64,000 nucleotides of DNA from Tribonema minus (taxonomy: Eukaryota; Sar; Xanthophyceae; Tribonematales; Tribonemataceae), in assembly GCA_017506865.1 (NCBI GenBank), contig JAFCMP010000057.1:682001-746000 (forward strand), read 5' to 3'. Shown here in pieces: positions 1 to 64,000 of the stretch. The translations under genes were made by a program, and so were the position numbers. Under the pieces are notes generated by a model. That model was not told where the DNA came from and searched no databases. It saw only the letters and a list, made by a program, of their open reading frames with translations. Numbering within the stretch: position 1 is the stretch's first letter; each line of letters begins with the position of its first letter.

Positions 1-254
1 GCATAGGCTATCAGCGAGCGTTCGACAGAGGTGCAGGACGAAGAGCAGGATGCAAGAACAAAGTCCATATAAGCGGTGCATGAATGGCCAGTAAAGTTGA
101 CCATCCAGAGAGTACAGCAAGAACATGGCCGTAACTTGAAGTCAACTACAACTGCGGCCATGGCTTTCAGTGCACAAGAATGTGCGTAGATGCCAAGGTG
201 CCAGCAGGACAAGACTGATATGTAGTACCTATCAAAAGCATGAAAGTGACTCAC
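1..254 (-). other. Intron of the TRM10 gene (left edge)
   Basis: The last visible TRM10 exon ends at 255 with donor GTGAGT read on the minus strand. I could not find the expected terminal exon in 1-254, so this stretch appears to be intron and the gene continues off the window. Confidence 0.6.
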
Positions 255-3200
255 CGCTTTGAAGTCACCTCCCGAGGCGATGGTCTGAAGCAGTATGTCA
301 TACACGTGGTTGACTGTCAGCACTTTGGTGCCCTTCATGTTCAGGTACCTGACGCAGAAGCAGCAACGATCAGCGATAGCACTGTTAAGTGAGCATCGTG
401 GCACATCACTTGGAACATGCTGACTAGAGTAGTGTTTGAAGCTGCTTTTACGCAGCACCTGTGTACTGCTCCTCATGCAATAGCACCGCACCCACCAACT
501 CTGCCACTACAAGCACATAGATGATGATGTATGAGCGATGCAAATAAAGCAGCACTGTCCGCAATCATGCCAGCTTGCACTGCTGTATGAGAGCCACACC
601 TGTGGAGAAGATTCATGTGCTCAAGCCGTCATCATATGATCGAGAGCCTGACTACATGCCTGCAGAGCATTTGCCAGAGGTTGGAATGAAACATTTAAGT
701 GGTACTTTCACAACCAGATGCTAAAGAGTAGTCAAACACGTTGCGCTCACGCCTGGTGTGAATGTCAGAACATTAGTGGGCACTATTCAGACCAAAAGAC
801 AGTTGCTGATCCTCGAAAGTGCACAACACTGATTATGATACAATCACCCTATCTCAAAAGTACTTGTACTTGTAAACACTGGTCTTGAATGTAACGCAAA
901 CCTCTACACCTCGCGTGCTCGCGGAAACATCTTTTGCGCCTCGCTTACTTGTCTAAAGGAAGGCGCCCTGTCGCAATGCCCTGCGAGACTGCCTTCTTTG
1001 CAGTGATGCCCTGGAGAAACAAGCACAGCACGAAATAGAAACATGGCACAGGAAGTCGGTGGGAATGGAATTACCTCCTACAGAAAGAATGAGCGAAGCC
1101 ATTGTGACGTCATAGCAAGCGTGGACTGCTGGGCGACAGAAAGCAGCATACGACACACTTTGCGCTCAACATATAGGACCACCATTAACCGATGCAACAA
1201 CAAATGGATATGGCCATGGCAGCTGCACAGACCCAGGGTGGCAAACACAGCATGTGGGATCAAGCGCACATGTGTGCAGATGATCAATTTAAGCACAAGC
1301 GTTTATATTTTCGCAACTTTGGGTGAGTAGCTGCACATAGGATCAGTCCCCCGGCCACCATATGCGAACGCTACCAAAGCTCAGATGGATCACATGGCCA
1401 GTGCACCCATGAAAATCAATGCTGAGCCACAGTGACATCAACTGCCTGACTCCTAACATGTACGCGCAAAACTAATTCCCTTATGATACTTGTTTGCATA
1501 CCATGCTTTGAACATCAGAGTAGCAGCCATGTCAATGTAGCCATATCAATCATCACGTTGGCTGCCACCACGACGGCTCACGTGGAGCATCGGCGTACGC
1601 ACCACAACCCTTTGAGGCTGATTGTATTATGATGCTTGTGCTGACCTTGTGCCGATTCTTGTCGACAAATGCGCCAACGATGTAGGCCTTAGTGGGGTCC
1701 AATCGCTGCAGCTCCACATTTGAGTCCGCCGTCAAGTACACCAGGTCCTCTTTGGCAAATGTGTCCATGTAACACTTTTCTTGCACCTGCACGTCAGTCA
1801 GAGGGCATGTCCCGAGCAGCATATCAGCAGTGTGTGCCGGGCGCATCAGACGATGCAGCTGCTTTACTAGCATCGTGGTCCTGTCACTATGTGACATGCA
1901 TATGTGTCAAGTAGCTTGCTGCCAGAGCAGAGGGGCGTGGACCAACACCGGCCACACTTTTCTTGCAACATAGTGTTGCACATCGTTGATAAGAAAAGCA
2001 AGGCAGGGCCATACGCTCGTAATAAAGTGACAGCTCACATGTTCTTGCATCAGTTTTCAGCAGTGCCTGCCATCTGACCTGATGCCGTGGTCAGCCCATA
2101 GGCACTTGCACTTGCAGACAGGTCAACAGCAGATGCTGTAGCAGTTGCAACGAGAAAACCACATGGCGATCATAAGACTAGAAAAACTCAATCGGATCTG
2201 TACCTGAAATGCTGCCCAGGTGCTGAACCCCATACAGCGTTGCATCATTTCATGTGCTTCTTTGTTTATGCCTGTCAGGTACAAGTTTGTCGGCACCTCC
2301 GCTTTCCTGTTGGAAGAATAGCAGTACGCAACCTGCACCAGAACGCAGTGACAGCATGACAGGTTTGGCCATGCCAGAAGCAGCAACGGCTGAAGCAAGC
2401 GAAGCAATACTGCTCAACAACAACTCTGACACAGGGAGGGCTTGCTGCCCCACCCAGCGTTGGGACATAGCAATTGTGCCTGGACATGATGCTTTTGAAT
2501 AACGAAAACTGTACCACCTGCAGCTGTTGGTGATGACTGTCCGTGAGAGCAGGGGATGCAGGTGATGAAGACCACATTGCGAAAATTTAAAGCAGAAAAC
2601 GCCTGGGCCAAGGCCATAAGTTCATGCTGTACGAAGCGCTCGCCGCTGTACTGCAACAAGTGTGAGACATGCGTGCACCAAAGCCAGCTACTTTTCATGA
2701 GGTACATGAGCACATTTCAAAGCGGTCTGCTGAAATTTCAAAGTCAAGTATTCACTTTTATCAAAGGCTGGCCTATGCCGAGTTGCGATTGCTGGTCGAC
2801 TCCAAATGGCAATGTGCAAGCCAGTGCGCAGCATGTGCCATTTGCAGCTGCAGGGGATGGCTCAGACTTGCCCCAGGATTCGAAGCTTGACGAGATCCTT
2901 CAGGTTTGAACAGTAATAAGATCTGCAAAGCGCAGCGAACGCATTCTAAAACCACAGTGAAGCATGAAGTGCATGAGATGAGGCTCTTGCCTGCTGTCGC
3001 AAGCTGACGCGCTCCTTCTGGTTCATCAGCTCGAAGAATGCCATGTCCAGGATCACACGGTAGCCGCTGGCCTTCGCGCGCTTTTCCATGTCTTCCCGTT
3101 GCCTCTGCAGCACAGGCGCGAGGCTCATGACATCACATGGCTGCAATTGATGCATGGAGACTTGTTTGGCATGGAACTGCACTCTTCAGACACAGCAGCA

Positions 3201-3588
3201 GCGCAAATGTGGGATTTATCGTTTCAACGAAAAATATATGAGATAAACTACGATGTACCTGTTTGAAAGTTTTCTCGCCAGGCTCCCGCTCCCGCTGTGG
3301 CTTCAACCACGGCACATCCTTGCCTGCCGCAAGCAGCTCCTTCTCCTTCTGCTCTCTCGCCTCGCGCTTCTCCTGTTTCTTTCCCTGCTTCTTTTCCTTG
3401 GCGTAAGCAATCTTGCGCTGCCTCCTCAGCTCGTTTTTCGTGAGCTTCACGCCCTCCCCTTGGCCATTGGCAGGAGTTTCATCTGGAGTGTCTGCAGGCA
3501 CCACATCGTTGCCAAGAGCGTCGCCGCTGTCACCGTCGGCCGCTGATGCTAAGGCCTCTGCTGGGATCTCATCAGCCGTCGACTCCAT
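255..3588 (-). CDS. TRM10: TRM10-like tRNA (guanine-9-N1) methyltransferase, 3' partial
   Basis: SPOUT-class methyltransferase expected to make m1G (or m1A) at position 9 of tRNAs. Six exons read on the minus strand: 3588-3259, 3104-2991, 2332-2204, 1786-1646, 1010-949 and 348-255. All junctions are in frame, giving about 290 residues. Residues 1-110 are an acidic then Lys/Arg-rich N-terminus, typical of the family. Recognisable family blocks follow: GYRVILDMAFFELMNQKE (about 124-141), NLYLTGINKEAHEMMQRC (about 164-181), KEDLVYLTADS (about 203), VGAFVDKNRHK (about 228-238; the Asp about 233 corresponds to the proposed catalytic Asp) and KVLTVNHVYDILLQ near the end. The start is the ATG at 3588. 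The first intron has a GC donor (CAG|GCAAGA). The final exon, which would carry the last conserved segment, lies beyond position 1. The gene is head-to-head with REV1. I am sure of the family; nuclear versus organellar paralogue cannot be decided. Confidence 0.9.
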
Positions 3589-3815
3589 TCTTCCTCAGGG
3601 AACGTGTGTACACAATGTTCAGAGCCTGCTTGAAGTTACGCTTGAAGTTGGAGTTCGCTCGATTCATCTCACTGGAGTCGAAGCACCTTCGGCGCAGCAT
3701 CAAGATCGGCACCAATGCCAATGCTTTAAACACCAGCCGTTGGCTGTCGCTTGCTCATTCCTTCAAGTGTCAGGCGCCAAACTATAGCCGCGAACCTCGC
3801 TCGGGCGGATCCACC
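3589..3815. promoter_or_regulatory. Shared divergent promoter region, TRM10 / REV1
   Basis: Only 227 bp separate the ATG of TRM10 (3588, minus) from the ATG of REV1 (3816, plus). Both 5' UTRs and both promoters must fit here, so a bidirectional promoter is inferred. The REV1 ATG sits in a favourable context (ccaccATGc). I see no clear TATA box. Confidence 0.6.
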
Positions 3816-6800
3816 ATGCAACGCCGAGGCAAGCCCAGCCTGGAGCTGCGAACGCCAGGAGACAAAGATGCTCCCAACACGCCAAGGAAAATTGTTACTG
3901 TCGGAGAGCATCATGAGGGCAGCGGGAGATTATATATGGTACGCCACTCTGAGCACTTGCTACTCCGTTGTGCATGTTTCTGTCAGTACGCGCCTGCAGC
4001 AGCCTTCGGAGTGAATCGTGCCGCAGTTCAAATATCTGTTGTGTCTACTGAAATCGTTGCAGGCGCACAAGATGTTGAAGCTGCGAGACCAGTTTGACGG
4101 AGCCAAGACATGTCTGACGGGGGAGCAGGCGGAAGCTGTGTCTGGCATCTTCAATGGAGTGGTGGTATATGTCAATGGCTACACGGAGCCGCCGCTGGAG
4201 GTACGCTTCGAGAATGAGTTTGACACGCCTGCGGTGCAGTCAGCATTGATATGCGTCACAAAGGGGCAAGCTCATCACAAAGCGCCTCTCGGCATGCACC
4301 AGACGAATGCAGCAGTCAGCTACACCTACAGTAGCGTTGCATATTCTGATACGAACACAATGTACGTAGCCTCGTTTGTGAAAAGCACTGTGCCATAATC
4401 AAAAGCTTCAAGTCTGTACCAGTGCATGCTAGTGTCGTGGTCATGAAGCTTCAACCTGCGGCATGTGCGGAATGTGCAGGTGCTGAAGGATCTCATGGCG
4501 CAGCGCGGCGGGCGTGTGGATGCCTATTACACTCCGGACGTGACGCACATGGTGGCAAATGTGCTGCCAGAGACCAAGCTCAAGGAACTGCGCAAGCTCA
4601 AGCGGCCGCCAATGGTGGTGGTCGCCAAATGGATCACTGACAGCGTGGCAGCTGCCAGGCTGCTGCCGACAGGGCCCTACACTGTGCCTGGTCTTGCACC
4701 GCAGAAGGCTGGCATCAGCAGTTTCCTGCGCACAGTGCCATCGGCGGCGGCACCACTTGAAGCAGCGCCAGCGCCGGCCTGCCCAGTTCCACATGCAGCT
4801 GCCGGTTCTGGTAGTCAGGGCCCTGCGATCGCTGCTGGCGGTAGTCAGAATGGCAAACGAAGCAGCAGTTCAGGCAGTGCCGGAGCCTCTTTGCCAACGG
4901 GTTCTGCTGTGAGCGGGAGCGATGCGGAGGCAGCACGCCTGCAGCGGCATCTGCAGCAGCAGCAGCAGCAGACGGTGCAGCAACAGCAGCAGCAGAAGCC
5001 ACCGGAGCAACTGCAGCAGCACCAGCACAGTCAGGTGGTCCCTCAAGAACGCCAGCAGCAGCACCTACCAGAGCAGCATCATCATCAGCTGCAGCAGCAT
5101 CAGCAGCTACCGCACTCACAGCAGCAGCAAAAGCAGCCGCAGCAACAACCCAACGAGCGACAACACTCTGAGCAAGGACTGCCTGGTCCTGGCGAGCGTG
5201 CACGTGTCATTAATCCATATGCTCCGCGCCCGCGCAGCAGCACACCAGGCATAGCAGCTTTTGCATCCACCAGCACGAGGACAGCTTTGCCCTCTGGTAG
5301 TGAAGCAGCGCCTGCCGCCATGCAGCAGCCACCTGCAGAGGAGGCAGAGGTTGGCGGGCCTGGGCAGTCTTATCATGGCGCCAGTTCCGCTGCACCGATC
5401 ATGCGGCAGACCAGCAGCAGTAGCAGCGCTTGCAATCAGCGAACCAGCGATGCACAAGAGACTGGCAGCAAGCGTCCGTTTGAGAGCAGTGCAAGCAGCA
5501 GCAGCTGTACACCCGAGAAGCAACTGCAGCAGCAGCAGCAGCTGGTGAATCGCGCAAGCAGTCCGGCAGCAGACGTTGTCACTGCAGGAGCATCGCCGTC
5601 TGCAACGGGTCTGGGGAGGGGGAGAGCGGAGGGCGGGGAGAGCAAGCGGCGACGATATGAGTGGGGGCAACCGCGCACCAGCAGGGAGGACCCCGATTTT
5701 GTGGCGACGTTCTTCCGCCACAGCCGGCTACACCACATTGGTCATTTCACGGCGCGCTACAGCAAGATGGCTGCGGAGTATCTGCGGGAGCGCGATGCAA
5801 ATGGGGGCAAGGCTGTCTACAAGTAAGCGTCGATGCTGGCAGTGCACGTTGCCCGCATCTTTTACTGAGTGTGAATGGTCCTTAAGACTAGCATGAACGA
5901 AGCACTTCAACCGGTATGTACTGTAAATTCTCATGTATGTATGTATTACGCTGCGCCTGTAGTGTGCAGATGTTCTGTTCTGGACATAAATGTTGGTATG
6001 AGTGTTCATAAAAGTATGTTGGAACGGTGCTGGCAATGATTGTTGAGTATATTAGCTTTGCGCAATCGCTGTACAGTCAAGCACACTGTGAGGAAACTGC
6101 AAGTTGTTCTCAACATTGACAGGAAAACGTTTCAGCAGTGCTACAGAACACCAGCATGTCTTAGCTGTTGCATGCATGTTGCGTGCACGCACACCCACCA
6201 CGCGTGCAATTACACACACCCATATAAGCAGTTGTGGGCCCCTGACCATTCACTGTACGTCATTGCAATATGCTGGTGACGCACGACGCTACCATCACCA
6301 GCATACGCTGAACTCATGTGTGTCCTGTCACGACTGATCTGTCGTGGCCCACTTGCTATCTCCGCCTGCAGCGGCCCTCTTGGCGAAGGACAAACGCGTG
6401 TGGTGCTTCACGTCGACATGGACTGCTTCTTTGTAAGTGGGGCGGTGCACTCATTGCCATCAAGAACGCATCGCTGACGTAGTTCAAGCTATTGCATGCG
6501 CTGGTGCATTGTGTGTCAGCCCTGTGCTTTTGCAGACTGCAGGGCAGGGTGCTGACTACACAACCAGTATCCGTTTTTGTACAGGATATACGGCAAACTC
6601 TGCATAGTGGCTGCGTATTGTGGCCGCCCATTGCTTTGATGTCAATGCTCTGTAAATGCCCAGTAAATCAACGTGAGCAGTGAAGACTGAGACTTACCAG
6701 CACACATAGCCACCACCACTGTAACTGACAGCTTCACTGTTAATTCATCAAAATGTCAGCTGGTTCGGCTTTGAGAGTGTGTGGGCTCACTGCTGCCTGT

Positions 6801-9800
6801 GGCACCGCACCCTGTTGTCAGCGTTGGGCCGTCACGACATGCATTCAAAGGAAACAAACGCGAGCTTGCAAAGTGGCAGCCATAGTTGTTCACCCTTTTG
6901 TCGCGTGAGTGGCTGACACAGTGTGAACCCGCATTCTCTGCCGTTGCCTTTGTCCACGCGCCGTCGCAGAGTAGCTGTGATCATACACATCCACCATTGC
7001 AATGTCAGCGCGGTTGTCATTGTCAAGACGTACGGCCTGAGGTTTATAGACCATCAAACATGTTGCAGGTCTGCACCCATGTTGCTGACATTTGTTTTTT
7101 CTATATTTTTGGCTTGTGCAGGTTAGTGTGATGATACGCGACCGACCTGAGCTCAAGAGCAAGGCAGTAGCGGTGGCACACACAGGCGGGACAACGCCGA
7201 GCACTGGCATAGGCAGCAGCAGCGAGATATCATCATGCAGCTATGCTGCCAGGGAGAAAGGTGGGACCTCTGTCGCTGCCTTGCAAGTCAGACAGGGCTC
7301 GCACAGACATGTTTATGTTGCAGAGACATGTTGTATGTCGCGGTATGTGTTGTGTGCTTCCCGGTGCAGAGCCAGGATGACACTGCTGGGGTGAGCTTGG
7401 AGCATGCTTGTGGTGTGGTGTCATCAACGTGCATCCTCAACTCTTGGTCCCTTTTCGCGACTTTGTATTGAGGGCTTGCATGCTTTCGGCTGTTTTGCCA
7501 TATGTGTGCGCTATTTGTTCAGCTATTCATCTACTTTAAGTTCGTTCTTTTATTTGGCATTTGATGCTGTGGGCCAACTGCAACATTTTGCAAGCGTCCC
7601 CTTTGTGCTGCCTGGGAGCATGCTCCATTTACACAAACGGTTTGATTTGCAACACGTACTTCGATGTACGCTCCTTGTCATGCGACCGGTTTTGCATGAG
7701 CATGAGTTCAAAAGGCATATTGGAGCCCACTTCACGTTCTGGTGTTTGGCTGATTTCTTTAATGAATGACTGCTCTGGTGCAGGTGTGCGTGCGGGCATG
7801 CCCATGGGCCATGCCAAGGAGCTGTGCCCGGAGCTGATGGTCCTGCCGTATGATTTTGAGGCCTTTGATGAGGTTAGTCTTCGTGACATGTATGCCCAGA
7901 GGCAGTGCCTGCAAATGTCAATCCACTGACTCATGGGCTGATGTATCTTTGACACCGCGCAATTATCGTCAATCAATGGTCGGTTGTGCCTGAAATTGGC
8001 CACAAAGCCAGTCACAATGACATCTGTACATAATCAGGTGCTGATGCAGTCTGCTTGACTGCAGACAGGGTCTTTAGGTGCATGACGGCCACAGGCAGCA
8101 GAATGCTCAACTATTATGTGGTGGCTGCCTGTAGGTAGCGACATCGCTGTACGATGACACACCTTCAAAAGCGCCATTAATAATGGCCCATTATAGTGAC
8201 ATTATAAACATAAACCTATGCCCCCCCTCCTGCTGTACCCCCCCCCCCTTGCATGCAGGTCAGCGACCAGGTGTACCGCGTGTTCCATCGACTGGCACCC
8301 GTCGTGCAGGCCGTGAGCTGCGATGAGGCCTTTTTGGAGCTGCCTGCGGGGTGTGATGCCATGTGAGACATATGCTGCGCAAAGTGGTGCATGTTGCTTG
8401 ATAGAGTGGTCTACTGACGTGGTTCGGCATTCGAGAAGAAGACTTGTCTAGCTATTCATCAGCAGCTTGGCTTGCACAATTCCTCTGTCAAGTGTGCCAG
8501 CATGTTTACTTCGCATTTCACATGGCATCATTTCCTCAGCTTTTTCAATTTGCTTGCGCTCTGCAACTTGTTTGCAAGTCTTTGCTGGAAAGTGCACTGA
8601 TACTGTCCCATGTCACTGCTCATCATCCACAGTTTATTCATAAGGCAGCCATGTTTGGCACCGCTTGGCGAAGCCATGCAGATGCAATTACAGTCAATTA
8701 TGCTTTTGGTGATGCGGTATTCATGAATGTATTTGAGATTGTATACCAGATATGACTGCTGAACTATGAGATTGGCTGCTGCCCGCTGCAGGCGTGTTGC
8801 AACGCAGGTGCGCAGCGAGATCTTGGAGAGGACTTGCTGCCCATGCAGCGCCGGCGCCGGCAGCAGCATACTGCTGGCAAGGCTGGCCACAAAGCGCGCA
8901 AAGCCCAATGGACAGTGCCAGCTGTCTCAAGAGGATGCTCTGGCGATGCTGGCCGACATGCCTGTCAAGGTGCTTTTGAACAGCTGTGTATCAAACAATG
9001 CAGTGTCTTGAAGGATTACTACGTTTCGAAGTAGAAGTATATATATCAGCTGGTGCTTACGCATGTATTCATAATTCAGCCAAATTGTAAACACAGTGTT
9101 CAGGCAGTGCATGTCAACAACAATTAAATCATAACAACTAAACAAAATGATACTTCTACATATCTGCGGCTTGCTCAAATGCAGTGTCTGATAGAGCATT
9201 GGAACAAGTGGGCCTCCTCAGTTTTTGCATTGCATGTGTGATTGCACTGCCATCAACTACGGACCATAATGCGCTATGTCAGCGCACCAGTAATAATGTT
9301 ATGTGACAACTTCACTTTGCAATGAGATGCAAGGGGCTGCAGCAAGAATTGGTTATGCTTTTTGCACCACAGACCACAAGTCTTTGACAATTCCAATTAC
9401 AATGAGATGCAATGGGCTGCTGCCGCTTGCTGCTGCAGCAGCAGTTGCTGTTTATTGGGCCAGATACTCCCACCATGCGTAACGAAGCTAGCACAGACTG
9501 TACAACACCTTTGCAAATGACCTATGCCCAACACATGTGGAGTCTGTGCATGCATGGCAGGTGTGTGGACAAGTCTGGCATGAGAAGGCCAGAGCGCTGA
9601 AGTGACCTGCCTGACATTTGATGATCACCGGCGTGCATGTACATGTTTCTGTTGCACGTCTGCACCCCAGGAACTGCCTGGTGTCGGGTACAAGCTAGCG
9701 GAGCGGCTGGCGCAGCACAACATCACGCAATGCCGCCACGTACAAGCATCTACGCAGGAGCAGCTGCAGTCGCTGTTCGGCAACAAGACGGGCAAGTGAG

Positions 9801-12800
9801 TTCGCTGTGCACGTGACATACCTCATGTACTGTGCCCAATGGCTGCTAGGAACTAAGCGGCGCATCAGCTGTGCGTTGTAGCAATTGATAGGGGGCTCTA
9901 GTGGTTTGCATTTGCAAGCATGTTCATCATGACATATAACCCCTCACCGTCCGTGACACAGGCTTGTGCAATAGAGCATGGCTGCAATGGCTGGAAGCCT
10001 CGTTTGCATCTGCTGGTTAAACATTGAACTTTGTTGAGCTGCTTCACTGACATTTGTACCCGTACGGTGCCTGACCATCGACATTTGTTATATTCGCTGA
10101 GCCCTGCTATTGGCATACTCACTGCTGTGATTCAGGCTGCTTTGGACATTTGCACATGGAGAGGACACACGCGCTGTGGTACCTTACACGCCACGCAAGA
10201 GCCTAGGCGCTGAGGTGCGTGCATCAAATGTGGGCTGTGCAGCTATAGTGTGCATGCGCAACTGTGTTTCCAAGTGCATGGTGTAGGGAGCAGGTGTGCT
10301 GTATGTTTCGACACATCACGCATTCACTACTGGCACAGTACTTGGCGCTTACACGAAGCTCTCATTACAATACTTGTGTTGAAGACCCTCCCTGTTGTCT
10401 GATAAAATACGTGTTGCTCGGGGAGGCATTATAGCGTTGACATCAACACTGCGCACAGTGATACAATGTTCAGCTGATAGCGCCCAAGTGCATGCAGGAC
10501 AGTTAGCTTTGGCAGTGCGAAATTCCTGTGGCTTCTTCTCCGCACACAAGCATGCTCGCCTACCCTTTGTGCAGTAGCAGTTTCAAGTAGACTGCTCATG
10601 CATGTGTCAGGTGCCCCATGGCATGCATTGACCTTTTTCAAGAGCACTTGCCACGATATCATCTATTCAAACCGGCGGCACTCATTGATGCATCATGGTC
10701 ATTGCTTGTGGCCCTTGTACGCGCTTTTTACAGGTCAGCTGGGGCGTGCGCTTTGATGACCAAGTAGGCGCCAATGAGTTCCTCACCAAGCTGTCAGGAG
10801 AGGTGGCAGTGCGCCTGAAGGATCAAGGCTGCAAGGGCAGGACCATCACTCTTTCCCTCAAACGGCAGAGACAGGCGAGCACACTACATCTCTGGCATTT
10901 CTGAAATGCATTGCCTCAATGTGATGCAGCAATCATGATTTTGGCCATGTATATCGCTTTGCCAAGAGAAGGATATGCAGTCTAGTTGCGGCCGTCCATG
11001 ACACTTGAATTGTGCTGCATGTACACTGACCTTCCAAGGACGCGCTTTCATGTGGCAGGGTGCACCCGAACCAGCGAAGCACTTGGGCCACGGCATCTGC
11101 GACAACTTCAGCCGCAGCACAACACTTGCTGCCGCAGAGGACAGTCCGGCGCCCATCGCGGCAGCCGCCATCGCACTGCTGCTGGGACTGAACTGCCCGC
11201 CCAAGGAGATCAGGGGGCTTGGAGTGCACCTGACGCGACTAGTGGATGCGGCAACGGGCGTACCACTGGCGGAGGGCAGCGGCGCAGCCAAGGTATGTAC
11301 GGATGTAACTAATGTACTTGACTCATGCACTCGGAGGTACTTCATGTTGAGGTCACAAGGCTTGTGATCAGCGATGCCAACCGCAACGTGGAAACCACAC
11401 GTCAGTCAATAATTGTTGCCAGACCTTGTACTATGAAGTATAAGCAGCAATGTGAGGTGCGAGCATGGACTTGTGGCCATTGTACTTTACCACAGGCTGA
11501 TGTATGGAGTATGCATAAGGACTCCAGGGCTTCAGCGACCGTTTATATAATTATGACGCATGTGCGTCTTTATTGGTGCTGTGATAGTCTGAAACGTCAG
11601 TCGCACAATGCTGACAAGCCGCAATTGTGCCATACATCGCCGTGCAGCCAAAGGAGGCAGCAATGATGTCTTCCTGGCTTCAGAAGAAGGGAACTGCAGA
11701 CCAATCCCCGGACCGCCTCCTGGAGCATTCCCTGGAACCGCCTTCCAGCCTAGATGCACAGCAGGAATCAGCTGAACCAGCCAATAGCAGCGGCCGTGCC
11801 GACCTCACCATTGACCTGGAGCCTGTGGCCATGGTGGGCACAGAGGAAAGCGATGCGGGTGGCAGTGTGGGGCGCACAAGTCTGGCAGCAGTCGTGACAC
11901 CAGCAGCGGCCGGTGCGCCGAGGGTGCGCGCAGTCGGCAAAGGCAAAGGCAAGGCGAGGGCCGCCATTCAGACTTGGGGCGAAGGGAATGACATGGAGGA
12001 TGCTGATTCGGAGCGCTCTTTCTTTCACCGTCAACAGCAGCAGCAGGATCTTGCTTTTGCAATGCCAGCGCCACCGCCTCGAAGGCCTACGCAGCAGCAG
12101 CAGCAACACCGCCGGTGGGATGGCGGCGGCAGCAGCACTGACATACTTCCGCCCTCGCCAGAGTCCATCAGCCTGTCACAGGTATGCGTTTGAGTACTCC
12201 TGTGCTCCTGCCTGCACGCGGATTGCTGGCACGCTGCAGTGCGAGGCCATTGTCAAGGCCTTCATGCCCCGTGCCAACAGCTGATGCAGTCAATGGCTCA
12301 GCAGTTCAGGGGCTGCAGCCTAGGCAGGCGTTGGCCATGCCAACTTTCTAAGCACTTTCTCCATCAGTACGCAGTCATATTTATGACTGCGTACTGATGG
12401 AGAAAGTGCTTACAAAACTGAAGCTATTGCAAGTACACTGGGTTCAGACCTGCTCTCGCCTGTGCTGACATTGGCACAGCACCTGATCTCTTCTCGTGTA
12501 TCCGAAAGCGACTGTACCTACCAGCAAACTAGCAGCAGATACCCGCATAATTTGTGCAAGGCGCAGTTGCTGACACGTGCATGGCGTTGACCAAATCACC
12601 GACCTCCTGCACCTTCTCCATCACAGGTGACCATGTCGCAGATAGACCCCACCTACCTTGCGGAGCTCCCAAGTGACGTGCGCAGCCAGGTGCTGGCCAC
12701 TGTTGCGCACGCAGCGCGTCAGAGCGCGCACGGCCCACCGTCCGAAGCGCCCCCCCATGCGCCCACAGCGCTGACCGCTGCAGCCGCCGCTGCGCGCAAC

Positions 12801-15800
12801 AGCGATGATGGTGGCAACCAACGCCATGGCAGCAGTAGCAGCAGCAGCAGAGGCGGCAGCAACGTTGGCGGCGGTGACTCTGCGGGTGGCAGCGGCAGTG
12901 GCGGCGGCGGCAGCGGCAACAGCGTCGTCGCTGAACTGATTGAGGAAGATGAGGTTATTATGCTGGCAACGCCCACGCGTGAAGAACCGCAGCAGCGGCC
13001 GCAGACGCTTCAGCTGTTTCCCGAATCCATGTCGCAGATTGATCCTGAGGCTCTGGGGGCACTGTCGGAAGATCTGCGCGAGGAGGTGGGTGCACCGTGA
13101 ACACTGGTGTGCCTGTCGCCTGCCAGCGCTCTCAGCTAGTGTGGCCCATTTTCTATATTCATCTCTAATGACTTGATGATTCGCACCGTGCTGGATGATG
13201 GCTTTCTTGCAGGGAAGTGTTTGTTGAGCTCAACCAGGGGCATCGGCAGTGAAGATGTGTATTCAACTGCTGGCATCTCAGCCGTGCACAGCTTCACTTG
13301 CATTTCTGCTCCGTGAGTCTTGCAATCGTCACCAGCTTGTGATCTGTTGCTGACGCCTTTGGCCCACGCTCATGTAGGCAAGCATTCTCGCAGTGCTGCG
13401 TGAGCTCACCGCAACCCGTCATATAGAGCCCCCCTGTACAGTACATGCTGCGCCTGACGCTTACATCTGCTGTGCCACATACAGATACTTCGCGACCTAC
13501 GGGCCAATCAGCCTCAGCAGACTGCGCAGAGGCACCCGCAGAGCCCTCCTCAGTCCAAGCTCACTCCTCCTAAAGCTCGTCCAACGCCCCCCAGGGGCGC
13601 CAAGAGGGGTAAGGGAGGGGGTGCAAGGCCCAAGGGGTGGCAGCCAGAGCTGGGAGCATTGATGCGCTTGCAGGCGTCATCAGAGGTGCGTTCTTATCTG
13701 TCCTGCCAGACTGTACTAATTTGCCACTATTGCCCACAACAGGTGGAAATACTGCGCTCACATGCACAGTTGGCAGATGTACATAGCCCAGCACTGAAGT
13801 TCCGAGCACCTCTCTCAACCTGTGCTTTTTGCAGGCAGCAGTGACATTTAGCCTTTTGTCTGGGTGTGCTTACTGCTATTGTGTTACGCTGCAGCTTTGA
13901 TCTTGAAGGCTTTCTGTGTACAGTGCAAATGATGGCATGGGCTATGGTAGAGAGCGCAGTGGCACATCATGGTCACTATGATCTGTTGCACTGCAAGTCA
14001 GCAAAGCAAGTCATGTTGCACGCGTGCGCAATGCAAAGCACCATTGTTGTGCCTGCAGAGCCACTGCATGGGCATGCTACAGCTACCAGTACAGCATCAC
14101 ACTATGGGCACTGATACACGCATCACGTCACGCACCACACTTTGTCCCTCGTCTTACATCTTCTTTCATGCAAGTAAACCACAAGCACTCAAGCGCGACA
14201 TGCATGTCGGCCTGCACGTCATAGTCTATGCCTTGCCGTCCTCTACGCTCACAGGGCGTCAAGGGCCTCGATCCCGACGTCTTCGCCAACCTACCCCTAG
14301 GCATGCGGCTGAAACTGGCAGGCATGCCGGAGCAGCAGCGCCTGCGCGCCGACCAATGGGATGAGCCCCCCGCCAAGAAGAAACTTCATGTTTCAAGGGG
14401 CATGCCCCCTGGCATAAACCAAGTGCCAGCCGCCATCGGTGGCGATGGCGTTACGGATATGTCCGTGGAGGGTGCTGTTGAAGTCAGTGACATGGATGCA
14501 GGCGATGCATCTGGTGCTGCATCGCCTGTTCCAGGCCAAGGTGAGGCGGGAATTCGGCTGCATGAGAACTCCTGTGTCGCTGTTACGCTAAGCACTCCAT
14601 GCAGACGTCACTGCTGAGCCATGTGTCAGGGCCTCATCATGCTTCTGCATCAGCTCATGGCCCTGTGTTGTCGGATATTTTTAGTCATGTGTGCATACTC
14701 AACTGATTGCATACAAGCAGACGTGCACGGTGCACGCTCTGGTTGCATTGTGCAAGCATGCATTCATGCCTGACTTTTGTGCGGTATGCCAGTTGACGAA
14801 TAAGCTGATTTGTGCTTAAACAGGTGGCGACAGCGCCCGTATCAACGTCAAGGCAACCACGACTTCAATGCAGTGTGCTGTGTTTGAGGTTGAGCCAGCA
14901 TCTCAGGCAAGTGGCTCCTGTGTAGAAGTTGAACTGTTGTTGTTCCACATCTGAAATGTACGCCTCGGGGCCAGTGCTGTTGACAGGTGCATATGCGGGC
15001 AGCTACCCATTTACTTCAGAGGACCAGCTTTGCGAGCCTGTCACAGCTTGGCGAGACATGATCTGCACAAATGAATACAAGGCGTTTGCAAAAGCTTTGT
15101 TTAGAGTGCTCTGACGTCTTTTTGCTCAGCAGCAATCAGCATGAAGAGGGTGCGTAACAGGCCTCAGAGGTGTCGACCCTCCTCAATGGTTCTACTTCAA
15201 AGTAGATGTTTTGTAGTCGTGAACGTGCTCCCTCGCTGCTGCCATTTCTCCACGTCCTATGACTTATTATGGGCACTCAGTGACATGCATTGGCTCACCA
15301 CAACCACTTCCGGCAGGCCTTGCTACTTGGGCGATTCTGCGAAGTCAGTACCCTATTGTTCTGGGTGGCTTTATTGTGGGAGCATGTTGTCTGCGTGTTG
15401 CCCTACTAGATCACGCCATTGACTGAATGGTAGCCATACCCGACGCACCAAGGTGCCGGTGCCACATGCTGCAAGCTGCTGAGTGCTAGCGTCCCCGCAT
15501 GTTTGCCGCAGGTTCGAGCGCCTTTGACAAGGTGGCTACAAACAAGCATCAAAGAAAGTGCCACTCCATCGCCCAGCCAACTGGCCATCATGTATGAGTT
15601 TGTGTCCGTATTGGTAGATGACAACAGGTGAGCGCCTGCAACTGCTGACCTTAACTGTACCGCTATAACGAACGATGATACTAGGCAGGTGGTTACCTGC
15701 GTCCAGTTTGCAGCGATGCCAAAACCGCACTGTCGTGCTAGCAGGTTGAAGTTGCATGTGCTGCTGAGCACAACACACTATACTTTGAAGAAAAACAGAT

Positions 15801-16525
15801 AGTTATGACAATTGTATACTACTACTCTTCCTATCACGTGCATGCAACTGCCACAGTACTGCATTCTAGCACATAATGCACACTGAGGGGTGGTTTGGCC
15901 ATCATGTGACGCTCTGGTCAAGTGCTCGCGCATAGGGCGTGTGAAGTCTAGATTATTATGGTCAAGTGCTCGTGTATAAGGACGTGTGAAGCCTAGATCA
16001 CTTATTTTGTCAATCACATGCCTATTGAGCTTCGTCGTGACTGTTCTTACGATGAGGCTACAACATTAACTGCCACACTTTTAAGTGGCTGTACAGTGAT
16101 GCCACTAGATTATAGAAGTATTCATTTCCTCAACAGTCATGGCCAATGACAACCTGCCATTTAGGTGGTGCACACTGAGCACTGCCAATGACACCATGGG
16201 CTTGAATGTGAGCCTGCCAGCAACAACACCTACCTTGACACCTGCCTAGAGCTTCATTCTTCTTCAACTGGTTCTTCACTGCTGCATGCGGTCTGTGATT
16301 TATCTCGGCACGCTTGAACCTGACGAAGTAGCCAATCCTTTGCATGCTTTTGTATCGCTTCACTTGCCTGGCAGGCTAGACGAAGCAGCGACGTGCATGC
16401 GATGCATCAAGCGCATCTTGACCAACGCTCCACCATCCTGGTGGAGGGGTTTTGAAGCGCTAGACGCGGCCGTGCAGGCATTTGTGGGCAAAAAGCAAGG
16501 TGGCGTGTACCTCTGCTACGACTGA
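3816..16525 (+). CDS. REV1: DNA repair protein REV1 (Y-family deoxycytidyl transferase), 19 exons
   Basis: Translesion polymerase that inserts dCMP opposite abasic and damaged guanine sites and scaffolds other TLS polymerases at stalled forks. Exons: 3816-3938, 4063-4200, 4480-5822, 6372-6432, 7122-7260, 7784-7872, 8259-8362, 8792-8969, 9671-9795, 10136-10214, 10734-10874, 11059-11292, 11648-12181, 12627-13085, 13485-13685, 14255-14540, 14824-14906, 15512-15627, 16375-16525. They sum to 4,584 nt (1,527 aa) with every phase matching. Domains: BRCT about 65-150 (GIFNGVVVYVNGYTEPP, WITDS); Gln-rich linker about 250-340; REV1 pre-catalytic motif RLHHIGHF; catalytic carboxylates in HVDMDCFF (D550, D552) and SCDEAFLEL (D653, E654); helix-hairpin-helix ELPGVGYKLAERL; little-finger block WGVRF and GHGICDNFSRS; three UBM-like motifs (about 1101-1118, 1233-1250, 1320-1335); REV1 C-terminal domain about 1440-1527. 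Two introns have GC donors (10875, 14907). All key residues are present and the gene looks functional. Confidence 0.95.
4942..5160 (+). repeat. CAG-rich polyglutamine-encoding tract in REV1 exon 3
   Basis: Runs of CAG/CAA codons interspersed with His codons give Gln/His stretches in the linker between the BRCT domain and the polymerase core. A second short run lies at about 5521-5541. This is low-complexity, probably length-variable sequence without catalytic role. Confidence 0.85.
12349..12412. repeat. Perfect 31-bp inverted repeat (hairpin) in REV1 intron 13
   Basis: Left arm 12349-12379 and right arm 12382-12412 are exact reverse complements separated by TT. The arms contain AAGCACTTTCTCCATCAG and its complement. 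Transcribed with the REV1 pre-mRNA this would form an uninterrupted 31-bp stem. No coding potential. Confidence 0.95.
15916..16003. repeat. 44-bp tandem duplication in REV1 intron 18
   Basis: The unit beginning GGTCAAGTGCTCG and ending near TCTAGATTA occurs at 15916 and again at 15960 with a few substitutions. Confidence 0.85.
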
Positions 16526-16927
16526 GGGCAATGCATGTAGATACTGCTGCCTGAGGGCACTGTAGATACCGCTACAAACAGCTTACAAGCCCCACTGCGA
16601 AAGTGCAGAAGCCCCAGCATGATCTGTAGCAAGGCTCTGCAAGATTTGTTTGCGCAATCCCCGAGACACTGTATAGAGAACTATCCAGCCATGCGGAACG
16701 CTGCCAAACAAAAGAAACAACTGCATCAATATTGAGGGCCGCTTGGTTGTGGTGTGCTGCTGCTGATACTGTTGCTGTCGCCTTCATACAGCAACAAGCC
16801 ATGGATCAGGAAGACCTTGAAGGTGGCTCGACCAGACTGGCTCTCTCGCGTGGTACAGTACAGCATGAAACAAATGCTAGTCAGGAACGTCACATCTTGT
16901 TGAAGTAACGCTGAATTGCGCCAGAGA
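16526..16927. other. REV1 3' flank
   Basis: Non-coding sequence between the REV1 stop and the left arm of the inverted duplication. It presumably holds the REV1 3' UTR. I recognise no gene or defined element. Confidence 0.5.
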
Positions 16928-17962
16928 GCGTTGACATAATTTAGAAGTTTTTCCCCTTGAGGTGCCGAGAGAGCGGTCGGGCGGCTGGCCCGGAGCTTCG
17001 AGATGATCAGGTTACCCTGAGTGACAAAGGACTTGGTGCTGTCGCAAGATTTTTCCCTCAGACCTCGCGCCGCCTGTGTGACACTCAGCTGACTGCCGCT
17101 GAAGCCCGAATGCGGCGCTCTCATGCTGTCTGTATTGGGTACTCCCATGGTGGTGGGCTCACTGGCGCAAGGAGAGAAGAGTTGGTGCTGATCAGCATGT
17201 GCCCAGGCTTGAGATTGGAGAGGAGGCATCCAGCTAGCACCGCTTGTCTGACGCGCTGCCTAGTGGCGTCGTGGCTAAGTTGTGCAAAAAAAGTTCAAGC
17301 AGCCCCCAGAAAACCGCTGCCTGCACCGGCCAAAACTGCTTTTGCTTCGCTTTGCGCTGTGTGTTTGCTGGTGTGGTGAGCGCAGGCCACCTGCAGCTCT
17401 CTGGTTCAAGCGACTAGCTACAGCTTTGCGGGGGGTGCTTGCACTAGCCGGTGTAGAATGTAAGAACAAGCTGACATCAACACACCACACCAAGAAGAGC
17501 AAGAGTCAAGATCTCTCTGCGACCCCCAATCCTTCCTGGGCGCGCACTCGTGCGATAACGGCTGCGTGTCCCCAACGGTGCACCGAACACCTTTCATACA
17601 CAAGCACCGGCCTGACTGCATGCCTGCCCCGCCCTTCAACCTATCATGCCTGCCCATCACGCATGCGTGGCCTCACCTGCAACACGCTGAAAAAGAACAG
17701 TGGTGTGATGATGCTTGTTCACCGCCGCCGGCACCTGCCCTCGCTTCCGCCGCTGCCTCTAAGCGTGTAAGCTGCAATGAGTATGGCACATGCCAAGCCA
17801 GAACTTTGTCGCGGCCCCCCTCGTCTGGGTCCCAGCCTTGGCCCAGACCTGTTTGTGGTCACTGTGTGAGAGCCGAAAGCGCTTTCCCGAGCTCGCTGCA
17901 ACCGCCAGGAATGCCGCGTCAAAGAAGAGGGTCCACGTAAATGCGCAAGCGGACGCAGTAAA
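16928..17962 (-). repeat. Left arm of a ~1-kb inverted duplication (truncated U-box gene 5' copy)
   Basis: This arm is the reverse complement of 20945-21978 with only scattered substitutions and single-base indels. Homology starts at CGTTGACAT (16928) and fades after GACGCAG (about 17959). Read on the minus strand it repeats the upstream region and first codons of the U-box gene: a Met-Pro-Pro-Leu start at 17229 and the same protein to about codon 100 (near 16930), where homology stops and unrelated sequence follows. It is therefore a 5' gene fragment without the U-box exons. Confidence 0.85.
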
Positions 17963-18677
17963 AGGAGCTGAAGCGACAGCTTGCACATTGGTGAACAAGG
18001 AGTTGGACCTGCAGATGAAGCAGCAGTGGATGTGTGCAATGACTCATACTCATCGGATCCGAGCACTGTTGTACCACAAAAAAAAAAAGTGACAAAAAGG
18101 TGCCTCGCGGGCAACACCAGCCAGTATTTGTTTATGTAATTTTGTTGTTCACGTGGAGAGGGGGTATCCTGCATGTACTTTTCATTATTTCTCGCTCAGG
18201 GCGCGAGAAAGCCCAGATGATTGACATGAATGCTTTTAGGAGTGGTACAGAATTTATGTGTGTGTCATGTGACAATCTGAAATTGTCTCAATGCCAATCT
18301 CTTCTTAGAAGAAATGTCGCCAAAAGGCATCTTCCCCCATTACACCCTCATCCATCTGTACGCCCCCTTTAGACGTCTGCCATGTGTGTCATCACACGCA
18401 AGCAGTACGCCATGTGGAGCGCTGCCATGAGAGCTGAGCGTATGCGTGCCAGTGCCATGCCTTTTCATGCTAGAGTACTGCTGCTCCGGGGACCGACATC
18501 CTGCCAGCAGTGCTTGCGTACTCTGTAGCGACGGCTTCAGCAGCTTCTGCCCCAGGGCCTGCGCCCCAATGCTCCCGTATGACCTGATTGCCGAGGTGGC
18601 AAGTTTGCAGCAATTCTGGTCATAGTGGGTCGTTTTGGCGGCCTCTTGGTCGCGGCAGCATCTCTCGGGATCCTCTG

Positions 18678-20277
18678 CTATCTTTGCCGCCCGCGACGGC
18701 GCCCGGCCTGTGCCTCAGAGCAGGTGGCGTCCACCACAAACGGCAGCTGATGCGTCACATTGGTCGTAGCCAGTGACCGGAAAGGCATCGGCAGGCAGCA
18801 CGGTGTGTCCTCTATCCTGCAAACTCCCGGAGACATCAAGAATGGCGTGTAGTCCTCGTCCACTAATCCTGCCTTGAGGTACTGCCGCAGTATGCGTTGC
18901 ATGGCCTGCTTGAAGCTGTTGTGCACGATGGTGTCGTGTACCTTGACACGGGGGACTGGACAGAGCCGCGTGCGAGCTGCCACTTGGCAATTTCCTGAAC
19001 AACCTGCAATGTGCCGCCTGCTGCTCCACTCCAATGGAGCGCTTCAACGTCAGCGGCCAAGACATAGTATCACATCAAATGCAGCCATGTAGCGCACAGT
19101 GGTCCGTTGAAAATATTTGCATATGCCATGTCAATGGAGTGCACCGCCTGCGGCAACTGTTGCAGGTCCGCCTCCACCTAATTTGCAAGCCGGGTGGTGA
19201 CGGCATCTGCAAGCGCACTCTGAGTGAGGCGCCTCTGGATAGCTATATACACTGCATGCAGCTGCAGACCTCTGGCACTGACATCCAAGTACACCATGGG
19301 CAGCATCTGCAGCTCCAATGCCGCCACCTGCTGGAAGCGTCAACTGTTGCATAGGTGCCTCCTGCTGCTGCAGTGGCGTTGGGGCTGCTGGCAGTTACTG
19401 TAGATGTTCTAGCTTTGTCACCTGTTGCCTCACGTAGCTATCATAATGTAGGAATGCGGCAGCTGCTGTGGCAATTGTCTGCATAAGGGGCAGGCGCGCC
19501 ACTGCTGCTGAAGCAGCAGCTGCTGCTGCGCCAACTGCAGCATTGCTGGTGTGAAAGTTAACACAGAGTGCCTGTTGACGACGGCCGCTGCTGCGTGCGC
19601 TGGAGCAGCTGACAGTGTGCCGCCTGCCGTCGCTGCTGCCTCTGGTCACGCCACATTGGCCGCTGCCACCGTCATTGTTGTTGCCGTCGTCGGAACGGCT
19701 GCAGCGCCCACTATTGCAGGTGCCGCAGCAGCCCTAGGGCATGGAGCAGCTGTGTTGCCTATGCCTGCAGCAGCTGCCGTTGGTGCTCAGGTTGCTGCCA
19801 GTGACGCCGCCGAGCCAGGTGCAACATGTTGCACCTGGCTCGCATATGTACTGCCGCAGCAGCTGCTGCCTCTGCCAGTGATGCTGGGGCAGCTGCTGTT
19901 GCTGGTGGAGTACTAGTAGTTGCGCCGTGCGCTGCCGCTGCCGCTGCCGCTGCTGGTGCCGCGCCGCCTGTGCTAGCTGCCACCGTGGCCACTCCAGTGG
20001 CAGCAGCGCCTTGCGCCGCCAGAATGGCTTCGTCATTGGCGGCCGTCACTGGTGCAGGAGCGACTGTGCTGCCTGCAGCCACTGCACTGCTAGTCCTGTA
20101 ACGGCTGCCGCCACCGAGGCGGCAGCGCGGCCTGCTGATGCGTTTGCCGCTGCCGGGGCAGCTGCGCCTCCAACCGCCACTGCCTGCATGTACTCCCCTG
20201 TTATGTACATACATTGTCTCAGCATTTACTGACTGCATCTCTTGTTCTACCATTGCAACAGGGTATATGTTGTGCAA
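18678..20277 (-). pseudogene. Decayed unidentified coding relic
   Basis: Read on the minus strand, several stretches have protein-like composition but are broken by stops and frame changes. One near 19340-19100 contains LPMVYLDVSARGLQLHAVYI and later QQLPQAVHSIDMAYANIFNG, separated by an in-frame TAG. Another at about 18965-18678 contains KVHDTIVHNSFKQAMQRIL and KAGLVDEDYTPFLMSPGVC. Upstream (20277-19759) is an Ala-rich open frame. I do not recognise the family. Introns rather than disabling mutations could explain some breaks, so pseudogene status is an inference. Confidence 0.35.
19811..19842. repeat. Perfect 32-bp palindrome
   Basis: CGAGCCAGGTGCAACA is followed immediately by its exact reverse complement, with no loop. 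It lies within the Ala/Gln-rich relic in the spacer. Confidence 0.95.
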
Positions 20278-20944
20278 CAGAGATTCAGCGGCACCCTGCT
20301 GCTACCCACCTGGCTCTCGCGGAGACCTGAAACTCGGAATCGGGACCGCATGCCCGCGATGTGCCCACACGTTACTTGTGGAATACATCGTCGCTTGTGG
20401 ATGTGTGCTTCAAGGAAAATCACCTCACTCGCGCACGCGGGGGGGCAGGGTCGAACGAAGCCAAACTGCTACAAGGGTGATCGATGTGACCGATCGATCT
20501 GATCAGTGGCATGCCTGTACGGGTGAATATGCGCCATCCATCGGCATGCGATTTGACCTGCCTGTCTGACGAGTACCACTAAGTGATGATTGCAGCGCAG
20601 CATCATCCTGCTGTGCCGTCTCTTGCAACTTGCACGCAACTAGAAGTAACAAAGGTCACGAGATGTCGTTTGTTGAAGTGCTGCTCTCGCAAAGGGGACT
20701 GTGTGCTTCAGGATAAACTTGCCATTGAGCTTCCATCTTGATTGCCGCAGTCAACAAACAACGTGCATGCTTCGCGCGCTGCGCTGCGCTGCCGGCGTAG
20801 TCTTCTTTGCCGCTATGTCTTCTGCTTCAGAAATGCGCCGACGTTGAAGTCTCAAACATGATGGTCAGGCGCGTCGCGTCTAATCCGCTACGAGTTATTA
20901 GGCATCATGACCTCTCTATTGTAGGCAAGGCACCATGCCTGGTT

Positions 20945-21978
20945 TGCTGCGTCGGCTTGCGCATTTACGTGGACCCTCTTCTTGACGCGGCATTCCTGGC
21001 GGTTGCAGCGAGCTCGGGAAAGCGCTTTCGGCTCTCACACAGTGACCACAAACAGGTCTGGGCCAAGGCTGGGACCCAGACGAGGGGGGCCGCGACAAAA
21101 TTCTGGCTTGGCATGTGCCATACTCATTGCAGCTTACACGTTTAGAGGCAGCGGCGGAAGCGAGGGCAGGTGCCGGCGGCGGTGAACAAGCATCATCACA
21201 CCACTGTTCTTTTTCAGCGTGTTGCAGGTGAGGCCACGCATGCATGATGGGCAGGCATGATAGGTTGAAGGGCGGGGCAGGCATGCAGTCAGGCCGGTGC
21301 TTGTGTATGAAAGGTGTTCGGTGCACCGTTGGGGACACGCAGCCGTTATCGCACGAGTGCGCGCCCAGGAAGGATTGGGGGTCGCAGAGAGATCTTGACT
21401 CTTGCTCTTCTTGGTGTGGTGTGTTGATGTCAGCTTGTTCTTACATTCTACACCGGCTGGTGCAAGCACCCCCCGCAAAGCTGTAGCTAGTCGCTTGAAC
21501 CAGAGAGCTGCAGGTGGCCTGCGCTCACCACACCAGCAAACACACAGCGCAAAGCGAAGCAAAAGCAGTTTTGGCCGGTGCAGGCAGCGGTTTTCTGGGG
21601 GCTGCTTGAACTTTTTTTGCACAACTTAGCCACGACATCACTAGGCAGCGCGTCAGACAAGCGGTGCTAGCTGGATGCCTCCTCTCCAATCTCAAGCCTG
21701 GGCACATGCTGATCAGCACCAACACTTCTCTCCTTGCGCCAGTGAGCCGCCCACCATGGGAGTACCCAATACAGACAGCATGAGAGCGCCGCATTCGGGC
21801 TTCAGCGGCAGTCAGCTGAGTGTCACACAGGCGGCGCGAGGTCTGAGGGAAAAATTCGGCGACAGCACCAAGTCCTTTGTCGCTCAGGGTAACTTGATTA
21901 TCTCAAGGCTCCGGGCCAGCCGCCCAGACGCTCTCTCGGCACCTCAAGGGAAAAAGCTTCTAACCTATGTCAACGAGG
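20945..21978 (+). repeat. Right arm of the ~1-kb inverted duplication (U-box gene promoter and 5' exon)
   Basis: Mirror image of 16928-17962. It contains the sequence upstream of the U-box gene and codons 1 to about 100 of that gene's first exon. The duplication boundary at about 21978 falls inside exon 1, after the codons for KKLLTYVN. Because this arm is joined to an intact gene, it is probably the source copy. Confidence 0.85.
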
Positions 21979-23680
21979 GGCAGAAGGCGCTAGACTGCCT
22001 GCCACTGCTGGAGGCGGGAGAGATGCAGCAGGAGGGAAACGCCTTGGCGTCCCTGGAGGCTACCATGCAGAAAATAAGCGAGGTGAGTTGACGGTTCTTG
22101 CTATGTTGCTGGTTCGGGCATTCGCTTGCGAGGCCCCCGTCGTCGGCGCATGGCGCGTTTTACTCAGGCACCTACCCACAAGTTACTTTCGCTTACTTTC
22201 GTTCACGCAGGACACAGCATTGGTGTCAGTCAAGCTTGTCTGGTGTTGTACTGAAGTGATCATGCACTTCCAGATTTCTTCCGTCAAACAATGTCCGGTG
22301 CGCTTGAGATCGGGGCAGCCCCTACTGCTCAGTGTTGCCACAAATCCAAAATCACTCGGTATCAATCTCATGGAACTCGTGGCAGCTGCCAGTTTAACAT
22401 CTTTTTGACGTCTCAACAAGGCAAAACGGATCCGCAGTTTGTCGGTATTTCAGTTCCTGATGACCATACTATTGTCTGCTGTGATGCCTGCTGCAGGCGC
22501 GCGTGGCTCTGTTGCACGCAACGCGGAAGCGCACGCGGGCAGCAGCCATACGTTCACACAGCGCCACCTCCGACACGGGCGCATTTTCTGATGGCGAATC
22601 TCGCTCCGCTGCCCCCGCCCCCAAACGGTGAGCCTGCTGCACTGGATCTCGCGCAATGTGCCGAGCGCTGGCAGGGTTGCCACGCCTGTTTTTCACTGGC
22701 ATGTCTGCCTGTTGGCATGATGTCCAGTGAGTGCTCAGTAGGGTCCTTCGCGCTGCAGAATTGTGCTTACTGAGCAATACAGTAGTACCTACATGCATGA
22801 CGCGCAGCATGCATCTTCTTTCCTCAGACCAGTCCACTCTGTGCAGGCCAAGTTCTCATCCTCTCTCATCCCGTCTCCTCCTCCTCAGGCGGCGCCGCCC
22901 GCACAGCTACGCCGGACACGACGGCAGCTGGCTCGCTGCCGCCGCCGCCAACGGCGACGAGACGCCTCTAACGCAAGGCCTGGACCTCTCTCTCCGCGCC
23001 GGCTCCATACCCCTTGTTGCGCGCCTGCGCGCGGCGGGGGTAAAAGTGCCGCCGGAGTTTGTGTGCGCGCTGACCAACGACGTCATGCGCGACCCCGTGC
23101 TTCTCACGGGCGACGGACGGTGAGTCAGTGCGCGGGGGGCGCTGTGCAGCGCTGCACTGTGTTGTGATGGTGGGCGTGTCAGAAGATCCTGCAATCGGTT
23201 GGCTACAGATTTTGCTAGATGCTGTCATATTCGATGAGAAGTGTTGACTTTACCCGAACACAAGGCGCTCACTACATCAGTCCAGCTTCTAGGGCGTCAA
23301 GACTCTGAATTCCACTTCGTGGCAATGCCTGTGGCCTAACGCACCTCCACAGCATTTGCACACTCACCCTTTGCTGCGCCAACTTGGTCACTCACAAACC
23401 CCTCCTCTCTGCAACCGCCCCTGCTCCCCTGCTCAGGCACTACGAGAGCTCCGCCTGCGCGCGCTGGCTCGTGAGCCACAACACCAGCCCCACGACACAT
23501 GCGCAGCTGCCGGCGTGCAACTTCATGGCGCGCGCGCACGCGCTCAAGCAGCGCATCTGGGCGTTCCTCGACGAGCACTCTGACATCCTCAGAGAGAGCC
23601 AGAGCGAGCGCGCGCCAACGTACTCTACCACCAAGGCGGCGGCGGCTTCGGCTCTTGTGGCGCTGGCCGCCAGCCAGTAA
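21675..23680 (+). CDS. U-box domain protein, probable E3 ubiquitin ligase
   Basis: Four exons in frame: 21675-22082, 22497-22627, 22889-23119, 23437-23680 (337 aa). The start is the ATG at 21675; an in-frame stop lies just upstream, although a further 5' exon cannot be excluded. Residues about 1-180 are an unrecognised N-terminus with a basic segment (RKRTR, PKRRRR), a possible nuclear signal. Residues about 233-305 form a U-box: VPPEFVCALTNDVMRDPVLL, then HYESSACARWL, NTSPTTHAQLP and ALKQRIWAFLDEH. This is the RING-like, metal-free fold that docks E2 enzymes. There are no ARM or WD repeats and the protein ends soon after the U-box. Substrate unknown. The 5' end lies inside an inverted duplication whose other arm carries a broken copy. 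Confidence 0.8.
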
Positions 23681-25317
23681 GCGGCCACAGCCATGGCCCT
23701 GTGGCGGAGCCAGTGGTGCGAGACTGGCGGCCGAGGGTAGGGCAAGGAAACCCAAGCCAAAAGCCGATCCGCCCGAACACATCAAGGTTGCAACGCGTCA
23801 GTATACCCTCCGCTGTCAGAATACTGCCCTCAAAACAGCGATCCTTTTTCAAGAAGTGGCAGGTGCCCTCGCCCCTCCCCCTTCCCCCCCCCCCCCCCCC
23901 CCGTTTCTGGCCTCATGTTCTGCCCGACAGCTCCCAACAGGGGCGTTTTGGCCAAAACAGGGGGTGGGGGAAGCGGAGAGCTGTGATTGGCGCCTGCGGC
24001 GCCGCTCACGGGCATCTTGTGCTGTACATATGCAAGAGCGCATTACACCCCCCATCGAACGTCGTGTGTGTGTGTGATAAATGTGTGTGATCGGTTTTTC
24101 GGGGAGAGAGAGGGGGGAGGTCGAAGACGCATTGCGCGGGTGACGATGCGCCACGCGCAGCATGTCTCCGCACGCGCGCTCTTGCGTGGAAGGGGGAGCA
24201 GGGGGGGGACAGCGACATACACGTCATTTCCACCCCCAGCCCGACCCTTGCCATTATACGCCCCACAGGTTCCTTGTACCATGTCTGTTGCTTAGGCGTG
24301 TCAGGCCCTGCTTATGGCGGCAGCGGTGGCAGCGGGCGGGTGTTTTTCACATGTTTCTCACATGTCTACCAATGTATACCTCTATTCCTACTTGACTACT
24401 CTTTGTGTGCATTGTATGTTTGCTGGCTGCTTTGCGCACAATGGCTCCTTGCCTCTGTACCATCTTCTTGTGTGCCTGTCCGCAGTTGCTGCTATGAGGC
24501 ATGCATGCCTCATGACCAGTTTAGTCAACGACGTGTTCATTCATTCATGCATAACATTGGCCAGTGCAGCGCAAGCATGGCAGTGTGTTGGCTTGCGTGC
24601 TCTGCTTGAGCGTAAAAGCAACAATGTTGACATCCAATGCCGGTGTATCACTGATGGCCATGCATAGCCTGGCAAGTTTCACAGCGGTGGATGAGAGCAC
24701 AATTTGACACACCACAGATGTGCGCATGACACAACAGACATCAGCTTGGTAGTAGGGACAGGTGTGTGGAGAAAATGGTCATTTACGGATGTGGGCAGCC
24801 CTGTGCGGCTCTGCAAGCTCTGCTGAAAGGTCTTGTTGTGATGCACCTGCTTCAAACAGACCTGATCTGCACTGCAAGAGTCCATGGACAACATCGCGGT
24901 CCAAAGTCGTCGCACTGTGCCCATGTGCTGAAGTGCGCTCCTATTGTTCTGCCCGGGTCACCTGCACAGGCAAATGGCATGCACAGGACGGTGGTGACAC
25001 AGTTGAGACTGTGTCAGGTATTGATGGTACGACTGATGGCACGGATTGCAGCAATCGGTGGCAGCTTGCAAAGCGGGAAAGCACAGGGCATGAACATGGT
25101 GTTTTCTCGTCAATCGAAGTGGCGAAGTGCATTTCAAAAAATGATGATCCCCCCTGACTTCGACATGGGTTTATCTCTGGTTCATATGAGCAAGTCAGCA
25201 AGTTGACAGCAACTGCTTCAACATGTACTTGAACTGAGTTCAAATGTGGCTCTCTCACAAGCTGATATTAACAACACTGACTGCAAGCAAGCTGCAAAGT
25301 TCAGCTGTGACGCTCAC
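23681..25317. other. Intergenic region between convergent U-box and glutaredoxin genes
   Basis: Holds both 3' UTRs. A run of 19 C residues lies at 23884-23902 and a short GT-repeat at about 24064-24090. The ORFs here are short and unlike the flanking coding sequence. A small terminal exon of the glutaredoxin gene could be hidden in the right part. Confidence 0.45.
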
Positions 25318-28108
25318 CCCCAGCTGTTCCGCCAGATCTCCTTCCTGCGCCATCTCCTGTACAATGTCAATGCCGCCAATCAGCTCGCCATTTACATACA
25401 GCTGCACCGTACAAAACACGACCACAGCAGCACGATACACAGCGTTGAGTACAGCATATCGCGCTTTTGCACAACGCTCAAACACAATCAAGAACAGCCA
25501 TACAAACAATGGGAAAGTATGTACATGCGGGCGCATGTTTCCATTGCCCTGATGGCTGGCGTACGTACAGCAGAGCAACAAGCTGTTCTATGCGAGCGCA
25601 ATCCGCGCCATGGGCATCACAGTGACTCGCTTCCATTGGGCCTTAGCAGTTTGATCGCACAGGGTGCGCTATGGTTTGTATGGCACCAGAACGCCTGCGC
25701 GCCACAGCGCACACGTTAAATTGCGCATACATTGAACTGGTGCTTCGAACATGATTATGTGCATGTAGCTTCTTCATGGAGATGAAGCATGAGGTAGTGA
25801 ATCGCTTACAAAGTTGGCCGTATGTCAGCACAGTGCGCATTGGCAGTACGCCATCCCATTGACCCCAGCAATCACATGCTGTGCAAGTCAAGCAGCTCTC
25901 ATGCATACCTGTGGATATGTGGGCCAGTTGCTGTAGGTCTTGAGGCCTTGTCGCACTTCTTCATCCTGCTCACGGGTGATTTCAGCACAGCCGCAGCAGC
26001 ATTGCAGGCAAACACATTGTGATCAGAGGGAAAGGGAGGCGACCCTGCAATAGCACACGCAGACGACATTGACAGTTGTGTGCGAAGCCCAAGAAGTGGG
26101 CAGCATGCCAACACGCTGCCAAACACGCTTGAAGCTCACACTCACAGCTCGCAATGCCCCCCCCGCCCCTCAAAGCAGAAAACGCCTACACAAGCCTGGC
26201 CTGGCAGTGTTGTAGTGACATATGCCAACTACACAAAGGTTGAGCTGCAGCTGACCGCAGGGGTGCTGAGTTGATGCAGTGCCCGCAAAGAAGCGATAAC
26301 AAGCAATCAGCTGCACAGCAGAGTCTGCTGAGCAGCGCTGCGACTAGCCCCTCTACGCTTAGCTACGCCTGCGACAAACGCGTTGTATTGCCTTAATCAC
26401 AGGCGTCCGCCTCACCTGTAGGATATCAAATGTGCTGAAAGGTACTTTGTGTTCCTCCAGCAGCCCCACGATCTTGCGGCTGAAACCACAGCGCGGCGCG
26501 CGCGGTTCGCCCTTCATGAACAGTATTGCTGGCGCAGAGTTGATGAGCTGTGGCAAAGGCAGACGTGTAAGGAGGCTTCAGGTACGATGACATGCAGATG
26601 CAAGGGGCAGGACTCCTATTGATGGAGACGCAATGCGCACGCCAGTGGGTCATCAAGTGGGGCGCGCTGTACATTCATAGGCGCTACGAATGCTCCAGTC
26701 GCGGTGCAAGCCGCTTCGGGTACAAGTGTGCTCGTTCTTACATACACACCGCATTTCCGGCGTCCTCGTGTTTTTGTGACAGTTGACTCACCGACCTGTC
26801 ACACCCATGTTGAGCATCTTGTTTCAGTCAGGCGAAACTCAATAGCAAGCTGACGCACACAGGGAGCCAACGTTCACGCCTGAACATCAACACTCTTAAA
26901 AGCAGCTACATGTGACAAGCACGCATCTGAGCCGTGCTGGCACGGTGACATCATGCATACCATCCCTCACTGCTCACCTTGGCGAGCCTCGCATTCAAGT
27001 CCCCACTTGCACCGACCTCCCCTCCATCGCCAGCTCCCGCTGCCGCAGATTCCATTGCCGGCGCTGCCTCCGTCACGCCAGCCGCAAACGCCTGCACCTT
27101 CTGCGTAAGCGCGGGCGCATCTGCTCCCTCCACCGTGTACGCGACTTTGCCCCCTTTCTCCACCAGCACAAACGTCGGGACCACCGATATGCCAAATCGC
27201 TCGCTGATGGTGGGAACCGCCTCTGCCTCTACCCTGGCGAATCGCACGCCGGTGGGGCCGTGCAGCTCTGCTAGCTTGTTCCACACAGTGTCCATCTGGC
27301 CGCCCGGTTTGGAGGGCTCGTGCCTGAGGGGGGGCGTCAACAGGAGTGGAGTTGCGAGTGAGGCAACTGTGACTCCAGCGCAAATGAAAAGCTCATGTTG
27401 CCAAGCCAGCCAGTGTTCACGTTAAGCTGTGTATATGGTTCCTGGGACGGTTCTTGTGCGAGATAGAGACACACTTTATGGCATCATCCCACACACACCC
27501 ATGGTGCAGAAAGTGTAATTGATGCCCACTGAAGTGTACAATCACCCTTTGCAAAACCTGAGTGCTGCTTGCCGACAGATGAAACATCTACGTGTTACAT
27601 TGCAGCCGTAGGTACTGTTCTCGCAAAATTCGAAAGCGAGAGGTTCAGTGCAATCAATAGATGACAAGGTGCATGCGGACGCAGTGAGACTGTTCAAGGG
27701 GCCATGCAGTGACACTTTGTGGACGAGAGAGGGGGCGGGAATTGCGTTGCGTGCATTGCGAGATGAATGCGCAGAGGGGAACTCTACACACACATCAACA
27801 TGCCCTCAAGAAGCACACTGTGTGAGCTCGGATCTCGAACCAACTTCAAGTATTGCGTCCTATGACAAATCATGTCTCGGCGTCCTACTCGCCTGGAAAA
27901 CCATGTCTCGGCAAGGCAGCGGGACTCGACCAGCATCACAGCGAATACATACACAGACATGGCGCACTGACGCATGGTATCCACATGGTATTCACAAAAC
28001 TTGCCATGCCGCCCAGAAGAACACTCCGGTCTTGGCTGCCGATGTGATGGTGTCCAGCTCCGCCTCCGAGCCGACGTCTCGAACCGCACCAGGCGGGAAT
28101 GCTGCCAT
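25318..28108 (-). CDS. Monothiol glutaredoxin with N-terminal thioredoxin-like domain (GLRX3/PICOT/GRXS17-like)
   Basis: Cytosolic/nuclear Fe-S-binding glutaredoxin involved in iron-sulfur trafficking and redox control. Exons on the minus strand: 28108-28005, 27323-26978, 26547-26416, 25965-25909, 25401-25318; 241 residues to the last recognised junction. Residues 1 to about 115 are a thioredoxin-like fold: [17 protein letters not shown] replaces the WCxxC centre and lacks the cysteine, as in some family members; then [16 protein letters not shown] and [12 protein letters not shown]. Residues about 151-241 are one CGFS glutaredoxin domain: [20 protein letters not shown] (Cys170), NWPTYPQ and [17 protein letters not shown]. 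The first intron has a GC donor (TG|GCAAGT), which restores the canonical W-H-E-P reading. The C-terminus is uncertain: either a short 3' exon follows or translation reads 20 codons to a stop at 25255. The family can have up to three Grx domains; only one is visible here. Confidence 0.88.
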
Positions 28109-28454
28109 GCTGAATCTATTGCCGTCGCTGGTTGCGATTTTTTTTTGTTGCGATCCGCAATGTGGCGCGCGAATATGCGCGAATGAACAAGTATCACCCT
28201 CCCCCCCGGGGGGGGTAGGTAACCGCCGTGGATGTTGTCGCTGAGCAGATGCAGATAGAGCCAAGGGAGAGGCAGCAGCCAAGTGACAGCCTGCCAAAAC
28301 CCCCCTGGCAGAGACTCTATGCCCTGTGGAGAGCTGTGGGCTGAGCTAGCACAGGGTCAAAGCTGGAAGGCCATATCATAGAGCGAAGCTGCGAGAGCTG
28401 CGGCAGGCGAGAGAAAGGAGTCTAGCCGCGAGAGGCGCCTGATCTCAGGGCGAG
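28109..28454. promoter_or_regulatory. Shared divergent promoter region, glutaredoxin / myosin
   Basis: 346 bp between the ATG of the glutaredoxin gene (28108, minus) and the ATG of the myosin gene (28455, plus). It contains a T-tract at about 28139 and a C7/G8 palindromic GC block at 28201-28215. Bidirectional promoter function is inferred from spacing alone. Confidence 0.55.
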
Positions 28455-31400
28455 ATGGATCACCTTGTCGACTGGAGCTTCGCCTCGCCGGGCCATCCGG
28501 TGTGGCTGAGCGACACAGATGGTGAGGCCACCACGAAGCTTTGCAGTCCACCATCTTATCGGAGCTGCGGCCCCAACTCTGCTGTGCCGTTTGCAATGAT
28601 GACCAAAGCTCCTTAGCGACAAGCTGCCTGCTGTCTTGCAGAATCAAGCCTTCCTTATGCTTTTTCGATCCCCTGACCGCTCTGCGTGATATGGCTGTGC
28701 TGATGACCTTCACGCCGCACGTGCCCTGCAGAGGCCTTCGTGGAGGCGACAATCACATCTGTGAAGGCGAACATAGTGGTGGTGACTACGAAGGCAGGGA
28801 GGAAGGTGACTGTGGATACGGATGCGCCGAAGAAAGCAGCTACCAGGTAAGCTTTTCGGAGGCAAACACATCTCGGCACGTCACCTGTGTGCTTGCATTT
28901 GGCGCGTCATGGCACGACACACGACGATGACCATTGTCGCAGTCGTCTGCAGGCACCGAGCCTTCTTTGCGCATAGTTGCAAAGCTCAATCCTGGTCGCC
29001 ATCGTGGCTACTGTTGCAGCTGCTAAAGTCACCGTAAACACAGGGCACGCGCGTGACTTGGCAGACGGAGCCTAGTTGTGATGGGGCATGGGTGTGCCTG
29101 CCAGGATTAGCAATTGCCGTGACCATATCCCATGTCAGTTGAAGCTCTGATACAGTGAACAAGCAGTACTGCTGAGCATGCGGTGGAACGCGTGTACATG
29201 CATCATGACTAGGACGCAGCCTGTCGCAAGGCATTGTGTCCGCGTGACGAACTTGACGATGATCAGTCAGCGGGATATGCGTATTGCGAGAATCAGGGGT
29301 ATGGACCATATGTAGCACCTGCCTCTGTATTGTATACGGCATCACTTCAGCATAGAGCCCTCAACAACAGAGGCGGTAATGGCGCAGCGCACACAGGCGT
29401 GAGCTGACCCTGGGAGCAGTGGAGTTGTACGCGAGGGCATGCAGTGGCTTATAATTGCACAACAAATAGTTGAGCCACAAGTGAACCTAGTTGGCTGCAT
29501 TCGTGGTGCAAGACATTGTGTGCGCGGTATCCTGTGTGACAGATGATGAAGGCGTCCAACTGGCAAGCGCGGTAATGTTATCCACGAGCGCAGGCCTTGA
29601 CAAGAGTCATATCCTGTGAGCTCCTGTTGACCTAACACTTGTGCACCGTGATGTGGGCACATGGGCTGGGAGGACACCGGTTGGCAGGGTGAACCAGCTG
29701 CAACACCAGCAGGGTGCCAGGGTGTACAGTTTGTTGTAGCAGCAGCCGCAATTCTGCCGTGTTTAGCGTGCTTGTTCTCTTTTGAGGTATTTCTGCAAGG
29801 AAGTGCTGACTGAGCGTCCAGTCAGCATGGTGCAATGACCGCCAGGTTTGTCACAGTCAGCATCCAGCAGGGCGACCGAGCTTGGACTGACTTGCTGCTG
29901 CTGATATGCAGGCGAAGGTATGAGGATAACTGCGCCGCTTTCGACAACCCCTTCTGGCGTGCAAAGCCATGCGTGCGCATGCAACAGCACCAACCACTCT
30001 CAAGACTTGCGCGTAAACCACCATTCATGTCCGCTGCGTCACGCGATGCCGCCTGCGCGACGCCGCCGCACTCGTGTCACCGCCTCATCACTGTCGCTTG
30101 CTCTGCGCTGCCGCCCCGCCGCGCAGAGGACGCAAGCCCTCGGACGAGCCGCTGCGGCTGCTGCCGCGCGCGCCGCAGACCGCGGAGGGCGTGGAGAACA
30201 TGGACGACCTCAACCCGCTCAACGAGGCCACCATCGTGGCCAACATTGAGACGCGCTTCCGCATGGACCTCATCTACACGCGCACGGGCCCGATTCTCAT
30301 CGCCATGAACCCCTTCAAGCGCCTGAGCATCTACTCGGACGGGATGATCTCCATGTACTGCGGCCGCCCGCACGGCACGCTGCCGCCGCACTGCTACCAG
30401 GAGGTGAGGCGCTGCGTTGCGATGATGCTCAGCAAGCTCGTGCGCAATGCATTTGTGCGCTGTTGTTGTGCATATCTCCTGGTACTGGGGGCGACTATGC
30501 ACCATCGACTGGTGCCGCAGGAGCAAGCGTGTTCAGCAACGGCGTTCGCGCGTGTCTGCCTTGAGGGCGCAGAGTCCCATGACGTGCCAGCGGCAGTGCT
30601 CATGTGGCCCGCTGGTCTTGTCACCTGTGGCGTCAACTGATTTGCGTCGGCGCTTGGCTAGTGGTCAGGGGCAATAGAGCGGGTCACATGCCGCCATAGC
30701 TGGCCTGCGCACACGCAGCGCATGCAGCGCACACGGCGATGGTGGACGCTCACGGATGTGCTCTCCGCGGCCTGTGCTTCTGTCGATGTGATTGCAGGCA
30801 GAGGATGCGTTCCAGCTGCTGAGGCGTGATGGGATTGACCAGAGCATCATCATCTGCGGCGAGTCTGGCGCGGTGAGTGGCCTTCTGAGGTGCTGAGCAA
30901 TGCTGCAGGTGCAGAGCTTTGAACTATCGCTGCAACTGCCCTGCCCATGTGTTGAGGTACGTCGCAACAGGTGTGCGCTGCTGCCAGAGGAATGATAGAG
31001 CAGTATGTTGGCATGGATGGTCACGACTCTGCCTCCAGAAGCTGGTACTTGAAGTGCTATGTACATGGAGGCACACACCGCTTCTTTGTGAATACATTGC
31101 ACGGTGATCAACGGCAATCTGGAAGTGGTGCACAAGATGAGCAGATTTGCTGTCAGTGGTTGAGAAGATGGGAGGCCCATTGCACTAAGCCGCAGCGCCT
31201 CTGTACTCGTACTTCAAGATTTCAACAATGGATGGCACACGCACTGTGCAGTACTTCAACACCGCAGTGCGCCATCACTGGCTTTTCCCTTACTGACAAC
31301 CACATGGCATATCATCTGCGCGTGCTTCTTGCCCTGTCCCCGCTTCAGGGCAAGACGGAGACCACCAAGAAGATGCTGCACTACATCAGCACGGTCGCGC

Positions 31401-34400
31401 GCGGCGACGGCACGGAGAAGAAGCCCGCCGCGCTGAGCCGTGCTGACTCCGTGCTGGCCCTCACCCTGGGCGAGCGCATGGTGGACAGCAACGCGCTCAC
31501 TGAGGCCTTTGGCAACGCCAAGACGGTACGTCGTTCTTCTGCTGGAAGTCACTTGCTCGAGTATCTTGACTCACTCTCTCGAGTCTCAAACTCACTCTCT
31601 TGCGTCACTGTCTCGAGTCTCTCTCGAGTGCCTTGCCAGTCTGACCAACGTGGTGCTTGTCTCACCATGTGCTCGGGCATCGCCACCTGGACAGTGCAGT
31701 GAACTGGTGCGCGCTGCCAGTGTGCACATGGGATGTTTAATCATTCGATGCAGTGCTTTGGCCTGTGTCGTCGGGGGGATTGAGATCTGTGTCAACGCTC
31801 ATCCAGCGGCTTCAGCAGTGTAGAGAGGAGGGGAACAGCTTGATGGCGCCGCACTGAACATCCTCGCGCTGTGCCTGATCCTTTCGTCATTACATGCGTC
31901 TGTGAACTTCAAGATGTGCTATTTTGGCGTCCCCCCCCTCTCGTGCTGTTCTCTTCTGAACCGTGCCACCAGTAACCCCCCCCTGAGTCCCGCCCCCTAT
32001 TGTGCCCTTCCGTGCGCGCGTTACGCTCGCCACAGGTGCGCAACAACAACTCGTCGCGCTTCGGCAAGTTCACACTGTTCAGCTTTGCCAAGCAGTACCG
32101 CAGTACCATCAGCGGCGGCCGTATCCGCACCTTCCTGCTGGAGAAGTCGCGCGTCGCTGCACAGCCCAAGGGCGAGCGCAACTACCACGTCTTCTACCAG
32201 GTCAGTTCTGAACTTCAAGTATACATGTAACTTCAATGTTTATAATTCAAGAACTCACTGCCCGACAACAAAAGCGTCTGTCTCCTATGATGTGTTGCTT
32301 GGGGCAGGTTGAGTGTCAGTAGTCTTGTGAAGTGGAACTGCTTGCACGCATGCAGAGTAGGCAGCACCGCCGATGCACATCCCATGCGCCACTCTCTCCA
32401 TGCTGTCGCCCTTCTTCTGGTACAACCATTTCCAGCCCTGAGCAGTCGCAAGTGCTCCAAAAACATACATCACACACCTCCATGCAAACCTGCCTCTGGT
32501 TTCACTTGGCCTACACGTACTACACTGCAGCTGCTGGCCGGAGCCCCCCCTGACTGGCGCACCAAGATGCACCTGCAGCCCCCCCAGTCCTACCACTACC
32601 TCAACACTAGCGGGTGCCTGGAGGCCACCGACATCAACGACGCCATGGGGTTTGAGAGCACCTGCGACGCGATGGACAAGGTCCAGATTTGCGAGGACGA
32701 CCAGGCAAGTGGCTGAAGCCGTGAATAGTCCATCGACGTGCCATAGCGTGTGCATGGCCATTGAAGTTGGCGATTGCGCTCATGTGCTAGAGCTTGTGGC
32801 ATCATTGATAGGTGTGTGATGCAGCTGTGCGAAGAGGTGGGCCCGTGTGAAGCTCTTTGCTGCATGTGAGATAAGTGGACAGAAGATCAGGTGTACACTT
32901 CTAGTGTATCCTATAGGTCATCGCATGGGCATGCACTCACCTAGAATGCATGTGTAGGTCTTCTGTAAGGTGGGCAGCACACTACTCATTCACTGTAATG
33001 CTGGCAGTTCTACATTCGAACATGCCATGATGAATGTCTGTATTGCCATCTCACCCTTACCCCAACTCTAACCCTCATCCCAATGTTTCACCGCTCTCAC
33101 GCTTCATAATCCGACTTTGCAGCCAGCAAATTTCAACTGCGCATCTGATATCTTCCGCACCTGTTGCTGCCCCCCCCCCCCCTTGCCGCACCCTCCATTC
33201 CCCAGCGCTGAGCTCCACAACGCTCACCTCATATCTCCCCCCCCCTCACCCCCCCCCCCCCCCCCCCCCTGCAGCTCTCCATCTTCCAGGTCGTCGCGGG
33301 CGTACTTCAAATCGGCCAGGTCGACTTCACCGCCCTGCCCGACGGCGAGTCGTGTGAGGTGGCAGCGCTCGGCGCCAAGGCCGCCGCGCCGCCCGTCACC
33401 ACCGCCGCCAAGCTGCTGGGTCTGGACGTGGAGGCGCTGAGGCAGGCCCTCATCACGCGCGTGCGCGTCGTGCCGCCCAAGCAGGAGGTGAGTGCTGCTG
33501 CTGCCGCTGCTGCGCATGTCAACTCTAGCTGGTGTTAGGGTGTTAAGTGTGGCTGTTGTGGCCTGAGAGCGTGCAGAGCACTGCCGCAGGCGCTATGCTA
33601 CCAAGTAGCCTGTGCTTGTGAGTGCGCTGTCATGGGCGAACACTGCATGGGGTACAAGAGTGCGCTGCGCAGTACACTGAACAGACACCGTAGTTGCACT
33701 GCTTCAACTCCCCTCCTCACATCACGTCTGTGCACTCAGCTCTGCGCCACTCGCAGCCGGCGGAGCGCCCGCCCACCGAAGACTATGCGCACGTCCCTGG
33801 CTCTGCAAGTATCACAACCACAACACGCATCTCCCCTCCCCCTCGCCTCACGAGCAACACACACCAACATGCCCCCTCCCCTGTCTGTCTATGCGCTGCA
33901 ACCCTCCCGCAGCCGGTGGCGTCGCCGCAGACCGCGGAGCAGGCGCGCGACTCGCGTGACGCGTTGGCCAAGGCCCTCTACAGCCGCCTGTTTGACTACC
34001 TGGTGCATGAGACCAACGAGGCCTTCGATGTTGACACCGACCCGGCGGCTGCATTCATTGGCATTCTCGACATCTTCGGCTTCGAGGACCTGAGTGAGTG
34101 CGCATTGTCATGAATGCATGAATCATGAGTGAATGCGTGAATGAAAGGGATGGCGGTGCGGCAGTCTCGCTGTGCTGCGATCTCGCTCGTGTCTCTCGTG
34201 CTACCATGTTGACGCGCAGAAGATTAGCACTTCGCTGCCCGGCATTGTCCGGTTTTGCGCCGCGCGATGCATGTCATGTGCCATAGAGGCAATGTGATTG
34301 GCTCATCCAGTGACGCTTGCAATGCATTTGCAACGCATTGTGCTTAATCCACGTGGAGCCCGGATAACGCTTCGTTTCTTTCGGCACCTGTGCTCATCAC

Positions 34401-37400
34401 CTCCCATTCGTGTCTCTCTCGTGTCTGCTGCTCTTCTGTCTTTGTTGTGCGCCTTGGACGCGCTCTGGGCAGACCCCAACGGCTTCGAGCAGGCAAGTGC
34501 TTGAGCTGAGAATTGTTATGTCTACCTTGGGGTTTGGTTAGTTCAATTTCTTCCGAATATTGCCAGTGTGCAGTTTGGACCAGGGACACTCTGCTGCACT
34601 CACACTGTCTTGAAGGCCACCATGGCACAAGCACGAATCACAATGTCAGCATAAGTATGCCTCTTGAAATGTGCAAGCTGCAAGATCAATGACTAAATGG
34701 CAATACACGTTCTGGTGCGGCATGTGGCCCACCGCGCGCCTACCAGCCTCAGCATTGCTGGACATTGTGTATAGCATTGCGCACAGTTCAAACAGCAGTG
34801 CTGACCTCACACACACCCCCACACACATGCACACAATTCTCCCCCCCCCGCCGCAGGTGTTCATCAACTACACCAACGAGAAGCTGCAGGCCATCTTCAA
34901 CGACGCGACGTTCCGCAAGGAGGTGGAGGAGTACACGCGCGAGCAGATCCCCTTTGATCGCCACGACTTCCCCAACAACCAGTCGTGCCTGGACCTTATC
35001 GAGAAGAAGCCCATGGGCCTGCTGCCCCTGATCGACTCTGAGTGCCTGCGAGGCGCTGTCGCTTCTGATCAGGTTAGGGTCGAGCCCGGCTACATTGTGT
35101 TTGCCCTGTGCGCTGTCATGCGCTCGCTGGCACGGAGCACTTGTGCTTGTGCATGTATGCACCATACTTCTTGGAGTTGAAGCGTGCATCTTGGCTGCAA
35201 TGTGCATTGGACCACTTGCGTCACACAAACTGCACCGCTTGTACAGAGTACACTGCTGTGCACAGTACGCTGCAGATGAGATTTCAAGTCGAACCACCTG
35301 CGTTGCGCATCCATACATACCCAGTACCTCACACGCGCAGCTGCCATTGCGCACCCCCCCCTTGCTGCAGAGTCTGGTGAGCAAGTTCCACCGCGCCCAC
35401 CAGTCGCACATGAACTATGCCGTGTGTGGCCCGGCCAGTGGCCTCCGCCACGCCGACGGCACCCTCACGCACGACTCCGAGTTCATCATCAAGCACTACG
35501 CCGGGTGAGCGCACATTGCAATGCCTTCTTTGCAGTATGCAGCGTCCGATGTGCGATGCAGGTCTTGCCGCTGCGATCTTCTACTGCGTACATTGAGGTG
35601 CTCTGGGTGTGGCTGATGCTCCCCATGCATGCGTCCGGAACCACTGACACTTTGCCAGCGCAGCCAACGCACATTGTGCTCCATGCACGCTGCTTGCACT
35701 GCAACTGAGCAACTGACGCCCCCGCGCCACCGCTCCGCCGCCAGGCCCATCATCTACGAGACTGCCGGATTCGTGGACAAGAACAAGGACGCCGTGTACG
35801 ACCACCTCTACGATGTCGTCTCGCGCAGCTCCTTCCCGCTCGTGGCCAGCCTGTTCCCGCCGCGCCTCAACGCCCCCACGTCACCAGGTGAGCGCTGACG
35901 TGCCCTCAACTTCAACATGATGTCCACTGCCTGTGTGCACAGGCTCGCGCCCTTCGTGCGCACCGTGATGACGGATGCCACGGCACGCTCTGGACTGCTC
36001 TGCTGCGGCAATATTTCCATCTGGCAGTGCTCAGATCAATTGACACGCACCAGTGCACGTGTCGTGAGCGTATTCCTGCCTGTCGTATACTCGTATACAT
36101 GGCATTGCGCGATATGCCTGGCCCACCCCACCAATACAAGTGCCTTCGCCTTCAACAAGCTCACATCATTGCGTTCCTTTCAACTGCAGGCGCGCCGTCG
36201 TCGCCCAAGGAGGGCGGACCCGGCAAGGCGGTGGGCCAGACGGTGGCCACGCGCTTCACCACATCGCTCAACGAGCTCACGGAGGTCCTCAACCGCACGC
36301 AGTCGCGCTTTGTGCGCTGCGTCAAGACCAACAACCTGCTCAAGCCGCAGATCTTCGACAAGCCCAGCGTGCTGCGCCAGCTCAAGGTACGTTTACGCGC
36401 GAAACGTCCTTGTGATTCTCATCTTTGATTTTCATTCCATCACAGAGAGGACGCATTGGCAGTGCTCTTCCATGAGCATGAATTGAAATGTCGACTCAAG
36501 ACTAACATCGAGTTCCATGTGGCACTCGGGGCCGCTTGCACTGCATATGTACTCATCTCGATGGGAGGGCTCAATACTGCATTTGCGCGATGATGCGGTT
36601 GGCATGCAGTGTGCCATGAACGCCTCGACAGCTGTTCCCGTATACCGCATATATATGCATGACGCCACCTAGGGGAGTCACCCACCTCTGCATTGCCAGA
36701 GCACTCGTTATGCATGACGCCACCTAGGGGAGTCGCCCACCTTGGCATTGGGCAGGCAATCTCATGAGCTCACTGTTTTCAACTCGTGTGCGTTTCTGCT
36801 GCAGACGAGCGGTGTGATGGCTGCGCTGGAGATCAGGCGCGCTGGCTACCCCACCAGGGTGCCCTACTCGGCCTTTGTCAAGCAGTTCCGTGTCTTTGAC
36901 GTGTCCAGGGCCGATGGCATGGTGAGCTGTGCATGAACCTATTGTGCTTTGTCATAAATGCACTGTGGTGATGCAGAGATCGTAAACATTTCATGTGTGC
37001 ACTTCTGCTACAATGATTGTGTGTGTGTAGGCATGCGCGCATGAGTGTTCTTGACAGTTTGCGGCAAGGGCACTCTGGAAAGCGTTGAGATTGGTGATCC
37101 GCTCGCGATGAGCTTCTGCAGTCGTGACGACTGGCACTTATACTGCCCCATTTTGCGTCTTAGTTCACAGCTCTTTTGTGACTTCACTACTTCATCTGCG
37201 CAGTACTCACACTTCTGCTGCGGTCTCTCGCGCCATGCTAATATTCCCAGCTCCCCATGTTCTCACCCCACCCCATCCCATTGTGCACCCACACTCACGC
37301 AACGCCATCTCACACTGCCCTTTTCCCCCTTCCCCGCAGCCATCGCCCAGCGACCTTGCCCTGGCCGCGGTCGGCTGGCCCAAGATGAAGGAGAAGGAGC

Positions 37401-38139
37401 CTGCCGTTGCCGCTCCTGTAATCAGCGGCTCAGCAACACAGGCCTCAACGCTCAGCCGCACGCAGTCCATGACGCAGGGCAACGGCAAGGACAGGGCCAC
37501 CGCCGCGCGCATGATGACCAGCCCGCACCTGGTGGGGGTGATCACCCCCGAGCAGTACCGCCTGGGCCTCACCAAGATCTTCTTCCAGGTGCGTAGGGGG
37601 GGGGCCGGGGGGGGGGGGCTCTCTGAGCGGAGTGATTGATCTGTGTGCTTGTGCATTGATATTGAAGTACTGCCGTTTGTGCAGCCAAAGTGTGTGTTCT
37701 GCGTAATGGCGCGCTTGGTTGGTGTGTGTGACTGCGTGCTCTTCGGTTTGTCGGCATCAGTACTTGTTCTTCCCATGCAATGTCGCAAGCGCACCACTGT
37801 ACCGTGCTCCACCTGCGTGAAAGCCTGCCAGTCGGTAACTGCACATCGCTGCTGACGCTGATTGTGAAATTGCATGAAGCACTCCCATTCTGTACCCGTT
37901 GCCTCGCTGCTACCATGAATACACTCGACCTGACGCCTTTTCCAACTTCAACATTGTTATTCCAGGCGGACGTGCTGGTGACGCTCCAGACGCTGAAGGA
38001 CCGCATCCTGCTGCCCTACGCCGTCAAGATCCAGCACTGGTGGCTGCGCAAGCAGGAGCGCATCTGGGAGCACAAGCTCACGCGCGCCATGCACATGGTC
38101 ACGTCCTCCGTGGACAGGGCCACCATACACGGCGTGCAG
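28455..38139 (+). other. Myosin exons 1-17: N-terminal domain, motor and neck
   Basis: Exon coordinates: 28455-28521, 28732-28846, 30127-30403, 30798-30872, 31349-31525, 32036-32200, 32531-32704, 33275-33487, 33913-34093, 34473-34492 (a 20-nt micro-exon), 34857-35072, 35371-35504, 35745-35887, 36190-36386, 36805-36921, 37340-37588, 37966-38139. Each boundary was chosen where conserved myosin sequence resumes in frame after an AG acceptor. Introns 7 and 10 (donors at 32705 and 34493) begin with GCAAGT. The long intron 2 (28847-30126, about 1.3 kb) contains no recognisable gene. Confidence 0.85.
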
Positions 38140-41100
38140 GTGCGCTTCATGATGGTGCCTGCGAAGCCTTCGGTCTGTGTGCAGCAGCGGCATTGTGATT
38201 CGTGCGAAGCGGCGAGGTACACACGGGCGCGTCTTTTCTGTGGCCAAGACCACCAGCCATGTGTTGTTTCCTCTGGGGGTAGTGTGGCGCGGGCCATGCA
38301 CGCTTGCCACTTCATCATCGTGGCTTTCAAACTCTGACAGCCGTCTTCAGTGCATGCAGCCTCTGTCCCCTGCCCATGCGTGCTGTCAGTCGAGCTTCGC
38401 ACAAGAGCAAAAGCATCACGTTGTGCCGCCCTTCCTCTGCTGCTGCTGCAGAACGTGAGCCGCGTGCGCCGTGCCCTGGAGGCAGCGATCAGCGCCGTGC
38501 GCTACGCCAAGGGCCTGGGCATGATGGAGCCAGAGATCTTCCGCCCCGCGCTCGATCGGGTGAGTCCACTGCAGTCTGAAGTTCAACTTGCAGTTTTAGC
38601 AGCCTTACACGGCAGGATGGCGCCTCTGTAGTGGTTCAGCGTAATGCTGCATGGGAGTTCAGTGTGCTTCTACTGTCGCGAGTCTTGGCGGCACTGCGCA
38701 TGGCACTGCAGCGGTTCGTGCGTCCTTGCCCGGCATGCCCCCCCCCCCAGCAGTACACGCCACCCTCCTCCCCTCCCCTGAGCTTACCACCTTGCACAGC
38801 CCCCCCGCAGCGCCCACAACACCGACTTCCACGACTCATTGCGACGACACTCTGACTCTACTTGTGTGCAGGCGCTCACCGCGGCGGCGACGGCGCGCGA
38901 GGCCGTGGACACTGCAGCAGCGCTCAAGCAGCACGAGGCGCGCCAGCGCGCACAGCAACTGGGCGACCTGGACAGTGGCCGCGCGCGCCTCGGCCGTATC
39001 CAGGAGGGCTGCTCCATGCTGACCATCGACAAGGTGCGTCCTCTGGGCACGGCGCAAAAAGTGCCAGTGCCCAGTTGCCTACTGTAATCTAGCTCTGAGG
39101 CATGACGCAGCGGGCATTGCCGCCGATACTAATTTTACCGGTCATGATGATGCATTATGATTGGGTCAACGAAAGCGTTGCTGTGCAAACACGTTTCTAG
39201 GCGTCGTGTGCGGATGCTGCAGGTGCTGTGCCGCAGTTCCGTGTGCTGCCACACGCGTCCTCAACCTGTGTGTGTAGGGTGCTTTGCTCGCATGACTGAA
39301 GGCACGCGAAACCCGCAAAAGATTGAGATGAGTGAATATCACCTTGAACAACTCACGTATTGCACCTCAATTGAACCTCATAGCTACCATCATCCTGCGG
39401 CATTATGGTATGCGCTGACGTTGCTCCCCGTTTCGCTTGTCCCTCTGGCAGGCTGAACTGCAGGCGAGCGTTGCCAAGGCCGGCAAGGCCATTGAGGCCT
39501 GCCGCGAAGAGCTCCTCGTCGCTGCCTCTAGGACTGTGGTCGTCAGCCCGGTAAGAGGGAAATGCGCCTTTGGCAGTCTCATTGAGTTTGTTCGGTCAGA
39601 TGCTGTACAACCAATGCATGTGACAATTTGTAATGCATTCCGCAGACAGGCGGGCATGAATATGAGCACACAAGCTTCCAGACAAGTGTAAAATGCCAGA
39701 AGCCGTTGTTGACTCTCTTTCCTTGCGGCGAATCATCTGTACCTCTGATCATGGTCGACTTGAGAGCCAGTGCTGAGCACTGCTGAGCACGGTCACCACA
39801 GCCAAGGCCAATGCACACCCCTCACCACACTCTCCTGGCCCAGACATTAACATCTCATACTGACACACAGCCCCGTGAAAACCTCAACTCTAACTTCAAC
39901 TGCACTGCCACGCGGCACGTCCCCTTCCGCAGTTCAACTCCAACCAGGGCGGCGCCGCGCTGGACGTCGCCGCCATCACTGCGGGCGCCGCCGGCGCGCC
40001 CATGGGCCGCCGCGGCAGCGTGATGCAGCGCACGTTCACACGCGCCGCCATGCTCATTGAGCAGTCGCAGGGGGAGGTCGCAGCGGCCGTCGAGCCGGCG
40101 CAGCCCGAGGTGGGTGCACACGCCGCGCAAGCGCAATGCACAATGAGGGTATTGCGTGCTTGACGAGAAGGGTTGCTGGATGTTGGTTTCGCATGCGCAG
40201 CCTGGCATGTCTCGACCCGCGTTTCCTGCGCTCGCTTCCCCAACACTACACCGACTCTGTTGAGCACCGCTGCATCCAAAATCACGCACTTACCTACATA
40301 CCCGTGCACGCATACGCAGGAGGTGGACCTAGAGCGCCGCGAGCAAACGTGCGAGCAGGCGCTCAAGCTGGTGGTGGCCGCCGAGGACCTCTACGCTCAG
40401 CTGAGGGCCTCACAGGACCACCTCGAGTGCGCGCGCTCCGCAGGCCACGATGTGAGTCTCGCGAGCAGAATCGTGCATATTTGCATACCTGCTGCGCCTG
40501 CAACGAATCATGTGTTCACTTCGCGCGTACAGTGAGGTTCAACGAGGCATAAACCCTTCCTCAAGTAGCCCGCGATGGCGACGCTCTCCCGCCTCTCTGC
40601 CCAGCTGCTGCACAAGCGTGCGCTCCACAGCGGCAGCTGCCGCTGGGCGGCGACACCCCACATCACCTCCACGTTCTCTTACTCTCCCCCCTGTGTACAC
40701 AACACAACGCTCATCATCACAGTGCTCAATCATCATGATGCTCATCACCCCCCCCCCCCCCCCCCCCAAACAGGCCCTGCAGAAGGCGCGCGACACTGCG
40801 TCGGTGGCGCGCCACGTGGCATCCGCCGCGGGCATCAGCGAGGTTGCCGCCGTGGTGGCAGCGAGCCACGCCTTTGACGCCGCAGAGAAGGATGCTCTCA
40901 AGGCCCTGGAGGGCGTTGTGGAGGCCTCCTTCCAGCTGGCCGTGGAGACTGCACAGGAGACGGCCACGCGCCTCACGCAGGTGCGTTCGTTGTGGTCTGC
41001 ATGCAGTTTACATGATGCAGTTTACATGCATTGTGTCAGACAGTGTTGGCGTGTGGAAGGTACTGAGTCCGGTCGTGCTGGGTGGCTGGTCGACCGACCG

Positions 41101-44100
41101 CTGGCTAACCCAACACCATGGTATCGTCAGTCTAGCTTTTGAAGTAGTCGTTGAAGTGACGCCCCAGGCAGCCCCACGGCGCCACTGCCTGCATCCTGAG
41201 TACGCGACTGCCACATACCCCCCCCCCCACACACCTCCCTCACTCACTCGCTGCGACACGCACAACGCTTTTCCACGCGACGTATACAGGTGGCGGCGCG
41301 TGAGAAGGCGCAGAAGGAGGAGGACGACCGCCGCGAGGAGGGGCGCGCGACGCTGCGCGCGGCGTGCGCCAAGCAGGCCGCCACGTACGACGCCGCAGTT
41401 GCAATGGGCGTGCAAGAGCGCAAGGGCATGCTCGCCGCCATCGCTGCCTACGAGGCTAAGCTGGGCGAGGCGCGCCTTGCTGAGGTGAGTGGCGACGCCG
41501 CTGAGACATGCTGCGTTGACTTCAGATGCTCTTGCGTGACTGCAACACGGGTTGGGCGTGCAGGAGGGGGGTCGGTTTGTAGTGGTGCATGAACACCTCA
41601 CATCGAGCGGTCGCATGTCTATTGACCCCCTTTCTCATTTGGTGGCTTGCGCAGCGCTTTAAGGCGTGGACATCTGCAACTTGACATTGCTATACCCACA
41701 TGCCCTAACACTGGCAGCATGCATCAATACGCTCACTCTCTGTAACCTGCGCATTAACCTCGCATCAGGTCGGCAGTGCGAGCGCATTCATCGAGGCCGC
41801 CGACGCCACCCTGGCCGCGGCGGATGCAGTTGAAGTTGCACTGGCCGCAGAGCGCCAGCACAAGGAGGCCTGCGACCGCGTGCGCCAGACGGAGCTGGCG
41901 CGCCTCGAGCCTCCCATTGCTGCGCTGGCATCGCTGGAGATCAGGCAAGTCACACTTGCAGTTTCACGGATGGGTCACCAGCCTTCATGCTGCAGCGCCC
42001 GGGCACTGCTGGCTGCGGTGCTGTGCCTGTGCATTTGCCATGGCACCTTTTAGGGTGTGCTCGACGAAGCAGGTTTTGTGCACGTCCGCTGTCACTACCT
42101 CGCTCGCATCCGCTTTAACTTGCTGCAGCGAGCCTGATCTCGCTTCTCGCTGTGGATAATGCGTCCGATACTCCCAGCAGCTCAGCGCACAAGCCACCAC
42201 GTCACCACTACTGCACCTCGACCATGCAAACATACCTCTCCTTGTCGCTGACCTTAACTCACCATTGACGCTTCACGCTACTGCTGCACAGGGCTGCGGA
42301 CGCGGGCGTAGCCGAAGAGCCCACCGTAGTGGGCGCCATCGCCGACGCGCGCACGGCCCTCGAGTCGGTGCGGCGCGACATTGAGCGCGCGGAGGACGCC
42401 GGCTCGCAGTCGCTGTCTGCTGCCATCATGGCGGCGCTGTCTATGGCCGTCGCCGCCGAGCGCGCGTTTGCCGAGGCCAAGCAGCGCAAGGACGCCCTCG
42501 ACAGGTGAAGAGAAAACGCGTTTTGTGTTGTGGTTGCTGTTGTGTCGATACGGGGTGGTGGTGGCTGCAGCTTGCGTCTATTGGCGTTGACCGCATCGCC
42601 GTTGCAAATGGGTGGCTGCAATACAAGGCTGGCGGCAGCTGACGCGGCGCTGCCAATGGTGTTTATGCTCTGATGGATTTCTGATGACTCATTCAGGTGT
42701 GCTGCTGTGCTGTCGTTGCTTGTTGCCTGTGCAGGGAGGGCGCTGCCGCGGCGAGGGAACTGGCGGCTTTGGAGGCCCGCCTTTCTGAGGTGAGACATTG
42801 TGCTTGAAATGCAGCATCGGTACATGAGTGTTGTGAAGTGTGAGGCGCCTTTGACCGTGGCTTTCTGCTGGTCCTTGAACACTTTTCAAACACATCACCA
42901 GCCTGCACACGCTATATTCACACAACCACTGTGATGATGTAAACTCCCGCTTATCCATCACCCATATCCATCACGCTTGCTGACACCGTCATCTGCACCC
43001 GTCTCCCTGCAGCTGCGCGTCGCCGCCGCGGAGGACCCAGAGGCCGGTGCTGCGCTGCTGTCCGTCACCGACACGCCGAGCGCCGCTGCCGCCGCCGCCA
43101 TTGCGGAGGCGCGCCGCTGCGTGCGCAAGGGCGACTGCGCGCGCGACATGCACGCGCTCACCCTCACCGCCTCCACCAAGGTGCGTGTGTGCGCGCATTG
43201 CTGATGGTGGCGTTTGCGCGCGTGCCTCGATGGGTGCGAGCTCGCGGCCAGCTACGATTCGGAAGCGTGTCTTTGCAGAAGCATGCTTGTGCGATGGCAG
43301 GTGACGTCTGCGTGCGCGCGTTCATTCAGCGGCTGGCCTCTAACACAAAACTTGCTGCAGCTCCAAGACTGCTCACTCACGACCATGCGCTTGCATCTGC
43401 CGCTCTGCTACCACTGCGCCTGCGCCTGCTGCGCAGGCTCTCCTCAGTCACTGCTGCTCGAGCCGCCTCCATCTCCCTCCCTGCACGCCGCATACCAATG
43501 CTGGTGCCCGCCCCACCCTTGTGCAACCCATCCTGACCCCTTGCCAACCTTGTCGCTTCCGCCATAGGTCAAGGAGGCAGAGGAGCTGTTCAGCCAGTGC
43601 CGCCTGCGCGCTGCTGCCATGCTGCGGCGCCGCGCCGCTGCGCAGGCCAAGCTGCGCTCGTCCGCGGAGGTACTGCAGGCGGCGCGCTCGTCGCTGGTGG
43701 CCGCCAACCTGCAGGAGCGCACGCACGAGGAGGTGAGCGAAACTGTCACGTAACTGTCAGCTGGTGTAACTGACACATGTTACGTCACGGTTCCTGGCTG
43801 CTGTCAGACTGCGTACAGTACTGCCAGACGGTGATGCGCCGGTTAGCTGCTATTGATGGTCCCCGGCTCTACAGGTAGTTTTATCTGCCCTCTGTCAACG
43901 ACCCTCGTGTGCTCACACGACGCGTGCTTCTCTGTGCCTCTGCCTGCGGCTGGCGCAGGTGCACACCGCGATGGAGGCGGCCGATGCATCCCTGCACGCC
44001 GCGCAGCAGCGCGTCATGCGCCCCCTGGTAGCCAACATGGTCCAGGCGGACAACGGCGGCGCGGACGAGGAGGCCGCCGCTGCCGAGGCCGCTAGGAAGT

Positions 44101-47100
44101 GAGTTCTTCGTGGAGCGCTGCTGCTGCCGGCATCGTGTCAGTCAAATACTCGCGGGTGACTCTACCAGCTTCTTGTTGTGTCGGTGAATCGGTAATCAGT
44201 CATGGGGAGACAGCAAAGCCAGCGACACTGGGACCTGACCCTAGGCCCTCCGTACCCCTTCAGCGCCCCACAATACCCTTGTATCACTATGTACCCATGT
44301 GCATGGACACAGTGCTCACCCCCCCCCCCCCCCCCTCCCCCGCCCGCCCACCCAGGGTGGAGGCCGCAGAGGCCGCGGCGGCGCGCGCCGTGTCCGCCGC
44401 CGAGCGCCTTGCGCGCGAGTGGCGCACCGTTGCCGCCGCCCTCTCCACCGCCATGGAGCGCTACAGCGCCATGACTGCCGCCGCCCTGCGTGCGGAGGTG
44501 AGCGGTGACACACGCGTGGTGGCTGCGCTGGAGGCGGCGGAGGCGGCGGCGGCGGAGGCCAACGCTGCGGTCAGCAGCGGTGAGTGATTGAAGGCTGTTG
44601 CTGTGCAGGACTATATGATGTGGCAGTGAGCAAATGCTTGAAGTTCTCGGTCAGGTCATGATTTTTGTCTGGTCTGCTGATAATGCTTGTGATGTCATGG
44701 CTTCAGCAGTGTGTCCACGGGCGTGACCTATTATTGATGGCAGTCACGATTTAATGGATCTGAAAACTTTGCACGATGTCCGTGAGCTGCATCGCCATTC
44801 GTCCTGGTGCAGATACTGACACGAGGCGAAGCTGTTCGTAACAGTGACACTGACACTTGTTGCTTATCATACTGCTTCTCACTGCTGTACGTTGCGATGC
44901 AGGCTCGAGTGCGTCCGCAGACCCCGCTGCGGCGCGCCACCTGGTGGACACCTTTGGCGGCAGGCTCACGGCACTGGACGCGACCACCACCTCCGCTCAG
45001 GTACATACCGTATGTACTTCACCTCTGCTGAGGTGCATGCAGTATGTATTTCAATGTGTTCCACCTCCGCTCAGGTACGTACAGTATGTATTTCACCTCC
45101 GCTCAGGTACATACAGTATGTACTTCACCTCTGCTCAGGTACATGCCGTATGGTGGCCACCTGACTGGCCCCGCTCACAGACACTGCCAGTACCTATTGC
45201 ATCAAAAGTTGACAGGATGAAAGGCATGATGCCAAGCCACTGGTCGTGGCCGCAATGCTCTGGCCAGAACAGCTGCGGGGCAGCGCACGGAGCTGCCTAG
45301 CATGCGCACACACTCGTTGCTCGACCGTGCAATGCTGCAAACGCCAACACCTACTACACTCCATGTGTGCATACGCTGCCCCTGCACCACCCTTCAACGC
45401 GCCAACTTCAGTGAGTGTACATGCTGTACGTGCGTCCACCCTTCCATCAAACTAAGGAGGCCGTGGCTGAGGCCACGCTCAGAGCCGAACCTTTCCGTAC
45501 GCCCTAATCCCTAAGCCCGAAGCCTGAGCCCTGATGACCTGAGCCCTGACCCTACGCCCTAATCCTGCGTCTGTCATTGCAGCGCGCTAAGGAGGCTGCG
45601 AACAGGCAGTGCTTGCCGGCCAAGGCCACATTCATACTAACCCTAACCCTGTCTCCTAATCCAAAACCGTAACCCTTAGCCCAAACCCGAAGCTCTAACC
45701 CTGCATTTGTCATTGCAGCGCGCCAAGGAGGCTGCAGACAGGCAGCGCTCCGCGGCCAAGGCCACATCCTTACCCAACCCTACCCCTAACCCCCATCCAG
45801 GCTTAACCCTGAGCCCTAACCCAAGCCCCACCCTGCGTTGGCCATTGCAGCGCGCACAGGAGGCTGCACACAAGGCAGCGCTCGGCGGCCAACGCCACGC
45901 TCAGAGCTAACCCTAACCCTAATCCCTAAGCCCTTAACCTGAGCCCTGATAACCTAATCTCTAACCCTAATCGCTAATTGGCCATTGCAGCGCGCTAAGG
46001 ATGCTACCGACAAGGCAGCGCTCGGCAGCCAAGGCCACGCTCAGAGCTCGACCTTACCCTACACCCTAATCCCTAAATTCTAATCCCTGGCAGCCTGAAC
46101 TCTGATCCTAAGCTCAACCCTGCATTTTTCATCGCAGCGTGCTAAGGAGGCTGCGGACAGGCAGCGCTCCGCGGCCAAGGCCACGCTGGACGTCGCCGCC
46201 ACGCGCCTGCAGGGCGCCACCGCCGCCGCCACCGCCGCGGGCCCCACCGCCGCCGGCCTGTGCCGCGCGACCCTCGACGCAGCCAATGAGGTGAGCATCT
46301 GACGTGTGGTGCTGTTGTTGTGGTGGTGGTGGTGATGGTTGTGCTGTTGCTGCGTTTGGGGGTCGCGGCATGGGCGCTGCGCCAGGGCATGAGCGCGGTG
46401 CGGCAGTCCTGTCCTTTGTGTCACCATGACGGTCCCAGGCAGAATGTTGAAGCGAGCAAGCGAAGGCGACACCAGCAGAGACGCCTGAACATTGTGCGCG
46501 CCTGCTCATTACTCGCATGCCAAGGCCTTGTTGTACCTGCGGTTCAGCGCATTACGCGAGCTGCACGCAACATGTGCTACACGTTGTCATACAACGTCCA
46601 CCACACTCTGACAACGCACACACTGATGATTCCCCCCTGTGCGCGTGCAACAGGCGGTCGCCTCCGCTGTGTGGATGCTGCGCCGCGCGGCAGAGGGCGA
46701 GGCCGCCGCTGGCACGCCCGAGGCCGTAACTGCCGCTGCCGCCACAGCGCTCGGCAAGGTGGCGCAGGCCGAGCAGCACGTGCAGCGCACCGTGCAGCGC
46801 GCCGCGCAGGCGCAGGGCAGGCGCCGCGCGGCCGCTGCGAGGGTGAGTCACCGTTTGAAGTCTCGTGTCACCGCTTGAAATCTTGTGTTGCTTGCGTAGA
46901 GTGCATCATGCCGTGATGGAATCTGAGTGCTGCACATAGTTGTGTGGAGTTAGATTGCCACGAAGAAATGCTTACGCTGAACCTGCCGTGTTATCGCTGA
47001 CGCACAGCTTGTGTCTGCTGAACCCACATGACATGTTCTGACACTCAAACTCAACTGTCTGTGCTTGCGTACATTTTGACAGCTGGAGGAGATCTGCGCC

Positions 47101-50100
47101 GCTCTTGCGGAGGCTGAAGACAAGGCGCGCGGCATTGTAGTGGTGGCCGTCATGGGCGCCGCTGCTGGCACCGTTCCCGAAGAGGTGAGGTCATGTCACA
47201 TGATCCAGACCTTGTCGTTGCCATGCTTTGGGTGTGGTTACTCTGACCCACCTCCTTACCAAACATTCAGAGCATGCTGTGCGATATCAAGGCCGCCCTT
47301 GAAGAGGTGCAACATGACAGAGCATAGTAACATGCGCATAGACTGATTCTGCTTCGAGGCGGCGATGTACTCACTGTGCATGCTTGTGCGTACGCGCCTT
47401 TTTCACACGCGTCATGTGCAACAAATATGCTGCGCTGGACAAATGCAGCCAAAAACATGCTGCCAAGTCACCACCCAATCCCTCACTCAGTTCACCAGCA
47501 CTACGCTCCCAACCCACCCAACACCACACCTCAGCCACCACAACACACTCGCATAACCGCCCCACGTCCTCCCGTGACCACGTGACCGCGCGCAGGCCGC
47601 CAACATGCTGGAGGATGCGCGCATCGCCGTCGCCGCCGCCAAGCACCTCGCAGACGACGGCCAGGGCCAGTCCGACGACATGGTCGCAGACGCTGCCGCT
47701 GCGGAGCGTGCCGTCAACGCCGCAAGCAAGGCCGTGCTGGAGGCGGCGGAGGCGGTGGACGCGGCCGCGGTGCGCCACGCGCGCGCAGGTGAGTCTGGCA
47801 GCACATGAATAGCGTGTCAACATTGTATTTACGCCAGCTTACGCCAGCTTGAAACGGGCAGCAGCACGTGCTGCGCGCCCCAACAAGTTGAAGTTGTGCA
47901 ATCAAATTGAAGTTGCACAGTTCAGGCGGCGATCACTGCAGCGATGCCGGCGCGTGCACCCGGTACGCCGACCTGCGCCTCTCGACATGTTACTTGACCC
48001 AGCCACACTAAATACGAATGTTGTACTGAGAGTCGTTGCTTGTGCTGTGGGAACCAAGTGCTCTGTACTAACGCTGTTGTGATCTGCGGCTCCTCAGGGC
48101 TGGGATGCGGTGGCGCGTGCCACAGCTGTGCATGCATTTGCACCCGTACGACAGCAGAGCTCGCCCATGCTGCTTGAGTGCGCAATGTCGCTCCAACGTC
48201 GATGCTGCGTCGTATGTGGCTTGACCGCCTCGCATTTTCATCAGCCCAACACACTAGCGGTGGTGCAGCCGCCCACCACTCCAGGCGCTGTTGCCCAGCG
48301 CACGCGACCACCCAGGTGACGCGCACGCACTCGACCGCAGCCCGTCCGCCAGTCTCCAACCAACGCTAACCAAACGCTAACCGCAATGCCACCACACCTG
48401 TTGGTACCCGCAGGGCGTGTGGTGACGGAGCTGAGCGCTGACTTGGACGTCCTGGTCGCGCGTCACGCCGCCGCGTCCACCGCGTCCGCTGCGGAGGGCA
48501 GCATGGTGGCGGCCATGGCGGCAGGCGAGGAGGGCGCTGCCGAGCTGGCCAAGATGCTGCACCACTCGCCGCGCTTCGCCGAGGCGGCCGCCGCCGTGGA
48601 GGCGCAGGTGATGACTCAGCGCTGTGTGCTGAACTTCAACTTGAAGTGGCGGCAGTTGGGAGAGCGAGAGTGGTGTGTATCGTGCGCGCTGCTTGCGTTG
48701 CCGAGGCTGCCGTTGCTGATGCACGACTCTTCCTGTGAGGCAGTGCTAATGGCTGTGCAGCTGATCTGCCGCGTTTGGTGCAGCTGTGTGCTTTTGCAGG
48801 ACACTTTTCCATTTCACATTGGTGCTGTCACCGCTGCCACCATGAGCATGCCAGTACCTGTCCCTGACAGCAGCCAATTATAAAGCAGTCGGTGCTGGTG
48901 GAGCAAGCCTCTCTTCACAGCCGCACACAACCACAACAGCACATCACGTTGGCAGCATGCTAATCAGCTTTGACACTTGCTCCGTGCATTATCTGCAGAT
49001 TGAGGTCGTCCAGACGGCAATTGCGACCGCCGCCGCCGCTGCTGCCGCCGTGGAGTCGCCCACCAACGCCGGCGGTTCGACCGCAGCTGCGGCCGCTGAC
49101 ACCATCAGGGTCCTCAGAGAGAAGGTGAATGACTCTACAAAAACTTGTACGGTGCAGGCATTGCACAACAGTACGCAATTTCAAAAGCGCAGCCCCAGCA
49201 GTATTTCGTTGCTGATGCTGCTTTCTATTGTGTCTGCAGTATTTGAAGAGGTATAGCGTCCATGCAGCGCCCAACTAAGTTATCCTGGCTGTATACACGA
49301 GCAACCCACACAGCAGCATCACTCTTTATCTGCCCAAGTCATTGGATGACCATAACCTTTGCCGTGTGTGCTTTTATGAGAGGCTTCAGCATACGTTGAT
49401 GCAGAGGCGCAGTACAGCATGTCATACACAACCAGGCGCAGACGCTCACTCTCACCTCACACCCGTTCAGCGATAGCATGCACACAGCCCACCCATCAAC
49501 ACACGTGCAACGCAACTGACCACCCCATATTCATCTCCGTCAATATCCGCATCATCAGGTGCAAGAGGAGGAGAACGTTGGAGCAGAGGAGAGGCAGCGC
49601 GCAGTGCGTCGCCAGGCACAGGCCAAGCGCGCAACCAAGGAGCTCCCCGCGCTGCAGCGTCGCCTGGAGGCTGCCAAGACCACCGCGCGCTCCCCCGCAT
49701 GCACGTCCCTTGGTGAGTGCTGACAGTAATTCTTTGTCAATAAAGCCACGGATGTGCTGTATTTAGACACATCAGGTGTTGGTTGGCATCAGTGAGCTGC
49801 ATCATGGAGGCAGTCGAATCGCCGCTCGACCTGCTCCCGTCGTCGTAAGCAGCTCATCTGAGGTCGCGCAATGCACATGTCTGCCTGCACAATGTACTGG
49901 GAGTATATAGGGCATTGCTGGCATGGTGTTGCCGTCACGTTTATTTGTGTGCAACGCTTTTGCTTTGCTGCCTGCGAGCGCGTCCTTGGTACACACCAAA
50001 CTACATTCACCGTCCAAGTAGCAGGGGGGTCTGAGAGCGAGCTCAGCCCATCCTAAATGGCGATTCACGTTGCGTCCGCACGTCTGGGCACACCTGTCCT

Positions 50101-53100
50101 CCTCACCGCACCACTCTGCCTACATTGCCCTATTGCCAATCGATTGTGCAGGCAATGCCGGCATCGAGACGGAGGAGCTGTCCAAGGCAGAGGCCACTCT
50201 GGAGGCCCTGGCTAAGATGGCAGCGCTCGGCCACCACGCGTCAGAGGTATGCATGTATGCTACAGTCACGGTGAAGCACGTGCGGCTACAACGAGGACAC
50301 CTTCAACCATTGTGGCATTGCATGCATCACGGATCTTGTGCGTGGTGCACAAGTGCAACTTCAACAACGTACCGTAATGGCAGGTGTGCAGCACCGCATG
50401 ACCTTCACCGCCCATCATGTGACATCAATGAAGCTGTGCTGATCGACTGTACCTTTTTTGTGTGTGCGTGTCTCAGGAGGAGTGCGTGTCCGTGGAGACA
50501 GCCACTGCGGCTGTCACTGCTGCTGAGGTGAGAGAACAGAATTCATCTCTGAAGTACTTGCACGTGGCGCTGTGCTAAGCCAGCTACACTGCACTCTGAT
50601 CATCTCGCCTGCTTGCACGCATCCACAGCTGGTGCCATCCACAGCATGTGATCTGCACATTCATGCTGCACGTAGACCTGTAGAACATGCAGATCACCTT
50701 GTGCAATCGTGTTTGCAGTAGCCTCATGGAGCATGTCGCCGCTCTACAGCCATCGCTGTCCGGTCATTGCCGGTGCTCTGTTGCTGAGCACTGACCTCAT
50801 GCGTTTGTTGCTGTTCACTCTGCCATTTGCATCTGCAGGCTGCAGTGAACAGGCACCTGGGGCGTGCCCAGCGTGCCGACTCTGCGCGCCGCGCCGCGCT
50901 GCTGCGCCTCGAGACGTGCCAGGCTCACTTCAACGAGGTATGATCACTTCGATGCGATTCCATGTCGATGTAGGCATTCAGCACGACACCGCCATCAGAG
51001 CATCTGCGCTCGCACGACGTACGCCTTCTGCATCAGCACCCTTCACACCTCGCATGCGCACCACCTTCACCCCCCCCCCCTACACACCCCCAATAGGCTC
51101 ACCATCGCCCCCCTCCTCCCCCCTCGTACCCCCCAGATGGCTCTCGCCGCAGCGGCCTTTACTGCACGCTGCGAGAACGTCCCCGCTGCCGCCGCACTCG
51201 AAGCGGAGCACGCCGACATCACACACTGGCGCGCCATTGCGCTGAACGAGGACGGCGGCGCTGCTGCAGCGGCCGCGGCGGCCCACAAGCGCAGCTCCAG
51301 CGGCGGCGGCTCCGCGCTCGGCGGCGCCGTGTCTTCGGGCGCGCTGATCGCGCAGGCGGTGGCAGCGGCAGAGGTGCGCGGGAGCGCCTGGGGCGCAGTG
51401 TTTGCTCCGTGGAGCGGGCGGTGTCAGCGGGTTTGCCCTCCGAAGGCACAAGCAGCGTCTGCCGCGTAAAGTGGAGCTGTGGACATGCGCATTGCACTGC
51501 CGCTACGTACATGCGTATATTCATGTATACCCTTGGCGCAAAGTAAAACATAGGAAATTGCAAGCATGCGTACTTTCTGTTCACTGCATGCGTACTTTCT
51601 GTTCACTGAAAACGAACCAAAAGATCGTAGAGCTCTTCAAGTTGTCTATGCCTTCGCACCCTCCAACATGACCGTAACCCCACCTACCCCAACCCCTAAC
51701 CACCCCTCATTGCGCTTCCTTCGCACCCCAGGCCGCCATGGCCCTCGCGCGCCAGCGCGCCAACGCCCCCCTCACCGCCTGGCTCGAGGACAGCGCCTCG
51801 GGCCCCGCCGCCGCCTCCACCGCCGACAAGGCCCAGTCCCTCGTCACCGCTGCCAACGCCCTGGTACAGCGTGAGGCGCACCGTCTCGAGGCTCTCACGG
51901 CTCAGCGCAGCGCTGCTCAGGCGGCGCTGGCGGCGTGCGCCGACAGGCTCATGGGGGCGTCTGCGGCGGCAGACGCCGGCGGCGTCGTGGCGGTGGAGAG
52001 GGTTGCGAGCGCGCTCAAGGCCGCCGAGGGCGCCATCGCCGGCGCGCACGAGGTGGGTTGGCGTGCTGCATGGCGGCTAAGTGTGGTGCATTGGTTGAGG
52101 CGCGTGGCACGGCTGGTTGGTGCAGTGCGTGGAGCATCGGGGTGTGGTTCGAGGCTGCGCATGTTCATTTGACCACAGCTGCTACACACCTTGTGCGTAT
52201 CCCATTGTACAAACACACACCGCCATCAATGGCGCGGCAGCCGCCCCCGCCCCCCCTCGCTGTTGCTCGCACCACTCCATCACCACGCTTACCCTCACAC
52301 CACCAACTTCACACTCAACTTCAACCACACCCACACTTCTATCAGGTGCTCAACGCCAGCGGCGGCGCGGCGGCCATGCCCGCCCTGGACGACGCGCAGC
52401 GCGCCGTGGCCGCAGCGGAAGCCGCCGTTGCCAAGGAGGCGCGCAAGCGCGAGGCCGCCGCCGCGGGCCGGCGCCAGGCGTGCGTGGAGATCAAGCTGGC
52501 GCGCGACAGGCTTGACGCCGCGCGCGCGCAGAGCGCGGCGCTGGGCCACGATGAGACGGAGGTGCGGTCGTGGTCTCTGGTACATGCGATGGTGGTCTCT
52601 GGCACTTGCATTTTGGGAACGTTCGCATTGAGTGCTGCGCAAGCTTGACAAGGGCCGCAGGCGTAGTTGGTGTCTATTGCATTTGTAGAGGTGCTGGGAT
52701 CGGCAAGGATGGTGTTCGAGTCCGCTGCGTTATGGCGTAGGCCACACAGTGGGCCGTGTTTCTGGAGAGCAGCTGGTGCAATGTTGCTTACGCTTTACCC
52801 CTCAGCACGATCTGATGGCTGCAACACAGGCAGGTCTGCAATGTGCGAATCACCCTAACCGTCAACGAGAAACTCTAACCTCAATTCAACACCAAGGCCG
52901 ACCTTCAACTGATTTAGAACGTGCGCCTCTGCCTGCCCATATACCATCATTGACCTTATCCTACCCCCTACTTTTGTCTGCAGGCCATCATGACTGTCGC
53001 CGCGAAGGCCGTTGAGCTGCTGCAGGTGGCCATGGCTGCAGTCTCTGAGGCTGATGACGCCGCTGCCGCAACAGCGGGCACCGCCCCTGTGCCCAAGTCT

Positions 53101-55850
53101 GTGGGCGAGGCGTTGAGGGCTGCTGAGGAGGCTGAGGCAGTGCTCACCGCTCACCACACCAAGCAGGTGAGGGGCGGCAGCTGCAGACAAAGATTGCTGG
53201 CACCGTGTTCAGTCGTGGTTTAGGAATGCAAGAGTACTTCAAATGTCATGGCTGCTGCATTGCTGCTGTGGTTTATCACGCGTCACCATGTAACAAGCGT
53301 CTGTGGAATGACTTCTTCATGTCTGACACATTTTGGAGGCGCGGCACTGCAGCCCAGCGCCTATCGGCTGCATCATTACACACACACACGCGCACACTTT
53401 GGCAACACGGCATGTTCAGAGCGCCGCAACTCTTTGCTAACACGTACCAACCTACCCCCCCTGATCCACTTGCTGAGCAGCGCGAGGCCGCCAGGCGCGA
53501 GGCTCTCAAGGCCGCGGCCATGCGCATCAACGCTCGGCGCGCCGCTGAGGAGGAGCGTGCTGCTGCTGACGAGGCTCTGCGCCAGGTGAGGGACATGCCC
53601 TGTGTGCCGTCCAAGTAGCAGCGGCTGCTACTGCGCTGCAGGCGTGTCCATCGCGGCTCGAGATTGTAGCCGTTTCTGCTTGCTGGTGTTGCAAAGCGGT
53701 CCTAGTAAAGCGTGCTACCGGCATCTGTCACCTTGAACACCTGCTTTGCATCGATGTGCCAGCAAATCTCTCTCTCTTGCGCGCGGTGTCTCTCTACACG
53801 TCACAGTGGTCAATCTGCTGCCCAACCTTGCCACCTGCATCATCTGCCATTGACGCTCTCAACTTCTCAAAGTTAAACGACAAAGCTCCCTCACTGTAGC
53901 ACAGCCATTCGTGCGGTGTGCCGATACTGATCTCCTTTTCTCTGTGCGCCTTGTCCTGATATGCAGCGCCGGCGCCTGCAAGACGACCTGGAGCGCGTGT
54001 CTCTGCGACTTCATCTCGCCATGCCGGTACGTTGCACATGAGTCTTGAGTCATGAGTCGTGCGTAAGTCTGGTGCGTTTTGACACCCAGCGTCATAACAG
54101 CGCTCAGCACTAGGGTTTGCCTGCGTGGTGCTTTAGAAGCGGGGTGTATGCTGTTGACATGGGCTGCATTATGGGCATTGAAAACGCCACCACAGTGGGA
54201 CTGCAGTAGGGCGCGAGGGCTTTCCGCTCGTGTGGCACTCAACCTTGAAGTCCATGCTGAGTGAGTGTTCAATCCACACGCCAACTTTCAAGCATACCTA
54301 TCAATATTTGAACTTCAAAGTTTTCTATGCATCGCTCGGCACAGTAACGCATTCTGCACAGTTGCTGAGTTAGGCACGGCACAAGCTGCCGCAATGACAC
54401 AGTGTGACCCAAAGCAGTCATGACAGCGGAGCTGGCCAACGCTGACCAGAAGCATCTTCAAAAGCGTTTGCTTTTGCCCCTCAAAGTGCGTTGTCGGTTG
54501 CCGCTACCCCTCCATCCCACTGCTGCAAAAACACTATCAGGAATCATCATCGTCGATCTCACAATGTGCGTACCTGTTACCGTGTCTGCTCAGGTTGTGG
54601 ATGAGATGACCACCGCTGCAGCGCAGGCAACGGCGGCAGTGGACGCCGCCAAGCAGCTCGTGTCCAGCGAGCACATTGACATCAAGACAATGAACGTGCC
54701 GGCTGCGGCTGCGGCTCTGCAGGGCGCCCTGGAGCAAGTGGATGGGCTCGAGGTCACTGTGCGCTCGGTACGTGCAGACAAGAGATTGCTGCAGTGTGAC
54801 TGCGTGTCAGTAATGGCAGGCCCTATTCATTCTCTCAAGTATTTGTATGGAGTTCCATCAGGTCGCGAAGTGCGCGCCACTGGAATGAGCCGGAGGTGGC
54901 TTGCTGCACTGCCTACATTTGCAACGCGTTGGGCAGTTGTTGAGCAATACATACAATATGAGCCTTTATCAGGCGGACTGACCTGCCTGCACCTGGCAAC
55001 TTTGCAGCCGCCGCAATATACTACGCTGCTACTTGTGACCAGTACTCATCAAGTACAATGCTTCAGTGCAATCGGCTCACTTCACACATCTGCCCTTCAT
55101 GCATGACAGATGGAGGCTGCTCAGCTCGCGGGCACCGCTGCGCCGACTGAGAAGGCAGCAGCGCCCGTGGCGGCGGAGGCCTACATGAGCCGCACCGCTG
55201 CGGCGTTTGAGGCCCTCACCACCAACATGCAGTTCCTCACGCAGAGCATGGTCAGCATGCAGCAGGTCATCCAGCACCAGAGCAGGTGTGTGGTGTGACT
55301 CATGAGGGGCGGCACTAATCCTGTGCAGATTCGATTGCTCTGGCTGTGCACATGGCTTGTCGATCGTTGCAGTTGTAAAGAGTTGGAGTATCGTCGGCGA
55401 TGTGCTTGACTGCACGAGCACGGGAACTCTGGTGCCTGCGCACCAGGCCGGCTCTGATTGAGCACCGAAGTAGTCTTGGAGCAGGCATGCTGCTGTGTGT
55501 TGATTGCTGCCGCAGACTGTCTCTCACCCAAGCCCTGGTGGCAACGCCCGCCTGCTGCCATCAGATGCAGAGTCTACAACGCCCTCATCGATCTTGCACA
55601 CCTCACAATACGCATGCAGCTCACACTGACGCACACGCATCCGCTGCCTTTGCCGCGCAATCACAGGGTCATGCAGCTCCAGGGCCAGCTGCTCTCCGGC
55701 GCGGGCGACAGGGACGCGCTGCTGCGCGAGCTGGCTGCCATCCACAGCGCTCAGCCCGGCGCCGTCGCTGCCACACAGCCCGACGCACTGCTGGCCAAGG
55801 CAGGCGGCATCGACGCACGCATCATCGGCGGCGCCTACAGCGCAGCCTAA
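28455..55850 (+). CDS. Myosin heavy chain with canonical motor and very long Ala-rich tail, 52 exons
   Basis: Actin-based ATPase motor. The hand-built model has 52 exons, 8,061 nt (2,686 aa plus stop TAA at 55848), with every exon phase consistent. Residues about 17-60: N-terminal SH3-like subdomain ([20 protein letters not shown]). Motor about 70-855: P-loop [15 protein letters not shown] (174-188), switch [11 protein letters not shown] (about 240), switch II DIFGFED (474-480), relay region [13 protein letters not shown], actin-binding region [11 protein letters not shown] (family usual is KPN), converter [11 protein letters not shown]. An unusual Ser/Thr-rich insert of about 75 residues (about 758-825) interrupts the converter. 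Neck: one degenerate IQ-like motif [13 protein letters not shown] (about 859). Tail about 899-2686: Ala-rich, highly charged, predicted helical; no DIL, FERM, MyTH4 or other domain recognised, so it does not match class XI or VIII as I know them. Three introns use GC donors. Confidence 0.9.
36654..36750. repeat. 55-bp tandem duplication in myosin intron 14
   Basis: TATGCATGACGCCACCTAGG begins at 36654 and again at 36709, each followed by a closely similar stretch ending near GCATTG. Confidence 0.9.
44988..45151 (+). repeat. Tandem array of 5' splice-site units at the start of myosin intron 32
   Basis: Five units of 32-42 bp, each with the last exon bases plus donor (CACCTCYGCTCAG followed by GTACATAC or close variants). 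Donor-like GT positions are 45001 (the modelled one), 45033, 45075, 45107 and 45139. Use of the last one would extend exon 32 in frame by 46 codons without a stop. Confidence 0.9.
45447..46190 (+). repeat. Tandem array of 3' splice-site/exon-start units with CCCTAA-like spacers
   Basis: Units of about 132-147 bp consist of CATTGCAG plus CGCGCTAAGGAGGCTGC-like exon start, about 45 bp in all, followed by degenerate CCCTAA-type sequence. AG acceptors fall at 45582, 45718, 45850, 45990 and 46137, with a more decayed unit near 45447. Only the last acceptor leads into a long open exon; in the units I translated (from 45583, 45719 and 45991) the frame runs into stops in the CCCTAA-like part. Confidence 0.9.
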
Positions 55851-57469
55851 GTCACGCCGCAGCACTGCGCTTGTGCAGGGTGGCACGGCGCTTGCTGAGG
55901 CACGCGTCAGTGCGTATGGTCGGCATGTGTGGTGAATGCGCACGCGCAGAGAGGCCCCGTGCATGCGCCAGATGTGCACACACGGGGCGCACAACAAGGG
56001 GGGGGGGGGGGGGTAAATGTCGAGACGTCATTGGGGGGGGGGGGGATGGGCGGTACAGGGATCATGCGCGCGTGGGAATTCAAGTGTGTGCGTGGTGCAA
56101 CAGCTGGGACGTCATGTCTACACGTATGGGTGGTTGGGTGGTTCGAACAGTAGCTTTCTGTGGGACTCTGAGATTAGTAGCTGATGCGGCGGCACTGCCG
56201 AAGACTGGCGTGTGAAGTGTTTGATGTTCAACGACGGCAGTTGGTGTCTTGCGATAGCACACGTGTGGGCAAGTCAGTCTCAAGATTGTGCGTTGTGCTT
56301 GGCTCTAGAATGATACAATGTTGGACTATTCCTCCTCACCCGCGTACAGTCGGCACCTATGTGGCGTCGCTGATGTATATTGTTGTGGCGTTCAAGATTT
56401 TTCTGGTTTGAAGGTTTGAAGAATGTGCTCTTGCGAGAATTGTGCTCAGCACTCATGTAGCTGACAGCCGATGTTCTGGCTTTACCTGCAGCTGCCTCCA
56501 TTGACAACTGTATTGATTGCAGCTGCCAATGTGTATGGTGCACAACCACTCACTGCTTGGTATCATTTGGGAGTGCATTGCCAATGATCTTACTCCAACA
56601 ATTTGGCGTGCCCAGTGCACGCCAAATCATGGTCATGCCTATTGCTGCTTGAAGCCCTACTTCACGTCTGACCTAGACATCAATGTCAATGAAGTCAGAA
56701 ACACAACAACAATGCTAGGAGGTGACGACCTACAACAAAGGTTCCCAAACCTGACGCCCATTGACATCATATGCTGACATGCAGCAGGCCTTGTGCAAGC
56801 AAGCATGCGAGCCATAGCACTGCGCATCAGATTGGGTGCTCTGCAAAGATGCAACAAGACCATTCAGCGCAAACACCAACGTGCACATAAATGCAGCAGA
56901 CAGAGAGCAGAGAGCAGCATTGGGAGCTATGAGAGGCGAGACAGGCAATTGGTTGTCCAGGAAAAGTTTATGATGCAAGTGAAACCTGTGACTACCCTGA
57001 GGGTGGCCCCATTGTAGACCCAGCCACTTGGAAAGCTTCATGCCCAGACTGTCATGGGCTACTTTGCATGCTAACCTGAGGGACAAGGGGTCGCAAATGG
57101 TGTGCGTGACACGAAAGCTTGTCGCCACCCCCACAGCCTTCTGTTTGTGTGGTCCGCTAGCCCTGCTGTTAGGCAAGAAACGCTTAGAGCACACGCCCTG
57201 CAGAGCTCTGACATACTTAGTCCATGCAGCCAACGCTCTGTACACCTGCTGTTGCAAGTGCTGCTCAAAATGAAGCTGTATGGCAATCCGCCACGTGATT
57301 GTGTACCTGTTTGGCTCGTTGATGCAATCCCATGCCTTCTGTGCGCCCGGATGTTGTTGCTGCAACGCATCTCGGTTCCTGCACAACACTAGTGGTACAA
57401 TGCATCTCGTTGCATGACTACAGCACTCTGCGGCACTACTGCATCTTGGTACCTGCACAGTACTGCCTA
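55851..57469. other. Myosin 3' flank and repeat-bearing intergenic DNA
   Basis: Contains two G-tracts (16 G at 55998-56013 and 13 G at 56033-56045), one copy of a diverged dispersed repeat (56156-56306), and a perfect 12-bp inverted repeat with a short loop at about 56600 (TTTGGCGTGC and complement). No recognised gene. Confidence 0.45.
56156..56306 (+). repeat. Diverged dispersed direct repeat, copy 1
   Basis: Shares order and sequence with 60503-60645: GGGACTCTG, then TAGC..ATGCGGC..CACTGC, GTGAAG..TTTGAT, GCAGTTGGTGT and GTGCGTTGTGC in both. Confidence 0.65.
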
Positions 57470-57599
57470 TATGAAATGACAGTACACCACAGTACGACAC
57501 CACTGAAGTATTGTACAGTGCAGTGCCGATGGGGCGCATGAGGACGGACAATTGAGTAGGGCTTAACAGTTGGTGCAGGATGTGGACTGACTTCACCAA
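56730..57599 (-). CDS. Unidentified 289-codon open frame (doubtful)
   Basis: An unusually long uninterrupted frame for non-coding DNA of this composition, but rich in Cys, His and Ser and without any motif I recognise. Its 5' part overlaps a fold-back repeat. It may be a relic of a mobile element or a chance frame. I give it low confidence as a real gene. Confidence 0.2.
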   Translation of the reverse strand: MVKSVHILHQLLSPTQLSVLMRPIGTALYNTSVVSYCGVLSFHIGSTVQVPRCSSAAECCSHATRCIVPLVLCRNRDALQQQHPGAQKAWDCINEPNRYTITWRIAIQLHFEQHLQQQVYRALAAWTKYVRALQGVCSKRFLPNSRASGPHKQKAVGVATSFRVTHTICDPLSLRLACKVAHDSLGMKLSKWLGLQWGHPQGSHRFHLHHKLFLDNQLPVSPLIAPNAALCSLSAAFMCTLVFALNGLVASLQSTQSDAQCYGSHACLHKACCMSAYDVNGRQVWEPLL

Positions 57600-57722
57600 A
57601 ATAGAAGAGTTGACATGTGCTGCACCGACTGTATGCCCTACTCAGTCTCCTCACACGCCCCGCCGGCAAAGCACTGTACAATGCCTTAGTGGTGTCGTAC
57701 AGTGCTTTACTTTCGTTTCGTT
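57473..57722. repeat. Fold-back (inverted repeat) element, ~250 bp
   Basis: Arms 57473 to about 57594 and about 57605-57722 are imperfect reverse complements around a loop of about 10 bases. Shared blocks include GTACGACACCACT, TTGTACAGTGC, GAGTAGGGC and TTGGTGCAG-like segments. Shape and size resemble a MITE or fold-back transposon. Terminal target duplications could not be defined. Confidence 0.8.
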
Positions 57723-58133
57723 CAGGTAGGAGCGTACACTATATTCCCCCGCCTCCTCCCCCCCCCCCCTCTGTAATACGAAGCAGTCGCCGGCACTGCC
57801 ACAGGACAAGCTGGCACAGTGTGCCGACTCTGGCACCAGTGTCGGCCAATCACCGATCGGCGCTGAATGAGCCGTCCACATGGCAGCCGGCAGGCTGCCG
57901 CGCTCCCTCTGTGCGCAGCAACGCAATTTGGCTGCCTCACTTGCATGCGCCGCCGTCCACCGTGTATATGCACCATCAGTTATGGCGATGATGAGGTCTC
58001 TGTAGAACACGCGCTTGCGGCCGTGCGGCGCCGTCAGAACCGGCAGGTGCGCCAGGCGCGACGGAGAAGTTGACAAGCGGCGGCGTCTCGCTGTTGAAGA
58101 GCGAGTGCAGCTCCCCCCCCACCTGGTGTGCGC
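57651..58133 (-). CDS. Possible exon of an unidentified minus-strand gene
   Basis: Just left of the telomere-like tract, an AG acceptor at about 58127 opens GC-rich coding-like sequence. One frame reads LPVLTAPHGRKRVFYRDLII and stays open to 57651; another frame opens with ELHSLFNSETPPLVNFSVAP. The frame choice is unresolved and the left part overlaps the fold-back element. It may be a 3' exon of the gene at 58868-59918. Confidence 0.25.
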   Translation of the reverse strand, partial: AHTRWGGSCTRSSTARRRRLSTSPSRLAHLPVLTAPHGRKRVFYRDLIIAITDGAYTRWTAAHASEAAKLRCCAQRERGSLPAAMWTAHSAPIGDWPTLVPESAHCASLSCGSAGDCFVLQRGGGEEAGEYSVRSYLNETKVKHCTTPLRHCTVLCRRGV

Positions 58134-58137
58134 GCAG

Positions 58138-58222
58138 TAGGGTTAGGGTTAGGGTTAGGGGCAGGGTTAGGGGCAGGGTAAGGGCCAGAGATAGGGTTAG
58201 GGTTTGAGATAGGGTAAGGCTG
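58138..58222 (+). repeat. Interstitial telomere-like TTAGGG repeat
   Basis: Several perfect TTAGGG units followed by degenerate units such as GGGGCAGGGTTAGGG and GATAGGGTTAGGG. It lies in a presumed intron or intergenic gap and not at a chromosome end, since genes continue on both sides. Confidence 0.9.
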
Positions 58223-58867
58223 TCTCAAATATCCTTATTGCACTACACAAAATGAAAGCGGGTACTGCAGGTGCCAACACAGCCGATTTAACAGGCTCTG
58301 ACTGGCTGGCGTGTATGCTTGAACCGCCGTTGTCAAAGTTTTCGGCAATTTTGGCACGAAAAGGAGCCAAAAACCAGGAACCAGCAGGGGGCACAGAGGA
58401 GGGGGATGGCGATGGTTCGGGCGTATAGGTCACACGCAGCACAGTCTCAGCTGGAGGTAGACATGCAGCAATCAGCAGACCAACGTGGCCCCAAGGTGGC
58501 ACGTGGGGCTTGCAGCTGCTGACCCAGGCAGATATCGATTTGACTAGATGTGGTGCGTGCGCCTCTGATTGGTTGAAGTAACTACATGTATGATGCGCCA
58601 ACCAACTTTGCCGGGCACCGATCTGAGGCCCTTCACGTGACGGCAGACGCTGCGGCACCCACACCTGACTGACGCGTGCCACACTGTGCAAGCACATTTA
58701 TGCTGATTGATAAAGTGATCCTGAGGCATCATGCTGTGCCAGAGCATCAAGCTCAAGGGCGTTCATTTCGCTGTTACTGCAGGAATGAGCGTCTCTGGGT
58801 TCGTGCGCAGTCACCTCAACTTCGCCTCATTTTTGCACAGAGTCACACAATCTCAACGACGCCTCAC

Positions 58868-59918
58868 CTGCATAGCCCCCTGCGCCGCCGGGGTCATGCC
58901 GTCGGCCATGTCCATCGTGACAGCGTAGCCGAGAACAAGGCGACCGTTTGGGTTGCCGCCGTTGCCATGGTGCGTCTGCTGCTCGGCAGCAGCTTCCGCA
59001 TGCCGCAACATGTGACTGAGCAGCAGCAGGTGCGCCTTCTGAACTTGGGCCCTGGTGTCGGAGAGGACGATGCAGCCGTTGGCAGCAATGCAGTCCAGCA
59101 GTGCCTGGTGCGCCGCAGTGCTGGAGTCGTTGCCGTCAATGGGCTTGACGCAGAGGCCTGTCCAGCCCTGCAGGTGTGACACCTGCGTGACCGGTTTGCG
59201 GGTGCAGTGATGGCTCAGCGGTCAATGACTGCGGTCTGAGGCAACGTGGCTGCGCACCAACGCAAGACGTCATGTGGCTGTCCAAGTAGGTGGTGCCTAT
59301 GTATTACCCTGCTAGAGAACAAGCAACGTCAGTGCAGACTAAGTTTAAGGAGAGCAACGGAAAAGCATGCACCGGTACAAGTTCCTCACAGCAACTCAGT
59401 ATGAGAACAAACGTGTCACACAGCAGTGGTAGTGCGCTCAGCAGTACATGCGCTCCTGCAAACAGGCGTTACAATGCGCCCAGCACTACCATGCGCTCGT
59501 GCAAAAATGCATAACTCGTTATAACAATCATTGGGTAAAACCGCACCTGCGCCACCATGTCCGTCATCTTCTTGTCCAGGTCGTCACGGCCGCGTGCTGC
59601 GCAAGAGATCAGGACGTGGGGAATGCCGAGTGCGTGCGTGAGCAGTAGGTGCACAAACTCCATGGGCGTACTGTCGCGGTGCTGCGAGGTCCCGCCTGCC
59701 AGAACCTGGCGCGTGCTTGTCTTGCCTGGCGCACCTCGACGCAGCGCCCCCGTCTCGGTGTGATACCGATCGTACAGCCTTCGTGTGAAGGCCAGAACAT
59801 CGAACTCACAGACTTTGATCAAGCCACTGTCAAGGAGAGCTGCGATAACGAGGCGCACAGGGGCCGGCTGGTTGCCTGCGTCTTCGAGGAGCTGGGCTAC
59901 ATTTTGACTGACGCCCAT
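58868..59918 (-). CDS. Hypothetical protein, two exons recognised
   Basis: Exons 59918-59547 and 59167-58868 join in phase 0 (224 codons) and end at a GTGAGG donor, so the gene continues leftwards. The ATG at 59918 begins MGVSQNVAQLLEDAGNQPAP; later segments are VLISCAARGRDDLDKKMTDM, DCIAANGCIVLSDTRAQVQK and RLVLGYAVTMDMADGM. Coding composition is convincing but I do not recognise the family. The upstream frame (59931-60391) ends within a few bases of this start in a different phase, so both may be parts of one gene with a frame break or unrecognised intron. Confidence 0.5.
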
Positions 59919-59930
59919 CCTAGAATTTTT

Positions 59931-60391
59931 TCTTTTTTGCCTTGATTGACGCCTATCGTGGGATTCGCCCCCCATTCGTCTTCGAGTTCGTTGCCGCTAG
60001 TGCTGTCCTGGCGCCTGCCCTCAGCACTAGTATCACGTCTGATAGCATCATCCACAGCTTCATACACGGCAGCGTCGTTCCAGGCGCTATTGTTGCCACC
60101 AACGACACTGGACCCGACCACCTCCATCATGTCAGGTGCTTCGTGGTAGCGCCCGGATGCGTTTTGCCAAACCTGTCGGATAGCAGTATCTCTTGCCGCT
60201 CGCAACAAGGCGATCTCTCTCTCGTTTTCAGTGAGTTCGGGCTGTGCTGCAGCAAGAGCTGCTCGCAGGCGCTGGTTCTCTCGCATCACGTATTGGAGCG
60301 CCGTGAGGCCAGCCGCTGCGGCCGCCCGCCCCACCTCGTCCACCGCAGGATCCATGTGTATTGACGGAAGGCGACACTGCAGATGCGCCAT
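59931..60391 (-). CDS. Hypothetical protein with short coiled-coil-like segment
   Basis: Open from the ATG at 60391 to about 59930 (the frame finally stops at 59897). It starts MAHLQCRLPSIHMDPAVDEV; residues about 38-75 (MRENQRLRAALAAAQPELTE, then IALLRAARDTAIRQ) look like an amphipathic helix; the remainder is acidic. No family recognised. The frame is lost at an A-rich stretch (AAAAAAGAAAAAA), beyond which the neighbouring frame (-1) carries the coding-like sequence of 58868-59918. Confidence 0.4.
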
Positions 60392-62010
60392 GCCTGCGGA
60401 CTGTCAGCCGCCGCTTGAGGTGAGCAGAGTGAGAACCTCTCGAGCGATGATCACGCTCGACTCAGGTTGAAGTTTAAGTTGGTGTTCCTGGGTGGGCTGT
60501 GTGTGTGTGTGAACCACCAGTGGGACTCTGCCTTTACTACAGTAGCTTATGCGGCACTGCTAAGCCTGTGCGTGAAGGCTTTGATATTGACGAATGCAGT
60601 TGGTGTGCGCGTGCGGGCTTACAACCGTGCGTTGTGCGCACTCAACAGCAGAGTTCAGGCACTAGGTAGGTAGGCTGCTAAGACCGCTTCTTGCATTATC
60701 AAACACTTTTGCGCAAACCAGTGTTTCGAGTTGTGTAGGCCCCGCATCTAACTCCACCTAATGCTCAGTGCGTGACGCTTTTTGTAGCACTCGAGCAGCA
60801 GACGGGACAGGCCAGTGCATCAGGGAGCACAATATGCAACTGGCGTGGGGATTAACTTCAGCAGCGCGTTTGCATGCCGCCATGCCTGGCCATTGCCATG
60901 AGCGGCCTTATTGTTTATTGAAGTGGCCCACCGCAATCCAAACAGAGACCAATGCTCTGGCAGTGCTCAGCAGTGGTGCTACTCTCAGCAGATGCAGTGC
61001 TCACAATTACAGTGCGTGCCCGTCGTTCTTGCATTTGTGCACCACAACACCTGTTCTCACTTGATTCTCGCTGTCTGCGGTGAGAGCCGCCAATCTTAAA
61101 CATCCACAATGTGATGCTCGTATAAATGAGCCGCAAGCACTTGTGTTGCGTGGGGTATTGCCATATCTTTTAAGCATAAGAATGAGCATGTCAGCCTGTC
61201 GAGCACGGCTGTCAGCAGAAGTGTGGCTGCCGGGACCCCTTACAAATGCAACCTTACTGTACCATGAATGCCCAAGAAACTGGGTGCGGATCCAGCACTG
61301 ATGCTCGAGGAATATGTGCAGGTATAGACGAACCCTATTCTACATCGTCCGATCCTGCGCCCACGCCAAGCCAAGCTAAAATTATTCACCTTTCGCATGC
61401 ATCAAGCCGGGCCTTCTGTGAACAAACACGCATGCACATCACTGCATGCATCTAGCTGATGCTGTGCTCCCTTCAAAGGTAAAACCGTGCAGACATCACA
61501 CGTGCATGAAGCAGCAGTAGGAGCATAGAGGTGCATGGCAGTCGGTCATCATGACACATATTTCAAAGTTTATGCATTAACACCGTGGCCGCAATAGCCG
61601 GGGCAACCCAATCTTGAGAGAAGCTTATCAGCAATTTTGGGACAGATAGACTTACTTATGCTGACTTGTACGCAAGCCTGGCTGAGAGGGACCCTAAGGG
61701 GGGCATTATAATGCGATGCCCGCAAGCTTGTGCGCAGTGCGCAATGTGACAAAGCATAGCTGTAGCGGGCATCAGTACTGAAACGCATGGCACCCATGTT
61801 GGTATTCCCCTACACTCAGTCGTGCATCCGCCTTTCCCCCTTTCTGGTGCGCCTCGCCCCTCCGCCGCATTTTCCGATCCCCCATGATACCCAGCAGCCC
61901 GTGCCACTGCTGTACAGCGCACACGAGCCGTCAAAGTACTGGCTTGCCAAGTCTGCGTGCTGCCCACACACTCAGCGCCGCCCGGCTCCGACACCACGTA
62001 CGCCACTCAC
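60392..62010. other. Gap between unidentified minus-strand coding blocks
   Basis: Contains the second copy of the dispersed repeat (60503-60645). Otherwise I see only short frames and no recognisable exon. It may be a long intron if the two flanking coding blocks belong to one gene. Confidence 0.4.
60503..60645 (+). repeat. Diverged dispersed direct repeat, copy 2
   Basis: Same orientation as 56156-56306, with shared blocks GGGACTCTG, ATGCGGCACTGC, GCAGTTGGTGTG and CGTGCGTTGTGCGC. The pair brackets about 4.2 kb. Confidence 0.65.
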
Positions 62011-63717
62011 CGGTTGGCGCCAAACGAGCCCCTGACCATGCTCACCGCCAGACTGCGGTACTCCTGATTCATGGAGTAGCGCGACGCGCCCGCCCCCCCG
62101 CGCGCGCCGCCGCGCACCTCTACCATGAGCGGCAGCACGCGGAAGGGGGACGTGCCGGCCGACCAGTAGTGCGAGCACCACAGGTCCCCCTTGCAGGAGA
62201 CCTCCGGGGAGTCGTCGTCGTTGAGGCCCGCCAGGAACTCGTTCATAGCCGCGGCAAGCTCAGCGAGCTCGGCGTCCGCCCACGTACGCGCCTCGCGCCC
62301 GCCCTCAAAGTGCTGTGCGATCAGCTCCACCACATCGGAGGCGCCAGAGAACAGGCGCAGGTCCCTGCGCGCGGCGAGCTGCAGGCCCGTGAGGGCGCGC
62401 TCCATGACAGCAGCGCTCAGCTTGCGCCAGTTGACCATGTGGGCGCGCACGTGCTCAAACCTCTCCGGCTGCGACGCGTGCTGCAGCGACATGAACAGCA
62501 GGTACTCCTCGAAGTATCAGCTGGTGTCGCTGCTGCCGCTGCTGCTGCCGCTGCTGCTGCCGCTGCTGCTGCCGCCACCAGCGCTGGTGCCACCGCCGCC
62601 GGTGCTGCTGCTGCCCCCGCCGCCACTAGCGGACTTGTGCGCATTATTGAAGTTGATGATCATCTGTGGCACGCTGAAGACAGCCTGCTCCTCCGCGTCC
62701 CAGACAATGCTGAACTCGTCGACAAATTGGCCGGGACGGCAAAACGGGCCAATGAGCTGGTCGGCAAAATACGCCAGCAGGTCAAATATGGTAAAACTGT
62801 CGCTGAGCGCACTGTTCTGGATCTTGAGCCACTTCCTGTACTCCACCGTCTCGCTAACCTTAGGGTCAGGCTGCAGGCAGCCGCGCATGTCGTCGACAAA
62901 GTCGTCGAGCACTGTCATGTGTGCCCCGCTTGCCTTGAACTGGATCATCGCCCGCAGCACATCGCCCAGGCCATCTGCGAGCTCGTACGTGTCTGCGAGC
63001 ACTGGGTATACAGGCGCCGGCGGCGCAGCCGCAGCGCCAGCGGCAGCCGCATCGGCGCCGGCGCCCTCAGGGTCAAACTGGCTGTGCCCGGCGACAGCAC
63101 CGGCGGTGCGTACAATAGCCTGAGCGCCGCGCGGGCGCTTTGTCGCGGGCTCAAACGACACTTCGAAGTTGGCGTCAACGAGCGGCGCTGCCTTCTTGGG
63201 GCCGATGGTCTTGGGCTGCGCGTAGCGGATGTTGGCGCACGCGGAGTAGGCGGCGCACAGCGCCTCCTTCAGGTTGGCGCCACGCTGCAGGTGCGCCACG
63301 AGCTCCGCCATGAGGTGCGGGTGCGCGGAGACGCTGTCGTAGTCGTGCGCGTGGGTGAGCACTGTCACGCGCGGCGTGCCGTCCGCCGTCACAAAGCCGT
63401 TGCGGCGCAGCACCTCGAGCTGCTCGCCGCACACGCGCCCGAAGGCTTGCACGACAATGGAGATCGACAGAGCGTTGGTGACGGAGAGCGTGAGGTGGGT
63501 GCCGACGCGCCGGCTGCTGCGGATGCTGTAGAGGCGCATGTACTGGCGGTAGCAGTACACAACGAGCGGCGCCTCCAGGTGCGTCTGGTCGATTTGCTCC
63601 AGCACCTCCCCGATGGTCTGCTGTGGCAGAAGAGGCAGCTTGGAAAGGCGGCGCGCCGCGTTTACTACGCGCTCCTGCTCCGTCACCATGACCCAGGCAT
63701 GCCCGGGCAGTTTGTAC
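62011..63717 (-). CDS. Unidentified protein, 5' partial, with in-frame TGA
   Basis: A GC-rich coding block read on the minus strand from an AG acceptor at 63718-63719 (earlier exons off the window or unrecognised) to a GTGAGT donor after 62011. About 400 codons run to 62520, including VVYCYRQYMRLYSIR, VLTHAHDYDSVSAHPHLMAE, LVDANFEVSFEPATKRP and FDLLAYFADQLIGPF, and then a Gly/Ser-rich repeat. A TGA (62517-62519) follows, after which the same frame continues with YFEEYLLFMSLQHAS and about 160 further codons with coding composition, ending SMVRGSFGANR. I do not recognise the family. The open frame on the opposite strand has the composition of an antisense shadow. Confidence 0.5.
62522..62611 (-). 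repeat. Gly/Ser-encoding trinucleotide-rich repeat
   Basis: On the plus strand this reads GCTGCTGCCGCTGCTGCTGCC-like triplets; on the coding strand it gives (Gly-Ser-Ser-Ser)n preceded by Gly-rich sequence, immediately before the in-frame TGA. Probably a length-variable linker. Confidence 0.85.
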
Positions 63718-64000
63718 CTGCGCGCGGTTAAGGTTGAGGTATGGGTCCGCCAGATGCTGATCAACTAGATAGTCACATCACTATGATAATCTTGGTACCG
63801 ATGTGAGTTGTTGCACCAGAACAAATATGTGACCAACTCAGGTTTTCACTCTGCAAAGATCCTGCACAATATCTACTGCACAACCATATACACTTCATTA
63901 CAAAATTAGACTTATCATATAAATGCTTGAGAATGAGGCATACTTCTAAGACAGATTAGACTTATCATAAAAATGCTTGAGAATGAGGCATACATCTAAG
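63718..64000. other. AT-richer right edge of the window
   Basis: Probable intron or upstream region of the gene at 62011-63717. No coding potential is evident. It ends in a tandem repeat. Confidence 0.45.
63905..64000. repeat. 50-bp tandem repeat, truncated by the window end
   Basis: ATTAGACTTATCAT followed by AAATGCTTGAGAATGAGGC begins at 63905 and again at 63955 with few differences. It may be the start of a longer satellite-like array. Confidence 0.85.

Follow-up and report, generated by a model that had tools for sequence, protein, structure and literature searches.

The 64-kb window analysed here (C57:682001-746000, the whole stretch of DNA that was examined) belongs to a genome of 158 Mb in 554 contigs, from which other loci were examined as well. 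The window contains a predicted myosin gene, the head of which is encoded in its upstream part (Pfam PF00063, matched in two pieces with E values of 3e-68 and 1.1e-18), and within the tail-coding part lies an intron with repeated copies of its own splice junctions at both ends. The exons flanking this intron translate into an alanine-rich tail for which no Pfam match was found, and Rfam and tRNA scans of the 64-kb window returned nothing (ARAGORN was run with the bacterial code). Gene models were obtained with an ad hoc gene finder that was self-trained on the same sequence and fuses neighbouring genes; the numbering of the two features as intron 32 and exon 33 in an earlier note on this DNA was not confirmed. 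Coordinates are given in Table 1.

Table 1 Features of the expanded intron and the exon that follows it (window positions)
Feature	Position	Strand	Basis
Expanded intron of 1137 bp within the tail region of the predicted myosin gene	45001..46137	+	Gene model, paralogue exon alignment
5' array: last 13 bp of exon plus donor, five copies	44988..45152	+	TRF period 32, 4.8 copies
Truncated exon-start copy without acceptor	~45447..45486	+	
CCCTAA-like filler, then decoy acceptor 1 (GCAG, 45582)	45487..45582	+	
Unit 1: exon-start copy, filler and decoy acceptor 2 (45718)	45583..45718	+	
Unit 2: exon-start copy, filler and decoy acceptor 3 (45850)	45719..45850	+	
Unit 3: exon-start copy (+1 insertion), filler and decoy acceptor 4 (45990)	45851..45990	+	
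Unit 4: exon-start copy (+1 insertion), filler and acceptor taken as used (46137)	45991..46137	+	
Coding exon, frame open, conserved in the C46 paralogue	46138..46290	+	

Splice-junction arrays at both ends of the intron

The array at the 3' end of the intron was delimited by TRF at positions 45538-46184 (score 515), and its repeats were recovered in pieces by a separate repeat search. All five acceptors, comprising four decoys and the real one, are GCAG and end exactly where the earlier note had placed them. Approximately 48 bp on the 3' side of each acceptor correspond to the start of the real exon, with a mean pairwise identity of 0.84 (range 0.80 to 0.92) that compares with 0.78 for the 15 bases before the acceptor and 0.66 for the filler. 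Six exon-start copies thus accompany five acceptors, the sixth copy being truncated, in agreement with the five to six repeats reported earlier, and those of units 3 and 4 have the same +1 insertion. The degenerate CCCTAA-type DNA said to separate the copies was likewise found, in the form of CCCTAA-like filler. The junction array at this intron is confirmed as real.

The opposite end of the intron carries five copies of the exon end with its donor, in which the last exon bases fall at 45000 (taken as used), 45032, 45074, 45106 and 45138, so that the earlier description of tandem amplification at both intron ends is correct. Both arrays consist of head-to-tail copies of a single unit, with a period of 136 and 4.7 copies at the acceptor and a period of 32 and 4.8 copies at the donor, and by eye they have no sequence in common.

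Splicing of the upstream exon to position 46137 leads into a stop-free exon conserved in the C46 paralogue, and splicing to decoy acceptors 1 to 4 runs into a stop after 29, 63, 19 and 30 codons, respectively; the statement that the decoys lead into stops therefore applies to all four. At the donor end, extension of the exon by 32 or 74 bases causes a frameshift and extension by 106 bases a frameshift into a stop, and the site at +138 is in frame and open, so that use of a decoy does not always destroy the frame. From the reading frame, the paralogues and, for the enolase and FtsZ genes described below, the agreement with known proteins, we infer that the outermost sites are used, i.e. the 5'-most donor and the 3'-most acceptor. 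Each upstream decoy exon start seems to lack an associated donor, and each decoy donor an associated acceptor. Decoys without a partner site would be skipped under exon definition, as judged from general knowledge of splicing.

Comparison with two paralogues

The exons of the gene match those of the C46 and C134 paralogues one by one, and the equivalent intron measures ~380 and ~320 bp in the two paralogues (estimated from alignment ends) versus 1137 bp in the window. The intron position is common to both paralogues, so the intron probably predates the array. No junction array was found in either paralogue; the within-intron test detected no intron copy for any of 113 junction probes (57 donors and 56 acceptors) in three paralogue loci. 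Beyond the exon parts, the two paralogue introns yielded no match by blastn, and the comparison thus defines no empty site for an insertion of telomere repeat. Those exon-start copies from the window that match a paralogue all match one single place in each. The copy in unit 2 has 92-94% identity to the paralogues over 50 bases, and the exon in use is farther from the C134 paralogue than this copy is (87.5% over 56 bases).

Intron gain by tandem duplication does not fit the window intron, since it needs a new intron between copies of an exon segment and the position is already occupied in both paralogues. The C134 paralogue (L036, C134:163001-173000) shows by eye, near positions 4010-4065, a short tandemly repeated piece of exon and then a stop behind the exon start; this gene copy looks damaged downstream of the exon start.

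Recurrence in other genes

Comparable arrays were observed in other genes of the same genome. In an enolase gene (L043, C45:200001-210000), 6 of 17 junctions have extra copies in the intron, giving 14 copies in all (two at the e1 donor, one at the e2 acceptor, three at the e4 donor, one at the e7 donor, four at the e9 donor and three at the e9 acceptor), a few of which are partial at the threshold used (score of at least 18 of 40). At the same score, reversed introns gave 0/17 and segments of equal length from seven other loci 0/119. Eight of the nine enolase exons (e2-e9) translate to plain enolase, and for e1 the donor alone was used. Three joined exons have as their best PDB match chain 6G of 7n6g (E value of 7.8e-35), which we take to be a Chlamydomonas structure. 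The density is what stands out, given that one in three of the junctions tested has decoys and that the gene encodes a conserved enzyme.

An FtsZ gene (L038) carries three copies at 1 of 10 junctions, including one decoy that by eye is without its acceptor, and the gene finder called both the enolase and the FtsZ decoys as additional exons. Further examples comprise six additional copies of an exon end with its donor in L018, two arrays of such copies in L024, acceptor copies with ACTCACTCA-like filler in L037, and an exact 58-bp duplication of a donor, accompanied by telomere repeats, in L031.

Frequency of junction copies

The prevalence of such copies was estimated from ten loci totalling 154 kb, namely the window and nine stretches of 10 kb at fixed coordinates chosen before inspection. 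Among the 521 junctions predicted there, 41 have a second copy within 1 kb, forming 20 donor and 21 acceptor families, compared with 1 of 521 when the same probes were run against random stretches of the other loci. Approximately nine of the 41 families are, in our judgement, repeats of coding or low-complexity sequence, and some of the remainder mark the borders of decoys that the gene finder took for exons; the real number is therefore below 41/521. The stricter within-intron test identified copies for 7/245 donors, 5/244 acceptors, 8/214 intron centres and 2/129 exon centres, with 0/489 in the reversed-intron control. Applied to 15 loci of contig C1 picked for perfect telomere arrays (among L004-L033), it gave 1/59 donors, 3/57 acceptors and 3/57 intron centres, which is no clear rise over the ten-locus sample.

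A wider test returned 22/262 donors, 29/261 acceptors, 32/636 intron-interior probes (three positions) and 8/138 exon centres; the resulting excess of junction over intron-interior probes (51/523 versus 32/636, Fisher P 0.003) is inflated by some decoys called as exons and by the inclusion of coding repeats. Duplicates seem to cluster in certain loci and to be almost missing from the rest, with per-locus junction counts of 18/40 in L043, 12/38 in L037, 8/36 in L038, 3/21 in L042, 2/40 in L044, 2/45 in L039, 1/28 in L040, 1/30 in L041, 0/31 in L045 and 4/214 in the window. Repeats of other kinds were also encountered. A direct repeat of 715 bp with 99.4% identity, its copies ~1.4 kb apart, occupies positions 5585-7911 of L045 and has a predicted peptide that is reverse-transcriptase-like by eye, possibly from a mobile element. 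A 50-bp tandem repeat (1.9 copies, 95%) at 63905-64000 runs to the end of the window.

Origin of the telomere-like filler

Allowing up to one mismatch, CCCTAACCCTAA occurs seven times in the window versus 0.06 expected, with three matches in the array and four at 58137-58202. Bases 8-367 of contig C2 are perfect CCCTAA repeats and TTAGGG-type repeats lie within the first 700 bases of C3, C4 and C7, from which we conclude that the telomere repeat of this genome is TTAGGG. The filler is therefore of the same type as the genome's own telomere repeat, as its earlier designation implied, and is itself degenerate. TTAGGG telomeres are known in green algae, with Dunaliella and Stephanosphaera as examples (PMC7046594). 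Interstitial arrays of the telomere type are common in the genome: the perfect four-repeat 24-mer has 3991 + 3071 matches genome-wide (overlapping matches and telomeres included; reversed control 0), those on C1 representing 21 separate places by hand count. The motif AGGT between pairs of TTAGGG was found 350 times forward and 407 times reverse (reversed control 0), mostly in pure telomere-type runs among the matches listed. Telomere-like arrays also occur outside junction arrays, at 3475-3499 of L034 and 58138-58219 of the window.

Over bases -75 to -16 relative to the acceptor, the fillers of the five units have an identity of 0.656, whereas 500 hexamer-block shuffles averaged 0.56 (sd 0.012) and reached 0.598 at most; a wider stretch from -90 to -16, which in some units takes in a few bases of exon, had the same outcome. 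The five fillers are thus homologous, indicating that a single seeded unit was copied whole with its filler. Across the ten loci, 7 of 25 telomere-like matches lie inside duplicated clusters versus 4.4 expected (P 0.12), and 3 distinct clusters of 27 bear such a match versus 3.7 expected. Of the six enolase arrays, those at e4 and e7 contain telomere-like matches and the other four contain none. Matches are also present in L031 and elsewhere in introns of L018 and L024, and are absent from the acceptor array of L037 and from the array in FtsZ.

These results bear on the mechanism proposed in the earlier note, in which telomerase or telomere-repeat-templated repair at breaks near the junction inserted CCCTAA and drove the amplification. 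The identity of the telomere repeat and the presence of telomere-like DNA in the window array and the other loci just named are consistent with it, and a role of telomerase in break repair has been proposed for mammals (summarised in PMC2246262). The mechanism is nevertheless distinctly unlikely given the homology of the fillers, the arrays that have other fillers and an association with duplicated clusters at about chance level, and telomere filler was rejected as the main cause; of the earlier interpretation, the amplification at both ends, the filler type and the stops behind decoys are supported, and the proposed driver is not. The filler is probably copied intron sequence rather than a cause, and telomerase could still have supplied a seed at the very first step, before unit copying. 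CTAAC-like sequence is a branch-point motif, and CCCTAA is on the sense strand in the window array, as would be expected had the filler been kept for repeated branch points and C-rich tracts before each acceptor. Orientation makes such a role very improbable, and it was rejected as a general explanation: by our own gene calls the 25 matches in the ten loci divide into 12 sense (three of them in this array) and 13 antisense, and the central arrays of the 15 C1 loci are TTAGGG-sense in 12, CCCTAA-sense in two and intergenic in one. Intronic telomere arrays of C1 are thus mostly TTAGGG-sense by these gene calls (12/14), and the weaker matches in the ten loci are unbiased (13/25).

Interpretation of the junction arrays

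We consider it likely that junction-spanning segments were duplicated in tandem and tolerated through use of the outermost splice sites, an explanation that draws on the arrays themselves, the homology of their fillers, the lack of an array in the two paralogues and the reappearance of such arrays in further genes, enolase and FtsZ included. The arrays would represent diverged, minisatellite-like tandem duplications with a unit that crosses the exon-intron junction. A segment starting within the intron, in this case within a degenerate telomere-like array, and extending across the acceptor 48 bp into the exon would have been duplicated several times, and a second, unrelated duplication would have involved the donor at the opposite intron end. 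Were the spliceosome to take the outermost donor and acceptor, the copies would remain intronic; because the protein is left unchanged, they could survive in introns, where they would be nearly neutral, pick up stops as well as indels, and make the intron longer. Exon definition may be the reason why the decoys are skipped. A single simple tandem duplication would have left intron sequence at the 5' extreme of the array, where a piece of exon is found, so that later loss or rearrangement has to be assumed.

The excess of junction over intron-interior probes in the wider test speaks against tandem duplication with neutral retention, as pure neutrality would not predict it, and so does the very uneven spread of duplicates, which ranges from the enolase locus to a locus with none (L045). 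Junctions might themselves be hot spots, copied by a transcription- or splicing-linked process with its greatest effect in certain genes, enolase among them, with introns growing from their edges and exon definition skipping the long rows of intact decoys. This is unlikely, and the strict within-intron test, in which donors, acceptors and intron centres have similar rates, provides a counterpoint to the excess. Retention of splice signals raises the question of regulation, in which decoys used under some conditions would yield stop-bearing transcripts for nonsense-mediated decay, or would allow stepwise splicing of a long intron. Splice dinucleotides are kept in 57 of 69 copies, and a set of 28 copies that cross the junction, drawn from nine of ten curated arrays, retains the two dinucleotide positions in 27/27 and 26/27 cases versus 444/498 over 20 exon-side positions; the stops behind all four window decoy acceptors would also fit. 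This retention is biased by the choice of copies that span a junction, however, and several details are at odds with regulation, namely the +1 insertion in units 3 and 4, the FtsZ decoy without an acceptor, an L024 decoy with GC in place of GT and the window donor decoy that leaves the frame open. A regulatory role is accordingly quite unlikely. Tandem arrays are in general prone to misassembly, but an artefact is extremely unlikely here, as the copies differ by 8-20% in their exon part and carry indels, and comparable arrays are present on several contigs.

Tandem duplication of junction-spanning segments resembles several known systems. Intronic minisatellites likewise consist of diverged head-to-tail units of ~30-230 bp that lengthen introns; the unit described here differs in crossing the junction, so that each copy contains exon sequence and a splice site, and in recurring within one genome in several genes. 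Intron gain through duplication in tandem of coding sequence that carries a proto-splice site has been reported for Drosophila (PMC2891723) and for the potato RdRp gene (PMC4974935). As outlined in those reports, coding sequence with a splice signal is duplicated in tandem and a copy turns intronic, as in the present case, whereas the arrays here add repeated copies to the edge of an intron that already existed, with no new intron in evidence. Short interstitial telomeric sequences of the telomerase-repair type, as summarised in PMC2246262, similarly form short arrays scattered within chromosomes and introns; the array here is instead part of a larger duplicated unit, and its association with duplication is not significant. 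Direct repeats near splice sites (PMC11782384) also lie at intron/exon borders, but according to the outline of that study they measure 4-30 bp and were found by comparing the two borders, in contrast to the longer multi-copy arrays of one border seen here. In searches of largely open-access literature, none of the papers among the matches listed describes tandem arrays of exon-edge and splice-site copies, as judged from titles and the beginnings of abstracts.

Decoys of this type mislead gene finders, as the extra exons called in the enolase and FtsZ genes illustrate. The driver of intron length in Chlamydomonas-related algae is likely evolutionarily ancient and the advantage of long introns unknown, as summarised in PMC8226300. 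If the pattern extends genome-wide, junction duplication would be a simple route to longer introns, and housekeeping genes would contain natural rows of near-identical competing splice sites, making the choice between first and last site, and exon definition itself, directly testable.
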